From assembly GCF_000282095.2 (NCBI RefSeq), contig NZ_AKKC02000016.1, positions 310,001 through 374,000 on the forward strand: a stretch of 64,000 nt of DNA. The letters are read 5' to 3'. The notes under the pieces were generated by a model, which was not told the origin of the DNA, did no database searches, and saw nothing but the letters and a program-made list of their open reading frames with translations. The stretch is from Rhizobium sp. CF080 (GTDB lineage Bacteria; Pseudomonadota; Alphaproteobacteria; Rhizobiales; Rhizobiaceae). The position numbers and the translations under genes were made by a program. Every line of letters starts with the position of its first letter. Within the stretch, counting starts at the first letter, position 1. Positions 1 to 64,000 of this stretch are shown one piece after another.

Positions 1-1212
1 CATGTCTATGGCGAGGCCCACGTCACCTATGCTCGAAACATCACCGACGTCGACGACAAGATCAACGCGCGGGCGCTGCGCGACCATCCCGGCCTGCCGC
101 TCAACGAGGCGATCCGCGCTGTCACGGAAAAGACCGAGACGCAGTTCCACGAAGACGTGGCGGCGCTCGGCTGCCTGGAGCCGACCGTCGAGCCGCGGGC
201 GACCGACAACATTGCCGAGATGATCGAGATCATCGGCAGGCTGATCGGCAACGGCCATGCCTATGTGGCATCCGGCGAAGTGCTGTTCCACACCAAGTCG
301 ATGCGTGACTACGGCCAGCTTTCCAAGCGCCCGCTCGACGAGCAGCAGGCCGGGGCCCGCGTCGCGGTCGATGCGCACAAGAAGAACCCCGGCGATTTCG
401 TGCTGTGGAAACTCTCCTCCCACAACGAACCAGGCTGGGAAAGCCCCTGGGGCCGCGGCCGTCCGGGCTGGCATATCGAGTGCTCGGCGATGAGCCGGCG
501 TTACCTCGGCGAGGTGTTCGACATTCATGGCGGCGGGCTCGACCTGATCTTCCCGCACCACGAGAACGAGATCGCCCAGTCGCGCTGCGCCCATGGCACG
601 GATGTGATGGCGAATGTCTGGATGCATAACGGCTTCGTGCAGGTCGAAGGCCGCAAGATGTCGAAGTCCGAGGGCAATTTCGTCACCATCCACGATCTGC
701 TGCACACCGAAAAATTCGGCGGCCGCCAATGGCCGGGCGAGGTGCTGCGGCTTGCGATGCTGATGACCCACTACCGCGAGCCGATCGACTTTTCGGTGAA
801 GCGGCTGGAAGAGGCCGAACGCCTCATCGCCAAGTGGCCGGCGGCGGAAGCCTCCGGCGCGCTCCCCTGCGATACGGTGATGAACGCGCTTGCCGACGAC
901 CTCAACACGGTCGCTGCCGTGCAGGCGCTTCACGCGCTGGCGCAGGAGGCTCACGGCGATCCAGATGCGCTTGCGGTGTTTGCCGCAAGTGCTGCCCTTC
1001 TCGGCGTGCTTCCGGAGAAGACCGAGGTGGACGAGGCGTTGGCGTCTGCCGTCGACGCGCTGGTCGCCATGCGGCTCGAAATGCTGAAGGCGAAAAATTT
1101 CGCCGAGGCCGACAAGATCCGCAACGAACTGGCCGACAAAGGAATCCAGCTGAAGGACGGCAAGGACCCGGCAACGGGCGAGAGGGTGACGACCTGGGAG
1201 GTGAAGCGGTAA
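1..1212 (+). CDS. cysS: Cysteinyl-tRNA synthetase (5'-truncated by window edge)
   Basis: Class I aminoacyl-tRNA synthetase that charges tRNA-Cys with cysteine in the cytoplasm. The frame is open from base 1, so the N-terminus with the HIGH motif lies outside the window. The first visible residues ([20 protein letters not shown]) match the conserved block after HIGH. The zinc-site regions [10 protein letters not shown] and [15 protein letters not shown] are present, and the KMSKS loop is encoded at 655-669. The C-terminus carries the usual short helical domain. The stop at 1212 is followed 34 bases later by a VOC gene on the same strand. Family assignment is near certain; only the start is missing. 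Confidence 0.97.
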
Positions 1213-1246
1213 GCTTCACCTCTCCGATAAAGGCGAGGAGCAGGCG

Positions 1247-1633
1247 ATGATCGATCACATGGGCATCAAGGTCGCGGATTTCGACCGCGCCCGAGCATTC
1301 TACGACGCAGCCTTGGCGCCGCTCGGCGCCTCGCTGCTCTACATGGTGCCCGCCGAATATACGGGTGGCGTCAAGGTTGGCGGCTATGGGCGCGAGAGGC
1401 CGGTCTACTGGCTGCATGAGGACAAGCCGGCAGGCGGCCATTCGCAGCATATCGCATTTACCGCCAACAACCGCGCCGAGGTGGACGCCTTCTACGCGGC
1501 GGCGATGGCCGCCGGCGGAACCGACAACGGCCCGCCCGGTCTGCGCGTCCACTACCATCCGAATTATTACGGCGCCTTCGTCTTTGACCCCGACGGCAAC
1601 AATATCGAGGCGGTGTGCCACGCGCCGGAATAA
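1247..1633 (+). CDS. VOC-family (glyoxalase/dioxygenase-like) protein
   Basis: A 128-residue single-module vicinal-oxygen-chelate protein. It opens with the typical IDHMGIKVADFDRARAFYDA strand-helix, and has candidate metal ligands His4, His68 (in QHIAF) and Glu121 near the C-terminus (DPDGNNIEAV). Known members are metal-dependent lyases, dioxygenases or resistance proteins; the substrate cannot be read from the sequence. The ATG is preceded by GAGGAG at suitable spacing. It lies 34 bases after cysS and may be cotranscribed with it. Confidence 0.85.
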   Translation: MIDHMGIKVADFDRARAFYDAALAPLGASLLYMVPAEYTGGVKVGGYGRERPVYWLHEDKPAGGHSQHIAFTANNRAEVDAFYAAAMAAGGTDNGPPGLRVHYHPNYYGAFVFDPDGNNIEAVCHAPE

Positions 1634-1696
1634 AGGTTCGGTTGTTCCGGGCGGCCAACAGGCATATGCTTACGGCATAGGCCAAGGAGAATGAAC

Positions 1697-1936
1697 ATGG
1701 GTGCAGAGCGTCATGTGAAGCTGTTCCGCAACGGCCGCAACCAAGCGGTCCGTATTCCTGTGGAATTCGAAATGCCCGGTGACGAGGCGATCATGCGTAA
1801 GGAGGGCGATCGGCTGGTCATTGAGCCGGTGAGAAAAACCGACCTTCTTGAATGGCTGGCAACAATCGGACCGTGGGAAGGAGAATTCCCCGAGCTCGAC
1901 ATCGATGAACCTCTGCCACGGGACTTCGATCTGTGA
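1697..1936 (+). CDS. vapB: VapB-type antitoxin (AbrB/SpoVT swapped-hairpin fold)
   Basis: Predicted 79-aa antitoxin that binds DNA through an AbrB-type N-terminus (HVKLFRNGRNQAVRIPVEFE) and would neutralise the VapC toxin with its acidic C-terminal tail (EGEFPELDIDEPLPRDFDL). The ATG at 1697 is preferred over the one at 1691 because AAGGAG at about 1684-1689 is correctly spaced for the former. Its 3' end overlaps the vapC start by 4 bases, the standard type II module layout. It is the first gene of a run of six overlapping genes reaching 4769. Autoregulation of its own promoter is expected for the family; no clear operator was identified. Confidence 0.85.
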   Translation: MGAERHVKLFRNGRNQAVRIPVEFEMPGDEAIMRKEGDRLVIEPVRKTDLLEWLATIGPWEGEFPELDIDEPLPRDFDL

Positions 1937-2352
1937 CCGATCATACGTTCATGCTCGACACCAATATCCTGTCGGATCTCGTTCGAAATCCGCGTGGTCG
2001 CGTGCAGCAGAAAATCCGGCGACATGGCATCAATGCCGTCTGCATGAGCGCAATTGCGGTCTCGGAGATAAGATTTGGACTCGCAAAGAGACGTTCCGAG
2101 GAGTTTTCCGATCGAGTCGAGGCTGCGCTGAGCCGTATCGCTCTTCTGGATTATGGAGATGACGCTACATTCGCCTATGCATCAATTCGCGATGATTTGC
2201 AAAGTCGCGGTACGGCCATAGGAACGACGGATCTGTTTATCGCCGCGCATGCCAAGTCCCTGGATCTCACACTTGTCACCAACAATATCCGCGAGTTCTC
2301 GCGGGTCGATGGATTGAAGGTGGAAAACTGGCTTGAGGAGGACAGCCCATGA
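1933..2352 (+). CDS. vapC: VapC-type PIN-domain ribonuclease toxin
   Basis: 139-aa PIN-domain protein, the usual length for VapC toxins, which cleave tRNA or other RNA when released from VapB. Acidic metal-site residues are in place: Asp9 (MLDTN), Glu45 (SEIRFG) and Asp100 (TTDLFIAAHA), followed by the VTNN segment and the terminal ENWLEE. All catalytic positions are retained, so the toxin appears active. Its start overlaps vapB by 4 bases and its stop overlaps the next gene, a GFA-family protein, also by 4 bases. That coupling to metabolic genes is unusual for a toxin-antitoxin module. Confidence 0.9.
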   Translation: MTDHTFMLDTNILSDLVRNPRGRVQQKIRRHGINAVCMSAIAVSEIRFGLAKRRSEEFSDRVEAALSRIALLDYGDDATFAYASIRDDLQSRGTAIGTTDLFIAAHAKSLDLTLVTNNIREFSRVDGLKVENWLEEDSP

Positions 2353-2842
2353 CCCAGATCCACACCGGCGGCTGCCAGTGCGGCGCTGTGCGATACCGGG
2401 CGGAAGGAGCCCTCGGGTTTCCGCATCTGTGCCATTGCCGCATGTGCCAGAAGGCGGCCGGCAATTATTTCATGCCGCTCGGCGGGGTGATGTACGAAAA
2501 CTTCAAGCTGACGCGCGGCGAGCCCGCCTGGTTCCAGTCGTCGGAAACCGTACGCCGCGGCTTCTGCGAAAAATGCGGCACGCCGCTCTTCTATGACGGA
2601 TCGAGCGACCATATCAGCATCACGCTCGGTTCCCTCGACGACCCGCAATCGGTAAGGCCGGCACTGCAGACCAATCTTGCCCACAAGATGTCCTGGTTCG
2701 GCGAACTCGACCGCCTGCATCACGATCTGAAGATGGACATGACCGAGGACGAGGAAAAGACGGTCCTGGCCAGCAGCAACCAGCATCCCGATCACGACAC
2801 CGAGGTCTTGCCGCGCCGGAACGGGCAAGCGGAGGGCCGGTC

Positions 2843-2846
<4 letters not shown>
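2349..2846 (+). CDS. GFA-family zinc protein, paralogue 1 of 3
   Basis: 165-aa member of the GFA family (named after glutathione-dependent formaldehyde-activating enzyme, a function now doubtful for the fold). Zinc-binding cysteines of the Mss4-like fold are Cys9/Cys11 ([11 protein letters not shown]), Cys28/Cys30/Cys33 (CHCRMCQKA) and Cys73/Cys76 (GFCEKCGTPL). It ends with the QHPDHDTE block shared by the next two genes. It overlaps vapC upstream and its paralogue downstream by 4 bases each, implying translational coupling. The substrate is unknown. Confidence 0.9.
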
Positions 2847-4769
<1,923 letters not shown>

Positions 4770-4785
4770 CCGTGGAGTTCGTGGC

Positions 4786-4970
4786 CACCCCCCTCTGCCC
4801 TGCCGGGCATCTCCCCCTCAAGGGGGGAGATCGAAGGAGGCACGGCCTTCCCCAAGCAATGACCGCAAGAGACGGCCGCGGCAATCCTAAATCTGTCTTG
4901 CGGGCGAGGCATCGCTCCTGTCCGATCTCCCCCCTTGAGGGGGAGATGCCCGGCAGGGCAGAGGGGGGTG
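4786..4970. repeat. RIME-like inverted pair, perfect 48-bp arms
   Basis: Two copies of one 48-base GC-rich element face each other at 4786-4833 and 4923-4970, separated by 89 bases. Reading the second on the minus strand reproduces the first exactly. Each arm contains its own palindromes (CCCTGCCGGGCA and CTCCCCCTCAAGGGGGGAG). Layout and composition resemble the Rhizobium-specific intergenic mosaic elements. It lies between pip and cimA; the transcript could fold into a very long hairpin and may act as a terminator or RNA-processing site. Confidence 0.8.
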
Positions 4971-5010
4971 ATGCCGCCAACAGCATAATCTTGCTCCAGG
5001 AGGAGCACCC

Positions 5011-6627
5011 ATGACACGTGAACGCATCTATCTCTTCGACACCACGCTGCGCGATGGCCAGCAGACGCCTGGCGTCGATTTTTCCGTCGAGGACAAGATC
5101 GCCATTTCCAACCTGCTGGACGAATTCGGCCTCGATTACGTCGAAGGCGGTTATCCCGGCGCCAACCCGACCGACACCGCTTTTTTCTCGCAGAAGCGCA
5201 CCGCGAAGTCGAAATTCGTCGCCTTCGGCATGACCAAGCGGGCCGGCATTTCCGCCTCCAACGATCCGGGCCTGGCCGTGCTGCTGCAGGCCAAGAGCGA
5301 TGCTACCTGTTTCGTCGCCAAGAGCTGGGATTATCACGTGCGCGTCGCGCTCGGCTGTTCGAACGAGGAGAACCTTGAATCCATCCGCGACAGTGTCGAG
5401 GCCGCCCGCGGCGCTGCTAAGGAAGCGCTGGTCGACTGCGAGCATTTCTTCGACGGCTACAAGGCGAACCCCGAATATGCGCTCGCCTGCGCTAGGACTG
5501 CCTATGAGGCCGGCGCACGCTGGGTGGTGCTCTGCGACACCAATGGCGGCACCCAGCCGGGCGAGATCCGCGCCATCGTCGAGGCAGTCATCGCGTCCGG
5601 CATTCCGGGCACCTCGCTCGGTATCCATGCCCATGACGACACCGGCCAGGCAGTCGCCAATTCGCTCGCCGCGATCGAGGCGGGCTGTCGGCAGATCCAG
5701 GGCACGTTGAACGGCATCGGCGAACGCTGCGGCAACGCCAATCTCGTGACGATCATCGCGACGCTTGCCCTGAAGGACGCTTACATCAGCCGGTTCGAGA
5801 CGGCGATCGATGCGGAGCGGCTGACCGGCCTCACCCGCCTCAGCCACGCCTTCGACGAGCTCTTGAACCGCTCCCCGAACCACCAGGCGCCTTACGTCGG
5901 CGCGTCCGCTTTCGCCACCAAGGCCGGCATCCATGCCTCGGCGCTCTTGAAAGACCCGCGCACCTACGAACACGTAACGCCGGAAAGTGTCGGCAACCTG
6001 CGCAAGGTCATGGTGTCCGACCAGGGTGGCAAGTCGAACTTCATCAACGCGCTGAAGCGCCGCGGCATCGAGGTCGGCAAGGACGATCCGAGGCTCGACC
6101 AGCTGATCTCGATCGTCAAGGAACGCGAGGCGACCGGCTATGCCTATGAAGGCGCCGACGCGAGCTTTGAACTGCTCGCCCGTCGCACGCTCGGCACCAT
6201 TCCGGAGTTCTTCTCGGTCGAAGGTTTTCGGGTGATGGTCGAGCGCCGGTTCGACAGCCACGGCCGCATCAAAATCGTCTCGGAAGCGGTGGTCAAACTC
6301 GTCGTCGACGGCCAGACGCTGATGTCGGTCGCCGAGGGCGACGGCCCGGTCAACGCGCTCGACCGGGCGCTCCGCAAGGATTTCGGCAAATACCAGCACG
6401 AGATCGACGACCTGGTTCTCGCCGACTTCAAGGTGCGTATCCTCAACGGCGGCACCGAGGCGATCACCCGCGTGCTGATCGAATCCACCGATGGCGACGG
6501 CGTGCGCTGGTGGACGGTCGGCGTTTCGGAAAACATCATCGACGCCTCGTTCCAGGCGCTGATGGATTCGGTCATCTACAAGCTGATGAAGAACCGGCAA
6601 CTGGCGGGGAAGATCGCGGCGGAGTGA
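5011..6627 (+). CDS. cimA: (R)-citramalate synthase
   Basis: 538-aa member of the alpha-isopropylmalate synthase/homocitrate synthase family, long form with C-terminal regulatory domain. It condenses acetyl-CoA and pyruvate to citramalate, feeding 2-oxobutyrate and isoleucine synthesis without threonine. Seen: the N-terminal FDTTLRDGQQTPG motif, the metal-site HAHDDTGQAVAN, NGIGERCGNANL, and a LeuA-type allosteric dimer domain from roughly residue 400. The spacing pattern of this N-terminus fits CimA better than LeuA, though substrate cannot be proved. The ATG is preceded by a strong AGGAGG-type site. Confidence 0.92.
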   Translation: MTRERIYLFDTTLRDGQQTPGVDFSVEDKIAISNLLDEFGLDYVEGGYPGANPTDTAFFSQKRTAKSKFVAFGMTKRAGISASNDPGLAVLLQAKSDATCFVAKSWDYHVRVALGCSNEENLESIRDSVEAARGAAKEALVDCEHFFDGYKANPEYALACARTAYEAGARWVVLCDTNGGTQPGEIRAIVEAVIASGIPGTSLGIHAHDDTGQAVANSLAAIEAGCRQIQGTLNGIGERCGNANLVTIIATLALKDAYISRFETAIDAERLTGLTRLSHAFDELLNRSPNHQAPYVGASAFATKAGIHASALLKDPRTYEHVTPESVGNLRKVMVSDQGGKSNFINALKRRGIEVGKDDPRLDQLISIVKEREATGYAYEGADASFELLARRTLGTIPEFFSVEGFRVMVERRFDSHGRIKIVSEAVVKLVVDGQTLMSVAEGDGPVNALDRALRKDFGKYQHEIDDLVLADFKVRILNGGTEAITRVLIESTDGDGVRWWTVGVSENIIDASFQALMDSVIYKLMKNRQLAGKIAAE

Positions 6628-6808
6628 GGGCTCGTAAAACACCGCAGCCCGATCGGCGTGGCCCGACCGTCATATGCTGCGCGGGTTGATCGTTTCCTCG
6701 ACTTCGGCGGCATGCTGGTTTAATGCTCCGACGTAACAACGAATGGTCAGAGGTTTTGGTCAAGCCAGGAGCCGGCACCTTTGCACCCGATCTGCGGCTC
6801 TTCCCCGG

Positions 6809-7897
6809 ATGAGCGCAATCTCAACCTGCGGAGAGCTCATCCATGACGGTGTCACCGAATTTTCGTATCAAACCTTGACCGGCTCCAACCCGCCCTCATC
6901 GCTTGAACGGCTTGGCTGGTCCGATTTCTTTGCGGATCAGCTCGAGCCGGGCGAAACGGAACTTCTGCCCTGGCGCATTGCCTCGGTTCACCGGGCGCGC
7001 ATCGACGCGATCGATGTCAGCGGACCGGTCGGGATCGAGCTTCCTCCCAATGCCAATACCGCGGAGTTTGCGGTGGGCGACTGGGTTCTGGCCGATCCCC
7101 TGACGGGCATGTTCGTGCGCCGCCTCGACCGAAAGACCGTGTTTCAACGGCGGAACGAAGGCGGACACGGCCAGCAGCTTGCCGCGGCCAATGTCGATAC
7201 CCTGTTCATCGTCACCTCCTGCAATGCCGATTTCAACCCCGGACGGCTGGAGCGCTACCTGATCATGGCCAACCAGGCCGGCACCAATCCGGTGATCGTG
7301 CTGACCAAGGCCGACACGGTCGAAGATGCCAGCCTGTTCGAACAACAGGCCAAGGCGCTGCAGCGCGACCTGCCGGTGGTTGTCCTCAATGCGCGGTCCG
7401 AAGATGCCGTTTCGCTGCTGAAGCCGTGGTGCGACGTCGGGCAGACGGTGGCCCTGGTCGGCTCCTCCGGCGTCGGCAAGTCGACGCTGGTCAACACCCT
7501 GGCCGGGCCTGCGTCCGCCACGCTGCAGAAGACCGGCAGCATCCGCGAACATGATGCCAAGGGTCGCCACACCACGACAGGACGATCGCTGCATGCCATT
7601 GCCGGCGGCGGCTGGGTGATCGACACGCCGGGGATCAGAACGCTCTATGTCAGCGATGTTACCGACGGCATCGATACGCTGTTTGCGGAAATCACCGATC
7701 TGGCGCCGCTTTGCCGGTTTCGCGATTGCACCCATGCCCACGAACCGGGATGCGCCGTGCAGGCGGCCGTCGCCAGTGGCGAACTTGCCGCCGATCGCCT
7801 GGAACGCTGGCGCAGCCTGCTTGCGGAAAACCGCGACAGAACGCCGGTGTTGAGCGGTCCAAAGGGCAACAAGATCGTCCGCAAGAAGAAATACTGA
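6809..7897 (+). CDS. rsgA: Small-ribosomal-subunit biogenesis GTPase RsgA
   Basis: Circularly permuted GTPase that checks late 30S subunit maturation. Domain order: an OB-fold-like N-terminus, then G4 (VLTKAD), G1/P-loop (GSSGVGKST, around residues 218-226), G3 (DTPG) and a C-terminal zinc knuckle (LCRFRDCTHAHEPGC). A further in-frame ATG exists at 6743, and a TTG lies in the TLTGS segment; neither start has a convincing ribosome-binding site, so the first 20-40 residues are uncertain. The Lys-rich end (KIVRKKKY) is typical of RNA-binding members. Confidence 0.93.
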   Translation: MSAISTCGELIHDGVTEFSYQTLTGSNPPSSLERLGWSDFFADQLEPGETELLPWRIASVHRARIDAIDVSGPVGIELPPNANTAEFAVGDWVLADPLTGMFVRRLDRKTVFQRRNEGGHGQQLAAANVDTLFIVTSCNADFNPGRLERYLIMANQAGTNPVIVLTKADTVEDASLFEQQAKALQRDLPVVVLNARSEDAVSLLKPWCDVGQTVALVGSSGVGKSTLVNTLAGPASATLQKTGSIREHDAKGRHTTTGRSLHAIAGGGWVIDTPGIRTLYVSDVTDGIDTLFAEITDLAPLCRFRDCTHAHEPGCAVQAAVASGELAADRLERWRSLLAENRDRTPVLSGPKGNKIVRKKKY

Positions 7898-8129
7898 GGG
7901 ACATCGCCCGATATCCTTGCGGCAGGAGGCTGCGGGTGTATATAGCCCCAATCCTCTGGCCCGCTCCCCTGGCCATTGAATATCAGGGGCCTTCATACCC
8001 ATATAGATGACACATCGAGGCAGCCGCTCGCGGGAATGACGCAGCAGCGCCTGGCAACCAACTCCCTCACTATCCATTCATCCAAGAGGCTTCGGCATCC
8101 TGCTGGAGCATCGAGATCGGAGACGTCCC

Positions 8130-8288
8130 ATGTCTGACAAGAAAGCAAACACCTCGGACCAGCCTTACGAACCTATCCCCTTTGCCAAAAAGCATCGCAT
8201 ATCGGTCGAGGATGCCAAGGCTATCATCGAAAAGTACGGCGCAGACCGAAAGTCGGCCGACAAGGAAGCACGGCGCGTCGCCGTTTGA
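8130..8288 (+). CDS. Small conserved-looking protein of unknown function (52 aa)
   Basis: A 52-codon frame that reads M-S-D-K-K at its start, contains YEPIPFAKKHRISVEDAKAI, and ends in a Lys/Arg-rich helix (RKSADKEARR). It has a good ribosome-binding site (CGGAGA) about 6 bases upstream and alphaproteobacterial codon choice. The sequence is very hydrophilic, with no membrane segment or signal peptide. The helical ISVEDAKAIIEKYGADR stretch loosely recalls DUF3606-type small proteins of rhizobia, which is a guess from memory. It stands alone between rsgA and a convergent pentapeptide-repeat gene. Confidence 0.6.
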   Translation: MSDKKANTSDQPYEPIPFAKKHRISVEDAKAIIEKYGADRKSADKEARRVAV

Positions 8289-8443
8289 CCAAGACCGCGA
8301 TCGGACCCTGCCCGGCTGCCCGCAGCCTGAGGCCCGAGCGAAAATGAATCCATCGACGATCGACCGATGAAGGCTCGCCATGTGGCAGGTCCTCATCCCA
8401 CGACGCGGCTGGAGAACCGGAGACTGAAGGATGCCGGACCCGG

Positions 8444-9133
8444 CTACTGAACCTTCAGTCCCAGTTCCGCCAGGATTTGCCCGGCCTGCTGCCGCGAGAT
8501 CGTCGCTCCTCTGAACTTCTTGGCATCGATCAGCTTCAAGCCTCCGAGGTCCGCGCCGCGCAGATCCGCGCCTTCGAACCTCGCATCGACGAGGCCCGTG
8601 TCGCGCAGGCTGCAGCCATCGAACACGACATCTCGAAAATCGCATTTCGACAGATCGGCCATGCCGAAATCGACCCGCTCGATCCGGGATTTCCGGAACG
8701 ACAGCGCGGGAAGTCTCGCCTGAGCGAGGATGGTCTCCTTGAACGACAGGCCGAGGGAGGCGATCCGGGTCAGATTGGCACCCGTCAACTTGCAGCCGAC
8801 GAACTGGGTGTCGTTCATTTTGGCTTCCAGGAAAGCGGCGTTGTTGAAATCGCAATTGCGGAATTCCGCGTCCGCGAGGTTCGCACCTGAAAAATTGGCG
8901 AACGGTCCCCGGCATCCCTCGAACTTCGCCCCTTCAAGGTCGGCGGCCCGCAGATTGACGGTCGTCATCCGGCAGTTCCTGAATTCCCAGCGCTGCAGAT
9001 CGAGCCCGGACAGGTCCGCCTCCTCCAGCGTGCAGCCGTTCAGGACCACCGTGTTTCCGGCGGCCGTAAAGCCAAGCACCTCGGCGCGTCCGATCCGCTG
9101 TTCGGAAACCTCGATGGGATCCTGCTCCACCAT
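8444..9133 (-). CDS. Pentapeptide-repeat protein
   Basis: 229-aa protein made mainly of A(D/N)LXX-type pentapeptide repeats from about residue 45 to 205 (examples: LEEADLSGLDL, LEGAKFEG, FSGANLADAEF, FEGADLRGADLGGL). These fold as a right-handed quadrilateral beta-helix. Relatives include the Qnr/MfpA DNA mimics that protect gyrase, but most members have no known role and nothing here identifies a target. The ATG at 9133 (MVEQDPIEV) is preferred over an upstream TTG because AGAGG precedes it by 8 bases. No signal peptide. Confidence 0.85.
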   Translation of the reverse strand: MVEQDPIEVSEQRIGRAEVLGFTAAGNTVVLNGCTLEEADLSGLDLQRWEFRNCRMTTVNLRAADLEGAKFEGCRGPFANFSGANLADAEFRNCDFNNAAFLEAKMNDTQFVGCKLTGANLTRIASLGLSFKETILAQARLPALSFRKSRIERVDFGMADLSKCDFRDVVFDGCSLRDTGLVDARFEGADLRGADLGGLKLIDAKKFRGATISRQQAGQILAELGLKVQ

Positions 9134-9295
9134 GACATTCGCCTCTGCTGACAGTTGTTTGCGTGATTGATCAGAGATTCGGGTTGCAAACAACCGGTGG
9201 GATGCGACGGTGGAGGCTAGGGGTTCAGCTTGCCACCGTTGACCGCCTAAGCGACTCGGTAGAAGGTTGCCTCAGAAGACAATCGGGGGTTCTAG

Positions 9296-9970
9296 ATGGC
9301 ATCGCATCCCTACATATCCGGCCCACGCAACATTACGCAGATGATTGGGTTCCTGCGTAAGAACTTCCCGGCCACTGTAACGTCCGACACAGTCAAGAGG
9401 CTAGGCCTTGCTTCCAATAACGAGAGCTACGTTATAAATGTACTTCAGTTTCTCGGCCTTATAGATGAACAGGGAAAGAGGACTGTCGAAGGCCACGCCG
9501 TGATGACGAAGCATGACGAAGGCGAGTTTCAATCGTCTTTCGAGGCAGTCGTGAAGGCGGCGTATTCTGATCTTTTCGATTTGCGAGCCGACGACGCTTG
9601 GTCAATGAATAGGGACCAACTTGTCGGCTTTTTTCGCAGTGTCGACAAGACGAGCGATATTATTGGTGGCAGGCAGGCCGGTGTATTCATGGCTTTGCGA
9701 GAGTTGGCTGGTCATCAACCAGAAGAAGTAACGGCAGGAAAGCCAAAGGTAGCCAACGGCGGTAGAACAAAGACGTCAATTAAACGAGCAAAACCTGCGG
9801 AACAAACAAAGTCCGACGAGGTAGTGCAGGATGTGTCGCCTCCGCCATCGAAACAGCTAAAAGGTGACATGGCTTTGACTGTACGTATCGAGATCAATTT
9901 GCCTGCCGAGGGGACGCAGGAAACTTATGACGCAATTTTTAAAAGCATCAGGGCCAATCTATTCCCATGA
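9296..9970 (+). CDS. DUF5343-domain protein, partner of a HEPN-like gene
   Basis: 224-aa protein beginning MASHPYISGPRNITQMIGFL, which I recognise as the start of DUF5343, a family of unknown function. Residues about 28-75 (SDTVKRLGLASNNESYVINV, FLGLIDEQGKRTVEG) look like a winged-helix module. A charged linker (about 145-190) and a short terminal block (MALTVRIEINLP ... IRANLFP) follow. Base composition drops sharply: 25 of 60 bases are G/C in 9421-9480, versus clearly higher in neighbours, suggesting recent acquisition. Its stop overlaps the next gene by 4 bases. Likely the sensor or antitoxin half of a two-gene accessory cassette; this is inference. Confidence 0.8.
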   Translation: MASHPYISGPRNITQMIGFLRKNFPATVTSDTVKRLGLASNNESYVINVLQFLGLIDEQGKRTVEGHAVMTKHDEGEFQSSFEAVVKAAYSDLFDLRADDAWSMNRDQLVGFFRSVDKTSDIIGGRQAGVFMALRELAGHQPEEVTAGKPKVANGGRTKTSIKRAKPAEQTKSDEVVQDVSPPPSKQLKGDMALTVRIEINLPAEGTQETYDAIFKSIRANLFP

Positions 9971-10443
9971 GCGACGCGTTTTCGCTTTTCGAACGGATCG
10001 CGCGTGGAGCTAGGAATATTGGGCAACCTACAGCCATCGAGAGCCGTGGGGTTCATCCCTTTGATGAGCGTAATATCCATCCCGATATTACCAGCGTATC
10101 GTTAAAACTGTTCGATGATGGTCACTACGCACAAGCGACATTCGAGGCGTTCAAATATATCGACAATCAAGTTAAAGCGATTTCTGGAATTGAGGAGACG
10201 GGCTTTAGCCTGATGATGAATGCGTTTAACGAAACAATCCCGAAGATTAAGCTCACCGACCTAAAAACTATGAGCGACAAAGACGAGCAGAAGGGTTTCC
10301 GATACGTATTCGCTGGTACTATGTCCGGAATTCGGAACCCTCGTGGACACGACAACCGCGTCGATCCAATCGATCTCTGCCTAGATCATCTTTCGGTTGC
10401 CTCGGTCCTGCTAAGGACACTTGAGGCTCGCAAAACCCCCTAG
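9967..10443 (+). CDS. TIGR02391 family HEPN-like protein, putative RNase effector
   Basis: 158-aa protein matching the TIGR02391 (Ymh-like) pattern: IHPDITSVSLKLFDDGHYAQ, a central helix ending NAFNETIPKIKL, and FAGTMSGIRNPRGHDN. Residues Arg123 and His128 form an R-x4-H motif (RNPRGH) in the position where HEPN-domain ribonucleases carry their catalytic R-x4-6-H. HEPN proteins are common toxins and antiviral effectors. The start ATG overlaps the DUF5343 stop by 4 bases, so the pair is translationally coupled. GC content is low as in its partner. RNase activity is inferred, not shown. Confidence 0.8.
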   Translation: MSDAFSLFERIARGARNIGQPTAIESRGVHPFDERNIHPDITSVSLKLFDDGHYAQATFEAFKYIDNQVKAISGIEETGFSLMMNAFNETIPKIKLTDLKTMSDKDEQKGFRYVFAGTMSGIRNPRGHDNRVDPIDLCLDHLSVASVLLRTLEARKTP

Positions 10444-10532
10444 TGAGACAACCGTACAGAGGGTGTTATGCTGGGCGCTTATGGCACGAAGCGGAGTATA
10501 TCTCGGGTCTCGCCTAGATTTCGAAGCCTCCG

Positions 10533-11405
10533 TCACACCTCCTCGAACGACAGTCCCCAATCCTCCTCGCCGTACCACTCGCCCTCCTGAGGCGGCCGAT
10601 GCCAACGCAGGCTGCGGACCTGATAGCCTCGGCGCGAGCGGAAGGCTTCGGCGAGGCCCTCGTGGCGGCCCGGCGGAGGTGGCTGCTGGCCTTCGGCCCA
10701 GACGAAGGAGACCGGCTGCAGGAATCTGGCACCAAAACCTTTCGCGCGGCGGTCGATCATCAGAAAACCCGCAGAACGGGTGAAACCGCTCGACCGGCCG
10801 TGGTCGGTCGCCGGGAAGCCGAGCGGGAAGAGCACCCGGCCGGAAACCGCGAGATTGTCGATCCAGGCGGCCGGCGGGTGGTCGAGCGCGAAATTGGCGT
10901 AGATCACGTCCGCATCCTGCTTCGGCCATTCGGTCGCGTCGCCGCGGACGAGCTCGACATTCGCGTAAGCCGCTAGGTTCTGCTGCGCCTTTTCCGCGAG
11001 AGCCTCGTCGTATTCGACGGCGATTACCCGGCCGGACGGCCCCACCAGTTCGGCGAGGATCGCCGTGTAATATCCGGTCCCGGCGCCGAGATGGGCGACC
11101 GTCTCGCCATCGCGGATGCCGAGCGCGTGCAGGGCACCGGCATGCAGCGACGGCATGCCGTTGTTGACGCCGCGCGCCGTATCCAGCCCGACCAGCACAT
11201 CCTGGTAGAGCACCAGCGGATCGGTCGAGGCAAGCTCGCGATAATTGCGGAAATCGTTGTAGACCCAGGGCGGCGGGCCGACGAATTGTTCGCGCGGCAC
11301 CGTGGCGAAAGCGGAAAGAAGCCGGGCGTCCGAACCCACGCCGGCCTTGGCCAGGATCTGGCGGGCGTAGATCTGCCGGTGCGATGGCTGGTTTTCAAGA
11401 TCCAT
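10533..11405 (-). CDS. PCMT-like SAM-dependent methyltransferase
   Basis: 290-aa protein with a Rossmann methyltransferase core related to protein-L-isoaspartate O-methyltransferase. Motif I is VAHLGAGTGYYTAILAEL, followed by the acidic VIAVEYDE strand and a VELVRGDATEW block. The N-terminal region (SAFATVPREQFVGPPPW) matches the PCMT substrate-loop region. It is longer than typical PCMT (about 215 aa), with a C-terminal extension that ends acidic. The ATG at 11405 follows AGGAG at 5-base spacing; an upstream TTG is less likely. The true substrate is uncertain. Confidence 0.85.
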   Translation of the reverse strand: MDLENQPSHRQIYARQILAKAGVGSDARLLSAFATVPREQFVGPPPWVYNDFRNYRELASTDPLVLYQDVLVGLDTARGVNNGMPSLHAGALHALGIRDGETVAHLGAGTGYYTAILAELVGPSGRVIAVEYDEALAEKAQQNLAAYANVELVRGDATEWPKQDADVIYANFALDHPPAAWIDNLAVSGRVLFPLGFPATDHGRSSGFTRSAGFLMIDRRAKGFGARFLQPVSFVWAEGQQPPPPGRHEGLAEAFRSRRGYQVRSLRWHRPPQEGEWYGEEDWGLSFEEV

Positions 11406-11559
11406 CCAACTCCTCCATTCTGACAAACAATCACTATCGCGAACCTAACCGACAGAATCGCCACAAGCGATAGGTCCTTCAATGAAATGAATTGGTCCGG
11501 CCCGGCCACATCGTCTAGACGGGAGGGATAACCAGAACAGCATACTGGAAACACCTCGC

Positions 11560-12474
11560 ATGGCCATCGATACCGCCCCGGCGGCGACAGTGAAGAACGA
11601 GGACACGCCGCGCGGCTTCGCCTTCGGGCTGACGGCCTATTTCCTCTGGGGTTTCCTGCCGTTCTACCTGAAGGCCGTCGCCCATCTTCCCTCGCTCGAA
11701 GTGCTGGCCCACCGGGCGCTCTGGTCGGTACCGGTCGCCGGGATCGTTCTCCTGATCCTGCGCCGCACGGGCGATCTCAAGGCGGCGGTGCAGAACCCGC
11801 GCATGCTTGCCATGGCATGCCTGACCGCGCTGATCATCATGGCGAACTGGGGCATCTATGTGTGGGCGGTCGCCGCCGGCCGGGCGCTCGATGCGGCGCT
11901 CGGTTATTTCATCAATCCGCTGTTCAGCATCTTTCTAGCGGCCGTCCTGCTCAAGGAACGGCTGGCGCCGGTCCAGCTCGCCGCGATCGGCCTTGCGGTG
12001 GTCGCGGTGGCGATCCTCACCTATGACGCGGGCGGATTGCCGTGGGTTTCGCTGGCGCTTACCGTCACCTGGGGCTTCTATGCGCTCTTCCGGAAAACCC
12101 TGCCGATCGGTCCGAACCAGGGTTTCTTCCTGGAAGTGCTGCTGATCAGCATTCCCAGCCTGCCCTACGTGATCTGGCTGGAATCGACCGGCCAGGGCCA
12201 TCTGCTCAATTCGACCGGCTGGGACACGTTCATCCTGGCGATCGCCGGCGTCGTCACCGCCGGGCCGCTGATGATCTATGCCAACGGCGCCAAGCTTCTA
12301 AAACTCTCGACCATCGGCATCATGCAATATATCGCGCCGACGATGATCTTCCTGATCGCGGTCTTCGTCTTCCACGAGCCGCTCAGCCTGGTGAAGCTCG
12401 GGGCCTTTGGGCTGATCTGGCTGGCACTCGCCGTCTACACCTGGTCGATGCTGCAACAGACGCGCGGCCGATAA
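11560..12474 (+). CDS. rarD: RarD-type EamA-family transporter
   Basis: 304-aa inner-membrane protein with about ten hydrophobic helices, two EamA halves in tandem (the second begins near residue 155). The opening after a short cytoplasmic tail, GFAFGLTAYFLWGFLPFYLK, and the internal NWGIYVWAVAAGRALDAALGYFINPL are the RarD hallmark. RarD was named for chloramphenicol sensitivity; the physiological substrate is unknown. No strong ribosome-binding site precedes the ATG. It runs in the same direction as the cupin gene 20 bases downstream and may share a transcript. Confidence 0.92.
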   Translation: MAIDTAPAATVKNEDTPRGFAFGLTAYFLWGFLPFYLKAVAHLPSLEVLAHRALWSVPVAGIVLLILRRTGDLKAAVQNPRMLAMACLTALIIMANWGIYVWAVAAGRALDAALGYFINPLFSIFLAAVLLKERLAPVQLAAIGLAVVAVAILTYDAGGLPWVSLALTVTWGFYALFRKTLPIGPNQGFFLEVLLISIPSLPYVIWLESTGQGHLLNSTGWDTFILAIAGVVTAGPLMIYANGAKLLKLSTIGIMQYIAPTMIFLIAVFVFHEPLSLVKLGAFGLIWLALAVYTWSMLQQTRGR

Positions 12475-12494
12475 ACCTTTCCCGGAGCACAAGA

Positions 12495-12824
12495 ATGCAG
12501 ATCAGCGACATTCCGTTCGGCACGACCGACTGGAGCACCGTTCCCAAGACCGAACACAAGGGCGACACGGGGCTCGCGACCTGGCAGACATGCCATTTCG
12601 GGAAGATTCGGGTGCGGATGGTCGAATATACGCCCGGTTATCTCGCCGACCACTGGTGCGTCAAAGGCCATATCCTGCTCTGCCTTGCAGGCGAACTGAG
12701 GACCGAACTCGCCGACGGCCGGGTCTTCGTGCTGAAGCCCGGCATGAGTTATCAGGTGGCGGATGAGGCCGAGCCCCACCGCTCCTCGACATCCGTCGGC
12801 GCAAAACTCTTCATCGTCGACTAA
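12495..12824 (+). CDS. DHCW-motif cupin-fold protein
   Basis: 109-aa small cupin of the DHCW-motif family. The signature YLADHWCVKGHILLCLAGEL gives the Asp-His-Cys-Trp block and a second His, followed by LADGRVFVLKPGMSYQV and a closing His (EPHRSS). The fold usually binds a metal and serves as an enzyme or sensor; no substrate is known. The start at 12495 was chosen because the reading frame upstream lies inside rarD in another phase; a weak GGAG precedes it. Same strand as rarD, with a 20-base gap. Confidence 0.85.
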   Translation: MQISDIPFGTTDWSTVPKTEHKGDTGLATWQTCHFGKIRVRMVEYTPGYLADHWCVKGHILLCLAGELRTELADGRVFVLKPGMSYQVADEAEPHRSSTSVGAKLFIVD

Positions 12825-12835
12825 AGCGCCTGATT

Positions 12836-13441
12836 TCAAAGCCTTGAAATCACAGCCTCCTCGCCGTCCGACGGCGGGTGGTCCTCGCCCTGTTCGAGGA
12901 TCGCCGGGACGATCTGCTCGACATCGGCGATGACCAGCGGCTGGACCAGATGGGCACGGTGGATGAAACCCTGTTCGCGCATGTGGGTGATGAGGTCGAG
13001 CATCGGATCCCAGAAACCGCCGATATTGGCAAATGCCATCGGTTTCTGATGCCGCCCGAGCTGCGCCCAGGTCATGATCTCGACGATCTCCTCCAGCGTG
13101 CCGATGCCGCCCGGCAGGGTCACGAAAGCGTCAGCGCGCTCGAACATCTTGTGCTTGCGTGTATGCATGTCCTCGGTCACAATCAGCTCGTCGAGCTGGC
13201 CGAGCGAATGGCGCGTGGCCTCCATGTCGACCAGGAATTCGGGAATGATGCCGGTGACCTGACCGCCGTTCGACAGAACGCCGGCCGCGACTGCACCCAT
13301 GATGCCCTTGGTGCCTCCGCCATAGACAAGCCGAAGCCCATGGGCGGCGATGGATTTTCCGAGCGCACGGCCGGCTGCAATATAGGCGGGATCGCGCCCC
13401 GGCTGCGAGCCGCAGTAAACGCAGATGGATCGAATCGGCAC
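12836..13441 (-). CDS. LOG-family nucleotide hydrolase (TIGR00730, lysine-decarboxylase-like fold)
   Basis: 201-aa Rossmann-fold protein of the LOG family. In plants and some bacteria members release free cytokinin from its riboside 5'-monophosphate; bacterial members act more broadly as nucleoside monophosphate phosphoribohydrolases. The signature PGGIGTLEEIVEIMTWAQLG is intact, as are the N-terminal SICVYCGS and YGGGTKGIMGAV. A GTG start at 13441 with GGAG about 7 bases upstream is preferred over a TTG 12 codons earlier. Convergent with the cupin gene, 11 bases away. In a plant-associated rhizobium a cytokinin link is possible but not shown. Confidence 0.9.
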   Translation of the reverse strand: MPIRSICVYCGSQPGRDPAYIAAGRALGKSIAAHGLRLVYGGGTKGIMGAVAAGVLSNGGQVTGIIPEFLVDMEATRHSLGQLDELIVTEDMHTRKHKMFERADAFVTLPGGIGTLEEIVEIMTWAQLGRHQKPMAFANIGGFWDPMLDLITHMREQGFIHRAHLVQPLVIADVEQIVPAILEQGEDHPPSDGEEAVISRL

Positions 13442-13610
13442 AGTTTTCTCCGCAACGCATTTCAAAGGGAGGGCCAAACCGAGGCCCGGTCGTCAAAATT
13501 GACGGGAAATGCCCGGAAGAGCAAGGGTTTATCGTGTGAAAAGCTTGTGAATGCGGGAGGAAAAGGTTAATCCGAATATGCGATGGCTATAGCTGTCGGG
13601 AGAGGCATTG

Positions 13611-15437
13611 ATGATGAAAAACCGCGCCGGCTGGCTGGCTCTGATCGTACTCGCTATCGCTTCGCTGCTGATGGTGTTCTTTGTGATGCCCGGATTGAAC
13701 CGGGATTCAAAGCCGATCGGCGACGCGATCAATGCCGCAGGCAATGCCGTCAAGGACGCGGTGACGGAACCCCAGCCGACAGCCAGAGCGCCTGATGCCG
13801 CAAAGCCGGCCGACCAGACCGCTGCTGCAGCGCCGCAGCCGGCTGCGCCCCAGACGCCCCAGACTCAGACAACCCCGGCTCAGGCCGCCGCGGCGATGAC
13901 GCCGCCCTCCTTCGACGTGCTGCGCGTCGAGCCGGACGGTTCGACCGTAATCGCCGGCCGCGCCGCGCCCCATTCCAAGCTCGAAGTCACCGATGGCGCG
14001 ACGATCGTCGCCAAGGTCGATGTCGGCCCGAGCGGCGATTTCGCCGCCATCCTCGACAAGCCCCTGCCGCCCGGCGACCACCAGCTCGTGCTGAAGGCGA
14101 CCGGCAAGGACGGCAAGGCCACCGTATCGGAGGAAACCGCGACGGTTTCCGTGCCCACCGACAAGAACGGCAAACTGCTCGCCATGGTCACCAAACCGGG
14201 CAAGGCAAGCCGCATCATCGCCACGCCGACCCCGGATGCCGCAACTCTCCCGGCCGCGCCCGCCGCTCCCCAGACTGCAGCAACCTCGCCCGCAACTGCC
14301 TCGCCTGCAGCCAATCCGGCCCCGGCCAGCCCCGCTCCGGCACTTGCTGCGCCGTCGCCCGACACGTCGGTCGCTGCGCTTCCGGCGCTGCCGGCCGGCT
14401 CGTCCAGTCTTGCAGCGTCTGCACCGGGTATCCAGGTCTCGGCGCCCGCCTCCCCGGCGGCGACATCCGCTGGACCTGAACTGCGCGTCACCGCCGTCGA
14501 GATCGAGGGCAACAAGATTTTCGTCGCCGGCAACACCAAGGCCGGTACCGCGCTGCGCGGCCAGGCCGATGGCAAGCCGATCGGCACCGCCCAGGCGGGC
14601 CAGGACGGCAGTTTCGTGATCGAAGGCGCGATCGACCTTGCAGTCGGCGACCACCGGATCGGCGTCGAGGCGCTTGGGCCCGGCGGCCAGGTTCTGGTGC
14701 GGGTCGAAGTGCCCTTCAACCGCCCGGCCGGTGACCAGGTTGCCGCGGTCGCAGTACCGCAGGCCCCCAATAACGGCATGTCGGCCGCCGATTCGGGCGC
14801 CTTCGACAAGCTGCGCAACGAGACGGTGCGCGCCTTCAACCTGCTGCGCGGGCTTTACGACAACGGCCGCGTTCCTTCCGCGGAACAGATGGTTGCCGCC
14901 CGCTCCGCCACCTCGATCGCGCTGAAGTCGCTTTCCGAATACCGCCTGCCGGCCGATGCCGCGGCCGCTGCCCGGGTGCTTGCCGAAACCACCGCCCAGA
15001 ATGCGGCGGCGGCGGTTGCCGCGCTCGACGCGCTTCCCAAGGATGTCGCCGGCGTCGGCGCCGGCTTGAAGCGGATCGGCGACATGATCGCCCGCGCCGT
15101 CGGCCCGATCATCGCCCGCGAGCTGCGCGGCATCGAAGTGGCCGCAGCCGCCCCGATGACGGCAACCGATGCCGGCGGCGCCCGCACCATTCAGCAGGAG
15201 CCGCTGACTCAGAGCGAACGCAGCTCGGTGATCATCCGCCGCGGCGACACGCTCTGGCAGATCTCCCGCCGCGTCTACGGCCAGGGTGTGCGCTACACGA
15301 CGATCTACCTCGCCAACGAGGACCAGATCCGCAACCCCGACGTCATCCAGCCCGGCCAGATCTTTGGCGTGCCGGACGAGGCCCGACCGGACGCGGAAGA
15401 ACTCCACCGCCAGCGGATGCAGCACCGCCGGTCGTAA
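13611..15437 (+). CDS. LysM-domain envelope protein with Ala/Pro-rich linkers
   Basis: 608-aa protein anchored by one N-terminal transmembrane helix (about residues 8-26), followed by a long Ala/Pro-rich region, an Ig-like module (about 100-195), a second Ala/Pro linker, another Ig-like module (about 285-380), a helical section, and a C-terminal LysM domain (about 540-592, beginning VIIRRGDTLWQISRRVYG). LysM binds peptidoglycan, so the protein probably spans from inner membrane to the cell wall. This architecture is common in Rhizobiales, role unknown. The ATG at 13611 follows GGGAGAGG; a TTG just before it was rejected. Confidence 0.9.
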   Translation: MMKNRAGWLALIVLAIASLLMVFFVMPGLNRDSKPIGDAINAAGNAVKDAVTEPQPTARAPDAAKPADQTAAAAPQPAAPQTPQTQTTPAQAAAAMTPPSFDVLRVEPDGSTVIAGRAAPHSKLEVTDGATIVAKVDVGPSGDFAAILDKPLPPGDHQLVLKATGKDGKATVSEETATVSVPTDKNGKLLAMVTKPGKASRIIATPTPDAATLPAAPAAPQTAATSPATASPAANPAPASPAPALAAPSPDTSVAALPALPAGSSSLAASAPGIQVSAPASPAATSAGPELRVTAVEIEGNKIFVAGNTKAGTALRGQADGKPIGTAQAGQDGSFVIEGAIDLAVGDHRIGVEALGPGGQVLVRVEVPFNRPAGDQVAAVAVPQAPNNGMSAADSGAFDKLRNETVRAFNLLRGLYDNGRVPSAEQMVAARSATSIALKSLSEYRLPADAAAAARVLAETTAQNAAAAVAALDALPKDVAGVGAGLKRIGDMIARAVGPIIARELRGIEVAAAAPMTATDAGGARTIQQEPLTQSERSSVIIRRGDTLWQISRRVYGQGVRYTTIYLANEDQIRNPDVIQPGQIFGVPDEARPDAEELHRQRMQHRRS

Positions 15438-15480
15438 GGGCCGTAAGGCGTTGGATTGGCTTGCTGGGTGGTGCAGAAAA

Positions 15481-15707
15481 ACCCCTCCCGGCCTGCCGGC
15501 CACCCTCCCCACAAGGGGGAGGGAGATATGCCGCGCGCTCACCGATCCCTCTGATGAACTCCGATATTTCCGATGGCACGGGCAGTGGTATCTTCGATGT
15601 GTGAGGATGCCGGCAAGCCTATGATCAAGGCTGACGATTTGGCGTAGACATCACGGCTGGGTCTCCCTCCCCCTTGTGGGGAGGGTGGCCGGCAGGCCGG
15701 GAGGGGT
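15481..15707. repeat. Inverted pair of palindromic elements (variant family)
   Basis: Two opposite-facing copies at about 15481-15525 and 15663-15707, each about 45 bases. The cores CCGGCCTGCCGGCCACCC and CTCCCCACAAGGGGGAGG are mirrored by the second copy, with CACAAG versus CTTGTG at its centre. This is a sequence variant of the element pairs at 4786, 48505, 58220 and 63195. It sits directly after the LysM gene. Confidence 0.7.
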
Positions 15708-16079
15708 CTTTGCCGGGGATAATTTTATTTGATTGGAAAAACCAGGCCAACCTCATCAATCCCTTACCCACATTCGCTTCCCCGCTCATCCCCGCCTCCC
15801 AAACCCGCCCCATAATCACCTCCGTCATCGGATCGGAAACCGGGTTCGCGAACCGGCATCCTCGTCCCAGGTTTTCGGACCCCGGTTTCCGGTGATGGCT
15901 GCGGCGGTGGAGAGACGAGGGCTCGGAAATCCTCGAAAGACCATCGAAACGGCCGGGGCAGGCGGAAAGCCTGAATACCCAATACCCTGAAATACCCGCC
16001 TGCCCCATTCCCAAACCAGAACCGCGCCGGACAAGACGTTCCGTGCGGCCAAAGGTGCTTGCTGTCCGAAATCGCCGTC

Positions 16080-16170
16080 AGCCGGGGGCTGACGGGCGCT
16101 GCCAGCGGCGGCGGCGCCGGGCCTCACTGAGTCGCGCTGCCAGCGCACAGTCAGCCCGTCAGCCCGGGCT
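16080..16170. repeat. Long GC-rich inverted repeat, possible terminator or structured RNA
   Basis: The left arm at 16080-16097 (AGCCGGGGGCTGACGGGC) and the right arm at 16153-16170 (AGCCCGTCAGCCCGGGCT) are complementary over almost their whole length. Inside them, GCGCTGCCAGCG occurs twice (from about 16096 and at 16134-16145) and can extend the stem. Four T residues follow the right arm. It could be a terminator, but the enclosed 55 bases are also GC-rich and structured, unlike a simple one. Confidence 0.55.
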
Positions 16171-16365
16171 TTTCAGTCCTCACAATGCCGCCGCACCACC
16201 GCCATATCCCCGGAATCACCCGGAAATGCGCCTTTCGACACCGGGGGCCGCGACGATGCCGTTCCGGCCAGCTTCACGCAGGTTACGGGGAGAATAACCT
16301 CGGTCATCAGGCGGTATGTTCCATATTATCTCCACTGACCCATGCCGCGCGGACAGGAGAAGACA

Positions 16366-17052
16366 ATGGTTTCCAGCATTCATTCCGTTCGGATCTGGTC
16401 CTCCCAGGTAGCCCTCAACGCATTCAAGGATGTCTCCGACAACAAGACCTCCGACAGCTCGGCGTCCGGCACCTCGTCCTCATCATCGTCGCTTGCCGAC
16501 ATGCTGTTCTCCAGCAGCAGCGGCGGTGAAGACGATTACGAGGATGAAAAGCTCTCCGCGCTGATCGCCTCGCTGCAGCGGACGATGAACGGCACCGTCC
16601 CGGACGACACGGCCGGCGACGGATCGGTCGGCGACATGTCCAGCAAGGCGTTCATGAAGGCGCTCCAGGAAAAGCTGGACGCGCTGAAGGCCAACCCAGA
16701 CAGCAAGGCAATGGCCGAGGCGATGCAGAAGGCGCTTGACGCCGGCACGCTGACAGTGACCGACGCGGTCGCCGGCGACCAGATCACCGCCTGGGATATT
16801 GCCGACGGCACCCAGACGTCGACCGGCGTCACCTCCGTCGACACGTCCGACTGGACCCAGTTCCTGAAGGACCGCCTGACCCGCGACGAAAGCGGCAAGT
16901 TCGTGCGCAATGCCGATGGCAGCTATATCGAGAAGGCGACCGGCAACAGCTCCTACTTTGGCATGGTCGGCGAGGCCTATTACTACATTTCCTGGGCAGC
17001 GACCAAGACGGCAGCCGGAACCACGGCCGCCTCCTCCACCGACACCAAGTAA
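16366..17052 (+). CDS. Ser-rich hypothetical protein (228 aa)
   Basis: Not recognised. The N-terminus carries a Ser/Asp-rich low-complexity stretch (about residues 20-55), then two amphipathic helices (SALIASLQRTMNG; KAFMKALQEKLDALKANP), a Thr/Asp-rich middle, and a C-terminal block ending in a Thr/Ala/Ser tail. There is no signal peptide, membrane segment or cysteine pair. The ATG at 16366 follows AGGAGA by about 6 bases; an upstream in-frame ATG gives a non-conserved-looking extension. Composition recalls secreted or surface-associated unknown proteins of rhizobia, which is only an impression. Confidence 0.7.
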   Translation: MVSSIHSVRIWSSQVALNAFKDVSDNKTSDSSASGTSSSSSSLADMLFSSSSGGEDDYEDEKLSALIASLQRTMNGTVPDDTAGDGSVGDMSSKAFMKALQEKLDALKANPDSKAMAEAMQKALDAGTLTVTDAVAGDQITAWDIADGTQTSTGVTSVDTSDWTQFLKDRLTRDESGKFVRNADGSYIEKATGNSSYFGMVGEAYYYISWAATKTAAGTTAASSTDTK

Positions 17053-17402
17053 TCATCGCCGGCGGCGGGCGAACAACATCGCGCCCTCGCCTCCCGCCGC
17101 CGCTCCGGCCTTGAAGTTTCACGAAACCGTCATTGCAACATTCTTCGCCGGACCTTATGTGCGGGAGGCGTTTTGACGCGCCCGTCCCAGGGTAACCGCA
17201 TATGGGACTGCCCCTCATCCGGCTGCCGCCACCTTCCCTCCGTCACGACGGGGAAAGGGCGCGGGCCGCGGGCTTCAACCCTCGCACCGCCTGCGAGGGG
17301 CTCTGGAGAACGAGTTGAGACCTATGGCTCAGCTTCCGCACCGGCTGGGATTGGGGGGCAATTCCATATGCGATTATCCCCGCGCCCGCTCCGGAGATAT
17401 CG
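17053..17402. other. Intergenic region with a degenerate palindromic element
   Basis: 350 bases without a convincing gene. At about 17211-17258 is a single copy of a CCCCTCATCCGGCTGCCGCC-type element followed by a CGTCACGACGG-centred palindrome, similar in design to the pair at 37439-37586 but unpaired and degraded. The last 60 bases should hold the promoter and ribosome-binding site (CCGGAG) of the ABC exporter gene. Confidence 0.5.
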
Positions 17403-19292
17403 ATGGCGAATACCAAGAAGACCATTTCGGCGGATGCCAGCAATCCGTTCGGCACGCTCGTCAACCTGTGGCCGTATATGTGGCCGGAGGGGCGTGCCGA
17501 CCTGAAGGCCCGCGTCGTCTGGGCGACCTTCTATCTCTTCATCGCCAAGTTCGTGCTGCTGACCGTGCCCTATTTCTTCAAATGGGCGACGGACGCGCTG
17601 AACGGCAAGCTGGACATGGCGGGTCTTTTGCCCGCCTTCCTGCTCGGCGCCGTGGTGCTGGTCATCGCGCTCAATTTCACCCGCATCCTGCAGGTCGGGC
17701 TGAACCAGCTGCGCGACGCGCTTTTTGCGTCTGTCGGGCAATATGCGGTGCGCCAGCTCGCCTACCGCACCTTCGTGCACATGCACCAGCTGTCGCTGCG
17801 TTTTCATCTCGAGCGCAAGACCGGTGGCCTGTCTCGGATCATCGAGCGCGGCACCAAGGGCATCGAGACGATCGTCCGCTTCACCATTCTCAACACCGTG
17901 CCGACACTGCTCGAATTCCTGCTGACGGCCGTTATCTTCTGGGTCAGCTACGGCTTCTGGTATGTCGCGGTGACGGCCGTCACGGTGGCGCTCTACATCT
18001 GGTTCACGGTCAAGGCCAGCGACTGGCGCATCGCCATCCGCCGCTCGATGAACGACAGCGACACCGACGCCAATACCAAGGCGATCGATTCGCTCCTCAA
18101 TTTCGAGACGGTCAAATATTTCGGCAACGAGGAGATGGAGGCCAAGCGCTTCGACTCGTCTATGGCCCGTTACGAGAAGGCAGCGACCGACGTCTGGACC
18201 TCGCTCGGCTGGCTGAACTTCGGCCAGGGCGTGATCTTCGGCCTCGGCACGACGGTCATGATGGTGATGTCGGCGCTTGCCGTACAGCGCGGCGAGCAGA
18301 CGATCGGCGATTTCGTGTTCGTCAACGCGCTGCTGCTGCAGCTTTCCGTACCGCTCAACTTCATCGGTTTCGTCTACCGCGAAATCCGCCAGGGCCTGAC
18401 TGATATCGAGCAGATGTTCGAGCTGCTCGAAGTGGAGCCGGAGGTCGTCGACCGGCCGGATGCGAAGCCCCTCGACATCGCGCAAGGCACGATCTCCTTC
18501 AGGGACGTGCATTTTTCCTATGACGCGGCCCGGCCGATCCTGAAGGGCGTCTCCTTCGACGTGCCGGCCGGCAAGACGGTGGCGATCGTCGGGCCGTCGG
18601 GCGCCGGCAAGTCGACCATCTCGCGTCTGCTCTACCGGTTCTACGACATCCAGGGCGGCTCGATCACCATCGACGGTCAGGACGTGCGCGACATCACGCA
18701 GCATTCGCTGCGCGCGGCGATCGGCATGGTGCCGCAGGATACCGTGCTGTTCAACGACACGATCGCCTACAACATCCGCTACGGCCGGCCTTCGGCCAGC
18801 GAGGAAGAGGTGCTGGCCGCCGCCGAAGTGGCGCAGATCGGCCATTTCATCAGCGCCCTGCCGGAGGGTTTCGACACCAAGGTCGGCGAACGGGGCCTCA
18901 AGCTTTCGGGCGGCGAGAAGCAGCGCGTGGCGATCGCCCGCACGGTGCTGAAGGCGCCGCCGATCCTCATTCTCGACGAGGCGACCTCGGCGCTCGACAC
19001 CACGACCGAACACGAGATCCAGTCGGCGCTCGACGTGGTCTCCAGGAACCGCACGACGCTCGTTATCGCCCACCGGCTTTCGACCGTGATCGGTGCCGAC
19101 GAGATCATCGTGCTGCGCGACGGACGGATCGCCGAGCGCGGCACGCACAATGCGCTGCTCGAACAGAACGGGCTTTACGCCTCGATGTGGAACCGCCAGC
19201 GCGAGGCGGTGCAGGCCGAAGAGCAACTCCGCAAGGTGCGCGAGGAGGACGACCTCGGCGTCGTGCTGCGCGGCGTTCCGGCGGCGGAATAA
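17403..19292 (+). CDS. Atm1-type ABC exporter (fused permease and ATPase)
   Basis: 629-aa half-transporter of the ABCB7/HMT1/Atm1 family, working as a homodimer in the inner membrane. Relatives export glutathione-linked sulfur species, heavy-metal conjugates or iron-sulfur precursors. Residues about 35-330 form six transmembrane helices; the nucleotide-binding domain has Walker A GPSGAGKST, signature LSGGEKQRVAIART and Walker B ILILDEATSALD, then the AHRLST switch His. The EFLLTAVIFWVSYGFWYVAV region and intracellular loop match bacterial Atm1. Start ATG follows CCGGAG. Substrate is inferred from family. Confidence 0.93.
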   Translation: MANTKKTISADASNPFGTLVNLWPYMWPEGRADLKARVVWATFYLFIAKFVLLTVPYFFKWATDALNGKLDMAGLLPAFLLGAVVLVIALNFTRILQVGLNQLRDALFASVGQYAVRQLAYRTFVHMHQLSLRFHLERKTGGLSRIIERGTKGIETIVRFTILNTVPTLLEFLLTAVIFWVSYGFWYVAVTAVTVALYIWFTVKASDWRIAIRRSMNDSDTDANTKAIDSLLNFETVKYFGNEEMEAKRFDSSMARYEKAATDVWTSLGWLNFGQGVIFGLGTTVMMVMSALAVQRGEQTIGDFVFVNALLLQLSVPLNFIGFVYREIRQGLTDIEQMFELLEVEPEVVDRPDAKPLDIAQGTISFRDVHFSYDAARPILKGVSFDVPAGKTVAIVGPSGAGKSTISRLLYRFYDIQGGSITIDGQDVRDITQHSLRAAIGMVPQDTVLFNDTIAYNIRYGRPSASEEEVLAAAEVAQIGHFISALPEGFDTKVGERGLKLSGGEKQRVAIARTVLKAPPILILDEATSALDTTTEHEIQSALDVVSRNRTTLVIAHRLSTVIGADEIIVLRDGRIAERGTHNALLEQNGLYASMWNRQREAVQAEEQLRKVREEDDLGVVLRGVPAAE

Positions 19293-19298
19293 TGGTTT

Positions 19299-19406
<108 letters not shown>

Positions 19407-19432
19407 TAACCCCTAATCACGGACCGGAAACG

Positions 19433-19573
19433 ATGAAACGCTACCTCACCCCCCGCATGCTCATCCTCGGCAGCATTGCCATCGCCTATATGCTGGTGCT
19501 GGTCTTCTTCGGCTCGCCGCTGCTCGCCTTCACCACCTGGATGGGCTGGGTCGATCCGCAGGCGGCGCGGTAA
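19433..19573 (+). CDS. Small single-span membrane protein (46 aa)
   Basis: 46-codon frame encoding a short basic start (MKRYLTPRM), one strongly hydrophobic helix (about residues 10-34, ending FFGSPLLAF) and a short tail (WMGWVDPQAAR). The positive-inside rule gives an N-in topology. Codon use fits the neighbours. A weak GGAAACG precedes the ATG. No family recognised; it sits just after the tandem 7-mer repeat and may be cotranscribed with the Atm1-type exporter 140 bases upstream. Confidence 0.55.
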   Translation: MKRYLTPRMLILGSIAIAYMLVLVFFGSPLLAFTTWMGWVDPQAAR

Positions 19574-19671
19574 GCGGACGCACTGTTCACAGGGCGGCGA
19601 CTGTTCGTATCGCGGTTGAGATGCCATCTAACGTGTAACTTCAGACAGAGTAAATTCACGGTGGTAACGCA

Positions 19672-20694
19672 ATGAAAAAGATCGGCTTTCTCTCCTTCGG
19701 GCACTGGACGCCCTCGCCGCAGTCGCAGGCGCGGTCGGCATCCGATGTCCTGCTGCAATCCATAGACCTCGCAGTCGCGGCCGAAGAGCTCGGTGCTGAC
19801 GGCGCCTATTTCCGGGTCCACCATTTCGCCCGGCGGCTCGCCTCGCCCTTCCCGCTGCTTTCGGCGGTCGGCGCCCGCACTAAGAAGATCGAGATCGGCA
19901 CCGCCGTCATCGACATGCGCTATGAAAACCCGCTCTACATGGCGGAGGACGCCGGTGCTGCCGACCTGATTTCCGGCGGACGCCTGCAGCTCGGCATCAG
20001 CCGTGGCTCGCCGGAACAGGTGATCGATGGGTTCCGCTATTTCGGCTACCAGCCGGCGGAAGGCGAGACTGATGCGGATCTCGGCCGGCGCCATGCGGAA
20101 GTGTTTTTCGACGTGCTGCGCGGCGAAGGTTTCGCCAAGCCCAATCCGCGGCCGATGTTCCCGAACCCGCCAGGCATGCTGCGCCTGGAGCCGCATTCCG
20201 CGGGCCTGCGCGACCGCATCTGGTGGGGTTCCAGCTCCAACGCAACCGCCGTCTGGGCCGCCAAGCTCGGCATGAACCTGCAGAGCTCGACGCTGAAAAC
20301 CGACGAGAGCGGCAAGCCGTTCCACATCCAGCAGGCCGAGCAGATCCGCATCTACCGCGAAGCCTGGAAGGAAGCCGGCCACGCCCATGAACCGCGCGTC
20401 TCCGTCAGCCGCAGCATTTTTGCGCTGATGAACGACACGGACCGCGCCTATTTCGGCGGCAGCGGCGAAAGCCAGGACCAGATCGGCAATATCGACCCGC
20501 AGACCCAGGCGATCTTCGGCCGCTCCTATGCCGCAGAACCGGACAGGCTGATCGACCAGCTGAAGGCCGACGAGGCGATCGCCGAGGCCGATACGCTGCT
20601 GCTGACCGTGCCGAACCAGCTCGGCGTCGAGTACAACGCGCATGTGCTCGAGAGCATCCTGAAGCACGTCGCACCGGGCCTCGGCTGGCGGTAA
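19672..20694 (+). CDS. LLM-class flavin-dependent oxidoreductase
   Basis: 340-aa bacterial-luciferase-like monooxygenase (TIM barrel, FMNH2- or F420-dependent). Seen: the N-terminal IGFLSFGHW strand, LAVAAEELGADGAYFRVHHF (the group I LLM 'exploration' helix), ARTKKIEIGTAVIDMRYENP, and SGGRLQLGISRGSPEQ. Members oxidise alkanes, sulfonates and many other small molecules; the substrate cannot be read here. The start ATG follows a weak site. A strong bidirectional terminator separates it from the convergent isochorismatase-fold gene. Confidence 0.88.
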   Translation: MKKIGFLSFGHWTPSPQSQARSASDVLLQSIDLAVAAEELGADGAYFRVHHFARRLASPFPLLSAVGARTKKIEIGTAVIDMRYENPLYMAEDAGAADLISGGRLQLGISRGSPEQVIDGFRYFGYQPAEGETDADLGRRHAEVFFDVLRGEGFAKPNPRPMFPNPPGMLRLEPHSAGLRDRIWWGSSSNATAVWAAKLGMNLQSSTLKTDESGKPFHIQQAEQIRIYREAWKEAGHAHEPRVSVSRSIFALMNDTDRAYFGGSGESQDQIGNIDPQTQAIFGRSYAAEPDRLIDQLKADEAIAEADTLLLTVPNQLGVEYNAHVLESILKHVAPGLGWR

Positions 20695-20714
20695 CACGGC
20701 TGCATCACAATGAC

Positions 20715-20740
20715 GAAGGGCCGGCGATAGCCGGCCCTTC
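20715..20740. terminator. Bidirectional intrinsic-type terminator
   Basis: A perfect 11-bp inverted repeat (GAAGGGCCGGC at 20715-20725; GCCGGCCCTTC at 20730-20740) with a GATA loop lies between two convergent genes. The outer A/T-side bases give only a short U tract on either strand, so it is a strong hairpin with a weak tail. Confidence 0.75.
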
Positions 20741-20772
20741 TGATTCTCCACACCGATGCCCTGTCGCTTCGG

Positions 20773-21444
20773 CTAGTACTTGATCTGGCTGAACTCGGTC
20801 AGCGTCGTTTTCGCCGTCACGCCCGGGGCGTGGGTGAAATGCCAGGCGACGTATTGCTCCGCATAAAGTTCGGTGGACGACATGCCGTCGACCGGCAGGA
20901 TGACGTTCATGCCGCGGCTGAGCGCTGCATCCGATGCCGTGGCCAGGACCGCACCCTCGGCCGCCGTGCCGGTGACGATGACGGTCTTGATACCCTTCGC
21001 CTCCAGAAGCTTGCCGAGATCGGTGCCAACGAACTTGTCGGGGCCGGACTTGACGACCGGATCATCCGGGCCGGGCGCGATCGCCGTGGCGATATCGGCG
21101 GCCACGCCGCTGCCGCCGAGGCTGTAGACGACATAGACGCCGGCCTTGCGGGCTGCGGCAAGCGCTGCCTCGACCTTCGGGACCGAGGCCAGGCAGCGGG
21201 GCTTGGTGTTGCTGTTGCAAGGACCCTTGGTCGGGTCCTGCGCGCCATTGAAATCGAGCACCAGGAATGCGGTGGTCTTGGCATCGACGGTGACCGGCTT
21301 CAGCACCGGCGCGGCCGGCACCGTGACCTTGCCCCAGTCATTGACGATGGTCTGCGCATTTGCGGATGGCGACGTGGCCAGAAGGCCAAGGACGGCCGCG
21401 CAGGCGGCGGCGGATGTTTTGAGAAGCGAGATTGGCTGGCGCAT
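20773..21444 (-). CDS. Exported isochorismatase-fold protein lacking the catalytic cysteine
   Basis: 223-aa protein with a clear signal peptide (MRQPISLLKT start, hydrophobic core, cleavage probably after SPSANA at about residue 30) and an isochorismatase/cysteine-hydrolase domain. Asp64 (FLVLDFNGAQD) and Lys137 (GPDKF) occupy two of the triad positions, but the third, normally Cys in a G-x-x-T-D-x-C-V motif, is Ala165 (VTGTAAEGAVLATA). I recall the same Ala in related sequences, so a subfamily trait is more likely than decay. ATG at 21444 follows GGGGGAA; a longer frame upstream was rejected because it precedes the signal peptide. Probably periplasmic; role unknown. Confidence 0.85.
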   Translation of the reverse strand: MRQPISLLKTSAAACAAVLGLLATSPSANAQTIVNDWGKVTVPAAPVLKPVTVDAKTTAFLVLDFNGAQDPTKGPCNSNTKPRCLASVPKVEAALAAARKAGVYVVYSLGGSGVAADIATAIAPGPDDPVVKSGPDKFVGTDLGKLLEAKGIKTVIVTGTAAEGAVLATASDAALSRGMNVILPVDGMSSTELYAEQYVAWHFTHAPGVTAKTTLTEFSQIKY

Positions 21445-21660
21445 TTTTGTTTCCCCCAGGAACGGCGTGATCGAATACCTGCACGAGCCCGGGCGCCGGG
21501 CTCGCATATCGGCGGAGCCCGTGCCGTAGCGTCTTGCTGCCCAGGCCAATGCTCGGGCGCAAGGTACAATAGGCAATGGCAGGTTCAATTGACGTCTTGA
21601 GGCTTGCCAAGCACGTCTGCGTGAAGATGTGCCGCCTTGGCGGTCGGGCAGCAATGGCGA

Positions 21661-22506
21661 TCACTTCGCCATGTCGCGCCAGGCCGTGTGTCCGGTCAGC
21701 TCCTGCATGCTGGCGCGATATTCGTCCTCCGAGGTCGACCAGCGCAGGCGGGCATATTCCTCCACGTCCGGGCCGACCTGGTAGCGAAGGCGATCGGTCG
21801 GGTCGGTGGCGGCGGCGTGGATCGCCTCGACCACCGACTGCTCCTCCGTCGAGGCGAAGGGGTAATTGATCATCGACTGCAGCATGTGGTCGAAATAGGG
21901 CTTGTAGTTTTCCGGTACCGGTGCTGCCTGCGACGCCGCCATGCCGGTGGCGGTGAAATTGGTGCTGCGCATCGCGCCGGGCTGGATTAGCCGGACCATG
22001 ATGTTCTGCGACGACAGTTCGTAGGAGAGCGATTCAGACAGGCCTTCGACGGCCTGTTTCGAAGCGCTGTAGAGCGAGAGCAGCGGCATGGCCGCGATCC
22101 CAACGCCCGAGCCGACATTGACGACCGTGCCGCCGCCGCGCCGGCGCAGATGCGGCACTGCCGCCTGGATGACGTTCATCATCCCGAACACATTGGTCTC
22201 GAAGATCTGGCGGATCGCCTCGGCCGGCGTCGCCTCGAAGATCGACACCATGGTGATGCCGGCATTGTTGACGACCGCGTCGAGGCCGCCGAAACGATCG
22301 ACGCCGGCCTTTATGGCCGCCTCGATGCTGGCCGGGTCGGCGACGTCGAGGGCCGCGACCAAGATGCGGTCGGGATATTCTCTGGCAAGCTCCGGCTCCG
22401 GCCTGCGCATCGTCGCGACGACGTTCCAGCCTTTTTCCGCGAAGTGGCGGGCAGTCATTTTCCCGAGGCCCGACGAGCAGCCGGTGATGAGAATGGTCTT
22501 GGTCAT
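21661..22506 (-). CDS. SDR-family oxidoreductase
   Basis: 281-aa classical short-chain dehydrogenase/reductase. The N-terminal nucleotide-binding motif TGCSSGLG, the NNAG block (VVNNAGITMVS), the catalytic Ser in VGSGVGIAA and the YSASK catalytic pair are all present. The Arg in the second strand (TMRRPE) suggests NADP preference. ATG at 22506 starts MTKTILITG; the longer frame adds a non-conserved N-terminus. It is divergent from an AraC-type regulator gene 94 bases away, which probably controls it. Confidence 0.9.
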   Translation of the reverse strand: MTKTILITGCSSGLGKMTARHFAEKGWNVVATMRRPEPELAREYPDRILVAALDVADPASIEAAIKAGVDRFGGLDAVVNNAGITMVSIFEATPAEAIRQIFETNVFGMMNVIQAAVPHLRRRGGGTVVNVGSGVGIAAMPLLSLYSASKQAVEGLSESLSYELSSQNIMVRLIQPGAMRSTNFTATGMAASQAAPVPENYKPYFDHMLQSMINYPFASTEEQSVVEAIHAAATDPTDRLRYQVGPDVEEYARLRWSTSEDEYRASMQELTGHTAWRDMAK

Positions 22507-22600
22507 GTGTTTGGCTCCAAATTGCTGATGAGCGCTCACTAGCCCGGCCACGCGGAACACTCTATAATGGAAAGTCTGTTATTCATTATGGATCGTCCCA

Positions 22601-23530
22601 ATGGATGCTCTCACTGATGTCATCAAGCTGCTTCGCCCCGCCACCGTCCTGCTCGGCAGCATGTCGGCCAGGGGGCGGTGGGGCGTCCGCGTGCCGGAAC
22701 AGCCGGGACCGACCTTTTACTTCGTCACGCAGGGCCGTTGCTGGTTCAGGATGGAGGACACTGAGCCCGTCGAGCTGCAGGAGGGCGATTATCTCCTCTC
22801 GGCAAAGCCGCTCTCCGACTCGTTCCTCAGCGAGCCGAATGGACAGACCGAACTGTCCGACGATGCCTTCAAGGCCCGCCATACCGTGGATGGCGAAATC
22901 CGGGTCGGCGATGCGGGACCGGGGCCGGCGACGCGCGTTCTCGGCGGGCTCATCCAATGCGATCCCGCCAATGCCGACCTGCTGATCGGGCTTCTGCCGC
23001 GCCTCGTGCATGTGCCGGCCACCGAACAGACGGCCGTGCGATTGCGGACGCTGGTCCCGATCATTCTGGAGGAGGCCGCCGACACCCGGCCTGGGCGCGA
23101 TGCCGTCCTCTGCCGCCTGATCGAGGTGATGCTGATCGAGACCCTGCGGCGCGAGGCGGCCGCCTGGGCGCCGCATGCGGGCCTGCTCGGCGGCCTTGCC
23201 GATCCGCAGCTCGCCCAGGCGCTCAGCCATATCCATGCCGATGTCGCCCGGAGCTGGACGGTCGGCGAACTGGCAAGACGGGTCGGCATGTCGCGCTCGG
23301 TTTTCGCCCGCCGGTTTTCCGAGGCCGTCGGCGTCGCGCCGGTCGAATATCTGCTCAGCTGGCGGATGGCGCTGGCGAAGGACGTGCTGCTGCGCGGCCG
23401 CGGCACGCTGGAGGAGATCGCCGAGACGGTCGGCTACAAGTCGGCCAGCGCCTTCAGCACCGCCTTCAGCCACCGGGTCGGATGTCCGCCCAGCGAATAT
23501 GCGTCATATCTGCAGGCCGGGCGGGTATGA
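22601..23530 (+). CDS. AraC-family transcriptional regulator with cupin sensor domain
   Basis: 309-aa regulator. Residues about 1-190 form a cupin-type (Cupin_6) effector domain opening with DVIKLLRPATVLLGSMSARG; residues about 205-305 are two HTH modules (WTVGELARRVGMSRSVFARRFSEAVG and GTLEEIAETVGYKSASAFST) ending in the conserved SAFSTAFSHRVGCPPSEY. This combination often controls a divergent reductase gene, as here (SDR at 21661-22506). The 94-base divergent intergenic region is the likely operator and promoter. Confidence 0.9.
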   Translation: MDALTDVIKLLRPATVLLGSMSARGRWGVRVPEQPGPTFYFVTQGRCWFRMEDTEPVELQEGDYLLSAKPLSDSFLSEPNGQTELSDDAFKARHTVDGEIRVGDAGPGPATRVLGGLIQCDPANADLLIGLLPRLVHVPATEQTAVRLRTLVPIILEEAADTRPGRDAVLCRLIEVMLIETLRREAAAWAPHAGLLGGLADPQLAQALSHIHADVARSWTVGELARRVGMSRSVFARRFSEAVGVAPVEYLLSWRMALAKDVLLRGRGTLEEIAETVGYKSASAFSTAFSHRVGCPPSEYASYLQAGRV

Positions 23531-23644
23531 GGATCGGCATTTTTGCCCGGCATCTCCGCTCGGCTGTTTCGCCTATACGGAACCGCATTGCCGCAAAAAC
23601 GGTTTCCCTGTAGTCAGGTGACCCTGACCATACGGGAGAAAACG

Positions 23645-24346
23645 TTGATCAACCTCTTCGACACCATCCGCAACACGCTCGTGCCGATCCACAAGGAAGG
23701 TTACGTCTTCGTTGCCGCCTTCTTCATCGCCTCGCTGATCCTCGGCTATATCGCCGAGCCGCTGTTCTGGATCGGCCTCGTGCTGACTTTGTGGTGCGCC
23801 TATTTCTTCCGCGATCCGGAACGGGCCGTGCCGCAGGACGACGACCTGATCCTCAGCCCTGCCGACGGCCGCATCAGCCATGTCGCCATGGTCGTGCCGC
23901 CGACCGAGCTGCAGCTCGGCTCCGAGCCGATGCTGCGCATCTCGGTGTTCATGAACGTGTTCGACTGCCACATCAACCGCTCGCCGGTGCGCGGCCAGGT
24001 GTCGCGCATCGAGTATCGCCCCGGCCAATTCATCAATGCCGAACTCGACAAGGCCTCCGATGACAACGAGCGCAACGGCCTCGTCATCGAGACCCGCCAC
24101 GGCAAGGTCGGCGTCGTGCAGATCGCCGGCCTTGTGGCACGCCGCATCGTCTGCTGGGTGAAGCCGACCGAACCGGTCAATGCCGGGGAACGGTTCGGCC
24201 TGATCCGCTTCGGCTCGCGGCTCGACGTGTTCGTGCCCGCGGGCGGCCAGCCGCGCGTTTCCGTCGGCCAGCGCGCCATCGGCGGAGAAACCGTGCTTGC
24301 GGAATTCGGCTCGACCAAGGGCCCGACCCTCAGCCGCCGAACGTAA
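23645..24346 (+). CDS. psd: Phosphatidylserine decarboxylase proenzyme
   Basis: 233-aa inner-membrane enzyme converting phosphatidylserine to phosphatidylethanolamine. The short rhizobial type has two N-terminal hydrophobic helices (about residues 16-50), the RDPERAVP turn, SPADGRISH, and the self-cleavage site FGSTKG near the C-terminus, where Ser becomes the pyruvoyl group. No ATG fits; a TTG at 23645 (TTGATCAACCTC) follows GGGAGA by 5 bases and gives the usual family N-terminus ([17 protein letters not shown]). pssA follows 17 bases after the stop, forming a phospholipid operon. Confidence 0.95.
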
Positions 24347-24363
24347 AGGGAAGACAGAGCATC

Positions 24364-25203
24364 ATGGAGACGCCCGCTTCGCCGCCCCCGCCCGCTCATT
24401 CGCATACAGAGCAGAACCACCAGAATGAAGAGGCCCGAGGGCCCCGCCTGCGCGAAATCCCGCTCCGGCTGCTGGTGCCGAACCTGATCACCGTGCTCGC
24501 CATCTGTGCGGGCCTGACGGGCATCAGGCTCGCCTTCGAGGGGCGTTACGAGCTGGCTGTCGCCATGGTGCTGCTGGCGGCCTTCCTGGATGGGATCGAC
24601 GGGCGCGTGGCGCGGCTCCTGAAAGCCACGTCGAAATTCGGCGTGCAGATGGATTCGCTTGCCGACATCATCAATTTCGGCGTCGCACCGGCGCTGGTCT
24701 CCTACGCCTTCCTGCTCGATCAGGCGCATTCGATGGGCTGGATCGCCGCCCTGCTCTATGCGATCGCCGCCGGCCTGCGCCTCGCCCGGTTCAACGTGAT
24801 GGAAGACCGCAACATCAAGGCCGACTGGCAATCGGAATTCTTCGTCGGCGTGCCGGCGCCGATGGGCGCCATGCTGGTGCTGCTTCCGGTCTATCTCGGC
24901 TTCCTCGGCCTCGAGTTCTCCCCGGTCTTCGTATACGCAAGCGTCGCCTATACGCTGCTGATCGGCTACCTGCTGGTGTCGCGCCTGCCCGTCTGGTCCG
25001 GAAAATCGAGCCGCATCCGCCGCGACCTGATGCTGCCCATCATGCTTGCCGTCGTGCTCTATGTGGCGCTGCTGATGAGCTACACTTGGCAGGTACTGTC
25101 GGTCACCGTCGTTGCCTACCTCCTCGTCCTGCCGTTCAGCGCCCGCGCCTGGCACCGCCGTTACGGCACGATTACAATCGAGGATGACAGTGCGAACGTC
25201 TGA
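24364..25203 (+). CDS. pssA: CDP-diacylglycerol--serine O-phosphatidyltransferase
   Basis: 279-aa integral membrane enzyme making phosphatidylserine from CDP-diacylglycerol and serine, feeding Psd encoded just upstream. The CDP-alcohol phosphotransferase motif is complete: DGIDGRVARLLKATSKFG-V-QMDSLADIINFG gives D-G-x2-A-R-x8-G-x3-D-x3-D. About seven hydrophobic helices follow a Pro-rich cytoplasmic start. Spacing of 17 bases after psd implies cotranscription. Phosphatidylethanolamine made by this pair is also the precursor of phosphatidylcholine in many rhizobia, which is established knowledge and not visible here. Confidence 0.96.
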   Translation: METPASPPPPAHSHTEQNHQNEEARGPRLREIPLRLLVPNLITVLAICAGLTGIRLAFEGRYELAVAMVLLAAFLDGIDGRVARLLKATSKFGVQMDSLADIINFGVAPALVSYAFLLDQAHSMGWIAALLYAIAAGLRLARFNVMEDRNIKADWQSEFFVGVPAPMGAMLVLLPVYLGFLGLEFSPVFVYASVAYTLLIGYLLVSRLPVWSGKSSRIRRDLMLPIMLAVVLYVALLMSYTWQVLSVTVVAYLLVLPFSARAWHRRYGTITIEDDSANV

Positions 25204-25375
25204 AGGCGGCTGCACTCGGTAAGCTGCAACTTTCACGCAACAGTTTCCCGCAAGATGAGAAGTCTACGAAAACGTGAGGATCGTACCGGCTTGCCGGCCA
25301 CGATTCCGCCCGCTTTCGTGGGAAAGGCGGTGATTGCAAATGCAACCAACAGAATCGCATGTCGAGGAGACAGCC

Positions 25376-25648
25376 ATGAGTACCGAGAAGACGTCAGAGA
25401 AGATTGAATCCAAACCGGAAATGACCACGCCTTACCGTCCGCTCGGCCTGAAGGCCGTCATTGCCGAAGCTTACCCCCGCCAGCTGATCCCGCCAGCCGA
25501 CCCGGGAGTTGGGCCGCCTCATTCGCCGCCGAAAAAACCCCACAGGAGCCCGAGCGCGAGCAGGCTCATGACCACCCCGATGACGACATCCAGCACCCGC
25601 CAGGCGGCGGGTCTGGCAAACAACGGCGCCAGGAACCGCGCGCCGTAG
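25376..25648 (+). CDS. Small rhizobial-type protein, possibly C-terminally altered
   Basis: The frame starts at ATG 25376 behind GAGGAGACAGCC, a good ribosome-binding site, and reads a Lys/Glu-rich start followed by TPYRPLGLKAVIAEA, which recalls short conserved rhizobial proteins of about 60 aa. After about residue 45 it turns Pro/Ser/Thr-rich and runs antisense through the 3' 130 bases of lysE (25519-26142). That tail looks like antisense readthrough, so the gene may have lost its original end by a frameshift or rearrangement. The N-terminal 45 residues are the supported part. Confidence 0.4.
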   Translation: MSTEKTSEKIESKPEMTTPYRPLGLKAVIAEAYPRQLIPPADPGVGPPHSPPKKPHRSPSASRLMTTPMTTSSTRQAAGLANNGARNRAP

Positions 25649-26142
25649 CCGAGCCCGAAGAACCAGACGAACGAGGCAATCGCCGCGCCGGCGCCATAGG
25701 CCGCCCGTTCCGCTCCTTCGAAGGCCGCAGACAGGCTGCCGAGCAGCACGACCGTATCCAGATAGACATGCGGATTGAGGAAGGTGAAGGCCAGGCAGGT
25801 GAGCACCGCCGCCTTCAACCCCATCGGCTCCGGCGCCCCGGCAACCATCGCGGCCGGCCTGACCGCCCGGCGGAAGGCCATGACAGCGTAGAACCCAAGA
25901 AATACCGCGCCCCCCAGCGTCACCACCGAAATCAGTAGGGGCGATTGCGACACGATCGTGCCGAGCCCGGCGACGCCAGCGGCGATCAGCGTCGCATCCG
26001 ACAGGGCGCAGATCAGGCAGAGGATGAAGACGTGGGAGCGGATCAGCCCCTGGCGCAGGATGAAGGCGTTCTGGGCGCCGATGGCAATGATCAGCGAGGC
26101 ACCGAGTGCGAGGCCGGAAAGGCCGGCGGAAAGCAGGTCCAT
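25519..26142 (-). CDS. argO: LysE/ArgO-type amino-acid exporter
   Basis: 207-aa inner-membrane protein with about six hydrophobic helices and the family signature IIAIGAQNAFILRQGL (residues 20-35), then LICALSDATLI and LAFTFLNPHVYLDTVVLLG. Related proteins export arginine or lysine to prevent toxic accumulation. The ArgO label rests on overall resemblance; LysE activity is equally possible. No LysG/ArgP regulator lies beside it. The neighbouring SRAP gene upstream is on the same strand, 31 bases away. Confidence 0.88.
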   Translation of the reverse strand: MDLLSAGLSGLALGASLIIAIGAQNAFILRQGLIRSHVFILCLICALSDATLIAAGVAGLGTIVSQSPLLISVVTLGGAVFLGFYAVMAFRRAVRPAAMVAGAPEPMGLKAAVLTCLAFTFLNPHVYLDTVVLLGSLSAAFEGAERAAYGAGAAIASFVWFFGLGYGARFLAPLFARPAAWRVLDVVIGVVMSLLALGLLWGFFGGE

Positions 26143-26173
26143 GGGATTGTCCGTGTCAGGAGGAAGCCGAAAG

Positions 26174-26941
26174 CTAGAAAAGCGACATCTGGGTGGAGTC
26201 GGGTTTCGGCTTTTTCGGCGGCTCCTCTTCCGGTTGGGCGACGGCGACCGGTGTATGCAGGTCCGGCCCCATGTTGGCGACCTTGTTGACGAGGTCGGAC
26301 ACCGGCAGCGCCTCGAAGAAATCCTCCTGCACCGGCCGCATCAGGTCGGCCACTTCGCGCGGTTCCTGCGTCTTGCAGTCGAGCCAGCGGGAAAAGTCCT
26401 CCGGCTCGATGACCACGGGCATGCGGTCGTGGATGTGCCGGATACCGCCGTTCGCCGCCGTCGTCATGATCGCGGCGGTGTCGACTTCGGAACCGTCGGC
26501 CGAAGACCAGGTTTCCATCAACCCGGCAAAGGCGATGACGCCGCCGCGCTTCGGGCGGATCCAGTAGGCCTGCGGCTTGACGCCGCTTTCCTTCGGCGGC
26601 CGGCGCCATTCGTAGAAGTCGGTGGCGGGGATCAGGATGCGGCGATGGCGCATGGCGGCGCGGAAGGAGGCCTTGCCGATCGCCGTTTCGGAGCGCGCGT
26701 TGATCAGCAGCGGAAACTCCTTCATGTCCTTCACCCAGCCGGGGATCAGGCCCCAGCGGGCGAGGAAGGCACGGCGCTCCGGCAGGTTGCTGCCCGGCTC
26801 ACGCTTTTCCGACGTCATGACGACGAGGATCGGCTGGGTCGGGGCGATATTGTAGCGGGCCGGGAAATCGTCGAGATCCGCCAGCGCGAAGAATTCCGAA
26901 ATATCCTTGGGAGTCGCCGTCAGGGCGTAGCGTCCGCACAT
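26174..26941 (-). CDS. SOS response-associated peptidase (YedK/HMCES family)
   Basis: 255-aa SRAP-domain protein. Family members form a covalent thiazolidine link between Cys2 and abasic sites in single-stranded DNA, protecting replication forks. Cys2 is present (MCGRYALT), as are YNIAPTQPI, WGLIPGW, NARSETA, FYEW and the GGIRHIHDRMPVVI block with its histidine. A C-terminal Pro/Glu/Lys-rich tail (EEEPPKKPKPDSTQMSLF) ends in a QxSLF-like peptide that resembles a sliding-clamp-binding motif; that reading is a suggestion. LysE lies 31 bases downstream. Confidence 0.93.
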   Translation of the reverse strand: MCGRYALTATPKDISEFFALADLDDFPARYNIAPTQPILVVMTSEKREPGSNLPERRAFLARWGLIPGWVKDMKEFPLLINARSETAIGKASFRAAMRHRRILIPATDFYEWRRPPKESGVKPQAYWIRPKRGGVIAFAGLMETWSSADGSEVDTAAIMTTAANGGIRHIHDRMPVVIEPEDFSRWLDCKTQEPREVADLMRPVQEDFFEALPVSDLVNKVANMGPDLHTPVAVAQPEEEPPKKPKPDSTQMSLF

Positions 26942-26996
26942 GCGAACTATGTGGCACTGGGCTTTGGAAGGGTCAAGCGCCGATCAGGCGCTGATG

Positions 26997-27323
26997 TCAT
27001 GCGCTCCTGGGGCCGAAGAGGATGATGGCACCACCGACGAGGCAGACCGTGACGCCGAGAATGTCCCAGCGGTCCGGCACGCGAGCTTCGACAGCCCAGA
27101 GCCAGAGGATCGAGGCGAGGATATAGATCGCCCCATAGGCCGCATAGGTGCGTCCCGCCGCCTCGCTCGGCACCAGTGCCAGAACCCACGCAAAGACGAT
27201 GAGCGACGCTATGCCCGGCGCCAGCCACCAAATGGGCTTGTCCAGCCGGAACCACGCCCAGAAGGCGAAACAGCCGGCAATCTCGGCAAGCGCGGCGATG
27301 GCGTAGAGGGTGTAGGTTTTCAT
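26997..27323 (-). CDS. ynfA: YnfA-family small membrane protein
   Basis: 108-aa protein with four hydrophobic helices, the UPF0060/YnfA family and a distant relative of small multidrug-resistance exporters. The internal [17 protein letters not shown] and [17 protein letters not shown] segments match the family well. It is short and complete, with a start ATG at 27323. The family function is debated, with drug or cation efflux proposed. Separate transcription from the SRAP gene is likely, given a 55-base gap. Confidence 0.92.
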
Positions 27324-27432
27324 GGGAGACGGAGGCTTGAAGGAAGTGTCATACCGGCCACGGTTTCATATGATTTGAACGATGGAAACCGAAATCTGCA
27401 CGCTCTCTCCCCGACTTAGGCGTGAAGTGGCC

Positions 27433-27485
27433 ATGTAAATTATCTGCTTACACATCTTGACGACGTGTAAGCGATATACTTACAT
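27433..27485. promoter_or_regulatory. Nested inverted repeats upstream of higBA, putative operator
   Basis: Inner repeat: GCTTACAC (27446-27453) and GTGTAAGC (27465-27472). Outer repeat: ATGTAA (27433-27438) and TTACAT (27480-27485). A TATACT box at 27475-27480 lies between arms and the higB ATG at 27491. The arrangement is what an autorepressing HigA-type antitoxin needs: symmetric sites covering the promoter. Confidence 0.65.
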
Positions 27486-27490
27486 GCCGC

Positions 27491-27769
27491 ATGATCAAAT
27501 CCTTCAGGAACAAGGCTCTGGCCACCCTGTTCGAGACCGGCAAGACGGGTAAAATCGACGCAAAGATGCACAAGCGGATTCTTGTGCGGCTGGACCGTCT
27601 CGAAGCGGCCGAGCGACCGGAGGATATGAACCTGCCGGGGTTTGATTTTCATGCCCTGCACGGCTTTGATCCGACCCGCTATACTGTCCACGTCAACGGG
27701 CCATGGTGCATCACATTCGAATTCGACGGCAAGGACGCCGCCCGTGTCGATTTCGAGCAATATCATTGA
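27491..27769 (+). CDS. higB: HigB-type toxin (RelE superfamily)
   Basis: 92-aa toxin expected to cleave mRNA on translating ribosomes. The start MIKSFRNKALATLFETGKTG and the later FHALHGFDPTRYTVHVNGPW-type segment match HigB/PemK-killer (plasmid maintenance system killer) proteins, with the closing FDGKDAARVDFEQYH carrying the usual terminal aromatic and histidine. The toxin precedes the antitoxin, the reversed order typical of higBA. Antitoxin follows 15-24 bases downstream. Nested palindromes just upstream probably form its operator. Confidence 0.92.
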   Translation: MIKSFRNKALATLFETGKTGKIDAKMHKRILVRLDRLEAAERPEDMNLPGFDFHALHGFDPTRYTVHVNGPWCITFEFDGKDAARVDFEQYH

Positions 27770-27793
27770 GGCGGCGGTTTAGGGATGAGATCG

Positions 27794-28102
27794 ATGACGG
27801 AATATGAAGTAAAAAGGCCGATCCAGCGTTGCCCGTCGCATCCCGGCGCACTGCTTGAGGAGATCATCCCGGCGACCGGCAAGACGAAGGTGGAGATCGC
27901 TGAGCTTTTAGGCATTTCCCGCCAGCAGCTCTACGACATCCTGCGCGAACGCAAGCCCGTCTCTCCGAATGTCGCGGCCCGACTCGGCAAGATGTTCGGC
28001 GATGGCGCGGCGATCTGGCTGCGCATGCAGGCCGCCCATGACGCATGGCACGCGGAACGCGAGGTGGACGTCAGCAAGATTCCGACGTTGAGCGCAGCGT
28101 AA
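27794..28102 (+). CDS. higA: HigA-type antitoxin (XRE helix-turn-helix)
   Basis: 102-aa antitoxin with an N-terminal Xre-type HTH domain (HPGALLEEIIPATGKTKVEIA, ELLGISRQQLYDILRERKPVS) followed by a helix rich in Ala and His (MQAAHDAWHAEREVD). It would bind HigB and repress the shared promoter at the palindromes upstream of higB. ATG 27794 is chosen because AGGG lies 9 bases before it; an ATG at 27785 is possible. The 3' neighbour is an unrelated NUDIX gene. Confidence 0.92.
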   Translation: MTEYEVKRPIQRCPSHPGALLEEIIPATGKTKVEIAELLGISRQQLYDILRERKPVSPNVAARLGKMFGDGAAIWLRMQAAHDAWHAEREVDVSKIPTLSAA

Positions 28103-28124
28103 GACGCGACGAGAAGACCGTAAC

Positions 28125-28541
28125 ATGCCCCAATCCCCCCAAGCCGCGTCCTCCGCCATCCTTGAACGCGATGGCCGGTTCCTGCTGATTCGCCGCATGA
28201 ACCCGCCGTCGATGGATCTGTTTGCCTTTCCGGGCGGGCGGGCCGAGCCCGGCGAGACGCCGGACCAGACGGCGGTGCGGGAATTCCTGGAGGAGACCGG
28301 CATTCCGGTGCGCAATCCCGTCCTCTTCGCCACCTATGACCTGAAGAGCGAGAAGCAAGGCGGGCGGCATTTTTTCCTCTCGGTCTTCAGGGTGGAGGCT
28401 GACGACGACGCCCAGGCCATCGCCGCTGACGATGCGGCGGATGCGGGTTGGTATACGGTCGAGGAAATCCGCTCGCTGCCGGTGCCGGCAAGCGTGCTCG
28501 AATGCGCCGAGAGGCTGGCGGCGGACATCAATGCCCGCTAA
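28125..28541 (+). CDS. NUDIX hydrolase
   Basis: 138-aa NUDIX protein. The full Nudix box G-x5-E-x7-R-E-x2-E-E-x-G occurs at residues 38-59 (Gly38, Glu44, Arg52, Glu53, Glu56, Glu57, Gly59) in a DLFAFPGGRAEPGE context. Members hydrolyse nucleoside diphosphates linked to another moiety; the early start and MNPPS loop are insufficient to fix the substrate. It lies 22 bases after higA; the next gene starts 46 bases later, so these may be one transcript. Confidence 0.9.
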   Translation: MPQSPQAASSAILERDGRFLLIRRMNPPSMDLFAFPGGRAEPGETPDQTAVREFLEETGIPVRNPVLFATYDLKSEKQGGRHFFLSVFRVEADDDAQAIAADDAADAGWYTVEEIRSLPVPASVLECAERLAADINAR

Positions 28542-28587
28542 GAATGCTCGCAAAACCGGCGCAATCGCGCCTTCTCGAGACCCGTTC

Positions 28588-29022
28588 ATGAAACCTATTC
28601 CGCGACTTGGCTGCTTGACGCTGCTGGCACTCCTGGCGGCCACCCCGCTTGCCGCCCAGTCGACGCGGCAGCAGCAGCCGGTCGCGCCGCCCCCGCCTCC
28701 CCCGGTGATCGAGGAAAAGCCGGCGCCCTATGACGTACAGCTGACGCGGCTCGCGGAAGTGCTCGGCTCCATCCAGTACCTGCGCTCGCTCTGCGGCGCA
28801 TCGACGTCGGAATGGCGGGCCTCGATGCAGCAGTTGCTGGATGCCGATACCGGCACCGAGCCGAAGCGACGCGAACGGTTGACGGCGGCCTTCAACCGGG
28901 GGTATCGGTCGTTTGCCGCCGTGCATACGTCCTGCACGGATGCGGCCAGGACCGCCGAGGAGCGTTATCGTATCGAAGGCGCAACACTTGCGACAGAAAT
29001 CGCCGCGCGCTTCGGAAATTAG
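28588..29022 (+). CDS. TIGR02301-family exported protein
   Basis: 144-aa protein with a signal peptide (MKPIPRLGCL start, hydrophobic core, cleavage near LAAQS), a Pro-rich linker (QQPVAPPPPPPVIEE) and a mature domain beginning YDVQLTRLAEVLGSIQYLRS. The latter pattern and its paired cysteines (SLCG and TSCTDA) fit TIGR02301, a periplasmic family of unknown function conserved in Rhizobiales. The ATG at 28588 is preferred because the longer frame would precede the signal peptide. Confidence 0.85.
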   Translation: MKPIPRLGCLTLLALLAATPLAAQSTRQQQPVAPPPPPPVIEEKPAPYDVQLTRLAEVLGSIQYLRSLCGASTSEWRASMQQLLDADTGTEPKRRERLTAAFNRGYRSFAAVHTSCTDAARTAEERYRIEGATLATEIAARFGN

Positions 29023-29123
29023 AGGATTATTTACCTCTTTTGGCAGGAGGCCGTGTCGTTTTGATAAAAGGCTGATAAAGTTTTTAACGGGCTAGTAATT
29101 AAACGGGCACCGAGGACGACAGA

Positions 29124-29381
29124 ATGCAGACAGGCCGCAACGACATCGACGACATGATTGTGCATGAGAAGATGCAGGCTGCCTTGGAATATCAGAGCGA
29201 GGCATGGGCCGACGGCCGTGCCGACGGTATCGAGCCGGAAATCATCGCCGACGCAGCCCTGGTCCTTGCCATGCGGGAAACCATTCGCATACACGGGGAA
29301 ATGGGTGCCGAAGCCATGCTTGATTCGCTCAAGAGCCGTATGCTCGCAGGCGAATTCTCCCCCGAGCGCACTGTTCAATAA
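29124..29381 (+). CDS. Conserved-looking short hypothetical protein (85 aa)
   Basis: 85-aa soluble acidic protein starting MQTGRNDIDDMIVHEKM, with helices QAALEYQSEAWADG and PEIIADAALVLAMRETIRIH. It is mostly helical by inspection with no signal peptide, membrane segment or cysteine. Codon use fits the chromosome. It precedes another unrecognised gene by 16 bases on the same strand, suggesting a small operon. I do not recognise a family. Confidence 0.7.
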   Translation: MQTGRNDIDDMIVHEKMQAALEYQSEAWADGRADGIEPEIIADAALVLAMRETIRIHGEMGAEAMLDSLKSRMLAGEFSPERTVQ

Positions 29382-29397
29382 ACGATAGAGGTTTCCC

Positions 29398-30162
29398 ATG
29401 CGGAACGCGGCGGAAACGACGAGGTCCCAATTGATCATCCGCTTTTCGGCGGCAACGGTGGTTGCTGTCGCGATGGCAGTCGGCGGCCAGGCTTTTGCGC
29501 TGTCCGAATTGCGCCCAAGCGTCGAGCCGCGCGAACCGGAGCGCGGCCAGAGCCGCGCCATCCTCCAGGCTTTCGAAGGCACGACCCTGCCGCAGCCGGG
29601 TCCGGCGATCAACCGGTCGGCACAGGCCGGCGACGCCAAGACGCCCGCCGCCCCGGCAGACCCGAATGCCGCCAAGCCCGCGCCGAGCGACGACAAGCCG
29701 GCGGAAATCATCCGCGACATGACCAAGCTGCCGGCACCGGTCAAGCAGATGCGTGAAAAGCTCGTCGAGGCCGCGGCTTCCGGCGATGTCACCCGCCTGC
29801 GCGCCCTGATGGGAACCGGGGCCACCCAGACGCAGGTGATGAACGGCGAATTCGAGGATCCGATCGAAACGCTGAAGAGCTTCTCGGGCGACGCGGACGG
29901 CCAGGAGATCCTCGCCATCCTGCTCGACATCCTCTCCACCGGTGTTGCGCATTTCGACGTCGGCACGCCTGAGGAGGCCTATGTCTGGCCCTATTTCGCC
30001 GGCAAGCCGCTTTCGGCGCTGACGCCGCCCGAACGGGTCGACCTGCTGCGAATCGTCACCGCCGGCGACCTTGCCGGCATGGAAGAGAACGGCAACTACA
30101 ACTTCTTCCGCACCGGCATCAGCCCCGACGGCAAATGGAAATTTTTCTCCGGCGGCGATTGA
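29398..30162 (+). CDS. Exported hypothetical protein (254 aa)
   Basis: 254-aa protein with a signal peptide (positive start MRNAAETTR, hydrophobic helix about residues 15-34, cleavage near GQAFA), a low-complexity Ala/Pro/Asp segment (about 70-110) and a folded C-terminal half. The latter contains MREKLVEAAASGDVTRLRAL, reminiscent of an ankyrin-like helix pair, and ends PDGKWKFFSGGD. Probably periplasmic or envelope-anchored. Family uncertain; it looks like an alphaproteobacterial conserved unknown. Pairs with the 85-aa gene 16 bases upstream. Confidence 0.75.
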   Translation: MRNAAETTRSQLIIRFSAATVVAVAMAVGGQAFALSELRPSVEPREPERGQSRAILQAFEGTTLPQPGPAINRSAQAGDAKTPAAPADPNAAKPAPSDDKPAEIIRDMTKLPAPVKQMREKLVEAAASGDVTRLRALMGTGATQTQVMNGEFEDPIETLKSFSGDADGQEILAILLDILSTGVAHFDVGTPEEAYVWPYFAGKPLSALTPPERVDLLRIVTAGDLAGMEENGNYNFFRTGISPDGKWKFFSGGD

Positions 30163-30479
30163 AACGGATAGTAACCTCTATCGCCGCATTTGCCGCACCG
30201 CTGCTCATCCTTCGGGCCCTTCGCTGACATCTCCCGCATTGTTCAGCAAATGCCCCAACGGCAACTCATAACCCGTTGCGGACAACACGCGGCTTCACGA
30301 TGACCGCGCTAACTTTAGCTCGTGGTCGATCTGCGAATGGCGTATAAAAGAGATACTAGCACGTTGGTCAGCAGGACCGGAGCCGTCGGCTTGGATCGAT
30401 GCTCGCCACAATGCGCGTTCACATCGTGGGCGCCTTTGTTCACATAGTGAACGCCTTCATTCAGATGAGGGAATCCATT
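30163..30479. other. Intergenic region, no gene seen
   Basis: 317 bases without a plausible gene. An A/T-rich stretch near 30340-30360 (GTATAAAAGAGATACT) is promoter-like, and its 3' end holds a palindromic operator (30417-30452), listed separately. Confidence 0.5.
30417..30452. promoter_or_regulatory. Direct-repeated GTTCAC palindrome, putative operator
   Basis: A perfect palindrome GTTCACATAGTGAAC at 30438-30452 is preceded by a degenerate copy GTTCACATCGTGGGC at 30417-30431. The copies are 21 bases apart, two helical turns, followed in each case by GCCTT. This is the geometry of a dimeric repressor or activator binding two sites on the same DNA face. It lies 27 bases before the start of an ABM-like gene. 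Confidence 0.65.
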
Positions 30480-30782
30480 ATGGACGTCGTCGTAAGAACT
30501 TACTCAGGCAAGGGCTCGAAAGAGCTATTTTCACTCCTGGAGGAGCGCAAGGCGGAGATTGAGAAGCTCTTGCGCTCAACAAAGGGATTTGTGAGCTACA
30601 CTCTGGCTCGGAGCAGTGAAAGTGACGGAGGGCTATCGATGACCGTATGCCAGGACAAGGCGGGCATCGATGAGAGCGTCAGCATGGCCAGGGATTGGAT
30701 TGCAAAAAACGCGGCGCACATCGGCGTAGATGCGCCAAAGGTATCTTTGGGAAAGATCATCATCCACGCCACAAATAACTGA
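30480..30782 (+). CDS. ABM-like dimeric alpha/beta-barrel protein
   Basis: 100-aa protein with beta-alpha-beta-beta arrangement: VVVRTYSGKGSKELFSLLEE, a strand GFVSYTLARS, GGLSMTVCQDKAGIDESV, and a terminal ISLGK-like strand IIIHATNN. This resembles the antibiotic-biosynthesis-monooxygenase-type (ABM) fold of small cofactor-free oxidases or scavenger proteins. The ATG at 30480 follows GAGGG at about 8 bases; the earlier frame runs through the palindromic operator. Function unknown; regulation by an oxidant or aromatic-sensing regulator is conceivable. Confidence 0.7.
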   Translation: MDVVVRTYSGKGSKELFSLLEERKAEIEKLLRSTKGFVSYTLARSSESDGGLSMTVCQDKAGIDESVSMARDWIAKNAAHIGVDAPKVSLGKIIIHATNN

Positions 30783-30794
30783 CTTCCGTACTTC

Positions 30795-30839
30795 CGCCCG
30801 GTCGAGCGGACCAACCGGCCGGGCGTTTTCCCGCTGATC
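30795..30839 (+). terminator. Intrinsic terminator
   Basis: CGCCCGG at 30795-30801 pairs with CCGGGCG at 30829-30835, with CGGTC/GACCA-type extra pairing inside, followed by TTTT at 30836-30839. It ends the transcript of the ABM-like gene. Confidence 0.7.
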
Positions 30840-30962
30840 CCGTTGCAACCAGGCCGATCCCCTCATTGCCCATGAACTTTATCATCCAACCGGACGGCAT
30901 GTCTTGCCGCCGCCGTCGCGAAGACTTAACTCTCAGTCTCAGAACAACCGGATTCCTTCACC

Positions 30963-31805
30963 ATGCCCGCCGCCATTCTTCCCTCGCGAAGCCTGATCCG
31001 CCTCACCGGCAAGGACGCGCAGGATTTCCTGCAGGGGCTGATCACCACCGACATCGATTCGCTGCCGGAAGGAGAAGCCCGGCCGGGTGCGCTCTTAACG
31101 CCGCAGGGCAAGATCCTGTTCGATTTCCTGGTCTGGCGCGAGGGCGACGGTTTTCTCATCGAGACCGAGACGGCCCAGCGCGAGGCGCTGATGCGGCGGC
31201 TGACCATGTACAAGCTGCGCGCCGCGGTCGATATCGCGGCCGGTGCGGAAGACGGAGTTACCATTTTCTGGGGCGACGATTCGGACAAGAGCGCGGTGAG
31301 GGACGCGGCCTTTGCCAAGGCAGGAATCACGCTCACCCGCGCGCCCGGCAAGCTGGGTGACGGGCCGGAACCGGCCTATCATGCTCTCCGCATCGACGCC
31401 GGCATCCCGATGTCCGGCCACGACTATGCGCTGCAGGACGCCTTCCCACATGACGTGCTGCTCGACCAGACGAGCGGACTTTCCTTCCGCAAGGGCTGCT
31501 ATGTCGGCCAGGAGGTCGTTTCCCGCATGCAGCATCGCGGCACGGCGCGGCGGCGGGTGGCGATCGTTTCGGGCGAGGCCGCCCTGCCCGCTTCCGGCAC
31601 CGAGATCATAGCCGGCGGCAAGCCGGTCGGCACGCTTGGATCGGTCTCGGGCAACAAAGGCCTGGCGATCGTGCGCATCGACCGCGTCGGCGACGCCTTG
31701 GCGCATGGGGTGCCGATTTCCGCCGGCGATGTCACCGTCAGCCTGACGCTTCCCGCCTGGAGCGGGCTCTCCTTCCCGGTCGAGGCTGAAGAGGCCGAGA
31801 CGTGA
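30963..31805 (+). CDS. ygfZ: YgfZ/GcvT-like iron-sulfur cluster repair protein
   Basis: 280-aa folate-binding protein needed for the maturation or repair of certain Fe-S enzymes, including MiaB-type. The signature K-G-C-Y-x-G-Q-E is present (KGCYVGQEVVSRMQHRG), and the N-terminal LIRLTGKDAQDFLQGLITTD matches the GcvT-like domain. Translational coupling to an HD hydrolase gene (GTG overlapping the stop by 4 bases at 31802) and further to a phosphatase gene suggests a three-gene operon. The start ATG has a normal context. Confidence 0.93.
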   Translation: MPAAILPSRSLIRLTGKDAQDFLQGLITTDIDSLPEGEARPGALLTPQGKILFDFLVWREGDGFLIETETAQREALMRRLTMYKLRAAVDIAAGAEDGVTIFWGDDSDKSAVRDAAFAKAGITLTRAPGKLGDGPEPAYHALRIDAGIPMSGHDYALQDAFPHDVLLDQTSGLSFRKGCYVGQEVVSRMQHRGTARRRVAIVSGEAALPASGTEIIAGGKPVGTLGSVSGNKGLAIVRIDRVGDALAHGVPISAGDVTVSLTLPAWSGLSFPVEAEEAET

Positions 31806-32422
31806 GCCCAGCAGTAACGGCACGGGCCTGGCAACGCATGCTGTCGGGACGGCGGCTCGACCTGCTAGATCCCTCGCCGCTCGACGTCGAAATTTCCGAT
31901 ATCGCCCACGGGCTTGCCCGCGTCGCCCGCTGGAACGGCCAGACGCGCGGTGACCATGCCTTTTCGGTCGCCCAGCATTGCCTCGTGGTCGAGGAAATCT
32001 TCCGACGCTGCAACGAGGCCTGCGCGGCCGATGCTCTGCAGATGGCGATGCTGCACGATGCGCCGGAATATGTGATCGGCGACATGATCTCGCCGTTCAA
32101 ATCGGTGGTCGGCGGCGGCTACAAGGCGGTCGAGCAGCGGCTGGAGGCGGCGATCCATCTGCGCTTCGGCCTGCCGCCGCATCCGACCCGCGAACTCAAG
32201 GCGCTGATCAAGAAGGCCGATACGATCGCCGCCTTTTTCGAGGCCACCGAACTTGCCGGCTTCTCGGTCGCCGAGGCCCGGAAATTCTTCGGCCAGCCGC
32301 GCGGCATCACCCGCGACATGCTGCCGATCCAGCCGATGCCGGCACTGACGGCCCAACAGCTTTTCCTCGACCGGTTCCATCAGATCGAGGCCGAACGCGC
32401 CGCTCCGGGCAAGGCGCCATGA
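31802..32422 (+). CDS. YfbR-like HD-domain hydrolase (5'-deoxynucleotidase type)
   Basis: 206-aa HD-domain protein. The metal-site motifs are H...HD...D: RGDHAFSVAQHC and MLHDAPEYVIGDM, followed by the SPFK block typical of YfbR-like phosphohydrolases, which dephosphorylate deoxynucleoside monophosphates. A GTG start overlaps the ygfZ stop by 4 bases; the next gene's ATG overlaps this stop by 4 bases. Function within the operon, if any beyond nucleotide turnover, is unclear. Confidence 0.88.
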   Translation: MSPAVTARAWQRMLSGRRLDLLDPSPLDVEISDIAHGLARVARWNGQTRGDHAFSVAQHCLVVEEIFRRCNEACAADALQMAMLHDAPEYVIGDMISPFKSVVGGGYKAVEQRLEAAIHLRFGLPPHPTRELKALIKKADTIAAFFEATELAGFSVAEARKFFGQPRGITRDMLPIQPMPALTAQQLFLDRFHQIEAERAAPGKAP

Positions 32423-32955
32423 CCGCGATTATCGTCTGCCCGCTCGCCGCCATCGCCGAGACCGCCGTGCGGCACAAGGCGCGCGAAATGGTGAGCCTGA
32501 TCGCCGAAAAACAGGATTTTCACCGGCCGGGCGTGATTTCCGCCGATCGCCACCTGAAGCTTGCGATGAACGATATCGGCTTTGCTGGCACGGGCGACCT
32601 GATCGCGCCCAGCGAGGCGCATGTGGAAAGCCTGATCGCCTTCGTGCGCGACTGGGACCAGTCGGCGCCGATCGTCATCCATTGCTGGATGGGCGTCTCC
32701 CGATCGCCGGCCGCCGCGGTGATCGCCGCGCTCTCGCTGCATCCCGAGGAAGACGATTTTGCGCTGGCCGCAAGGCTTCGCAGCGTCGCGCCGCATGCGA
32801 CGCCGAATACGCGGCTGATCGAGATCGGCGACCGGCTGCTCGGGCGGAACAGCCGGCTGGTCGCCGCCATCAAGGGGATCGGCCGCGGCGCCGAGACCGA
32901 TGGGCGGGCGTCCTTCATCCTGCCGCTGAAATCTCGCATTGAACCTGAAAGTTGA
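32419..32955 (+). CDS. Cysteine-based protein tyrosine phosphatase family protein
   Basis: 178-aa protein with the C-x5-R phosphatase loop HCWMGVSRSPAAAV near residue 92-105, preceded by DQSAPIVIHCW. Tyrosine or dual-specificity phosphatases of this kind act on proteins or small phosphomonoesters; the Asp acid loop is likely in the DLIAPSEAH region. ATG at 32419 overlaps the HD gene by 4 bases, making it the third gene of a coupled ygfZ-HD-phosphatase operon. Confidence 0.85.
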   Translation: MTAIIVCPLAAIAETAVRHKAREMVSLIAEKQDFHRPGVISADRHLKLAMNDIGFAGTGDLIAPSEAHVESLIAFVRDWDQSAPIVIHCWMGVSRSPAAAVIAALSLHPEEDDFALAARLRSVAPHATPNTRLIEIGDRLLGRNSRLVAAIKGIGRGAETDGRASFILPLKSRIEPES

Positions 32956-33062
32956 ACTTTCCTAATTGTTTAGCCAGGCGCGGGAAAGCGCCATTTTTTT
33001 CTTGACCTCGCGGTCTGCTGCGCCAATTAACGGCGAAACCGAAAGAAGGAGCAGATTGCCGG

Positions 33063-33968
33063 ATGGACCAGGCATCGGAATTCGTTGTGGCCACGAGAGC
33101 AGCGCTCGCTCAGCTGAGCGCGCTGGCGGTGCAATATTCCTTCTCCGCCGTCGGCGCGATCGTCCTGCTCATCCTCGGCTGGATGGCCGCCGGCCTGATC
33201 AGCCGCTGGGCGCATCGCGGCCTGTCGCGCATCCACGGAATCGATGCGACGCTGTCGCAATTCTTCTCCAACATCATCCGCTACGCCATCCTAGTCTTGG
33301 TCATCGTCATGGTGCTCGGCCAGTTCGGGGTGCAGACGGCGTCGGTGCTCGCGGCGCTGGGCGCGATCGGCCTTGCGGTCGGCCTCGCGCTGCAGGGCAC
33401 GCTGCAGAACATCGCGGCGGGCATCATGCTTTTGGTGCTGCGGCCATTCCGGGTCGGCGAGAGCATCGAGACCGGCAGCGTCACCGGCACGATCGTCGAT
33501 GTCGGGCTGTTTGCGACGGAGCTCCGGACCGCCGACGGCGTCTATCGGCTGGCGCCGAACTCGACGCTGTGGAACGTGCCGATCACCAATTACAGCCGCT
33601 TGAAGACCCGCCGCAACGAGATCTCGGTCGGCATTGGTGACGGCGATATCGGCCGGGCGCAGGCGAAACTGATGGCCATCGCCGGCGGCGACAAACGAGT
33701 GCTGAAGGACCCGGCGCCTCTCGTCTACATGGCCGAATTCGATGCCGGCAGCGCCAAGCTGACGCTGCGCTACTGGACCAGGAGCAGCGACTGGTGGAGC
33801 GCAGGCCGCGACCTGACCAAGGACATCAAACTCGCCTTCGACAAATTCCCTGGCGACAAACCGCCAGAACAGCTTCCAGACCCTCAGGTAGAAACCCGCG
33901 ACGTTTCCGGTGAGAGCGGACCTCCGGCTCCTCACGGTGCGGACGAACCGGTCGCAGAGCGGACCTGA
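33063..33968 (+). CDS. Small-conductance mechanosensitive channel (MscS family)
   Basis: 301-aa inner-membrane channel opened by membrane tension during osmotic downshock. Three N-terminal helices lead to the pore helix with conserved Gly/Ala pattern (ASVLAALGAIGLAVGLALQG), followed by the beta domain (RPFRVGESIETGSVTGTIVD, the PNS motif in APNSTLWN) and a C-terminal tail that is Pro/Ser-rich. Length fits short MscS. A strong bidirectional terminator lies just after it. Confidence 0.93.
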   Translation: MDQASEFVVATRAALAQLSALAVQYSFSAVGAIVLLILGWMAAGLISRWAHRGLSRIHGIDATLSQFFSNIIRYAILVLVIVMVLGQFGVQTASVLAALGAIGLAVGLALQGTLQNIAAGIMLLVLRPFRVGESIETGSVTGTIVDVGLFATELRTADGVYRLAPNSTLWNVPITNYSRLKTRRNEISVGIGDGDIGRAQAKLMAIAGGDKRVLKDPAPLVYMAEFDAGSAKLTLRYWTRSSDWWSAGRDLTKDIKLAFDKFPGDKPPEQLPDPQVETRDVSGESGPPAPHGADEPVAERT

Positions 33969-33980
33969 AGGAAAGGATGC

Positions 33981-34015
33981 ATCGGGCCGGCTTTTCACGA
34001 GGAAGCCGGCCCGAT
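33981..34015. terminator. Bidirectional terminator
   Basis: Perfect 13-bp inverted repeat: ATCGGGCCGGCTT at 33981-33993 and AAGCCGGCCCGAT at 34003-34015, with a 9-base loop, between the convergent mscS-type and RES genes. The hairpin base is A/T, with short flanking T/A runs. Confidence 0.75.
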
Positions 34016-34051
34016 GCCCAAATCTCACGAGAATCGATTCGGCAATCGCCG

Positions 34052-34744
34052 TCACACGGCCTTGAGGCCGTATTCCTCGCTGCCCGACCAGACGATGTCC
34101 CAGGCCGCGCCGGGGCGGACGTTGCGAATGGCCGTCGGTTCGAAGGCGACGAGGCAGCGACCATCGTTGTGGCGCACCGATGGATAGATCAGGCCGTCAT
34201 GGCCGTCGCGCCTCAGTTTTTCGGCAAGCGCCTGGCCCTGGGGATAACCGATAGCCGGATCGGGGTCGAGCGCCGGGTGGCCTCGCTCGTCGGTGATATC
34301 GGGGTACTCGCCGATGAAATCCGCGAGCAGTTCGACGTAGCGCGCCGTCTCCTCGAACAGGCCGATGAACTTCAGTTCGCGGGTCTTGTGGAAGGCGACC
34401 TCGGCGAGCGAGGTCATGGTGTCCCAGCTGCAGTACCAGGCGCCGCGGGTCTCGTCGTTGAAGCGGTTTCCGCCTTTTCGCGTGTAGGTGAAGGCGGCGT
34501 TGATATGCGTGTTGCCATAGACCTGCAGGTCGTGCTTGCGGCGTTTCCAGGCGAGCTCGCGGCGGTCGAGATGCAGGTTCAGCCCGCGCTCGGCGGCGAG
34601 GCGGGCGCTGGTCATGCCCTCGATCTCGGCAAGGATCGCCAGTTCCTCGTCGCTATCCACCAGGCCGCGCAGGCTCGGCGGCTTGTGGTAGGTCGCCGGG
34701 ATCAGCCGCACCAGGGCCCGGTCGCTGACCGGCGTGACGATCAC
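34052..34744 (-). CDS. RES-domain NAD+-degrading toxin
   Basis: 230-aa RES-family toxin, relatives of which (MbcT, RES) deplete NAD+ by phosphorolysis or related ADP-ribosyl chemistry. Pattern residues expected at the active site are Arg94 (NRFND), Tyr104, Glu115 (SLAEVAFH) and Ser189 (IYPSVRH). It overlaps its antitoxin gene by 4 bases at 34741-34744, downstream of it on the same strand. Complete, with no truncation. Confidence 0.9.
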   Translation of the reverse strand: MIVTPVSDRALVRLIPATYHKPPSLRGLVDSDEELAILAEIEGMTSARLAAERGLNLHLDRRELAWKRRKHDLQVYGNTHINAAFTYTRKGGNRFNDETRGAWYCSWDTMTSLAEVAFHKTRELKFIGLFEETARYVELLADFIGEYPDITDERGHPALDPDPAIGYPQGQALAEKLRRDGHDGLIYPSVRHNDGRCLVAFEPTAIRNVRPGAAWDIVWSGSEEYGLKAV

Positions 34745-35130
34745 GCGCCGCCCCGCAGGGCATCGAGGTAATTGCGGACGGCGAGGAATTGCGGCAACCC
34801 CTCGTCAATCAGCGTATCGATGGGCCGGGCGCCGCGAAACAGCGGTCCCTCGTTCGGTAGCGTCATCCACCTGGTGGCGATCGGATCGCTGAAATAGAGT
34901 TTCAGCGCCTTGTAGATGCCGATGACGGCGCTGAGGCGCAGCATCTGGTCCTTGGTCAGCCCGCCGGAGTAACCGGGTTTCCGGGCGCGTTTCCAGGTGC
35001 TTTCCGACATGTCGGCGAGTGCTGCCGCCTCGTTCACCGGCACGCCCCATTCGGCCACAACATTGCCGAACGCTTTCAGGGCAACCGCCGTCAGCTGTTC
35101 CGCCTGTTCTTTCCTTGCCGTGACCGCCAT
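34741..35130 (-). CDS. Xre/MbcA/ParS-type antitoxin to the RES toxin
   Basis: 129-aa antitoxin with an N-terminal HTH-like part (ALADMSESTWKRARKPGYSG) and a C-terminal toxin-binding (DUF2384) part (ATRWMTLPNEGPLFRGARPIDTLIDEG) ending in the short LDALRGG tail. ATG at 35130 is chosen; a longer frame upstream has no ribosome-binding site and runs through the operator. It would repress its promoter at the palindrome 35151-35175 and block RES. The MTxPNxxLxG-like block is a hallmark of this family. Confidence 0.92.
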   Translation of the reverse strand: MAVTARKEQAEQLTAVALKAFGNVVAEWGVPVNEAAALADMSESTWKRARKPGYSGGLTKDQMLRLSAVIGIYKALKLYFSDPIATRWMTLPNEGPLFRGARPIDTLIDEGLPQFLAVRNYLDALRGGA

Positions 35131-35150
35131 GCCGAAGCTCCTTTGCGTCG

Positions 35151-35175
35151 AGACCAAATGTAGTTCATTTGGTCT
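35151..35175. promoter_or_regulatory. Operator palindrome of the RES/Xre operon
   Basis: Perfect inverted repeat: AGACCAAATG at 35151-35160 and CATTTGGTCT at 35166-35175 with a 5-base TAGTT spacer. An additional half-site-like GGTCAAATGGAC lies at about 35187-35198. The distance to the antitoxin ATG is about 20 bases, so binding would block transcription or translation start. Likely recognised by the Xre antitoxin. Confidence 0.7.
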
Positions 35176-35272
35176 CAAAGTAAAGGTCAAATGGACTTTC
35201 CTTATTAACATTGCCGCGGCCTGTGGCTGTTGCTACCCCTTCTGCAAGGATTCCTCGCACGGATCGATCGAA

Positions 35273-35767
35273 ATGCCCATTCCTCCAGAACTTCATGTCT
35301 TCGAGACGCCGCACTGGCTCGTCAATCACCGGACGAATTCCGCCTTTCCCGGCTATCTGATGATCGGCTCCAAGCGCTTTGCGGATGATCTCTTCGAGCT
35401 TGCGGACGAAGCGCTCCTGGAACTCGGGCCACTGATGGCGAAGGCTCAGAAGGTGCTGAGGCAGAACCTAAATGCGGAGCGGGTCTATATTGGACGATAC
35501 GGACATTCGCCGGGCCATTCGATCCATTTCCACGTGATTCCCATCTACGCTTGGGTAGAGGCACTTTTCTGGCAGGACAAGCGATACAGGATGCTCAATA
35601 CCTTCGCGGAAGGCCCGGGCGAGACCACGACCGACGGGGCGGAACTGACATTCTTCGTCTGGCGGGAACTCTGCGAACGATTAGTGCCGCCGCCGATTCA
35701 AGGGCCAGGCGTTGCAGAGGTCGTCGAGCGCTTGCGGGATGTTTTTCGGGCGGAACAACGGGAGTAA
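35273..35767 (+). CDS. HIT-family protein
   Basis: 164-aa histidine-triad nucleotide hydrolase/transferase. The triad is HSIHFHVIP (H-x-H-x-H-like), preceded by the INLNAERVYIGRYGHS-like segment. The N-terminus has LHVFETPHWLVNHR, FPGYLMIGSKR. Family members hydrolyse adenosine-phosphoramidates or diadenosine polyphosphates. The ATG at 35273 lies 98 bases after the RES/Xre operator and runs divergently. A C-terminal 50-residue extension beyond the core is Arg/Glu-rich. Confidence 0.88.
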   Translation: MPIPPELHVFETPHWLVNHRTNSAFPGYLMIGSKRFADDLFELADEALLELGPLMAKAQKVLRQNLNAERVYIGRYGHSPGHSIHFHVIPIYAWVEALFWQDKRYRMLNTFAEGPGETTTDGAELTFFVWRELCERLVPPPIQGPGVAEVVERLRDVFRAEQRE

Positions 35768-35811
35768 CCGGGATCGCAGACGCAAAACCCGCGCCGAAGG
35801 CCACCGGCGCG

Positions 35812-36624
35812 TCACTGCGACATGGTCGAACGATGCGCCCAGCCCGTCATGCGCATCTCGATCCAGGCCATCAGCGCATACATGGCGATGCCTTCGACGG
35901 CGAGCATCAGGAGGCCGGCGAAAACCAGAGGCACGTTGAACTGGCTCTGGGCGGAGCTCATCATGTTGCCGAGGCCGTAGTTCGAAGCGACGGTTTCCGA
36001 CACGACCGAACCCACGAAGGCGAGCGTGATCGCCACTTTCAGCGAGCCGAAGAAATAGGGCATGGAACGCGGGATGCCGACCTTCAGCATGATGTCGAGT
36101 TTCTTCGCGCCGAGCGCGCGCAGCACGTCCTCGGTTTCCGGCTCGATGGTGGCAAGGCCGGTCGCGACGTTGACGACGATCGGGAAGAAGGAGATCAGGA
36201 AGGCGGTGAGGATGGCAGGCACGGCCCCGATGCCGAACCAGATGACCAGGATCGGTACGAGCGCCACCTTGGGGATGGCGTTGAAGCCGATCATCAGCGG
36301 ATAGAGCCCGGCATAGATCGCCTTCGACCAGCCGATGAAAAGGCCGATCGCCAGGCCCGCCACCACGGCGATCGCGAAGCCGACGGTGGTCGTATAGAGC
36401 GTCTGCAGCGAGTTCTTCCAGATCGGCGACCAGTATTGCACGATCGCCTGGAAGACGCGCGACGGCGCCGGCAGGATGGTGGGCGGTGTCTGCAGCACGA
36501 TGACCAGTAGTTCCCAGGCGAGGAAAAGCCCGATCGTATAGAGCCAGGGGGCGAGTTTCACCCAGTTGATCCGCTGGGCAAGCGGTTTTCCGGGCGTCGC
36601 GGTGTTTTCGGTCAGCACACTCAT
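35812..36624 (-). CDS. NitT/TauT-type ABC transporter permease
   Basis: 270-aa inner-membrane permease of the BPD_transp_1 family, six helices. The EAA-loop motif typical of such proteins appears around ALGAKKLDIMLKVGIPRSMP. The start (MSVLTENTATPGKPLAQRIN) is cytoplasmic. It overlaps the ATPase gene by 4 bases (ATPase stop at 36621-36623). Third gene of a substrate-binding/ATPase/permease operon on the minus strand. Substrate unknown; see the binding protein. Confidence 0.92.
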   Translation of the reverse strand: MSVLTENTATPGKPLAQRINWVKLAPWLYTIGLFLAWELLVIVLQTPPTILPAPSRVFQAIVQYWSPIWKNSLQTLYTTTVGFAIAVVAGLAIGLFIGWSKAIYAGLYPLMIGFNAIPKVALVPILVIWFGIGAVPAILTAFLISFFPIVVNVATGLATIEPETEDVLRALGAKKLDIMLKVGIPRSMPYFFGSLKVAITLAFVGSVVSETVASNYGLGNMMSSAQSQFNVPLVFAGLLMLAVEGIAMYALMAWIEMRMTGWAHRSTMSQ

Positions 36625-37409
36625 GCGACAACCCTCGCGCTGGCGATTTCACCGTGCAGTTCATGCACCATGTCGTTGAAGGCCTTTTCGTACATGACTT
36701 CCAGATCGCGGGGACGTGCGAAGGGCACGGCATGTTCCTTCAGCACCTTGCCGGGACGGGCGCTCATCACGAAGATGCGGTCGGCCAGGAAAGTCGCCTC
36801 GCGCAGGTCGTGAGTGACGAGGATGATGGTGACGCCCTGCGCCGCATGCAGGTCGCGGATGACGCACCACAGCTCCTCGCGGGTGAACGCGTCGAGGGCG
36901 CCAAACGGTTCGTCGAGCATCAAGAGTTCGGGTTCGTGGATCAGCGCCCGGCAGAGATTGGCGCGCTGCTGCATGCCGCCGGACAGCTGCCAGGGGAATT
37001 TCGAGCCGAAACCCTTCAAGCCGACGGTTTCGAGCAGGTGTTCGGCCTTTTCGACATACTCCTTCTTGTTGGCGCGCAGGCGGTGGCGGTGTCTCTCGAC
37101 GATTTCGAGCGGCAGGAGGATGTTGTCGAGCGTGGTGCGCCAGGGCAGCATGGTCGGGTTCTGGAAGGCCATGCCGACGATCGAAACCGGCTTGGTCACC
37201 TGCTTTTCGGCGACGACCACGACGCCGCTCTGCGGGATGTGCAGGCCGGTGACCAGTTTCATCAGTGTCGACTTGCCGCAGCCGGACGGGCCGACAACCG
37301 CCGCGAACTCGCCCTTGCCGACCTTCATGGTCAGGCCGGAGACGGCAAGCGTGCCGGCAGCACCGCCATAGCGCATGTCGACATTGTCGATGGAAACGAG
37401 GTGCGTCAT
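36621..37409 (-). CDS. NitT/TauT-type ABC transporter ATPase
   Basis: 262-aa nucleotide-binding subunit. Walker A GPSGCGKSTL, Q-loop region AFQNPTMLPWRTTLDN, signature LSGGMQQRANLCRALI and Walker B ELLMLDEPFGALDAFTRE, then the VTHDLREA switch. The conserved phrase matches the SsuB/TauB-like subfamily. Its stop overlaps the permease start. Separated from the binding-protein gene by 185 bases that contain an inverted palindrome pair. Confidence 0.93.
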   Translation of the reverse strand: MTHLVSIDNVDMRYGGAAGTLAVSGLTMKVGKGEFAAVVGPSGCGKSTLMKLVTGLHIPQSGVVVVAEKQVTKPVSIVGMAFQNPTMLPWRTTLDNILLPLEIVERHRHRLRANKKEYVEKAEHLLETVGLKGFGSKFPWQLSGGMQQRANLCRALIHEPELLMLDEPFGALDAFTREELWCVIRDLHAAQGVTIILVTHDLREATFLADRIFVMSARPGKVLKEHAVPFARPRDLEVMYEKAFNDMVHELHGEIASARVVA

Positions 37410-37438
37410 TGGGTCTCCGTTGCTGGCGGCTTGCTTCC

Positions 37439-37586
37439 TCTTCTCCCCTCGGGGAGAAGGTGGCCCGAAGGGTCGGATGAGGGGGCGCCCGCCGCGGATT
37501 CGGCCTTTCGCTTATCGCTCAAGGCGTCGCTGCGCTCCTCCCCCTCATCTGCCCTATCGGGCATCTTCTCCCCGAGGGGAGAAGAT
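37439..37586. repeat. Inverted palindromic element pair inside an ABC-transporter operon
   Basis: Copies at about 37439-37485 and 37539-37586 face each other with CTCCCCTCGGGGAGAAG and CTTCTCCCCGAGGGGAGAAG cores and GGCCCGAAGGGTCGGATGAG versus CTCATCTGCCCTATCGGGCA next to them; the copies have diverged more than the 4786 pair. The 53-base centre is unique. It separates the binding-protein gene from the ATPase-permease pair, where it could attenuate downstream expression or stabilise the upstream transcript. Confidence 0.7.
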
Positions 37587-37594
37587 AGATCCAA

Positions 37595-38635
37595 TCAGGG
37601 CAGCAACCGCTGTTCCTTGGCCGGCAGGAAGCTGGCGTCGAAGACCTGGTCGGCCTTGACGTTGCCCTTGAGGCCCATGGAGACTTTCAGCGTGTCGATC
37701 GAGGCGGCAAGGCGGGCCGGATCGATGCCGCCAAAGCCGTTGGCGACGACGTAAGGGGTCTTGATGTTCATCGCGTTTGCCATTTTCAGGCGCTCGAGTT
37801 CGATATCCTTGTTGAGCGTCTCGTTGCGCTTCAAGACGGCGGCGACGCCTTCTTCCGGCTTGGCGACGGCATCGGCAAAGCCCTTGGCGAGCGCCTTCAG
37901 GACACCCTTGACGGCGGCCGGGTTCTTGGCCGCGAAATCGGTGTTGATGAGGATGGCGTTGCCATAAAGGTTGAGGCCGTTCTCGGCCATCAGGATGGTG
38001 GCGATGTCGTCATCCTTGATGCCCTGGGCCTTCAGATTGAGGATGACCGAGAAGGCGAAACCGAAGACCGCGTCGACCTTGCCCTGGGCGAGCATCGGCT
38101 CGCGGACCGGGAAGCCGATCGATTCGAGCGTGATCTTGGAATCGTCGATCTTGGCTACCTGCTTGAAAGCCTTCCACTGGGCGAAGGCGCCGTCCGGCGG
38201 CGGCGCGCCGAGCTTCTTGCCTTCCAGCGACTTCGGATCGGTGGTGATGCCGAGCGACTTGCGGCCGACGACCGCGAAGGTCGGGCGCTCGTAGATCATC
38301 ATCGCGGCCTTGATCTTCTGGTTCGGGTCCTCGTCGAGGAACTTGATCAGCGAGTTGATATCGCCGAAACCCATCTGGTAGGCGCCGGTCGCAACGCGCG
38401 GGATCGCCTCCACCGAGCCGTTGCCGGTGTCGATCGTGACGTCGAGGCCCTCGGCCTTGAAGTAACCCTTGTCCTGCGCCAGCAGGAAGCCGGCGGCCGG
38501 GCCTTCGAACTTCCAGTCGAGCGTCAGCTTGACCGCGGTTTGCGCCAGCGCCGGGGCGGGAGCAGAGGAAAAGCCGGCGGCAAGCGCAAGGGCCGCGACG
38601 GCCGGGAGTTTTGAGAACAGTCTGCGCGAGATCAT
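37595..38635 (-). CDS. Periplasmic substrate-binding protein, NMT1/THI5-like
   Basis: 346-aa exported binding protein with a signal peptide (MISRRLFSKLPAVAALALAA start, cleavage near ALAQT) and the NMT1/THI5-like domain: TLDWKFEGPAAGFLLAQDKG, GYFKAEGLDVTID. Related systems import taurine, alkylsulfonates, nitrate or thiamine/riboflavin precursors. The WKFEGPAAGF segment resembles aromatic-lined pockets for heterocyclic ligands, so a vitamin precursor is plausible but unproved. The gene precedes the ATPase and permease genes and is probably the first gene of the operon. Confidence 0.9.
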   Translation of the reverse strand: MISRRLFSKLPAVAALALAAGFSSAPAPALAQTAVKLTLDWKFEGPAAGFLLAQDKGYFKAEGLDVTIDTGNGSVEAIPRVATGAYQMGFGDINSLIKFLDEDPNQKIKAAMMIYERPTFAVVGRKSLGITTDPKSLEGKKLGAPPPDGAFAQWKAFKQVAKIDDSKITLESIGFPVREPMLAQGKVDAVFGFAFSVILNLKAQGIKDDDIATILMAENGLNLYGNAILINTDFAAKNPAAVKGVLKALAKGFADAVAKPEEGVAAVLKRNETLNKDIELERLKMANAMNIKTPYVVANGFGGIDPARLAASIDTLKVSMGLKGNVKADQVFDASFLPAKEQRLLP

Positions 38636-39140
38636 GAAAGGTCGTCCCCCTGGAGTTTTTTGTTCGGATAGGAAGCATCCAAGCGTTTATTATGCGGGCG
38701 CGCAAGTCGAAATTGCACATAAAACAATCATACTTTAGAATTGATCGTTATATGTGCGAACGCTATTTCAATGCGCAGAGTTCTGCCGATGTTTTTGGCA
38801 GAACCGCTTGAGAACTGCACGTCAGGCGGGAGCGCCAAAAATCCACTTCGATATGGTTCAGTGCGTTAGCGAAGCGGTGAGCCATGGTTCGCGGAACACG
38901 GGAATACGGCAGCGGGCACCGTGGAGGAGAAACGGGTTGCCGCAGCCAACGCCTGAAACCTCGTCCGGACGATACCGCAACCGAAATCCGGGCCATTGGA
39001 TCCGGCTTGGGTGGTCCTCAAAAACGGCAATGGTTTCCGTGGCTTCCGATTGAGGTTGGGTTGTGGAACACGGCTCTTCCCTTCCCTCGCCCGGCAATTG
39101 TATAACCGCTCGACAGAACTCCTCACCCGCGAGCGTGCCG
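38636..39140. other. Divergent intergenic region, no gene seen
   Basis: 505 bases between two divergent genes. It must hold the promoter for the ABC operon (near 38700-38760, A/T-rich: ACAATCATACTTTAG) and for the DUF2339 gene. Frames of 60-100 codons occur but have no ribosome-binding site or recognisable motif. No repeat or structured RNA found. Confidence 0.5.
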
Positions 39141-41909
39141 ATGATCGAAATCCTCCTTCTGCTGCTGGTGATCCTGATGATGGGTCTCAATCGCAAGACC
39201 GCGACCCGAGTGGGTGCGCTCGAACAGGAGCTGGAGGCGATCAAGGCCGATCTGCTGGCGCGGCAACCGGTCTCCGCAGCAGCGCCGGGGGCACTTCCCG
39301 TGGCTGCAGCCGCTGCCGTCACCGAGGACGTGATCGAGGAACCGGTGCCCCAGGCCGAAGCAGTTCCGGCCGAAGCCTTGCCGGAAGAGACGATCGCGGC
39401 GAGCACAGCCGCCGAGGACGTTGCAACCGCGGAAGAAGCCCCTGCTCCCGCAATGACGGCAGCACCGCCGGCCGCCAAGCCGAAGACCAAGGAAAACCTC
39501 GAAAGTTATCTCGGTGCCCGCTGGCCGGTCTGGGTCGGCGGCGTGGCACTTGCCTTCGGCGGCATCTTCCTGGTGCGCGCTTCGATCGAGGCCGGGCTGC
39601 TCGGCCCGGGCGCACGCCTCGTGCTCGCCTGCCTGTTCGGCCTCGTCTTGATGGCCGGCGGCGAGATCGTACGGCGCCGGGCGATGCCGCAGGTGTCCGA
39701 CCGGTTCAGCAATGCGATGATCCCCGGCGCGCTGACGGCGGCGGGTGCAGTAACGCTGCTCGGGGCAATCTATGCGGCCTACGGCGTCTATGAATTCATC
39801 GGCGCGACCCCGGCCTTCATCCTGCTGGCGCTCGTGTCGTTTGCCACCATCGCGCTGTCGCTGCTGCACGGGCAGGCGCTGGCCGGGCTCGGCCTGCTCG
39901 CCTCGCTGCTGACCCCCGGCCTCGTCGCCAGCGACGAACCGAACGCCAATGCACTGTTCCTCTTCCTCGGCCTCACCTGGGTTGCTGTCAATGCCGCCTC
40001 GCGCTTCCGTCAATGGACGATCGTGCCGATGCTCGCCAATATCGGCGTCGGGCTCTGGGTGGTCGCCTATGCGATCGGCGCGGACGAGTTCGATACGCTG
40101 CCGCCGGCGCTGACGCTGATCGTGATGATCGCCGGCACCGGCTTCTTCTGGCCGGGTGCAGTCTATGGCAGGGACCGGGTGGTCAAGGCCGGCTGGGGCG
40201 GAATGCTGGGACGCCAGCCGCTGACCATCACGCTGTCGGTGGCGTTCATGTCGGTACTGCCGTCGCTCGCGATGCTGGCGACCAACCCGGTGGGCGGCAT
40301 CGATCCGTATTTCGCCGCCGCGGCAGTGATCGCCGCGCTCGCGGCACTCGGTGCCAGCCGCGTCTACACGGTCTGGCCGGCGATGATTGCCGCTGGCGGA
40401 GCGGTGCTGAGCCTCGCCATCGTGGCGATTTCGCTGCTCGATACCTATGTGCCGCAGCCGGTCGGCAACGAGCCGCTGCCGGTCATCACCTATACGACCG
40501 AAATCGCCGTCAGCCTGCTGCTCGGGGCGGTGTTCACGCTGCTCGGCTTTGCGTTTCTCAGGCGCTTCCGCAAGGCGGAGCCGGAATTCGCGATGGTCTG
40601 GAGCGTACTGATGTCGGGCGTGCCGGTGGCGCTGGCGACGATCAGCTTCCTCAATTTCGGCAATCTCGGGCGCGACTGGATCCACGGGCTCTACGGGGTC
40701 GGTCTCGGCCTCGTGCTGCTGGCCGGTGCCGAATGGCTGTTCCGCGACCGCGACGAGACGGATGGCCGCATAGACTGGGCGGCCAATCTGGTCGTTGCCG
40801 GCTCGTTTGCCGGTTTCACCCTGGCGCTGCATGCGCTGACCAACGGCATCGTCACCACCATTCTGGTTTCGGTGCTCGGCTTTGCCTATGTGCTCGGCAT
40901 GCGGGCGCGGCCCTGGCCGGCGCTGCCCTGGATGATGGCGGCGGCGATCCTGATCGTCTTTGGCCGCATCGCCTGGGAACCGACGCTGATCGGCCAGAAC
41001 AGTCTCGGCACCACGCCGTTCTTCAACGCGCTGCTACCGGGCTACGGCATTCCGACTCTGCTGGCGATCGTGACGGCCTATCTCTTGAAGGACTCTTCGG
41101 ATTTCCGCATCCGCAATCTGATGCAGGCGCTCGCGTCGCTCGCCGCCCTGATGACGGTCGCGGTGCTGGTGCGCCACGCGATGAACGGCGGTGTGCTGGA
41201 CGACCGGGTGCCGACGCTCGGCGAGCAGTCGATCTACACGCTGCTGACGGTCGGCTTCTCGGGTATCCTGATGACGCTCGACCTCAAGTCGCCGAGCCCT
41301 GTCTTCCGCTGGGGTTCGATGATCGCCGGTGTGCTCGCGACGATCAATGCGCTGTCGCTGCATGTGTTTGCGCTCAACCCCTATTTCAGCGGCGAAAACA
41401 CCGGTTCATGGCCTTTCCTCAACCTGCTGCTGCTCGGTTATCTCCTGCCCGGCCTCGCCTATGCACTGGTCGCCTATTACGCCCGCGGGCGGCGGCCGAT
41501 GCCTTACGTGATCATGCTGGCGCTCTCCGGCGCCGTGCTCGGTTTCCTGTGGGCAACGCTTTCGGTGCGCCGTTTCTGGCAGGGCGAGAACATCGCCGAC
41601 TGGAAGGGATTCATGGCCGCCGAGACCTATACCTATTCGGTGGTCTGGCTGCTGATCGGCGTGTTGCTGCTGGCGATCGGCTCGAAGCTCGACGCCAAGA
41701 GCCTGCGGCTCGCTTCCGCCGCTCTCGTGCTGGTCGCGGTGGTGAAAGTGTTCCTGGTCGACATGTCGAACCTCGAAGGGATTCTTCGGGCGCTGTCGTT
41801 CATCGGGCTCGGCGCGGTGCTGATCGGGATCGGGCTTTTCTACCAGCGCATTCTGGTGAACAAGAGCGGTGAGCCCGCCGCCACCGATTCCCAGGAACCC
41901 GCTTCGTGA
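39141..41909 (+). CDS. DUF2339 large polytopic membrane protein
   Basis: 922-aa integral membrane protein with a short N-terminal helix (MIEILLLLLVILMMGLNRK), a coiled/Ala-Glu-rich cytoplasmic stretch (about residues 25-125), and then some 25 hydrophobic helices to the C-terminus. The motif ENLESYLGARWPVWVGGVAL is the DUF2339 hallmark. Function unknown; sometimes proposed as an envelope-stress or transport-like protein. ATG at 39141 is preferred because the GTG at 39063 precedes the natural membrane start. Its stop overlaps the HD-domain gene by 4 bases. Confidence 0.88.
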   Translation: MIEILLLLLVILMMGLNRKTATRVGALEQELEAIKADLLARQPVSAAAPGALPVAAAAAVTEDVIEEPVPQAEAVPAEALPEETIAASTAAEDVATAEEAPAPAMTAAPPAAKPKTKENLESYLGARWPVWVGGVALAFGGIFLVRASIEAGLLGPGARLVLACLFGLVLMAGGEIVRRRAMPQVSDRFSNAMIPGALTAAGAVTLLGAIYAAYGVYEFIGATPAFILLALVSFATIALSLLHGQALAGLGLLASLLTPGLVASDEPNANALFLFLGLTWVAVNAASRFRQWTIVPMLANIGVGLWVVAYAIGADEFDTLPPALTLIVMIAGTGFFWPGAVYGRDRVVKAGWGGMLGRQPLTITLSVAFMSVLPSLAMLATNPVGGIDPYFAAAAVIAALAALGASRVYTVWPAMIAAGGAVLSLAIVAISLLDTYVPQPVGNEPLPVITYTTEIAVSLLLGAVFTLLGFAFLRRFRKAEPEFAMVWSVLMSGVPVALATISFLNFGNLGRDWIHGLYGVGLGLVLLAGAEWLFRDRDETDGRIDWAANLVVAGSFAGFTLALHALTNGIVTTILVSVLGFAYVLGMRARPWPALPWMMAAAILIVFGRIAWEPTLIGQNSLGTTPFFNALLPGYGIPTLLAIVTAYLLKDSSDFRIRNLMQALASLAALMTVAVLVRHAMNGGVLDDRVPTLGEQSIYTLLTVGFSGILMTLDLKSPSPVFRWGSMIAGVLATINALSLHVFALNPYFSGENTGSWPFLNLLLLGYLLPGLAYALVAYYARGRRPMPYVIMLALSGAVLGFLWATLSVRRFWQGENIADWKGFMAAETYTYSVVWLLIGVLLLAIGSKLDAKSLRLASAALVLVAVVKVFLVDMSNLEGILRALSFIGLGAVLIGIGLFYQRILVNKSGEPAATDSQEPAS

Positions 41910-42556
41910 CCGTTTCGCTTGTCGCCGCCTTTTCGCCTTTCGAGGCGCTTGCCGAAACCCTGATCCCGCATGCGACCGAGGGCGACGACGGCTCGCACGA
42001 TATCGCCCATATCCTGCGCGTCTTCCGCAATGCGATGCGCATCCACGCCCAGGAAGGCGGCGACGGGCGGGTGCTGGCCGCCGCCGTGTTGCTGCACGAT
42101 TGCGTGTCGGTCGAAAAGAACTCGCCGCTGCGGGCGCAGGCCTCGCGGCTGGCGGCCGAGAAGGCGTCCGCGATCCTTGCCGATCTCGGCTGGGAGAAGG
42201 CGGATATCGCGGCGGTCGCGCATGCGGTGATCGCGCACAGCTTTTCGGCCAATATTCCGCCCGAGACGCTGGAGGCGAAGATGCTGCAGGATGCCGACCG
42301 GCTGGATGCGATCGGCATGGTGGGCGCGGCGCGCTGCTTCTACATCGCCGGGCGGATGGGGTCAGGCCTCTATGACCCGGCCGATCCGCTCGCCAAAGAT
42401 CGCCCGCTCGACGACAAGGCTTTTGCGATCGACCATTTCGAGGTGAAACTGTTCAAGCTCGCCGACGGCTTCCAGACGGCCGCGGGGCGGGCTTTTGCCA
42501 CAGAGCGGCACGCGCGGCTGAAACAGGTCCTCGACCTCTTCATCGACGAGATCTGA
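41906..42556 (+). CDS. HD-domain phosphohydrolase
   Basis: 216-aa HD-domain protein: SHDIAHILRVFRNAMRIHAQ, VLLHDCVSVEKNSP (HD motif) and DADRLDAIGMVGAARCFYIAGRMG (final Asp), resembling YedJ-like proteins. GTG start at 41906 overlaps the DUF2339 stop. Members act on nucleotides or other phosphoesters; no substrate is evident. The next gene, a MOSC protein, follows 12 bases downstream, so it belongs to the DUF2339-HD-MOSC-GNAT operon. Confidence 0.85.
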   Translation: MTVSLVAAFSPFEALAETLIPHATEGDDGSHDIAHILRVFRNAMRIHAQEGGDGRVLAAAVLLHDCVSVEKNSPLRAQASRLAAEKASAILADLGWEKADIAAVAHAVIAHSFSANIPPETLEAKMLQDADRLDAIGMVGAARCFYIAGRMGSGLYDPADPLAKDRPLDDKAFAIDHFEVKLFKLADGFQTAAGRAFATERHARLKQVLDLFIDEI

Positions 42557-42568
42557 AGGAGACCCCCG

Positions 42569-43420
42569 ATGCGGATCAGCGAACTCAACTTCTATCCCCT
42601 GAAGAGCGGCCGCGGCATTGCGCTTGACGAAGCGGAGATCACGGCCGCAGGCATTCCCGGCGACCGGGAGATGATGGTCGTCGATCCGACGGGCATGTTC
42701 ATCACCCAGCGGGAATTGCAGTCTCTCGCCAGGCTCGAGGTCTACCCGGAAACCGATGCCGTGCGCTTCGCGGTGGAAGGGCAAGGCGAGATCAACGTCG
42801 CTCGGCCGCCGGCCGACCGGCGCATGGAAACGGTGGTGTGGAAATCCAGCGTCAACGCTGCGCTTGCCGACGATGCGGCCAATGCGGTGCTGTCGGAATG
42901 GCTCGGCCGCGATATCCGGCTGGTGTTCTTCGACGAACAGGCCCGGCGCGTCGCAAGCCCCGAATGGGCGGGCGACAATTCGCCGATGACCTTTGCCGAC
43001 GGCTACCAGGTGCTGGTGACCACGACGGGGTCGCTTGCCGCGCTCAATGCGGACATGGCGGCGAAGGGCGAAGGCGCGGTCGGCATGGAGCGGTTCCGGC
43101 CGAACATCGTGCTCGATCACGACGAACCTTGGGCGGAAGACGGCTGGACCGGCATTGAGATCGCCGGCATCCGCTTCGATTTCGTCAAGCCTTGCGCCCG
43201 CTGCATCATGACCACGCAGGACCAGCAGACCGGCTCGCGCGACGTGCCGGACCCCATCCCCGCCATGGGCCGCATCCGCATGTCCGCCGACCGGCGCGTG
43301 CCCGGCCCGCTGTTCGGCTGGAACGCCGTGCCGCGCGGCACCGGGCGGATCAAGATCGGCGATGAGGCGACGGTGGTTGCCGAGCGGGCGGAGGCCTGGG
43401 CGATCAAGCGGCGGGCTTGA
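42569..43420 (+). CDS. MOSC-domain protein (YcbX-like)
   Basis: 283-aa protein with N-terminal MOSC_N beta-barrel (RISELNFYPLKSGRGIALDE), then a MOSC domain (VGMERFRPNIVLDHDEPWAEDGWTG) containing the conserved Cys of the molybdenum-ligand loop (FVKPCARCIMTTQDQQTG). YcbX reduces N-hydroxylated base analogues with molybdenum cofactor. Position after DUF2339 and HD genes suggests operon membership. Substrate inferred from family only. Confidence 0.9.
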   Translation: MRISELNFYPLKSGRGIALDEAEITAAGIPGDREMMVVDPTGMFITQRELQSLARLEVYPETDAVRFAVEGQGEINVARPPADRRMETVVWKSSVNAALADDAANAVLSEWLGRDIRLVFFDEQARRVASPEWAGDNSPMTFADGYQVLVTTTGSLAALNADMAAKGEGAVGMERFRPNIVLDHDEPWAEDGWTGIEIAGIRFDFVKPCARCIMTTQDQQTGSRDVPDPIPAMGRIRMSADRRVPGPLFGWNAVPRGTGRIKIGDEATVVAERAEAWAIKRRA

Positions 43421-43433
43421 GCGGTTCCCATCG

Positions 43434-43931
43434 ATGATCGTCACCGACCGGCTCATCCTCAGGCGCCCAAAGCTTGCCGACGTCCCTGCCCTGTTCGAAT
43501 TCCTCGGCGACCCGAACGCGATGCGGTTCACCCATGTGGACGGCTCACCGAGGGAATGCCGGCGGCGGGTGGCGGTGCACGAATGGCGGCGGCGCCGGGA
43601 CGGTTACGCACCCTGGACGGTGGAGCTGAAGGAGAGTGGCCGGATCATCGGCTGGGGCGGGCTTTACGACGACCCCTTCGATCCGGGCTGGGGCGTCGAG
43701 CTCGGCTACTACTTTCACCCCGATAGCTGGGGCAAGGGATTTGGCCGCGAGCTGACGGCGGCAGCGATGCATGAAGCCGACGAGGTGCTGAAACTGCCGA
43801 AGGTCGGGGCCTTTGCCCGGCCGGAAAATGCCGCCTCACGGCGACTGCTCGAAAAGACGGGCTTTCAGGTGGTGCGTTACGTGCCCGAGATGGAACGCTA
43901 TTATTTCGAGCGCCTGTCGCCGGAAAGTTGA
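43434..43931 (+). CDS. GNAT-family N-acetyltransferase
   Basis: 165-aa acetyl-CoA-dependent acyltransferase of the RimJ/RimL type. Start MIVTDRLILRRPKLADVPAL is the classic GNAT opening; the acetyl-CoA loop is FHPDSWGKGFGRELTAAAM (pattern G-x-G-x-x-G-like), then RPENAASRRLLEKTGFQVVR. Target may be a ribosomal protein or small molecule. ATG at 43434 fits the family; a longer frame was rejected. Ends in a bidirectional terminator overlapping its stop codon. Confidence 0.88.
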   Translation: MIVTDRLILRRPKLADVPALFEFLGDPNAMRFTHVDGSPRECRRRVAVHEWRRRRDGYAPWTVELKESGRIIGWGGLYDDPFDPGWGVELGYYFHPDSWGKGFGRELTAAAMHEADEVLKLPKVGAFARPENAASRRLLEKTGFQVVRYVPEMERYYFERLSPES

Positions 43932-43932
43932 A

Positions 43933-43951
43933 GGGCCGCCCGAGGCGGCCC
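43933..43951. terminator. Bidirectional terminator between GNAT and MFS genes
   Basis: GGGCCGCC at 43933-43940 pairs with GGCGGCCC at 43944-43951 through a 3-base CGA loop. It lies just after the GNAT stop and before the convergent MFS gene end. Confidence 0.6.
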
Positions 43952-43957
43952 CTCCCA

Positions 43958-45181
43958 TCACTCGGCGGGATTGAGCGCCACGCCACTCGGCACTGCCTGC
44001 GGCTCCGGCCTGTTCAGCAAGCCATAACCCAGCAGCATCGTTGTGAAGGCCAGCCCGCCGCCGGCGACCGCGACCCAGAAGCCGTTGGAGGCGCCGTAGG
44101 CATCGATCGTCCAGCCGGCGAGCGAGGAGCCGGCGGCGAAGCCGATGCTCATGCCGGTCATCGCATAGGTGATGCCTTCCGTGACCTGCGACGAGGGAAC
44201 GATGCGTTCGATCAGGGTCATGGCGGAAATGAAGGTCGGCGAGATCGCGGCACCGGCGAGGAAGATCACCGCCGTCAGGCCCCAGAGGCTGCCGACGAAA
44301 GGCATGGGCAGCGTGGTGACGGCGGCAACCAGGCTTGCGAAGAGCAGCCGGCGGGCGAGCGACGACTTGAACCTGATGGCGCCGAAGACGAGGCCGACCA
44401 CGAAGGAACCGGCGGCATAGGCCGACAGGATGTAGGTGGCGGCGCCCTTGTTGCCCAGCGCTTCCGAGAAGGCGACCACCGAGACTTCCGCCGTGCCGAA
44501 GATAACGCCCATGCCGGCGCAGAGCACGACCAGGAACCACATGGCCAGCCGCCGCATGACCGAACCGCCGCCTTTTACGCGATGCGGATCGACCTTCGGT
44601 TCGGTCGATTTCTGGACGACGAACAGCGTCGTGCCGACCGCTAGGAAGGCTGCCGAGGCGAGCACGCCGGCTTCCGGGAAGAGCGCGACGCTAAGGCCGA
44701 TGCCGAAGACCGGGCCGCAGATATAGACGAGCTCGTCGATGACAGATTCGAAGGCGAAGGCGGTGTGCAGTTCCGGCCGGTCGCGATAGATCTCCGACCA
44801 GCGGGCGCGCACCAGCGCCATCATGCTCGGCATCAGCCCGGCGACGAGTGCGAAGGCGAACAGCGTCCAGATCGGCCAGCGCATCCAGGCAGCAGTGGCA
44901 AGACCGATCAGAGCGAAAAAGGTGACGAACGTCGTCGGCAGCAGCACGGCCGACTGGCCCTTGGCATCCACCCAGCGCGACACCTGCGGGGAGATGAAGG
45001 CGTTGGCGAGGGCAAACGTGGCCGAGACCGCGCCGGCCAGCCAATATTCGCCATGCGTCTGGGAAAGCATAGCGACGAGGCCGATCGTCGTCATCGGCAG
45101 CGGCAGCCTCGCCACGAAAGCGGCGGCGGAAAAACCTTTCGTACCCGGCCTTGCGAATATCTCGCGATAGGGATTGGGCAT
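43958..45181 (-). CDS. MFS transporter, drug-efflux-like
   Basis: 407-aa inner-membrane major-facilitator protein with 12 hydrophobic helices. The start FSAAAFVARLPLPMTTIGLV and later RSKPTEPKVD-containing central loop fit the family. Divergent TetR-type regulator 124 bases away with a set of palindromic operators points to ligand-inducible efflux. Substrate cannot be read. ATG at 45181 is preceded by an AGGAG-like site (GAGCAGG). Confidence 0.88.
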   Translation of the reverse strand: MPNPYREIFARPGTKGFSAAAFVARLPLPMTTIGLVAMLSQTHGEYWLAGAVSATFALANAFISPQVSRWVDAKGQSAVLLPTTFVTFFALIGLATAAWMRWPIWTLFAFALVAGLMPSMMALVRARWSEIYRDRPELHTAFAFESVIDELVYICGPVFGIGLSVALFPEAGVLASAAFLAVGTTLFVVQKSTEPKVDPHRVKGGGSVMRRLAMWFLVVLCAGMGVIFGTAEVSVVAFSEALGNKGAATYILSAYAAGSFVVGLVFGAIRFKSSLARRLLFASLVAAVTTLPMPFVGSLWGLTAVIFLAGAAISPTFISAMTLIERIVPSSQVTEGITYAMTGMSIGFAAGSSLAGWTIDAYGASNGFWVAVAGGGLAFTTMLLGYGLLNRPEPQAVPSGVALNPAE

Positions 45182-45215
45182 AACCTGCTCCTTGGGTTAT
45201 CTTGAATGAGAACTT

Positions 45216-45285
45216 ACATACGCTGCGTATGTGAGCTAGATAAACGCATACATCCCGTATGTCAATTTGCATACGCAGCGTATGC
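45216..45285. promoter_or_regulatory. Three palindromic operators of the MFS/TetR divergent promoter
   Basis: Site 1, ACATACGCTGCGTATGT at 45216-45232; site 2, CATACATCCCGTATG at 45247-45261; site 3, GCATACGCAGCGTATGC at 45269-45285. All share CATACG/CGTATG arms. They fill most of the region between the two divergent starts at 45181 and 45305 and fit TetR-family operators. Confidence 0.8.
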
Positions 45286-45304
45286 GAATAATTCCGGAGT
45301 CCGC

Positions 45305-45958
45305 ATGGCTGAGAAGATGGCCGACAAGATCGTCACCAAGATGACTTCCGACACGGCCCCAAGGAGCGCCGCCAGGCCGCGCAAGGAAATGATCGCCGAA
45401 ACACGGGCGAAGCTGATCGCCGCCGCAAGGCATGCGTTTGCGCGCCAAGGTTATGCCGAAGCCTCGATGGACGATTTCACCGCCGGCGCCGGACTGACGC
45501 GCGGGGCGCTCTACCACCATTTCGGCGACAAGAAGGGCCTGCTGATGGCGGTGATCATGCAGATGGACGCGGAAATGTCCGACCGGCTCAGCGAGATTTC
45601 AGCCAGGGCGGAAAACCCCTGGCGCGGCTTCGTCGACGAATGCGTCGCCTATATCGAGATGTCGCTGGAGCCGGAAATCCAGAGGATCATGCTGCTCGAC
45701 GGCCCGGCCGTGCTCGGCGATCCGTCGCAATGGCCGAACCAGAGCGCCTGCATCCGCGCCACCACCGCAAGCCTGCAGACCCTGATCGACCAGGGCACGA
45801 TCCGCCCCATCGACGCCGAAGCCACCGCCCGCCTCGTCAACGGCGCCACCTTGAGTGCCGCACTTTGGATTGCCAGTGCGGAGGACCCGGAGGCGGTGTC
45901 GAAAAAGGCGGTGGAGGCGTTTCTGACGCTGGTTTCGGGGTTGTTGGTGGAGAGGTGA
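45305..45958 (+). CDS. TetR-family transcriptional repressor
   Basis: 217-aa regulator. N-terminal HTH (ETRAKLIAAARHAFARQGYA, EASMDDFTAGAGLTRGALYHHFGDKKGLL) matches TetR, and the C-terminal ligand-binding domain (about residues 70-215) is typical of the TetR_C_33-like group. It would bind the three palindromes at 45216-45285 and repress both itself and the MFS gene at 43958-45181. ATG at 45305 follows CCGGAG; a longer frame passes through the operators. Confidence 0.93.
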   Translation: MAEKMADKIVTKMTSDTAPRSAARPRKEMIAETRAKLIAAARHAFARQGYAEASMDDFTAGAGLTRGALYHHFGDKKGLLMAVIMQMDAEMSDRLSEISARAENPWRGFVDECVAYIEMSLEPEIQRIMLLDGPAVLGDPSQWPNQSACIRATTASLQTLIDQGTIRPIDAEATARLVNGATLSAALWIASAEDPEAVSKKAVEAFLTLVSGLLVER

Positions 45959-46217
45959 GGTGTGGGGCGGTGAGTCTGGTGTAGATCGAACAACTTCATG
46001 CTCCTTCAGACGGTCGCATGAGACCTGAATTTTGCCTCCGTCTTCGGCCCTTTGCTCTTCTCGCGCCGTACCTCAACTGAAGGCTTTGGGAACTGTGATG
46101 TGCACCAGAACCCACCGTTAGCGTGGTAATTTCGGTTTCTTCGATGGTAGCTGTAGTTACCAGTGACCGTCTTTGCCTCAAGGGTGATATCAGCGCCCGA
46201 CTCGAACCATAATGTCT

Positions 46218-47213
46218 TTAGAGCTTGATTGGCTCAAAAACGCGGCTGCCAATGAATACGTAAGGTTCTAGATCAAATGCGGACTTTAATGCCTTGTCGT
46301 CGTATACGGTCACCTTGGGATTTTTGCTAAGCGCATGCGTCACAATACCGAGCCGCCAATTTTCGTCGGCGCGCGCGTTATTCTCGTTTCTTGTCAAGAA
46401 GAAGCGTTCCACCGAGGCGGAGGTACCCTTAACCTCGACGCAGTGAACTGTGCGCCCTTTTCTAAAGAGAATGTCAAACCCCATGTTGAGATGCGCTACT
46501 CGCTCGTGGGAGAAACCCTTATCCTCGTAATATCGCTTAATCGCCTCTTCAGCCGCCATTTCGACTGCGCGGCGATGCTCTGCGGTTCCAAAGCCTGTTA
46601 GGGGGTCTCCCTCGTCGAGCTCGGGATTTGGTGCATTCGCGTCGGACGGATTATGTACCGCAATGTTCTTTAGCGAGTTCCGTCTCTCCTCAATCATTTC
46701 GAGAACCTGGTTCTTATTTGCTGTAGCGGCGACACCCGGCCCGTCTAGGAAGGAGTACTTACCCATACGCACCGAAGGGTGCGAAAAGGGGTTTGTCCGT
46801 TCCTCAGGAGGGATGAAAAACGCAGACTTACTGGTGATACAATAGGTCCAATCATAGGCTGAACCCGTCTCCGGTGCCTCAGCAAAGAAACTCTTTGGTG
46901 GCTTGTACCAACCACCCCAAAGGGTCGCATTCTCATACCAGCCAACAATGTGTACGCCATTGTATTTGGGGTTCTTAGCGAGGCAAATAACGGTCCACCC
47001 CTCGTTGTCGGCGTTTGACGGGGCATGGTCTCCTGCCTGCGGCGGAACGTAACAATAATAAACCCCGTCCGGGGAGGGCTTAAAATTGAAAGCCTCATGC
47101 CCCGGAGCCTTGTTATCTTTACCTCGGTTCTCCTTGAGCCAACGGAAGTTTCCGCCAATCAAGCCGCCACGATAGTATTCCGACCATCCGAACTTGACCC
47201 AAAGTATCTTCAT
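46218..47213 (-). CDS. PUA/EVE-like plus DUF3883 nuclease-like protein
   Basis: 331-aa protein not typical of the chromosome: lower GC (29 of 60 bases in 46921-46980) and different codon choice. The N-terminal half (residues about 1-140) has KILWVKFGWS, VYYCYVPP, GWTVICLAKNPKYNGVHIVGWYENATLWG, a pattern like EVE/PUA-type modified-base readers. The C-terminal half has GFDILF...CVEVKG (Asp247, Glu260, Lys262), a PD-(D/E)xK-type nuclease signature of DUF3883, then RFFLTRNENNARADENWRLGI. Such a fusion is expected in modification-dependent restriction or similar defence. No methyltransferase or partner is adjacent. The EVE reading is inference. Confidence 0.75.
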   Translation of the reverse strand: MKILWVKFGWSEYYRGGLIGGNFRWLKENRGKDNKAPGHEAFNFKPSPDGVYYCYVPPQAGDHAPSNADNEGWTVICLAKNPKYNGVHIVGWYENATLWGGWYKPPKSFFAEAPETGSAYDWTYCITSKSAFFIPPEERTNPFSHPSVRMGKYSFLDGPGVAATANKNQVLEMIEERRNSLKNIAVHNPSDANAPNPELDEGDPLTGFGTAEHRRAVEMAAEEAIKRYYEDKGFSHERVAHLNMGFDILFRKGRTVHCVEVKGTSASVERFFLTRNENNARADENWRLGIVTHALSKNPKVTVYDDKALKSAFDLEPYVFIGSRVFEPIKL

Positions 47214-47532
47214 TTCGCCCGAATGCTCCTGCTCACAGAATCACCACCCCTGCCGCGATCTTGCGGGTATTCCTGTGCGATCACAACTGCAGCGCTCGGG
47301 CGAGATCGTATTGTTGATGTGCAGCCAAAGCCTCGGAACACAATGGAATGGCCGCGCTTGGCGCTAAGCGGCCACCACGCCCCCACTCCCCCGCCTCACG
47401 CATGGCAGCTATTCGCAAAAGCAGGTTGTCCGGGCCCTTGCCGAACGGTCACAACGGGGTCATCACCATACGCTGCCTGATCCTCATGCGCCGGCCGGGT
47501 TTTCGGGCGGTTTCCCGAAAGAGACTGCCTTC
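47214..47532. other. Intergenic region, no gene seen
   Basis: 319 bases between the divergent DUF3883 gene and a DMT transporter gene. A GGTATTCCTGTGCGATCACAAC segment near 47268 and no strong repeat or structure were noted. It should hold both promoters and possibly one junction of the acquired segment. Confidence 0.5.
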
Positions 47533-48432
47533 ATGACCCCTCGGTCCACCGGCCTCCTCTGCGCCATCGCGGCGGTGACGATCTTTTCGATGCAGGACGG
47601 GATTTCCAAACATCTGGGCACCGCCTATCCGCCGATCTTCATCACCATGATCCGCTACTGGGCGTTCGCGGGCTTCGCATTTGCGCTGGCGGGCCGGTCT
47701 TCGGGCGGGGTGAAGGCGGCGGCGAAGGCCAACCGGCTGTGGCTGCAGATCGCCCGCGGGGCGCTGCTTGCGGTGCAGATCGTCATCTCGATCTTCTCCT
47801 TCTCGCGCGTCGGGCTTGCGGCCAGTCACACGATCTTTGCGGCGACGCCGCTGGTGGTCGCTTGTCTTTCGGTGCCGTTGCTCGGCGAAAAGGTCGGCTG
47901 GCGGCGGTGGACGGCGATCGGCGTCGGCTTCATCGGCATCCTTCTGATCATCAATCCGCTGCACGCCACCTTCGACACCAAGATCGCCATCCCGATGGTC
48001 GCGACGCTGATGTTTGCGCTCTATTCGGTGATGACCCGGCTTGCCAGCCGCACCGACACGTCCGACACCGCCTTCTTCTATACCGGCGTCGTGGGTGCCG
48101 TGACGATCACCCTCGTCGGCCCGTTCTACTGGACGCATATCACGCTTGGCGACTGGCTGTGGATGCTGGTGCTGTGCATCACCGGAATGAGCGGGCATTA
48201 CCTTTTGATCCGCGCCTTCGACCTGCTCGATGCGGTGGTCGTGCAGCCGATGTCCTATATCCAGTCGGTGCTGGTCTGCCTGATCGGCGTCTTCGTGTTC
48301 GGCGAGGTGATGACCGCCAACATGATCCTCGGCTCGGCGATCGTCATCGGCGCCGGCATTTTTACCATCTGGCGGGAGGCTCGGCTCGGCCGCGCGAGCC
48401 CACCGGCAATCGATCCGCCGGGGACGCCATAA
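47533..48432 (+). CDS. DMT-family (EamA) transporter
   Basis: 299-aa membrane protein with ten helices in two EamA halves. The start STGLLCAIAAVTIFSMQDGI and later YVLI-like ARGALLAVQIVISIFSFSRV, MRYIQS-type internal repeat (QPMSYIQSVLVCLIGVFVFGE) match the drug/metabolite transporter superfamily. Substrate unknown. ATG at 47533 follows AGAGACTGCC with a weak site. Followed by an inverted palindromic pair. Confidence 0.88.
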   Translation: MTPRSTGLLCAIAAVTIFSMQDGISKHLGTAYPPIFITMIRYWAFAGFAFALAGRSSGGVKAAAKANRLWLQIARGALLAVQIVISIFSFSRVGLAASHTIFAATPLVVACLSVPLLGEKVGWRRWTAIGVGFIGILLIINPLHATFDTKIAIPMVATLMFALYSVMTRLASRTDTSDTAFFYTGVVGAVTITLVGPFYWTHITLGDWLWMLVLCITGMSGHYLLIRAFDLLDAVVVQPMSYIQSVLVCLIGVFVFGEVMTANMILGSAIVIGAGIFTIWREARLGRASPPAIDPPGTP

Positions 48433-48504
48433 GGGGGCGTGGAGGTCCAGGGGATATTTTGCTCCGATCCTGATTCGATACGGCTCCTGCCGTGCCCTCC
48501 CGAT

Positions 48505-48684
48505 ACCCCCCTCTGTCCTGCCGGACATCTCCCCCTCAAGGGGGGAGATTGACTCGTGGCGCCGCCCCTCCCCTGTCTCAGCTATCTTCCTTGCTGCAAA
48601 TGATGCGGCAAATGTTGCGGGAAGGTCGTGCCACATCCGATCTCCCCCCTTGAGGGGGAGATGTCCGGCAGGACAGAGGGGGGT
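48505..48684. repeat. RIME-like inverted pair
   Basis: Copies at about 48505-48549 and 48640-48684, 45 bases each, matching the 4786 pair except CCTGTCCGGACAT-type changes in the inner palindrome (CCTGCCGGACA versus CCTGCCGGGCA). The copies are reverse complements of one another. It occupies most of the 393-base gap between a DMT and an MFS transporter gene; no gene was found in the remainder. Confidence 0.75.
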
Positions 48685-48825
48685 GCAGCACCCGGAACCA
48701 CAGTTATGCGGGCAGTTCCCGAGCGTGTCCCCATCAATCCCGGTGATGGATTGATTGAGGAAAAGTTGTTTTAAGAACAGCGGCGCACGCGATATGGTTT
48801 GCCCTTGTTTTCGAGGAGGAATCGC

Positions 48826-50073
48826 ATGCCCATGTCTGCATCGCCATCCGCGCGGAGGCCGGCTTCGCTGCCCTGGCTGATCATTGTCGCCGGAGCCTTG
48901 ATCGCCATGCTGACCTTCGGGCCGCGATCGGCCATGGGCTTCTTCCAGCTGCCGATGCTCCACGACACCGGCTGGGACCGGTCCACCTTCGGGCTGGCGA
49001 TGGCGATCCAGAACCTTGCCTGGGGCCTCGGCCAGCCATTCTTCGGGGCGCTTGCCGACAAATACGGCACCGGCCGCGTCCTCACCATGTCCGGGGTGCT
49101 TTATGCCGCCGGCCTCATCGTCATGGCCAATGCCAATGCGCCGGTCTGGCTGCATATCGGCGGGGGCGTGCTGATCGGCCTGGCGATCGGCGCCGGCTCC
49201 TTCAGCGTCATCCTTTCGGCCTTTGCCCGCAACGTGACGCCGGAGCAGCGCTCGATGGCGTTCGGCATCGGCACGGCCGCCGGCTCGGCCGGCATGTTCC
49301 TGTTTGCGCCGCTGAGCCAAGCGCTGATCAGCAATTTCGGCTGGTCCGACAGCCTGGTCTATATGTCGGTCATGATGCTGATCGTGCCGCTGCTTGCCTT
49401 TCCGCTGCGCGGCAATGCAAGTTCGGGAAGCCAGTCGCACAGCCAGTTCCAGCAATCGGTGGGTGCGGCCCTGAAGGAAGCCTTCGGCCATCAGAGCTAC
49501 CTGCTGCTCACCTCCGGTTTCTTCGTCTGCGGCTTCCAGGTCGCCTTCATCACTGCACATTTCCCGGCCTATCTCGGGGATATCGGCATCGATGCGCGGT
49601 TTGCGGTGATCGCCATGGCGCTGATCGGCTTCTTCAACATCATCGGCTCGCTCGGCGCGGGCTTTATCGGCCAGCGCTATTCGAAGCCCTATTTCCTCGC
49701 CTATATCTATATCGCCCGGTCGATTGCGGTGACGGCTTTCCTGCTTCTGCCGCAGACGCCGGTCTCGGTGATCGTGTTCGCGATCGTCATGGGGCTGCTC
49801 TGGCTTTCCACCGTGCCGCCGACCAACGGGCTCGTCGCCATCATGTTCGGCACGCGCCATCTCGGGCTGCTCGGCGGCATCGTCTTCCTGTCGCACCAGG
49901 TGGGCTCGTTCCTCGGGGTTTGGATGGGCGGTTATCTCTACGACCGGTTCGGCTCCTACGATCCGGTCTGGTGGCTCGGCGTGGCGCTCGGCATCTTTGC
50001 CGCGGTCGTGCACTGGCCGATCCAGGAAAAGCCGGTCGACCGCGGCGTGCTGCAGCCACAGCCGGCGAAATAG
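48826..50073 (+). CDS. MFS transporter
   Basis: 415-aa major-facilitator protein with 12 helices. Seen: an N-terminal LPWLIIVAGALIAMLTFGPR segment, the motif A-like GQPFFGALADKYGTGRVL, and a C-terminal half starting near SYLLLTSGFFVCGFQVAFI. It resembles the oxalate/formate-like or monocarboxylate (OFA/MCT) branch; substrate unproved. ATG at 48826 follows GAGGAGG; an upstream TTG is rejected. The 3' neighbour is convergent (GFA gene, 16 bases away). Confidence 0.9.
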   Translation: MPMSASPSARRPASLPWLIIVAGALIAMLTFGPRSAMGFFQLPMLHDTGWDRSTFGLAMAIQNLAWGLGQPFFGALADKYGTGRVLTMSGVLYAAGLIVMANANAPVWLHIGGGVLIGLAIGAGSFSVILSAFARNVTPEQRSMAFGIGTAAGSAGMFLFAPLSQALISNFGWSDSLVYMSVMMLIVPLLAFPLRGNASSGSQSHSQFQQSVGAALKEAFGHQSYLLLTSGFFVCGFQVAFITAHFPAYLGDIGIDARFAVIAMALIGFFNIIGSLGAGFIGQRYSKPYFLAYIYIARSIAVTAFLLLPQTPVSVIVFAIVMGLLWLSTVPPTNGLVAIMFGTRHLGLLGGIVFLSHQVGSFLGVWMGGYLYDRFGSYDPVWWLGVALGIFAAVVHWPIQEKPVDRGVLQPQPAK

Positions 50074-50089
50074 ACGCCCGGCGGGCAGG

Positions 50090-50464
50090 TCAGCCGAGCA
50101 CCGGCACCCACGGGTGCCGGTGCTGGTCGTAGACCTCCTGGGACGGTGCCGGAAAACCGGGATCGGCAAACGAACCGATACCGACCGCGATCACATCGGG
50201 CTTGCGCTGCGGCTCCCAGAACACCGTCGAGCCGCAATCCGGGCAGAAATGCAGGTTGACGGCAAAGCCGCTGTCGCTCAGGCGGGCATAGGTCTTGCTC
50301 TCCCCCTCGATGCGCACCTGAGCGCGATCGAAGAAGGCGGCGATACCATAGGTGCTGCCGGTCCGTTTCTGGCATTCGAGGCAATGGCAGAGCGACACTT
50401 TTGCCGGCTCGCCCTGGCAGATGGCCTGCAGCTTACCGCAGGCGCAGGTGGCTATCCGTTCCAT
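50090..50464 (-). CDS. GFA-family zinc protein (fourth, short form)
   Basis: 124-aa GFA-family protein with the zinc-site cysteines: CACGKLQAIC, CHCLECQKRTG and FCPDCGSTVFW. It is shorter than the triplet at 2349-3813 and lacks their QHPDHDTE ending, so it belongs to another branch. It starts at 50464 behind GGAG and lies 27 bases before recO in the same direction, so recO and this gene may be cotranscribed. Function unknown. Confidence 0.9.
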   Translation of the reverse strand: MERIATCACGKLQAICQGEPAKVSLCHCLECQKRTGSTYGIAAFFDRAQVRIEGESKTYARLSDSGFAVNLHFCPDCGSTVFWEPQRKPDVIAVGIGSFADPGFPAPSQEVYDQHRHPWVPVLG

Positions 50465-50491
50465 TGCTCCTCCTTCAACCGGGCTCCTCTT

Positions 50492-51244
50492 TCAGCCGGC
50501 CCAGCGTTCAGCATCCTTCGAAAGTGCCTTCAGCGCCGCCTGGACAAAACCGTCGCGGGCGGCGTTTTCCGTAAGCCCGCGCGGTTCGTAGACATGGCGG
50601 TGCAGGAAATAACCGGTGAGCCTGAAAGCTTCCGCCATGCTGTCGCGGTCAGCGGCCGAGGCGACGCCTTCGCTCAGGAACCCCGGCAGCGCCAGCATGC
50701 GGTCGGCATAGGGCGCGCCGGCATCGCGGGAGACGGCACGGCCGGTTTTCGGCGAGACGTAGACGAGGTCCTGCCGCCCGCCGGTCGCCGCGCATTCGGT
50801 GAGGTCGAGGCCGAAACCGAGGTCGTTCAGCACCGCGAGCTCGAACCGCACGAAAAGCTCGCCGGCATCGGAGGGGTCGTCGAAGGCATCGAGGATGATG
50901 TCCAGCGCATCGAAGAGATGCGGATGCGGATCGCGCTCGGGAAGCAGGCGCAGCAGCGCGCCCATGGCCTGGACGCCGTAGACGGCAGTCGCCGTTTCCA
51001 TCAGCTTTGCGGCGCGCAGCCTGACGGGCTCCAGCTTGAACTCGCCGAGATGTTCGTCGAGTCTGGCGCGCCAGACGGCCTCGACCCGATTGCCGGCCTG
51101 CAGCACAGGCTGCATCGACCGCGAACGGCCGGAGCGGACGAGGCCGAGATGCCGGCCGCGGTCACGGGTCATCAGCTCGGCGATGACGCTCGTCTCGCCG
51201 TGGCGCTTGACGCCTATGATGATCGCTTCGTCCTGCCACTGCAT
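50492..51244 (-). CDS. recO: DNA repair protein RecO
   Basis: 250-aa recombination mediator that, with RecR, loads RecA at single-stranded gaps. OB-fold start [20 protein letters not shown] with the G-x-R-G-RS turn ([16 protein letters not shown]) and a C-terminal helical domain. ATG at 51244 restores the family N-terminus; the longer frame adds an atypical extension. In many Rhizobiales recO lies downstream of era; here two genes at 51433-52339 separate them. Confidence 0.93.
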
Positions 51245-51432
51245 GTATCTGTTCAAGCTCCTTCCGAGCCGATTCAACAATAGAGCATAAGTCATTCGGA
51301 CTGAATCGGTTTCTGCTTTTGCCGGTCCGCGGCAAAGATGCAGGTTCCCATGGGCTTGCCTGGAACAAATCGGCCTCCATTTGGATTCCTGTGCGAAAAT
51401 TCGCGCCGCCACTATGACCCCTGGGAGTCTTC

Positions 51433-51825
51433 ATGAAATACGCCCTCTTCGCCGCCGCCCTTCTGGCCGCCTCGCCTGCCGCCCTTCTCCTCGCCTCGCC
51501 GGCCGCCGCGCAATCGCCGCAGCTCGAACAGGCCTGCATCGCGGTCGCCAAAAACTTCCTGCTGGTGCCGTCGATCAAGACGGGCGTCGTCCAGTCCTTC
51601 CCCGAACTGGACCCGCCGGGCGCGCGGCTGACCTATTCCACCCGCGAGGACGCCAAGCCGACCGATTTCACCAATGACATCGAATGCGAGTTCGACAAGC
51701 CGGCCCCGCCCTTCCGGCTGCAGCGCTTCTGCATTTCCGACACCTGCTACGGCCCCAACGAGCAGGACCAGGATAACCGCCGCCGGTACCTGGAGGTCAA
51801 GGCGCTGATGGACCGGCAGAAGTGA
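51433..51825 (+). CDS. Exported hypothetical protein (130 aa)
   Basis: 130-aa protein with a signal peptide (MKYALFAAALLAASPAALLL, cleavage near AAAQ) and a mature domain with four cysteines, two of them in FCISDTCYG. The repeated pattern around QACIAVAKNFLLVPSIKTG and TYSTREDAKPTDFTND is not recognised. Probably periplasmic. ATG follows GGGAG. It is convergent with the PAS gene downstream. Confidence 0.75.
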   Translation: MKYALFAAALLAASPAALLLASPAAAQSPQLEQACIAVAKNFLLVPSIKTGVVQSFPELDPPGARLTYSTREDAKPTDFTNDIECEFDKPAPPFRLQRFCISDTCYGPNEQDQDNRRRYLEVKALMDRQK

Positions 51826-51835
51826 GACGGGGAGC

Positions 51836-52339
51836 CTATTTGCCGAGCACGTTGAGCGCAGACGTCAGATAGCGCGCGGCAAGCATCTGGCGGCGTTTGG
51901 TGGCAAGCCCGAGAGCGGCACGGCAATGGGTCTCCAGCGGATCGGTCGCGGCAACCGCCGCGGCCGCGGACTGGACGGTGACGGTGCCGGTGTAGATATA
52001 CGGAACACCCTCGGCATCGCGCAGGCACCGGCCGTTCGCCGCGACGTCGATCCGGCGGCCGTCCGGATGGGTGACGCGGTAGCTTTCCTGGTATGCGCAG
52101 CCTGTGACGATCGCATCGTGGATCGCCCTTGCGACCCGTTGCCTGTCGCCCTCGTTGATGTAGCGGATGACCCTCTCGATCGGGGCGCCGGCAGCCAGCT
52201 CCTGATCCGAAACGCCGAATATGTCGGCGATCACCTGATCGCCATACACCTTGTTTTCAGGCACGACCCAGCTGTAGAAGCCGACAGAATTCACATCATC
52301 CAAGCCTGTGTCTTCCTTTCCGAACCCGACGTCCGACAT
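51836..52339 (-). CDS. PAS-domain sensor protein
   Basis: 167-aa protein, mainly a single PAS fold (about residues 18-120): FYSWVVPENKVYGDQVIADI, followed by GVSDQELAAGAPIERVIRYI, ending with the SYRVTHPDGRRIDVAANGRC and PYIYTGTVTV strands typical of PAS_3. A C-terminal helical tail (about 125-167) carries no HTH or kinase domain. It may modulate another protein through the PAS surface. Located between era and the exported hypothetical gene. Confidence 0.82.
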   Translation of the reverse strand: MSDVGFGKEDTGLDDVNSVGFYSWVVPENKVYGDQVIADIFGVSDQELAAGAPIERVIRYINEGDRQRVARAIHDAIVTGCAYQESYRVTHPDGRRIDVAANGRCLRDAEGVPYIYTGTVTVQSAAAAVAATDPLETHCRAALGLATKRRQMLAARYLTSALNVLGK

Positions 52340-52526
52340 TCATGACTCTCCGTGCCATCTTGCCGATAAATTGGATCTTCGGCTCTACGTTAGCAAGTCC
52401 TTATGATTATGGATAAAATTAGTTAACCGGAGATAATTCGTCCACAGGTAGCACTGAAAGCCCGGCCACCACCGGCATGTGGTGGCATGGGCGGATTCAA
52501 GCCGGGTTTTTTCAGGGTGTCGCGGC

Positions 52527-53480
52527 TCAGGACTTCGGAAATTCCAGTCCCATTTCGCGAAAACGTTCCGGATCGTCCCCCCAGTTCTCGCGGACCTTGA
52601 CGAACAGGAAGAGGTGGACCGTCTGTTCGAGGATCTCGGAAAGTTCCTTGCGGGATGCGGTGGAGATCGCCTTGATGGCATCGCCGTTCTTGCCGAGCGC
52701 GATCTTCTTCTGGCTGTCGCGCTCCACGTAGATCACCTGTTCGATGCGCACCGAACCGTCCTTGCGCTCCTCCCACTTCTCCGTCTCGACGTGGCTCGCG
52801 TAGGGAAGTTCCTGATGGAGGCGCAGGAAGAGTTTTTCGCGGGTGATTTCGGCGGCGAGCTGGCGCATCGGCAGGTCGGAGATCTGGTCCTCCGGATAAT
52901 ACCAGGGACCTTCCGGCAGCTTGTCGGCCAGATAATCCATCAGGTCATCGCAGCCGGAACCGGTGGTCGCCGACACCATGAAGGTGCGCTCGAACGGCAC
53001 GGCCTCGTTGGCCGTGGCGGTGAGCTTCAGCAGATCCTCGTGGCGCACGCGGTCGATCTTGTTCAAGACCAGGATCTTCGGCTGATGCACTTCCTTCAGG
53101 CCTTCGAGGATCGCCTCGGCATCACCGCGGATACCGCGTTCGCTGTCGATCAGGAGCAGGATCAGGTCGGCATCCTTGGCGCCGCCCCAGGCGGACGTCA
53201 CCATCGCGCGGTCGAGCCGGCGGCGCGGCTTGAAGATACCGGGCGTATCCATGAAGACGATCTGGGCGTTGTTGTGGATGGCGATGCCGCGCACGATGGC
53301 GCGCGTCGTCTGCACCTTGTGGCTGACGATCGAGACCTTGGCGCCGACGAGCCGGTTGAGCAGCGTCGATTTGCCGGCATTGGTCGGGCCGATCAGCGCC
53401 ACGAAACCGGAATGGGTCGGGCCGGCATTGTTCGGGCCGGCTTCGTTCTCGTCACCGGTGATGTTGTCGTTTTCGGTCAT
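52527..53480 (-). CDS. era: GTPase Era
   Basis: 317-aa essential GTPase binding 16S rRNA near the 3' end during 30S assembly. G1 is GPTNAGKS (residues 31-38), followed by G3 DTPG, G4 NKID and G5 SATTG. The C-terminal KH domain includes the AIKAISTASRKELSEI segment. ATG at 53480 fits family starts. It follows rnc with a 10-base gap and lepB before that on the same strand, the typical lepB-rnc-era order. Confidence 0.96.
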   Translation of the reverse strand: MTENDNITGDENEAGPNNAGPTHSGFVALIGPTNAGKSTLLNRLVGAKVSIVSHKVQTTRAIVRGIAIHNNAQIVFMDTPGIFKPRRRLDRAMVTSAWGGAKDADLILLLIDSERGIRGDAEAILEGLKEVHQPKILVLNKIDRVRHEDLLKLTATANEAVPFERTFMVSATTGSGCDDLMDYLADKLPEGPWYYPEDQISDLPMRQLAAEITREKLFLRLHQELPYASHVETEKWEERKDGSVRIEQVIYVERDSQKKIALGKNGDAIKAISTASRKELSEILEQTVHLFLFVKVRENWGDDPERFREMGLEFPKS

Positions 53481-53490
53481 AGTGTCCAAT

Positions 53491-54207
53491 TCATTGTTCG
53501 GCAGAGGGTTTCTGCCATACGCCTTCGCGTTCGAGCATCTTGGTGGCGGCCACCTGTTCGGCGGCGCGCTTGGAACGGTCCTCACCGGTCTCCGGCGCTA
53601 CGCCCGTGACCTCGACGGTCACCGTAAACCGCGGATCATGATCCGGGCCGGAGCGTTCGTCCACCCGGTAGGCGGGGGTCAGGCCGAATTTCGCATGCGC
53701 CCATTCCTGCAGCTCGGTCTTTGCATCGCGCCGCGCGCCATCGGCGCGGGTGGCACGGCCCTCCCAGTAGCGCAGAATGAAGCCGCGGGCAGCTTCGAGC
53801 CCGCCATCGAGATAGAGCGCGGCGATCAGGCTTTCCACCACGTCGGCACGCACGTTCATCATCCGCTTGCCGGTCAGCTTCTTGACGTCGGCGCCGGTGC
53901 GGATGAAGCGGTGCAGCTCCAGTTCGTCGGCCACGATGGCGCAGCTATCGGCGCTGACAAGCTGGTTCAACCGAACCGAAAGCTCGCCTTCGGCGGCGGT
54001 GCGGAACGTCTTGAACAGCAGCTCTGCGACGCAGAGTCCGAGCACGCGGTCGCCCAGAAATTCCAGCCGTTCGTAATTGGCGCTCTTGGCCGATCCGGTG
54101 CTCGCATGGGTGAGCGCCCGGTCAAGCCATTGCTTGTCGGCGAATTCATGACCGATGGCTTTTTCAAGCTGGCCGCGTTCCTCCGCCGAAAGCGTCTTTG
54201 ACTTCAT
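53491..54207 (-). CDS. rnc: Ribonuclease III
   Basis: 238-aa double-strand RNase that processes rRNA and regulates mRNAs. Catalytic signature YERLEFLGDRVLGLCVAELL (residues 45-64) and a C-terminal dsRNA-binding domain (AKTELQEWAHAKFGLTPAYR) are present. ATG at 54207 overlaps the lepB stop by 1 base (TGATG type), so translation is coupled. Followed by era. Complete. Confidence 0.97.
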   Translation of the reverse strand: MKSKTLSAEERGQLEKAIGHEFADKQWLDRALTHASTGSAKSANYERLEFLGDRVLGLCVAELLFKTFRTAAEGELSVRLNQLVSADSCAIVADELELHRFIRTGADVKKLTGKRMMNVRADVVESLIAALYLDGGLEAARGFILRYWEGRATRADGARRDAKTELQEWAHAKFGLTPAYRVDERSGPDHDPRFTVTVEVTGVAPETGEDRSKRAAEQVAATKMLEREGVWQKPSAEQ

Positions 54208-54956
54208 CACCGAACGACCTTGAAAATCCGATCCCAGCGCATGTTGGTCGGCCATTTCCAGATCTCGCGGAACGAGGTGTCGTTGCCGAGCGAGAAGAAG
54301 ATGACGCTGGCGCGACCGACCAGGTTTTCGGCGGGCACGTAACCGACGTCGAAACGGCTGTCGAGCGAGTTGTCGCGGTTGTCGCCCATGAAGAAGTAAT
54401 GGCCGGCCGGAACGACGAATTCCTGGGTATTGTCACCGCGCGAAACCGGCGAATGGTCGAGCGTGTCATAGGTGACGCCGTTATCGAGCGTTTCGCGGAA
54501 GACCGGCACGTCGGTGCCGGGGTCGAGGCTGTAATCGGAGGTGAAGGTGCCGTCGCCCTGCTTGGGGACCGGCTTGCCGTTGACCAGCAGCACACCGTTG
54601 GTGACCTGGACGCGGTCGCCCGGCAGGCCGATCAGGCGCTTGATATAGTCGATATCCGGATGGCTCGGCAGGCGGAAGACGATGACATCGCCGCGCTTCG
54701 GCTCCTTGAATTCCAGGATACGGCCGGAAAACAGGTCAGGCGAGAACGGCAGGGAGTATTTCGAATAACCGTAGGCGAACTTGTTGACGAAGATATAGTC
54801 GCCGACGAGCAGGGTCGGCATCATCGAGCCGGACGGGATGGTGAAGGGCTGGAAGAGCACCGTGCGGATCACCATCGCCAGCAGCAGAGCCTGGATGATG
54901 ACCTTGATGTTTTCCCACAGACTGTTCTGCGACTTCGTCTCGGCTTTATCGGACAC
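54207..54956 (-). CDS. lepB: Signal peptidase I
   Basis: 249-aa inner-membrane serine protease that removes signal peptides. The catalytic dyad is Ser44 (PSGSMMPTL) and Lys106 (DYIKRLIGLPGD); further family blocks GDNRDNSLDSRF and the single N-terminal transmembrane helix (about residues 17-37) are intact. Its stop overlaps the rnc start by one base. Upstream acpS is 83 bases away. Confidence 0.96.
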   Translation of the reverse strand: MSDKAETKSQNSLWENIKVIIQALLLAMVIRTVLFQPFTIPSGSMMPTLLVGDYIFVNKFAYGYSKYSLPFSPDLFSGRILEFKEPKRGDVIVFRLPSHPDIDYIKRLIGLPGDRVQVTNGVLLVNGKPVPKQGDGTFTSDYSLDPGTDVPVFRETLDNGVTYDTLDHSPVSRGDNTQEFVVPAGHYFFMGDNRDNSLDSRFDVGYVPAENLVGRASVIFFSLGNDTSFREIWKWPTNMRWDRIFKVVR

Positions 54957-55039
54957 GTTTGACGTCTTTCTGTTCGGCTCGGCTGTTGCCAGCGGTTTTG
55001 CGTTCTCTAAACCCTTCGCAAAGCGGCGGCAATGGTCGA

Positions 55040-55441
55040 TTAGGCCGCGAGGCGGGCTTCGATCACCACAAACGCCTGCGCATAAGGGTATTCGTCGGTG
55101 ATGGTGATGTGAATAACCGCTTCGTGGCCGGCCGGCATCATGCTTGAAAGATGCTCCGCAGCCCCGCCCGTCAGCACCATGGTCGGCCGTCCGCCGGGCA
55201 GGTTGACGACGCCCATGTCCTTCCAGAACACGCCGTGGGCGATGCCGGTGCCGAGCGCCTTGGAACAGGCCTCCTTGGCGGCGAACCGCTTGGCATAGGA
55301 GGCGGCGCGGTTCTGGCGGCGGTCGGATTTCGCCCGCTCGATCTCGGTGAAACAGCGATGGGTGAAACGCTCGCCGAACCGTTCAATGGATTTCTCCACG
55401 CGTCTTATATCGATGAGGTCACTGCCCATGCCGATGATCAT
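55040..55441 (-). CDS. acpS: Holo-[acyl-carrier-protein] synthase
   Basis: 133-aa enzyme that attaches 4'-phosphopantetheine to acyl carrier protein. Metal and substrate residues Asp8 (GMGSDLIDI) and Glu57 ([11 protein letters not shown]) are present, and the length is typical. It lies in the acpS-lepB-rnc-era order on the minus strand. ATG at 55441. Confidence 0.96.
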
Positions 55442-55481
55442 GACATCTTCCTTGCGGCGCCCGGCCGGTTCTCGTCAGTCT

Positions 55482-56042
55482 TTATACTGACTTGAGGGCT
55501 CCGGCCCGCGCCGTCAAGCGTTCCAGGCGCCGGTTGCGGAAACTGCGCACGCCGAGATAGGTGACTGCGTAAAATACCAGGCCGCAGAGGATACCCGGCG
55601 GCAGGGAGCCGATCAGCATCGGCTCGAGGATCGGCCGCCAGAGCTGCGAGAAATCGAGATGGTGGAAAAGCCGGCCGAGATCGAGATTGTCGTGGCCTGA
55701 GGCCTGATTGCCGAGCATCGTCTCGCCGATCTTCCAGGTGAGCGGCCAGATGATCGGACAGGTGATGGGATTGGCAAACGTGGTACCGAGCGCAGCCGCG
55801 ATCATGCTGCCGCCGAAGAGATAGGCGAGCGGGATGGCAAACAGGATGTGGAGGCCGAGGAAGGGCGTCCAGGCGCTGACCACGCCGATCGCAAGACCTG
55901 CCGCGACTGCATGCGGGGAGCCGCCGATGCGCATGACCTTCAGGCGATAATAATCGAGGACGCGGCGGAAGCCCTTGGGAGGCAGGACGGCCCGGCGCAG
56001 TCTTTCACGAAAAGCAAGCGGTGTACGGCGGCGAAACGGCAT
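55482..56042 (-). CDS. DUF2062 membrane protein
   Basis: 186-aa protein with a positively charged start (MPFRRRTPLAFRERLRR) and about three hydrophobic helices, containing HAVAAGLAIGVVSAWTPFLG and TFANPITCPIIWPL blocks characteristic of DUF2062. Function unknown. It lies 40 bases before acpS on the same strand and is probably the first gene of the DUF2062-acpS-lepB-rnc-era operon. Confidence 0.88.
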   Translation of the reverse strand: MPFRRRTPLAFRERLRRAVLPPKGFRRVLDYYRLKVMRIGGSPHAVAAGLAIGVVSAWTPFLGLHILFAIPLAYLFGGSMIAAALGTTFANPITCPIIWPLTWKIGETMLGNQASGHDNLDLGRLFHHLDFSQLWRPILEPMLIGSLPPGILCGLVFYAVTYLGVRSFRNRRLERLTARAGALKSV

Positions 56043-56274
56043 GGGTGCGCATCTGGTTCGGCAGCGGGATCTTCATCCGACGGCTGCGGGAATCTTCGAT
56101 CAAACAGGCTTTAGCCCAAGCCGAAGATGATGGCGAAAATTGGCCCGTCTCGCTGGAGATAAGGTTTTCGCGGAGGTGATCGGGTCTTCGGCCGCATCGA
56201 CGCGGCACGGGAAGACATGCATCTGCCGCGCGGCGATTTTCCGCGCGAACGGGTGACTGATCGGAGCGTATCGC

Positions 56275-56430
56275 TTAGAAGGACGACTTGCGGAACATGC
56301 CGCGGTCGACCTGGCGCATGCGGTATTCGAGGTCGATCCGGTCGTTGGCTTCGTTCAGGTAAGCGACTTCGCGGTCCTGGGTTGTTGGGACGCGGAAAGC
56401 GCGGGCGAACTTGCGTACTGTGTCAAACAT
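56275..56430 (-). CDS. DUF3563 small protein
   Basis: 51-aa protein, too short for ordinary long-frame calling. Sequence pattern FDTVRKFARAFRVP...EVAYLNEANDRIDLEYRMRQ fits DUF3563, a short rhizobial/burkholderial family (LNEA-x-D-x-x-DLEYR-x-RQ). ATG at 56430 follows GAAAGAAACA with a weak site; an upstream extension was rejected. It appears helical, acidic-basic mixed, and cytoplasmic. Stands alone between DUF2062 and an FAD oxidoreductase gene. Confidence 0.75.
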   Translation of the reverse strand: MFDTVRKFARAFRVPTTQDREVAYLNEANDRIDLEYRMRQVDRGMFRKSSF

Positions 56431-56719
56431 GATTGTTTCTTTCTCTCTTATGTTGCGATGCACAATATAAGACGAGGCATCGGGTTTTACCAACGCCGCA
56501 ACCGCTGGTCAGCCCTGCGTAGGAAGCATGGCGGGTTAACGATGATGCGCAGAAAATGGGCGGGCAAGTCGAGGTCGCCAGGCGTGAGGCTTCATCATCT
56601 AGCGTGAATCGAGAAAGCTCTATCGGCGTATTGGTGTCTTTCCGAGCCCCCTTTTCCTTGGCTAAATCAACCCTCGGACTCGTCGGACATGATGGGCGGC
56701 GGACATCAGGGAGGGTGCC

Positions 56720-58198
56720 ATGGATGATCAGAAGGTTTCGGTGAAGGAGATTCGTCAAAACGAGAACCGCTTCCTGAGCTCCGACATCTTTGAATCAGGG
56801 CACTATGTCTTCCCCCGCCGCAACGGAGAAGGCGTCCTGAGGGAAGAGGCGCGCGACATTCCGGTCTATCATCGCTGCGACGTGCTGGTCGTTGGTGGGG
56901 GACCATCCGGAACCGCGGCAGCGCTCGCCGCTGCGCGAACCGGGGCGGACGTCGTGGTGCTGGAGCGCTACAATCATCTCGGCGGCCTTTCCACGGGCGG
57001 CGTGGTGATCTGGATCGACCGGATGACCGACTGGGAAGGACGGCAGGTCATTCGCGGATTTGCCGAGGAGGTTCTCGGCCGTCTTCCGCCCGAGGCCGTC
57101 GCGGGGCCGGACAGGAGCCTCTGGGGGCAGCGGGATGCGGATCTCGCAAAATACTGGCGGCTGCGCACCTCCGCCTTCCACGGCATCGTCACCTGGGCGC
57201 CGACCATCGATCCCGAGCGGCTGAAACTGATCTCGCAGGAAATGCTGATAGAGGCCGGCGTGCGGATCGTCTTCCATTCCTGGGCGGCGACGCCGGTGGT
57301 CGAGGACGGCGCGGTAAAGGGGGTCATCTTCGAAAGCAAGGAAGGCCGCCAGGGGCTGATGGCCAAGGTCGTGGTCGACTGCACCGGCGACGGCGACGTT
57401 TTTGCGCGCGCGGGCGCAAATTTCGAGGCCGATATCGAGGAAGGCGACGTGCACCACTCGATGAATACCGGCTTCATGCTGGGCGGCGTCGACATGGCCA
57501 CATGGCTCGCCTTCCGATCCGAGCAGGAGCAGGCATTTACGGAATTCAACGCGCTGGGGCGCGACCAGCTCGGGTTCTTCCAGACGCCATACGTTTCCTG
57601 GCGCAACGACATCGCGCTGTTCCTCGGCCCCCGGCAATCGGGCCTTTCGGCGCTCAACGTCGACGACATGACGGAAGTCGAAATCCGCTCGCACCGGTTC
57701 ATGCAGTCGCATTGCGAATTCTTCCGCAGCCATGCGCCGGGGTTCAAGGACGCCTACATGCTGCTCAGCGCGCCGCAGCTGGGCGTCCGGCATACGCGGC
57801 GCCTGGCGGGTGTCGGACGGATCGAGCGCGGCCAGTGGGGAAGCGGCGCGGTGCAGCCAGACGAAGTCGGCGTCAGCCCTTCGGTGTCGCCAAAATTTCC
57901 GGTTCTTTCGGTGCCCTACGGAGCGCTCGTGCCGGCAAGGCTGGACGGACTGCTCGCTGCCGGACGGCACATCTCCTGCGATGCGAACAGCCACGGCTTC
58001 ATGCGCGAGATTCCGCAGTGCTGGCTGACGGGGCAGGCTGCGGGTGCCGCGGCAGGAATTGCGGCCAATCGCGGCGTGGCGCCGCGGAATGTGGATATCG
58101 CGGAGCTGCAGGCGACGCTGCGGGCTCAGGGGGCGTTTGTGCGGGATGCGAGCGAGGCGGTTCAGGTGGCGAGCCAAGCGGAGACGGTGTCCGGCTGA
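56720..58198 (+). CDS. FAD-dependent oxidoreductase
   Basis: 492-aa flavoprotein of the FAD_oxidored type. Dinucleotide-binding motif VVGGGPSGTAAALAAARTGA near residue 55, acidic end of strand 2 (VVLERYNHLGG), and a C-terminal FAD-contact block GLLAAGRHISCDANSHGFMR ... GAAAGIAANRG. A putative substrate domain lies between (residues about 150-380). Substrate unknown. Embedded in a housekeeping cluster between DUF3563 and rel but on the opposite strand, and followed by an inverted palindromic pair; a later insertion into this region is likely. Confidence 0.88.
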   Translation: MDDQKVSVKEIRQNENRFLSSDIFESGHYVFPRRNGEGVLREEARDIPVYHRCDVLVVGGGPSGTAAALAAARTGADVVVLERYNHLGGLSTGGVVIWIDRMTDWEGRQVIRGFAEEVLGRLPPEAVAGPDRSLWGQRDADLAKYWRLRTSAFHGIVTWAPTIDPERLKLISQEMLIEAGVRIVFHSWAATPVVEDGAVKGVIFESKEGRQGLMAKVVVDCTGDGDVFARAGANFEADIEEGDVHHSMNTGFMLGGVDMATWLAFRSEQEQAFTEFNALGRDQLGFFQTPYVSWRNDIALFLGPRQSGLSALNVDDMTEVEIRSHRFMQSHCEFFRSHAPGFKDAYMLLSAPQLGVRHTRRLAGVGRIERGQWGSGAVQPDEVGVSPSVSPKFPVLSVPYGALVPARLDGLLAAGRHISCDANSHGFMREIPQCWLTGQAAGAAAGIAANRGVAPRNVDIAELQATLRAQGAFVRDASEAVQVASQAETVSG

Positions 58199-58219
58199 TT
58201 GTTAGGTAAGCGGCGGGCT

Positions 58220-58360
58220 CCCTTCTCCCCCCTTGCGGGGGAGATGTCGCCAGAGGCGACAGAGGGGGGTGGTGCCGCATATTCCATGGGTCGTTGAGTT
58301 CGCTGAGCTACCCCCCTCTGTCAGCTCTGCTGACATCTCCCCCGCAAGGGGGGAGAAGGG
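58220..58360. repeat. Inverted palindromic element pair (variant)
   Basis: Copies at about 58220-58270 and 58310-58360 are reverse-complementary in their outer arms (CCCTTCTCCCCCCTTGCGGG side), with different inner palindromes: GTCGCCAGAGGCGAC in the first and GTCAGCTCTGCTGAC in the second. The two inner stems preserve pairing while changing sequence, a covariation suggesting that RNA or DNA structure is selected. Located between the FAD oxidoreductase and rel genes. Confidence 0.75.
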
Positions 58361-58374
58361 GCTTGCCGCGCCCC

Positions 58375-60591
58375 TCAGTCATACACCCGCTTGACGTTCG
58401 CGACGCAATCCAAGTCTTTCATCTGGCTCAACAGTTGGTTCAGCTGGCGCAGGTCCCAGACCTCCACCTCCATGGTGATCTCGGAAAAATCGGCAGCGCG
58501 GTTGCTGCCCATGGTCAGCGTTCTGATGTTGATGTCGAGATGGGCGATCGTCTGGGTGACGGTCGCGAGCGTGCCGGGTTCGTTCAGCGTATTAACCTCG
58601 ATGCGGGCGAGGAAGCGGGACTTGTTGGCCTCGTCGAGATCCCAGCGCACGTCGATCCAGCGTTCCGGCTGGTCGTCGAACCGCTGCAGGGCGGACGCCT
58701 GGATCGGGTAGATGGTGATGCCCTTGTCCTTGTCCATGATGCCGACGATGCGGTCGCCCGGCACCGCGCCGCTCGGCGCGAACCTGACCTGCATGTTGCC
58801 GGTAAGTCCGCGGATCGGCAGCGGATCGGGGCCGGCCTCGAGCTCTTCCGGCGAGACGCGCCGCTGGTTCGGCAACTTGAAGATCATGCCCGAGGCGCTG
58901 CGCATGTTGAACCAGCCGTCGTCGGCGGCCGGCTTCACGGTGACGCGCTCGTCCTTGTAATCGGGGAAGACGGCGCGCAGCACATCGAGCGAGGAAAGCT
59001 CACCACGCCCGACGGCGGCGATCGCATCCTCGACATCCTTGTGCGCCAGACGGGGCAGCGCGGGCTTGAGCGTATCGCGGGCAAAGACCTTGCCGGCGCG
59101 CTCGAAGGTGCGCTCCAGGATGCGGTGGCCGAGGCCTGCATATTGCTTGCGGATCGCCATGCGGGTGGCGCGGCGGATCGCCGAACGCGCCTTGCCCGTC
59201 ACGACGATCTCTTCCCAGGCGGCGGGCGGCACCTGCACGCCGGAGCGGATGATCTCTACCTCGTCGCCGTTGTTCAGCCTCGTGACCAGCGGCATGATGC
59301 GGCCGTTGATCTTGGCGCCGACCGTGGTGTTGCCGATATTGGTGTGGACCGCGTAGGCGAAATCGATCGGGGTCGCCCCGCGCGGCAGGGCGATCAGCTT
59401 GCCCTTGGGGGTGAAACAGAAGACCTGGTCCTGGAACAGTTCGAGCTTGGTATGCTCCAGGAACTCTTCCGGATTGTCGCCTTCGGCCAGTGACTCGATC
59501 GTGTGCCGCAGCCAGGAATAGGCGTTGGATTCCTTCGGCAGCAACTCCCCGCCCCTGCCGTCCTTGTAGAGCGCATGCGCGGCGATCCCGTATTCGGCGA
59601 TCTCCTGCATCAGCTGGGTGCGAATCTGCAGCTCGATGCGCTGGCGCGAGGGGCCGACGATAGTGGTGTGGATGGAGCGATAGTCGTTCTGCTTCGGGTT
59701 CGAGATATAGTCCTTGAAGCGGCCGGGCACGACGCGCCAGCGGGTGTGGACGATGCCGAGCGCCCGGTAACAGGACGGGATATCGCCGACGATGATGCGG
59801 AAACCGTAGACGTCCGAAAGCTGCTCGAAGGACAGCGACTTCGACTGCATCTTGCGGAACACCGAATAGGGTTTCTTCTGGCGGCCCTTGACGAAGGCGT
59901 CCTTGAGGCCGTTGGCGATCAGCAACTCACGCAGCTCGTCCTCGATCTTCTTGATCAGGCCCTCGTTACGGGCTTCGAGATCGGCGAGCCTCTGGGTGAC
60001 CGTCTCGTAGGCCTCCGGGTTCATGTAACGGAACGAAAGCTCCTCCAGCTCGTCGCGCATGTCCTGCATGCCCATGCGGCCGGCAAGCGGCGCATAGATA
60101 TCCATGGTCTCTTCGGAGATGCGCGCCTTCTGCTCGGCCTTCATGTGCTCGAGCGTGCGCATGTTGTGCAGGCGGTCGGCGAGCTTAACGAGGAGGACGC
60201 GCACGTCGTCGGAAATGGCGAGCAGCAGCTTGCGCAGGTTCTCGGCCTGCTTGGCTTTCTTCGACACGAGGTCGAGGCGTTTCAGCTTGGTGAGCCCCTC
60301 GACCAGCCGGCCGATGTCCTCGCCGAACAGTTCGTCGATCTCGGCGCGGGTGGCGGTGGTATCCTCGATCGTGTCGTGCAGCAGGGCGACCGCGATGGTC
60401 GACTCGTCGAGATGCATGTCGGTGAGGATGGCGGCGACTTCGAGCGGGTGGGAAATGTAAGGGTCGCCGCTGGCGCGCTTCTGCTGGCCATGCTTCTGCA
60501 TGGCGTAGACATAGGCCTTGTTGAGCAGAGCTTCGTTGGCTTCGGGCTTGTATTTCTGGACCCGCTCCACGAGCTCGTATTGCCGCATCAT
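58375..60591 (-). CDS. rel: Bifunctional (p)ppGpp synthetase/hydrolase
   Basis: 738-aa RelA/SpoT-homologue that makes and degrades the alarmone (p)ppGpp, controlling the stringent response. N-terminal HD hydrolase with His48 (ISHPLEVAAIL) and His72-Asp73 (LLHDTIEDT); synthetase domain with NDYRSIHTTIVG and IELQIRT; TGS (FTPKGKLIALPRGATPIDFA) and C-terminal ACT domain. Both activities look intact. Start MMRQYELVERVQ at 60591 (or 60588) is family-typical; an upstream extension was rejected. rpoZ lies upstream on the same strand. Confidence 0.96.
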   Translation of the reverse strand: MMRQYELVERVQKYKPEANEALLNKAYVYAMQKHGQQKRASGDPYISHPLEVAAILTDMHLDESTIAVALLHDTIEDTTATRAEIDELFGEDIGRLVEGLTKLKRLDLVSKKAKQAENLRKLLLAISDDVRVLLVKLADRLHNMRTLEHMKAEQKARISEETMDIYAPLAGRMGMQDMRDELEELSFRYMNPEAYETVTQRLADLEARNEGLIKKIEDELRELLIANGLKDAFVKGRQKKPYSVFRKMQSKSLSFEQLSDVYGFRIIVGDIPSCYRALGIVHTRWRVVPGRFKDYISNPKQNDYRSIHTTIVGPSRQRIELQIRTQLMQEIAEYGIAAHALYKDGRGGELLPKESNAYSWLRHTIESLAEGDNPEEFLEHTKLELFQDQVFCFTPKGKLIALPRGATPIDFAYAVHTNIGNTTVGAKINGRIMPLVTRLNNGDEVEIIRSGVQVPPAAWEEIVVTGKARSAIRRATRMAIRKQYAGLGHRILERTFERAGKVFARDTLKPALPRLAHKDVEDAIAAVGRGELSSLDVLRAVFPDYKDERVTVKPAADDGWFNMRSASGMIFKLPNQRRVSPEELEAGPDPLPIRGLTGNMQVRFAPSGAVPGDRIVGIMDKDKGITIYPIQASALQRFDDQPERWIDVRWDLDEANKSRFLARIEVNTLNEPGTLATVTQTIAHLDINIRTLTMGSNRAADFSEITMEVEVWDLRQLNQLLSQMKDLDCVANVKRVYD

Positions 60592-60643
60592 CCTGAAAAA
60601 TGTCCTCGATACCGCTTCAGTGCCCGTGAATGGGCACCGGACG

Positions 60644-60679
60644 AAAAGAAAATGGCGCGCCAACCAGGAAGGTTGGCGC
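60644..60679 (-). terminator. Putative rpoZ terminator
   Basis: GCGCCAACC at 60657-60665 pairs with GGTTGGCGC at 60671-60679 through a 5-base loop. On the minus strand it is followed by a T-rich run (complement of AAAAGAAAA at 60644-60652), fitting intrinsic termination after rpoZ and before rel. Confidence 0.7.
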
Positions 60680-60749
60680 AGCCATCATAAAACATTCAAG
60701 CAGATTAGGGCGAGAGAATGAACGAAAACTTGCTAAGCGAATGTTTCGC

Positions 60750-61157
60750 TTAGTAATCGTCACTCTTTTCCGGCGGTACGAGACCTTCGATACCGGCAAG
60801 CAGCTCCTCTTCCGACATCTGGTCGAAGGTGACGGTTTCCGGAGCGTCGTCGTCCTCGTCGCGATCGGAGGCGACGGAAACGCCGCCGGCAGCGATCAGC
60901 GATGCCGGATCGGGCTCGGGCTCGTCCACTTCGACATGCTTCTGCAGCGAATGGATGAGGTCTTCCTTGAGGTCGTCCGGCGAGAGCGTCTCGTCGGCGA
61001 TTTCGCGCAGCGCCACGACCGGGTTCTTGTCATTGTCGCGGTCGATGGTGATCGAAGCGCCCTGCGAGATCTGGCGGGCGCGATGGCTCGCGAGCAGGAC
61101 CAGTTCGAACCGGTTGTCGACTTTGTCAATGCAATCTTCTACTGTGACACGGGCCAT
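60750..61157 (-). CDS. rpoZ: RNA polymerase omega subunit
   Basis: 135-aa small subunit that helps assemble RNA polymerase and senses ppGpp in some bacteria. Conserved [20 protein letters not shown] and the following [13 protein letters not shown] match the family, with a long acidic C-terminal tail ending EKSDDY. ATG at 61157 chosen; a longer frame upstream has no ribosome-binding site. It precedes rel, a common alphaproteobacterial neighbourhood. Confidence 0.96.
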
Positions 61158-61446
61158 TGCCTGTCCTTTGATCAGTGATTTTCGGAATTGATACGCCCGA
61201 TACAGGCATTGCGCGGCAAATTCAAGTTTTTCCTGATAATTGACTTTTGACAAGTCAGATCGCCTCTTCTGGGGGCGCCGGCGAAATTCAACCCCAAGCT
61301 GCTTGGATTATTGAGAATCGTGCCATAAATGACAGTTATATGAATAGTTCGTAATGTAGTGGATTATTCCGGAGATTTGGTTCGGCTTATATTGACCAGG
61401 CCTCCACCTGCAAAGCAGGTTCATAAGAAAAGGGGATGGAGACCAT

Positions 61447-62022
61447 ATGTTTGACCCAAGGGAGAAGATTGCTCTCTTTATAGACGGCGCAAATCTTTAC
61501 GCTGCTTCGAAAAGCCTCGGCTTCGACATCGATTACCGGAAATTGCTCAAGGCCTTTCAGAAACGCGGTTATCTTCTTCGCGCCTATTACTATACGGCCC
61601 TGATCGAGGACCAGGAATATTCTTCGATCCGCCCGCTGATCGACTGGCTCGACTACAACGGGTACAAGGTCGTCACCAAGCCGGCCAAGGAATTCACGGA
61701 CTCGATGGGCCGCCGCAAGATCAAGGGCAATATGGACATCGAACTTGCTATCGATGCCATGGAACAGTCCGAGACCGTCGACCATCTTGTGCTGTTTTCC
61801 GGCGACGGCGACTTCACCACGCTGGTCGAGGCGCTGCAGCGCAAGGGCCGCAAGGTTTCCGTGGTTTCGACCATGGCAACCCAGCCGCCGATGATCGCCG
61901 ATGACCTGCGCCGCCAGGCCGATCATTTCATCGATCTCGTATCGCTGAAGGCCGAAGTCGGCCGCGACCCGTCCGAACGCCCGGCCCGTCCGGCGGAATC
62001 GGCTGAGGCCGCCGATCTCTGA
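61447..62022 (+). CDS. NYN-domain (LabA-like PIN) nuclease-type protein
   Basis: 191-aa protein of the LabA/DUF88 NYN family. Conserved acidic sites: Asp near residue 12 (ALFIDGANLYAAS), Asp in GNMDIELAIDAM, and Asp-Gly-Asp-Phe (FSGDGDFTTLVEAL) with ensuing VSVVSTMATQP. NYN domains are PIN-like nucleases processing RNA. C-terminal Glu/Ala-rich tail. Divergent from rpoZ, with a good hairpin terminator downstream at 62056-62085. RNase activity is inferred from the motif set. Confidence 0.9.
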   Translation: MFDPREKIALFIDGANLYAASKSLGFDIDYRKLLKAFQKRGYLLRAYYYTALIEDQEYSSIRPLIDWLDYNGYKVVTKPAKEFTDSMGRRKIKGNMDIELAIDAMEQSETVDHLVLFSGDGDFTTLVEALQRKGRKVSVVSTMATQPPMIADDLRRQADHFIDLVSLKAEVGRDPSERPARPAESAEAADL

Positions 62023-62055
62023 TCGAGGCGACACCTTGGATATCAAAAGGAAAAT

Positions 62056-62085
62056 AGGCGCCCGTTTTTCGGCGGCGCCTTTTTT
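62056..62085 (+). terminator. Intrinsic terminator of the NYN gene
   Basis: AGGCGCC at 62056-62062 pairs with GGCGCCT at 62074-62080, followed by TTTTTT at 62080-62085. Classic rho-independent form. Confidence 0.85.
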
Positions 62086-62107
62086 CGTTCTGGGCTAGAA
62101 AAGGTGC

Positions 62108-63169
62108 ATGCTTTTCGAACGCCCTTCCGACGACACCCTTTACGATGCCCTGGTCGCCCGCGACGCCTCCTATGAAGGCTTTGCCTGGGCGGCGGTGAAG
62201 ACGACCGGCATTTTCTGCCGCCTCACCTGCCCAGCCCGAAAGCCGAGGCGCGAGAATACCAGTTTCTTCGAGACGATCGCCGAATGCCTGGAGGCCGGTT
62301 TCCGGCCGTGCAACCGCTGCCGGCCGATGCTCAAGCTCGGCGAGACCGATCCGATGGTGACACGGTTGCTGACGGCGCTCGACGCCGAGCCCTTTCGCCG
62401 CTGGAGCGAGGAGGATGTCGTGTCGTTCGGTATCGATCCGTCGACCGCGCGGCGTGCCTTCAAGCGGCAGTTCGGCATGAGCTTCCTCGAAATTGCCAGG
62501 CTCAGGCGGATGGGCAAGGCGGCCGAGACGCTGAAGGAGGGTGCGAGCGTTCTCGATGCGCAGCTCGATGCCGGTTACGAATCCGGCAGCGGCTTTCGTA
62601 GCGCCGTGACGAAGCTGTTTGGCGCCGCGCCCGCCAGCCTGCGGAACAAGACCCTGCTGCGGGCGGACTGGGTCGAAACGCCGATCGGGCCGATGATGGC
62701 GATCGCCGACCAGCATTCACTGCACCTCCTCGAGTTCGCCGAACGTAAGGCGCTGCCGGCGGAGATCAGGAAACTTCAAAAGTTTACCGGCAGCGGCATC
62801 GTCATGGGACGGCATCCGCCGATCGACCAGATCGAGGCAGAGCTGAAGGCCTATTTCGCCGCCGAGGATCTGGGCTTCAAGACCCGGCTTGCCGGGCACG
62901 GATCGCCTTTCCAGCGCCAAGTCTGGGAGGCATTGCGGGCGATCCCGGCCGGGGTGTCCACGACTTATGGGGCGGTCGCGGCCGAGCTCAACCTCCCCTC
63001 CTCCACCCGCGCGGTGGCGGGCGCCAACGGCGCCAACCAGATCGCCATCGTCATCCCCTGCCATCGGCTGATCGGCGCCGATGGGAGCCTCACCGGTTAT
63101 GGCGGCGGGCTGTGGCGCAAGCGCTGGCTGCTGGAGCACGAGCGGCGGATGGTGGTGCGGAAGGGTTAG
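62108..63169 (+). CDS. ada: Ada: methylphosphotriester and O6-methylguanine DNA methyltransferase/regulator
   Basis: 353-aa bifunctional repair and activator protein. N-terminal zinc/methyl-acceptor domain has Cys37, Cys41, Cys68 and Cys71 (FCRLTCPAR, RPCNRCRPM); an AraC-type HTH (about residues 90-185) follows, then a C-terminal OGT domain with active-site Cys318 (IVIPCHRLIG) and VPxGxxxTYG-like AIPAGVSTTYGAVA. All acceptor residues are present. It would induce itself and other alkylation genes. ATG at 62108. Confidence 0.95.
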   Translation: MLFERPSDDTLYDALVARDASYEGFAWAAVKTTGIFCRLTCPARKPRRENTSFFETIAECLEAGFRPCNRCRPMLKLGETDPMVTRLLTALDAEPFRRWSEEDVVSFGIDPSTARRAFKRQFGMSFLEIARLRRMGKAAETLKEGASVLDAQLDAGYESGSGFRSAVTKLFGAAPASLRNKTLLRADWVETPIGPMMAIADQHSLHLLEFAERKALPAEIRKLQKFTGSGIVMGRHPPIDQIEAELKAYFAAEDLGFKTRLAGHGSPFQRQVWEALRAIPAGVSTTYGAVAAELNLPSSTRAVAGANGANQIAIVIPCHRLIGADGSLTGYGGGLWRKRWLLEHERRMVVRKG

Positions 63170-63194
63170 GGCGTTCGCGGTATCGCGGATGCTT

Positions 63195-63368
63195 ACCCCC
63201 CTCTGCCCTGCCGGGCATCTCCCCCTCAAGGGGGGAGATCGGGTGGAGCATGCTAACCGTTTCCTCTTTAAAGTCTCACCCTCGGCTGGAAAATTTGGGA
63301 GAATGACGGTCGCGCCGCTTGTGATCTCCCCCCTTGAGGGGGAGATGCCCGGCAGGGCAGAGGGGGGT
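63195..63368. repeat. RIME-like inverted pair
   Basis: Copies at about 63195-63241 and 63323-63368 facing each other, nearly identical to the 4786 pair, including CCCTGCCGGGCA and the CTCAAGGGG core. The 81-base centre is different from that at 4786. It lies between ada and the convergent flippase-like gene. Confidence 0.75.
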
Positions 63369-63385
63369 GACGCCACCCACCAATC

Positions 63386-64000
63386 TTACGCCGATGCCGG
63401 GTCGGAGAACTCAAGCGCCGACTGCGACTGCCGCTTCGCCTTCCTGGCGCGAAAAATCGCCTCGACGATCAAGGCCAGCGGCAGACCGATGAAGAACGGG
63501 ATGAAGAAATAGATCACCCGGAAGGCGACCAGCGAGCCGATCGAGGCCTGGTCGCCCATGACATGGCGGACGGTCGCCTCCAGTACGCCGAGACCGCCCG
63601 GCGCGTGGGTGATCAATATCGCCAGGTTGGCGAGTACGAAGGCGGTCGCGGCCTTGAGGTAACTGACATCCGCGGTGGCGGCCATGACCTCGCGCAGGCA
63701 GGCGGAGACGAGCGCGAAATTGATCGTGCCGATCACCACCTGGGCAATGGCGATCTTCAGGGTCGGCATTTCGAAGGTCCAGGCCCGGATCTTCAGCGGC
63801 GTTCGCACAAAGGCGGCAAGCGCCAGGTAACCGGCCGTTGCGGCAAGACAGGCAAAGCCGATCGAGATGACCACGGCATTGCTTAAACCCAGTACAGAAG
63901 CGGCATCTCCGGGATTGATGATCAAAACGATGCCCGACAGCACCGCCATGCCGATGCCGACAGTGACGCCCGACAGCAGCACGATCTTCGCCACATCTTC
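63386..64000 (-). CDS. UPF0104/LPG-synthase-like flippase membrane protein (5'-truncated by window edge)
   Basis: C-terminal part of a polytopic membrane protein; the frame is open at base 64000, so the N-terminus is outside the window. Multiple hydrophobic helices and the family motif ITHAPGGLGVLEATV (H-x-P-G-G-L-G-x-x-E) identify the lysylphosphatidylglycerol-synthase transmembrane/flippase (COG0392, YbhN-like) family. At least five helices remain. Role probably lipid transport or modification, not proved. Confidence 0.85.
   Translation of the reverse strand, partial: EDVAKIVLLSGVTVGIGMAVLSGIVLIINPGDAASVLGLSNAVVISIGFACLAATAGYLALAAFVRTPLKIRAWTFEMPTLKIAIAQVVIGTINFALVSACLREVMAATADVSYLKAATAFVLANLAILITHAPGGLGVLEATVRHVMGDQASIGSLVAFRVIYFFIPFFIGLPLALIVEAIFRARKAKRQSQSALEFSDPASA

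Follow-up and report, generated by a model that had tools for sequence, protein, structure and literature searches.

The gene at positions 46218–47213 of the window, the 64-kb stretch of DNA analysed here, encodes a protein that is probably a single-chain, type IV-like, modification-dependent DNA endonuclease for anti-phage defence, and it is treated below as a putative enzyme of that kind. This reading was preferred because a reader fold is predicted for the N-terminal domain, the PD-(D/E)XK residues of the C-terminal domain are conserved, and the gene lies in a variable slot that carries known or candidate defence genes at three of seven sister loci. A reading of the sequence alone had proposed a type IV-like restriction factor acting alone; fold, nuclease and slot favour the first half of that proposal, but the family does not support the idea that such genes generally act alone. 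The features are located as follows.

46218..47213, minus strand: gene of 331 aa, EVE-like reader plus DUF3883 (NOV_C) nuclease; supported by the ORF call, by family relatives and by a single copy in its own genome.
46668..47213, minus strand: N-terminal EVE/YTH/PUA-like domain, residues 1–182; predicted fold (AlphaFold2, Foldseek, VIA-align), with no Pfam model.
46233..46586, minus strand: C-terminal DUF3883/NOV_C PD-(D/E)XK nuclease-like domain, about residues 210–327; Pfam PF13020 and fold matches to Hjc, NhoI/Eco15I and DpnI.
46560..46562, minus strand: Glu218 codon, conserved helix glutamate of the PD-(D/E)XK core (E in 64/64).
46473..46475, minus strand: Asp247 codon, catalytic candidate (D in 64/64).
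46434..46436, minus strand: Glu260 codon, catalytic candidate (E in 64/64).
46428..46430, minus strand: Lys262 codon, catalytic candidate (K in 64/64).
45970..47345, no strand: inserted segment with approximate limits, 52.4% GC, between TetR and DMT; DNA homology break against five filled-slot sister loci.
45206..45958, plus strand: TetR-type regulator, left border, outside the system; named by reading, beside DMT in 7 of 24 fetched sister loci.
47533..48432, plus strand: DMT/EamA-type transporter, right border, outside the system; named by reading, match in 30 of 30 genus genomes searched.

The gene is a single ORF on the minus strand with an ATG start and 331 codons. Its GC content is 52.0% compared with 62.9% for the whole window, which bears out its earlier description as a low-GC single gene. 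The neighbours were also as described, an MFS/TetR pair (MFS at 43958–45181, TetR at 45206–45958) and a DMT transporter (47533–48432), all named by reading the sequence. A chance ORF was ruled out because an alignment-based pattern scan of GTDB contigs returned 163 pattern matches, 94 of which encode relatives; 80 of these were kept. A 72-codon open stretch (46009–46224, minus strand) overlaps the 3' end of the gene and was present only in its own genome among the loci compared. The same genome also carries one ordinary EVE-domain gene with a Pfam PF01878 match (contig C9:23361–23762), unlike the window reader.

NOV_C/DUF3883 (PF13020) was the sole Pfam family recognised in the window protein, at residues 218–302 (33.3 bits against a cut-off of 22.1, E 5e-8). 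Glu218, Asp247, Glu260, Lys262 and Glu277 were invariant in all 64 full-length aligned sequences, the window protein included, and the first four of these form the D...ExK core and helix glutamate of a PD-(D/E)XK enzyme. The PD-(D/E)xK-like arrangement of Asp247, Glu260 and Lys262 proposed from the sequence alone was upheld by this conservation. Structural comparison of the whole-protein AlphaFold2 model (56 sequences, mean pLDDT 84.8) gave a consistent picture for the nuclease half. Foldseek placed Hjc first (E 5.7e-4, the sole match below 0.001), and VIA-align of residues ~210–327 returned Hjc (Z 9.9), I-Ssp6803I (9.3), SPARDA (9.1), NhoI (8.7), Eco15I (8.5) and DpnI (7.3). The PD-(D/E)XK core superimposed on Hjc with an rmsd of 2.6 over 99 residues and on NhoI with an rmsd of 3.2 over 101, and the top matches in a viral structure library were PD-(D/E)XK and resolvase models. 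Pfam score and fold matches together confirm the DUF3883 nuclease-like domain. Weak PADLOC matches near the ends of the TmtA and HmaA models, and weak NCBIfam matches to YraN far below cut-off, fit a shared PD-(D/E)XK core, which we take YraN to possess.

The N-terminal domain was modelled separately (AlphaFold2, residues 1–182, 85 sequences; pLDDT 85.4, pTM 0.84). The first 20 Foldseek matches were EVE/YTH/ASCH proteins, with E values from 0.016, the best for the domain alone, to 0.85, and unrelated proteins were mixed in from rank 21; the 20 include THYN1 with 5mC DNA, the N-terminal domain of T. gammatolerans McrB, and VcaM4I. All 50 PDB entries listed by VIA-align for these residues were EVE, YTH or ASCH proteins, where we assume the EVE label for PH1033, MJECL36, Atu2648, Q88CH6 and a Leishmania entry, and the YTH label for structure 4r3i. 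PH1033 was the best of them (Z 7.4, rmsd 3.8 over 122 residues) and VcaM4I scored 7.1. These matches point to a PUA-superfamily (EVE, YTH, ASCH) fold in the predicted model, with all reader Z scores below 8, a range that can arise from a common arrangement. With the whole-protein model, Foldseek returned THYN1 bound to DNA (E 0.009) and PH1033 (0.1), both below Hjc, and VIA-align of residues 1–187 returned PH1033 (Z 6.9) and the Mmi1 YTH domain (Z 6.6). Residues 1–182 are thus predicted to fold like EVE, YTH and ASCH domains, a conclusion supported by fold and not by sequence, in which agreement of the lists on one superfamily makes the case and single scores are modest. A fold search of residues 1–150 against EVE/PUA/YTH folds had been suggested earlier; carried out on residues 1–182, it gave a positive outcome, although for a predicted structure and with scores that are modest.

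The EVE/PUA-like module of the sequence-only reading accordingly stands as a predicted fold but is not recognisable as EVE by sequence, and EVE membership on that basis was rejected. The window protein gave no match to Pfam EVE (PF01878) at E values up to 10, and hhalign of the reader against 30 alphaproteobacterial EVE sequences gave a probability of 0.2 of 100. In that non-significant alignment the reader IVGWY falls on the EVE motif IVGIV, an overlap that is only suggestive. None of the 85 members matched the EVE, YTH or ASCH Pfam models (20 families were matched in all), and the reader profile found no EVE/YTH/ASCH entry among PDB sequences, only acetyltransferase and nanobody matches that were taken as chance.

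The W/Y-rich N-terminal pattern noticed in the sequence is real. Tyr14, Val90, Gly91, Ala96 and Arg139 were invariant in 85 members, and three further aromatics were nearly so (Trp10 in 76, Trp92 in 79, Tyr93 in 83). Invariant reader positions in the 64 full-length sequences were Tyr14, Gly16, Glu40, Asn43, Val90, Gly91, Ala96 and Arg139. Reader residues were about equally conserved in the 56 DUF3883-type members and the 29 others. In VcaM4I, according to passages of the structural report (PMC7897488), Pro24, Trp82 and Tyr130 form the main walls of the base pocket, and Gln10, Thr11, Glu15 and Trp22 contact the base. The conserved reader positions 10–16, 92–93 and 139 occur in the same chain order as these residues, so far as order along the chain can suggest a similar pocket.

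We infer that the window protein recognises a modified base, cleaves DNA, uses metal and restricts phage. In the proposed mechanism, the N-terminal EVE/YTH-fold domain would bind a modified, probably flipped, base and the DUF3883 PD-(D/E)XK domain would then cut the DNA; Glu218, Asp247 and Glu260 would coordinate a metal ion, and Lys262 would assist.

A Rhizobiaceae-level search with the window protein matched 9 of 394 genomes, its own included, and found nothing in the 7 further genomes that it listed for the genus. Plasmid records yielded 17 matches, 8 of them over at least 80% of the protein, and phage records yielded no relative of the window protein. Six loci were found in viral contigs by the alignment-based scan and none with the single protein as query. 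One of the six, L130, shares 58% identity and corresponds to the Kosakonia locus L051, with neighbours 97–99% identical; in both (L051:5141–7858 and L130:1–2718) the gene lies ~40 bp after PDC-M40B and PDC-M40C-like candidate defence genes. A DNA-level search with two relatives detected no E. coli copies at that sensitivity. By the record titles of the GTDB scan, the reader family spans several bacterial phyla.

The reader is joined to more than one nuclease. Pfam analysis of 30 members, chosen mostly for having no DUF3883, gave HNH in 11, HNH_2 in 4, NOV_C in 4, TPR_2 in 3 and, among others, one SRA and one zf-BED match; the PADLOC type IV mREase model matched 8 of the same 30. When 108 ORF entries, duplicates and pieces included, were typed by profiles built from the same sequences, 74 were assigned to DUF3883, 10 to HNH (8 of them seeds) and 2 to an EIKP type (both seeds), leaving 22 of none of these types, 16 of which are shorter than 300 aa. 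The EIKP domain has no Pfam match and is perhaps a PD-(D/E)XK-like nuclease, judged by its motif. PDB sequences searched with part of L126 returned nothing beyond chance matches. The reader is swapped between DUF3883-type and HNH-type nucleases, the modular pattern of modification-dependent restriction enzymes.

Genes for a reader with an EIKP/EVKP-motif domain were seen on rhizobial and Phaeobacter plasmids (L139:5001–6059, L140:1899–2933, L137:5995–7035); the one in L139 is ~1.7 kb from repC, and a similar match lies near repABC in L138. With the reader domain of L109 as query, two Ruminococcus phage records matched. In one locus (L142:5965–6942) the gene for a reader with a C-terminus that reads as HNH_2-like lies among tail genes, in the opposite orientation to them; a role in superinfection exclusion is possible for this phage gene. 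On a Sphingomonas plasmid (L018:4489–7377) a relative lies next to genes for a C5-methylase, Vsr and an MvaI/BcnI-type REase. Its N-terminus is longer by ~150 aa, an extension that on reading resembles the one in L006.

DNA homology between the window and five filled sister loci ends at 45939–45969, at the end of the TetR gene, and restarts at 47346–47390. Among 24 sister stretches fetched of the 29 sister genomes in the genus search, TetR, with MFS beyond it, lay beside DMT in 7, and the other 17 contained no TetR/MFS pair; the DMT match in every genome searched counts the window's own genome among the 30, and paralogues of this transporter are common. The window gene was found in none of the 24 stretches at E 1e-20. 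Two of the seven slots are empty, with 165 bp between matches (L200, L201). One holds LmuA, LmuC and LmuB of Lamassu (L187), one PDC-M49A (L186), and one a DUF5131 gene (PDC-M41B/M30B) with a weaker PDC-M30A match (L185); the remaining two (L188, L189) hold a MocR-type regulator and an EamA-type transporter, named by reading and metabolic in character. The site is therefore variable; known or candidate defence genes occupy 3 of the 7 sister slots (one Lamassu, two PDC), in a small sample with no control slots for the PADLOC match rate and with PDC models that denote candidates. The TetR–DMT slot of L185, L186 and L187 is apparently a small chromosomal defence hotspot. In a search for mobile ends around the insert, the only candidates were an 18-nt repeat (78%) and an inverted repeat of 16 nt, both attributed to chance.

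Some relatives elsewhere are associated with type III-like restriction-modification genes. In six distinct relatives (L055, L058, L059, L062, L063 and the plasmid locus L011) the reader–DUF3883 gene lies between Res and Mod, in the order Res, reader/DUF3883, Mod, small gene, UvrD, and as called here with a simple script the gene ends overlap in L055, L062, L063 and L011. Res is ~1010 aa in the operon loci, with a ResIII match in L055 and the record name 'BPTD_3080 family restriction endonuclease' in L011. Mod of L055 matches N6_N4_Mtase and the PADLOC model MTase_III (1157.7 bits); partners outside L055 were assigned by tblastn identity (51–87%). The small gene after Mod encodes 119–287 aa; L059, which represents the same gene as L002, has an additional call of 413 aa. 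The Mod frame of L011 is in two pieces. A seventh distinct relative has Mod and UvrD genes within 6 kb. The earlier description of the gene as solitary and without partners consequently applies to the window but not to the family. The survey of gene context in other genomes for methylase genes, proposed at the same time, did recover a type III-like Mod, but in just 8 of 105 family loci (7 distinct), many of them with short flanks. Among immediate neighbours of relatives, 5 of 122 matched type III methylase models, in a survey that viewed the best 25 of 219 families and had no control set.

These operons are the basis of the most serious alternative, that the protein serves a type III-like system as a mobile accessory subunit, whose reader would sense methylation of the site or of phage DNA and whose nuclease would help Res/UvrD; the window copy would then be an orphan that may be inactive or serve another system. 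The shared gene order with overlapping ends in four loci agrees with a subunit, as do three partial loci. L081, a distant Verrucomicrobia member (best segment 25% identical), comes immediately after a UvrD relative (49% identical), and part of a Mod gene is present where its contig stops; L064 has a Res gene followed by the contig end; and L054 has a Res C-terminal remnant (L054:7771–7986) directly upstream of a reader–DUF3883 gene without Mod, possibly a trace of escape from the operon. We nevertheless regard a subunit role as unlikely. Mod is scarce among family loci, and mapping the operon label onto a tree of 20 close relatives took 5 changes, a number that 230 of 500 shuffles did not exceed, as for a portable module; the tree has several long branches and does not fix the place of the window. 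Because the label fits the tree no better than shuffled labels, the reader–nuclease module seems to move in and out of the operon. Reader–HNH fusions outside such operons are also hard to explain by a subunit role.

Around the window gene itself, a search with the Res and Mod proteins of six relatives found no Res/Mod remnants. A relic of the type III operon at this site was rejected, since all matches were at the level of chance, the best of them (E 0.009) falling within the gene. Res and Mod do not occur together at the window, and its slot contains no methylase gene. A cognate methylase elsewhere in the genome was likewise rejected, the candidates being just distant N6/N4 methylases; the best match to the type III-like Mod, on another contig, was 30% identical over residues 175–410 of 963.

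A modification-dependent endonuclease remains the preferred reading, against which stand the lack of any relative of the window protein in phage records, the type III-like tie, which suits a subunit role as well, and the two metabolic sister slots. A different ligand was also considered, in which the N-terminal domain would read RNA or structured nucleic acid and the protein would cut RNA or DNA junctions. In its favour, residues 1–182 have YTH domains near the top of their fold matches, and the nuclease domain matches Hjc resolvases best of all; YTH domains of eukaryotes recognise m6A in RNA, and Hjc is a junction-cutting enzyme. Yet the reader is partnered with HNH domains and restriction-modification genes, the DNA enzymes NhoI, Eco15I and DpnI are close in the same VIA-align list, and resemblance to Hjc is common among PD-(D/E)XK restriction enzymes, which makes RNA or junction cleavage improbable. 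It is somewhat less probable still that the protein is a non-specific or cell-killing nuclease held in check for abortive infection by an N-terminal domain that merely inhibits, as VcaM4I might suggest by becoming a non-specific toxic nuclease on loss of its EVE domain and linker (passages of PMC7897488), since the N-terminal aromatic and polar residues are conserved across different fusions, which argues for a shared ligand and not for inhibition alone.

Host methylation narrows the likely targets of the putative modification-dependent endonuclease. The genome encodes a CcrM methylase (match to CcrMI in the PDB, E 2.4e-162). The CcrM site is GANTC, and the host presumably carries m6A there. 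General m6A is an unlikely target because a reader of it would attack the host's own genome. A C5-methylase search of this genome gave no match, and 10 of 14 genomes with close relatives had one; general or plain 5mC is therefore unlikely as the target of the family. No preference of carriers for genomes without a C5-methylase was seen in these 14 genomes. In the operon members, the enzyme must also leave alone whatever mark the N6/N4-type Mod makes. A phage-type modification (5hmC or a derivative), or a mark in a narrow sequence context, is a more likely target than general m6A or 5mC. This logic resembles that of BREX paired with a type IV enzyme on a plasmid (PMC8565348).

The closest known counterparts in architecture are VcaM4I-type EVE–HNH endonucleases, which, as set out in parts of PMC7897488, likewise combine an N-terminal PUA-superfamily reader, a linker helix and a C-terminal nuclease in one chain. 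The window protein differs in that its nuclease is a PD-(D/E)XK DUF3883 domain and not HNH, and its reader is not recognisable as EVE by sequence. A similar PD-(D/E)XK fold occurs in NhoI and Eco15I (Z 8.7 and 8.5), which presumably belong to the BisI family. That family needs modified cytosines (PMC11347163); the window protein has no detected BisI-type sensor and carries a different reader. Its catalytic family is shared with DUF3883/NOV_C (PF13020) restriction-type nucleases, in which, in the portions of PMC3710099 and PMC10609329 that treat it, DUF3883 occurs fused to an SNF2 helicase or as a presumed type II REase, whereas here it is fused to a reader-like domain. With type III systems the link is that Res and Mod genes flank the gene in some close relatives; the window gene itself encodes neither Res nor Mod and has no such neighbour.

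EVE–PD(D/E)XK fusions, the same general architecture class as the window protein, are known as a prediction of Bell et al. 2020 (PMC7641849), in whose main text, to which the comparison applies, many EVE domains of defence systems were found solely by sensitive methods such as HHpred, and neither DUF3883 nor NO VEIN is named. Literature naming DUF3883, seen in part, and title-level searches gave no account of a reader–DUF3883 fusion. As far as these searches show, the new elements are the reader family not recognised by sequence, its pairing with DUF3883, HNH and possibly one more nuclease, the link to type III-like operons, and the slot. Modified-base readers are a key part of modification-dependent restriction and of tools for mapping DNA modification, and a reader-like family with no Pfam model, more than one nuclease type and members in several phyla would be a source of uncharacterised specificities.

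A broader proposal is offered tentatively, as less likely than not: the reader would be a new family of modified-base readers plugged into two, perhaps three, nuclease types and also placed in type III-like operons as part of a two-layer unit. There Res and Mod would cover unmodified DNA, the type III enzyme destroying unmodified phage DNA and the reader–nuclease destroying phage DNA whose modification defeats it, and the module would repeatedly enter and leave the operon and work alone, as in the window. The operon link predicts that the target is a modification not made by the operon's own methylase.

Some copies of the gene are interrupted. Those of L065, L066, L074 and L116 are split, with no run in the stretches compared as long as the eight A at L013:8279–8286, where an Acetobacter copy is divided into two overlapping frames; phase variation could occur at this A-run.
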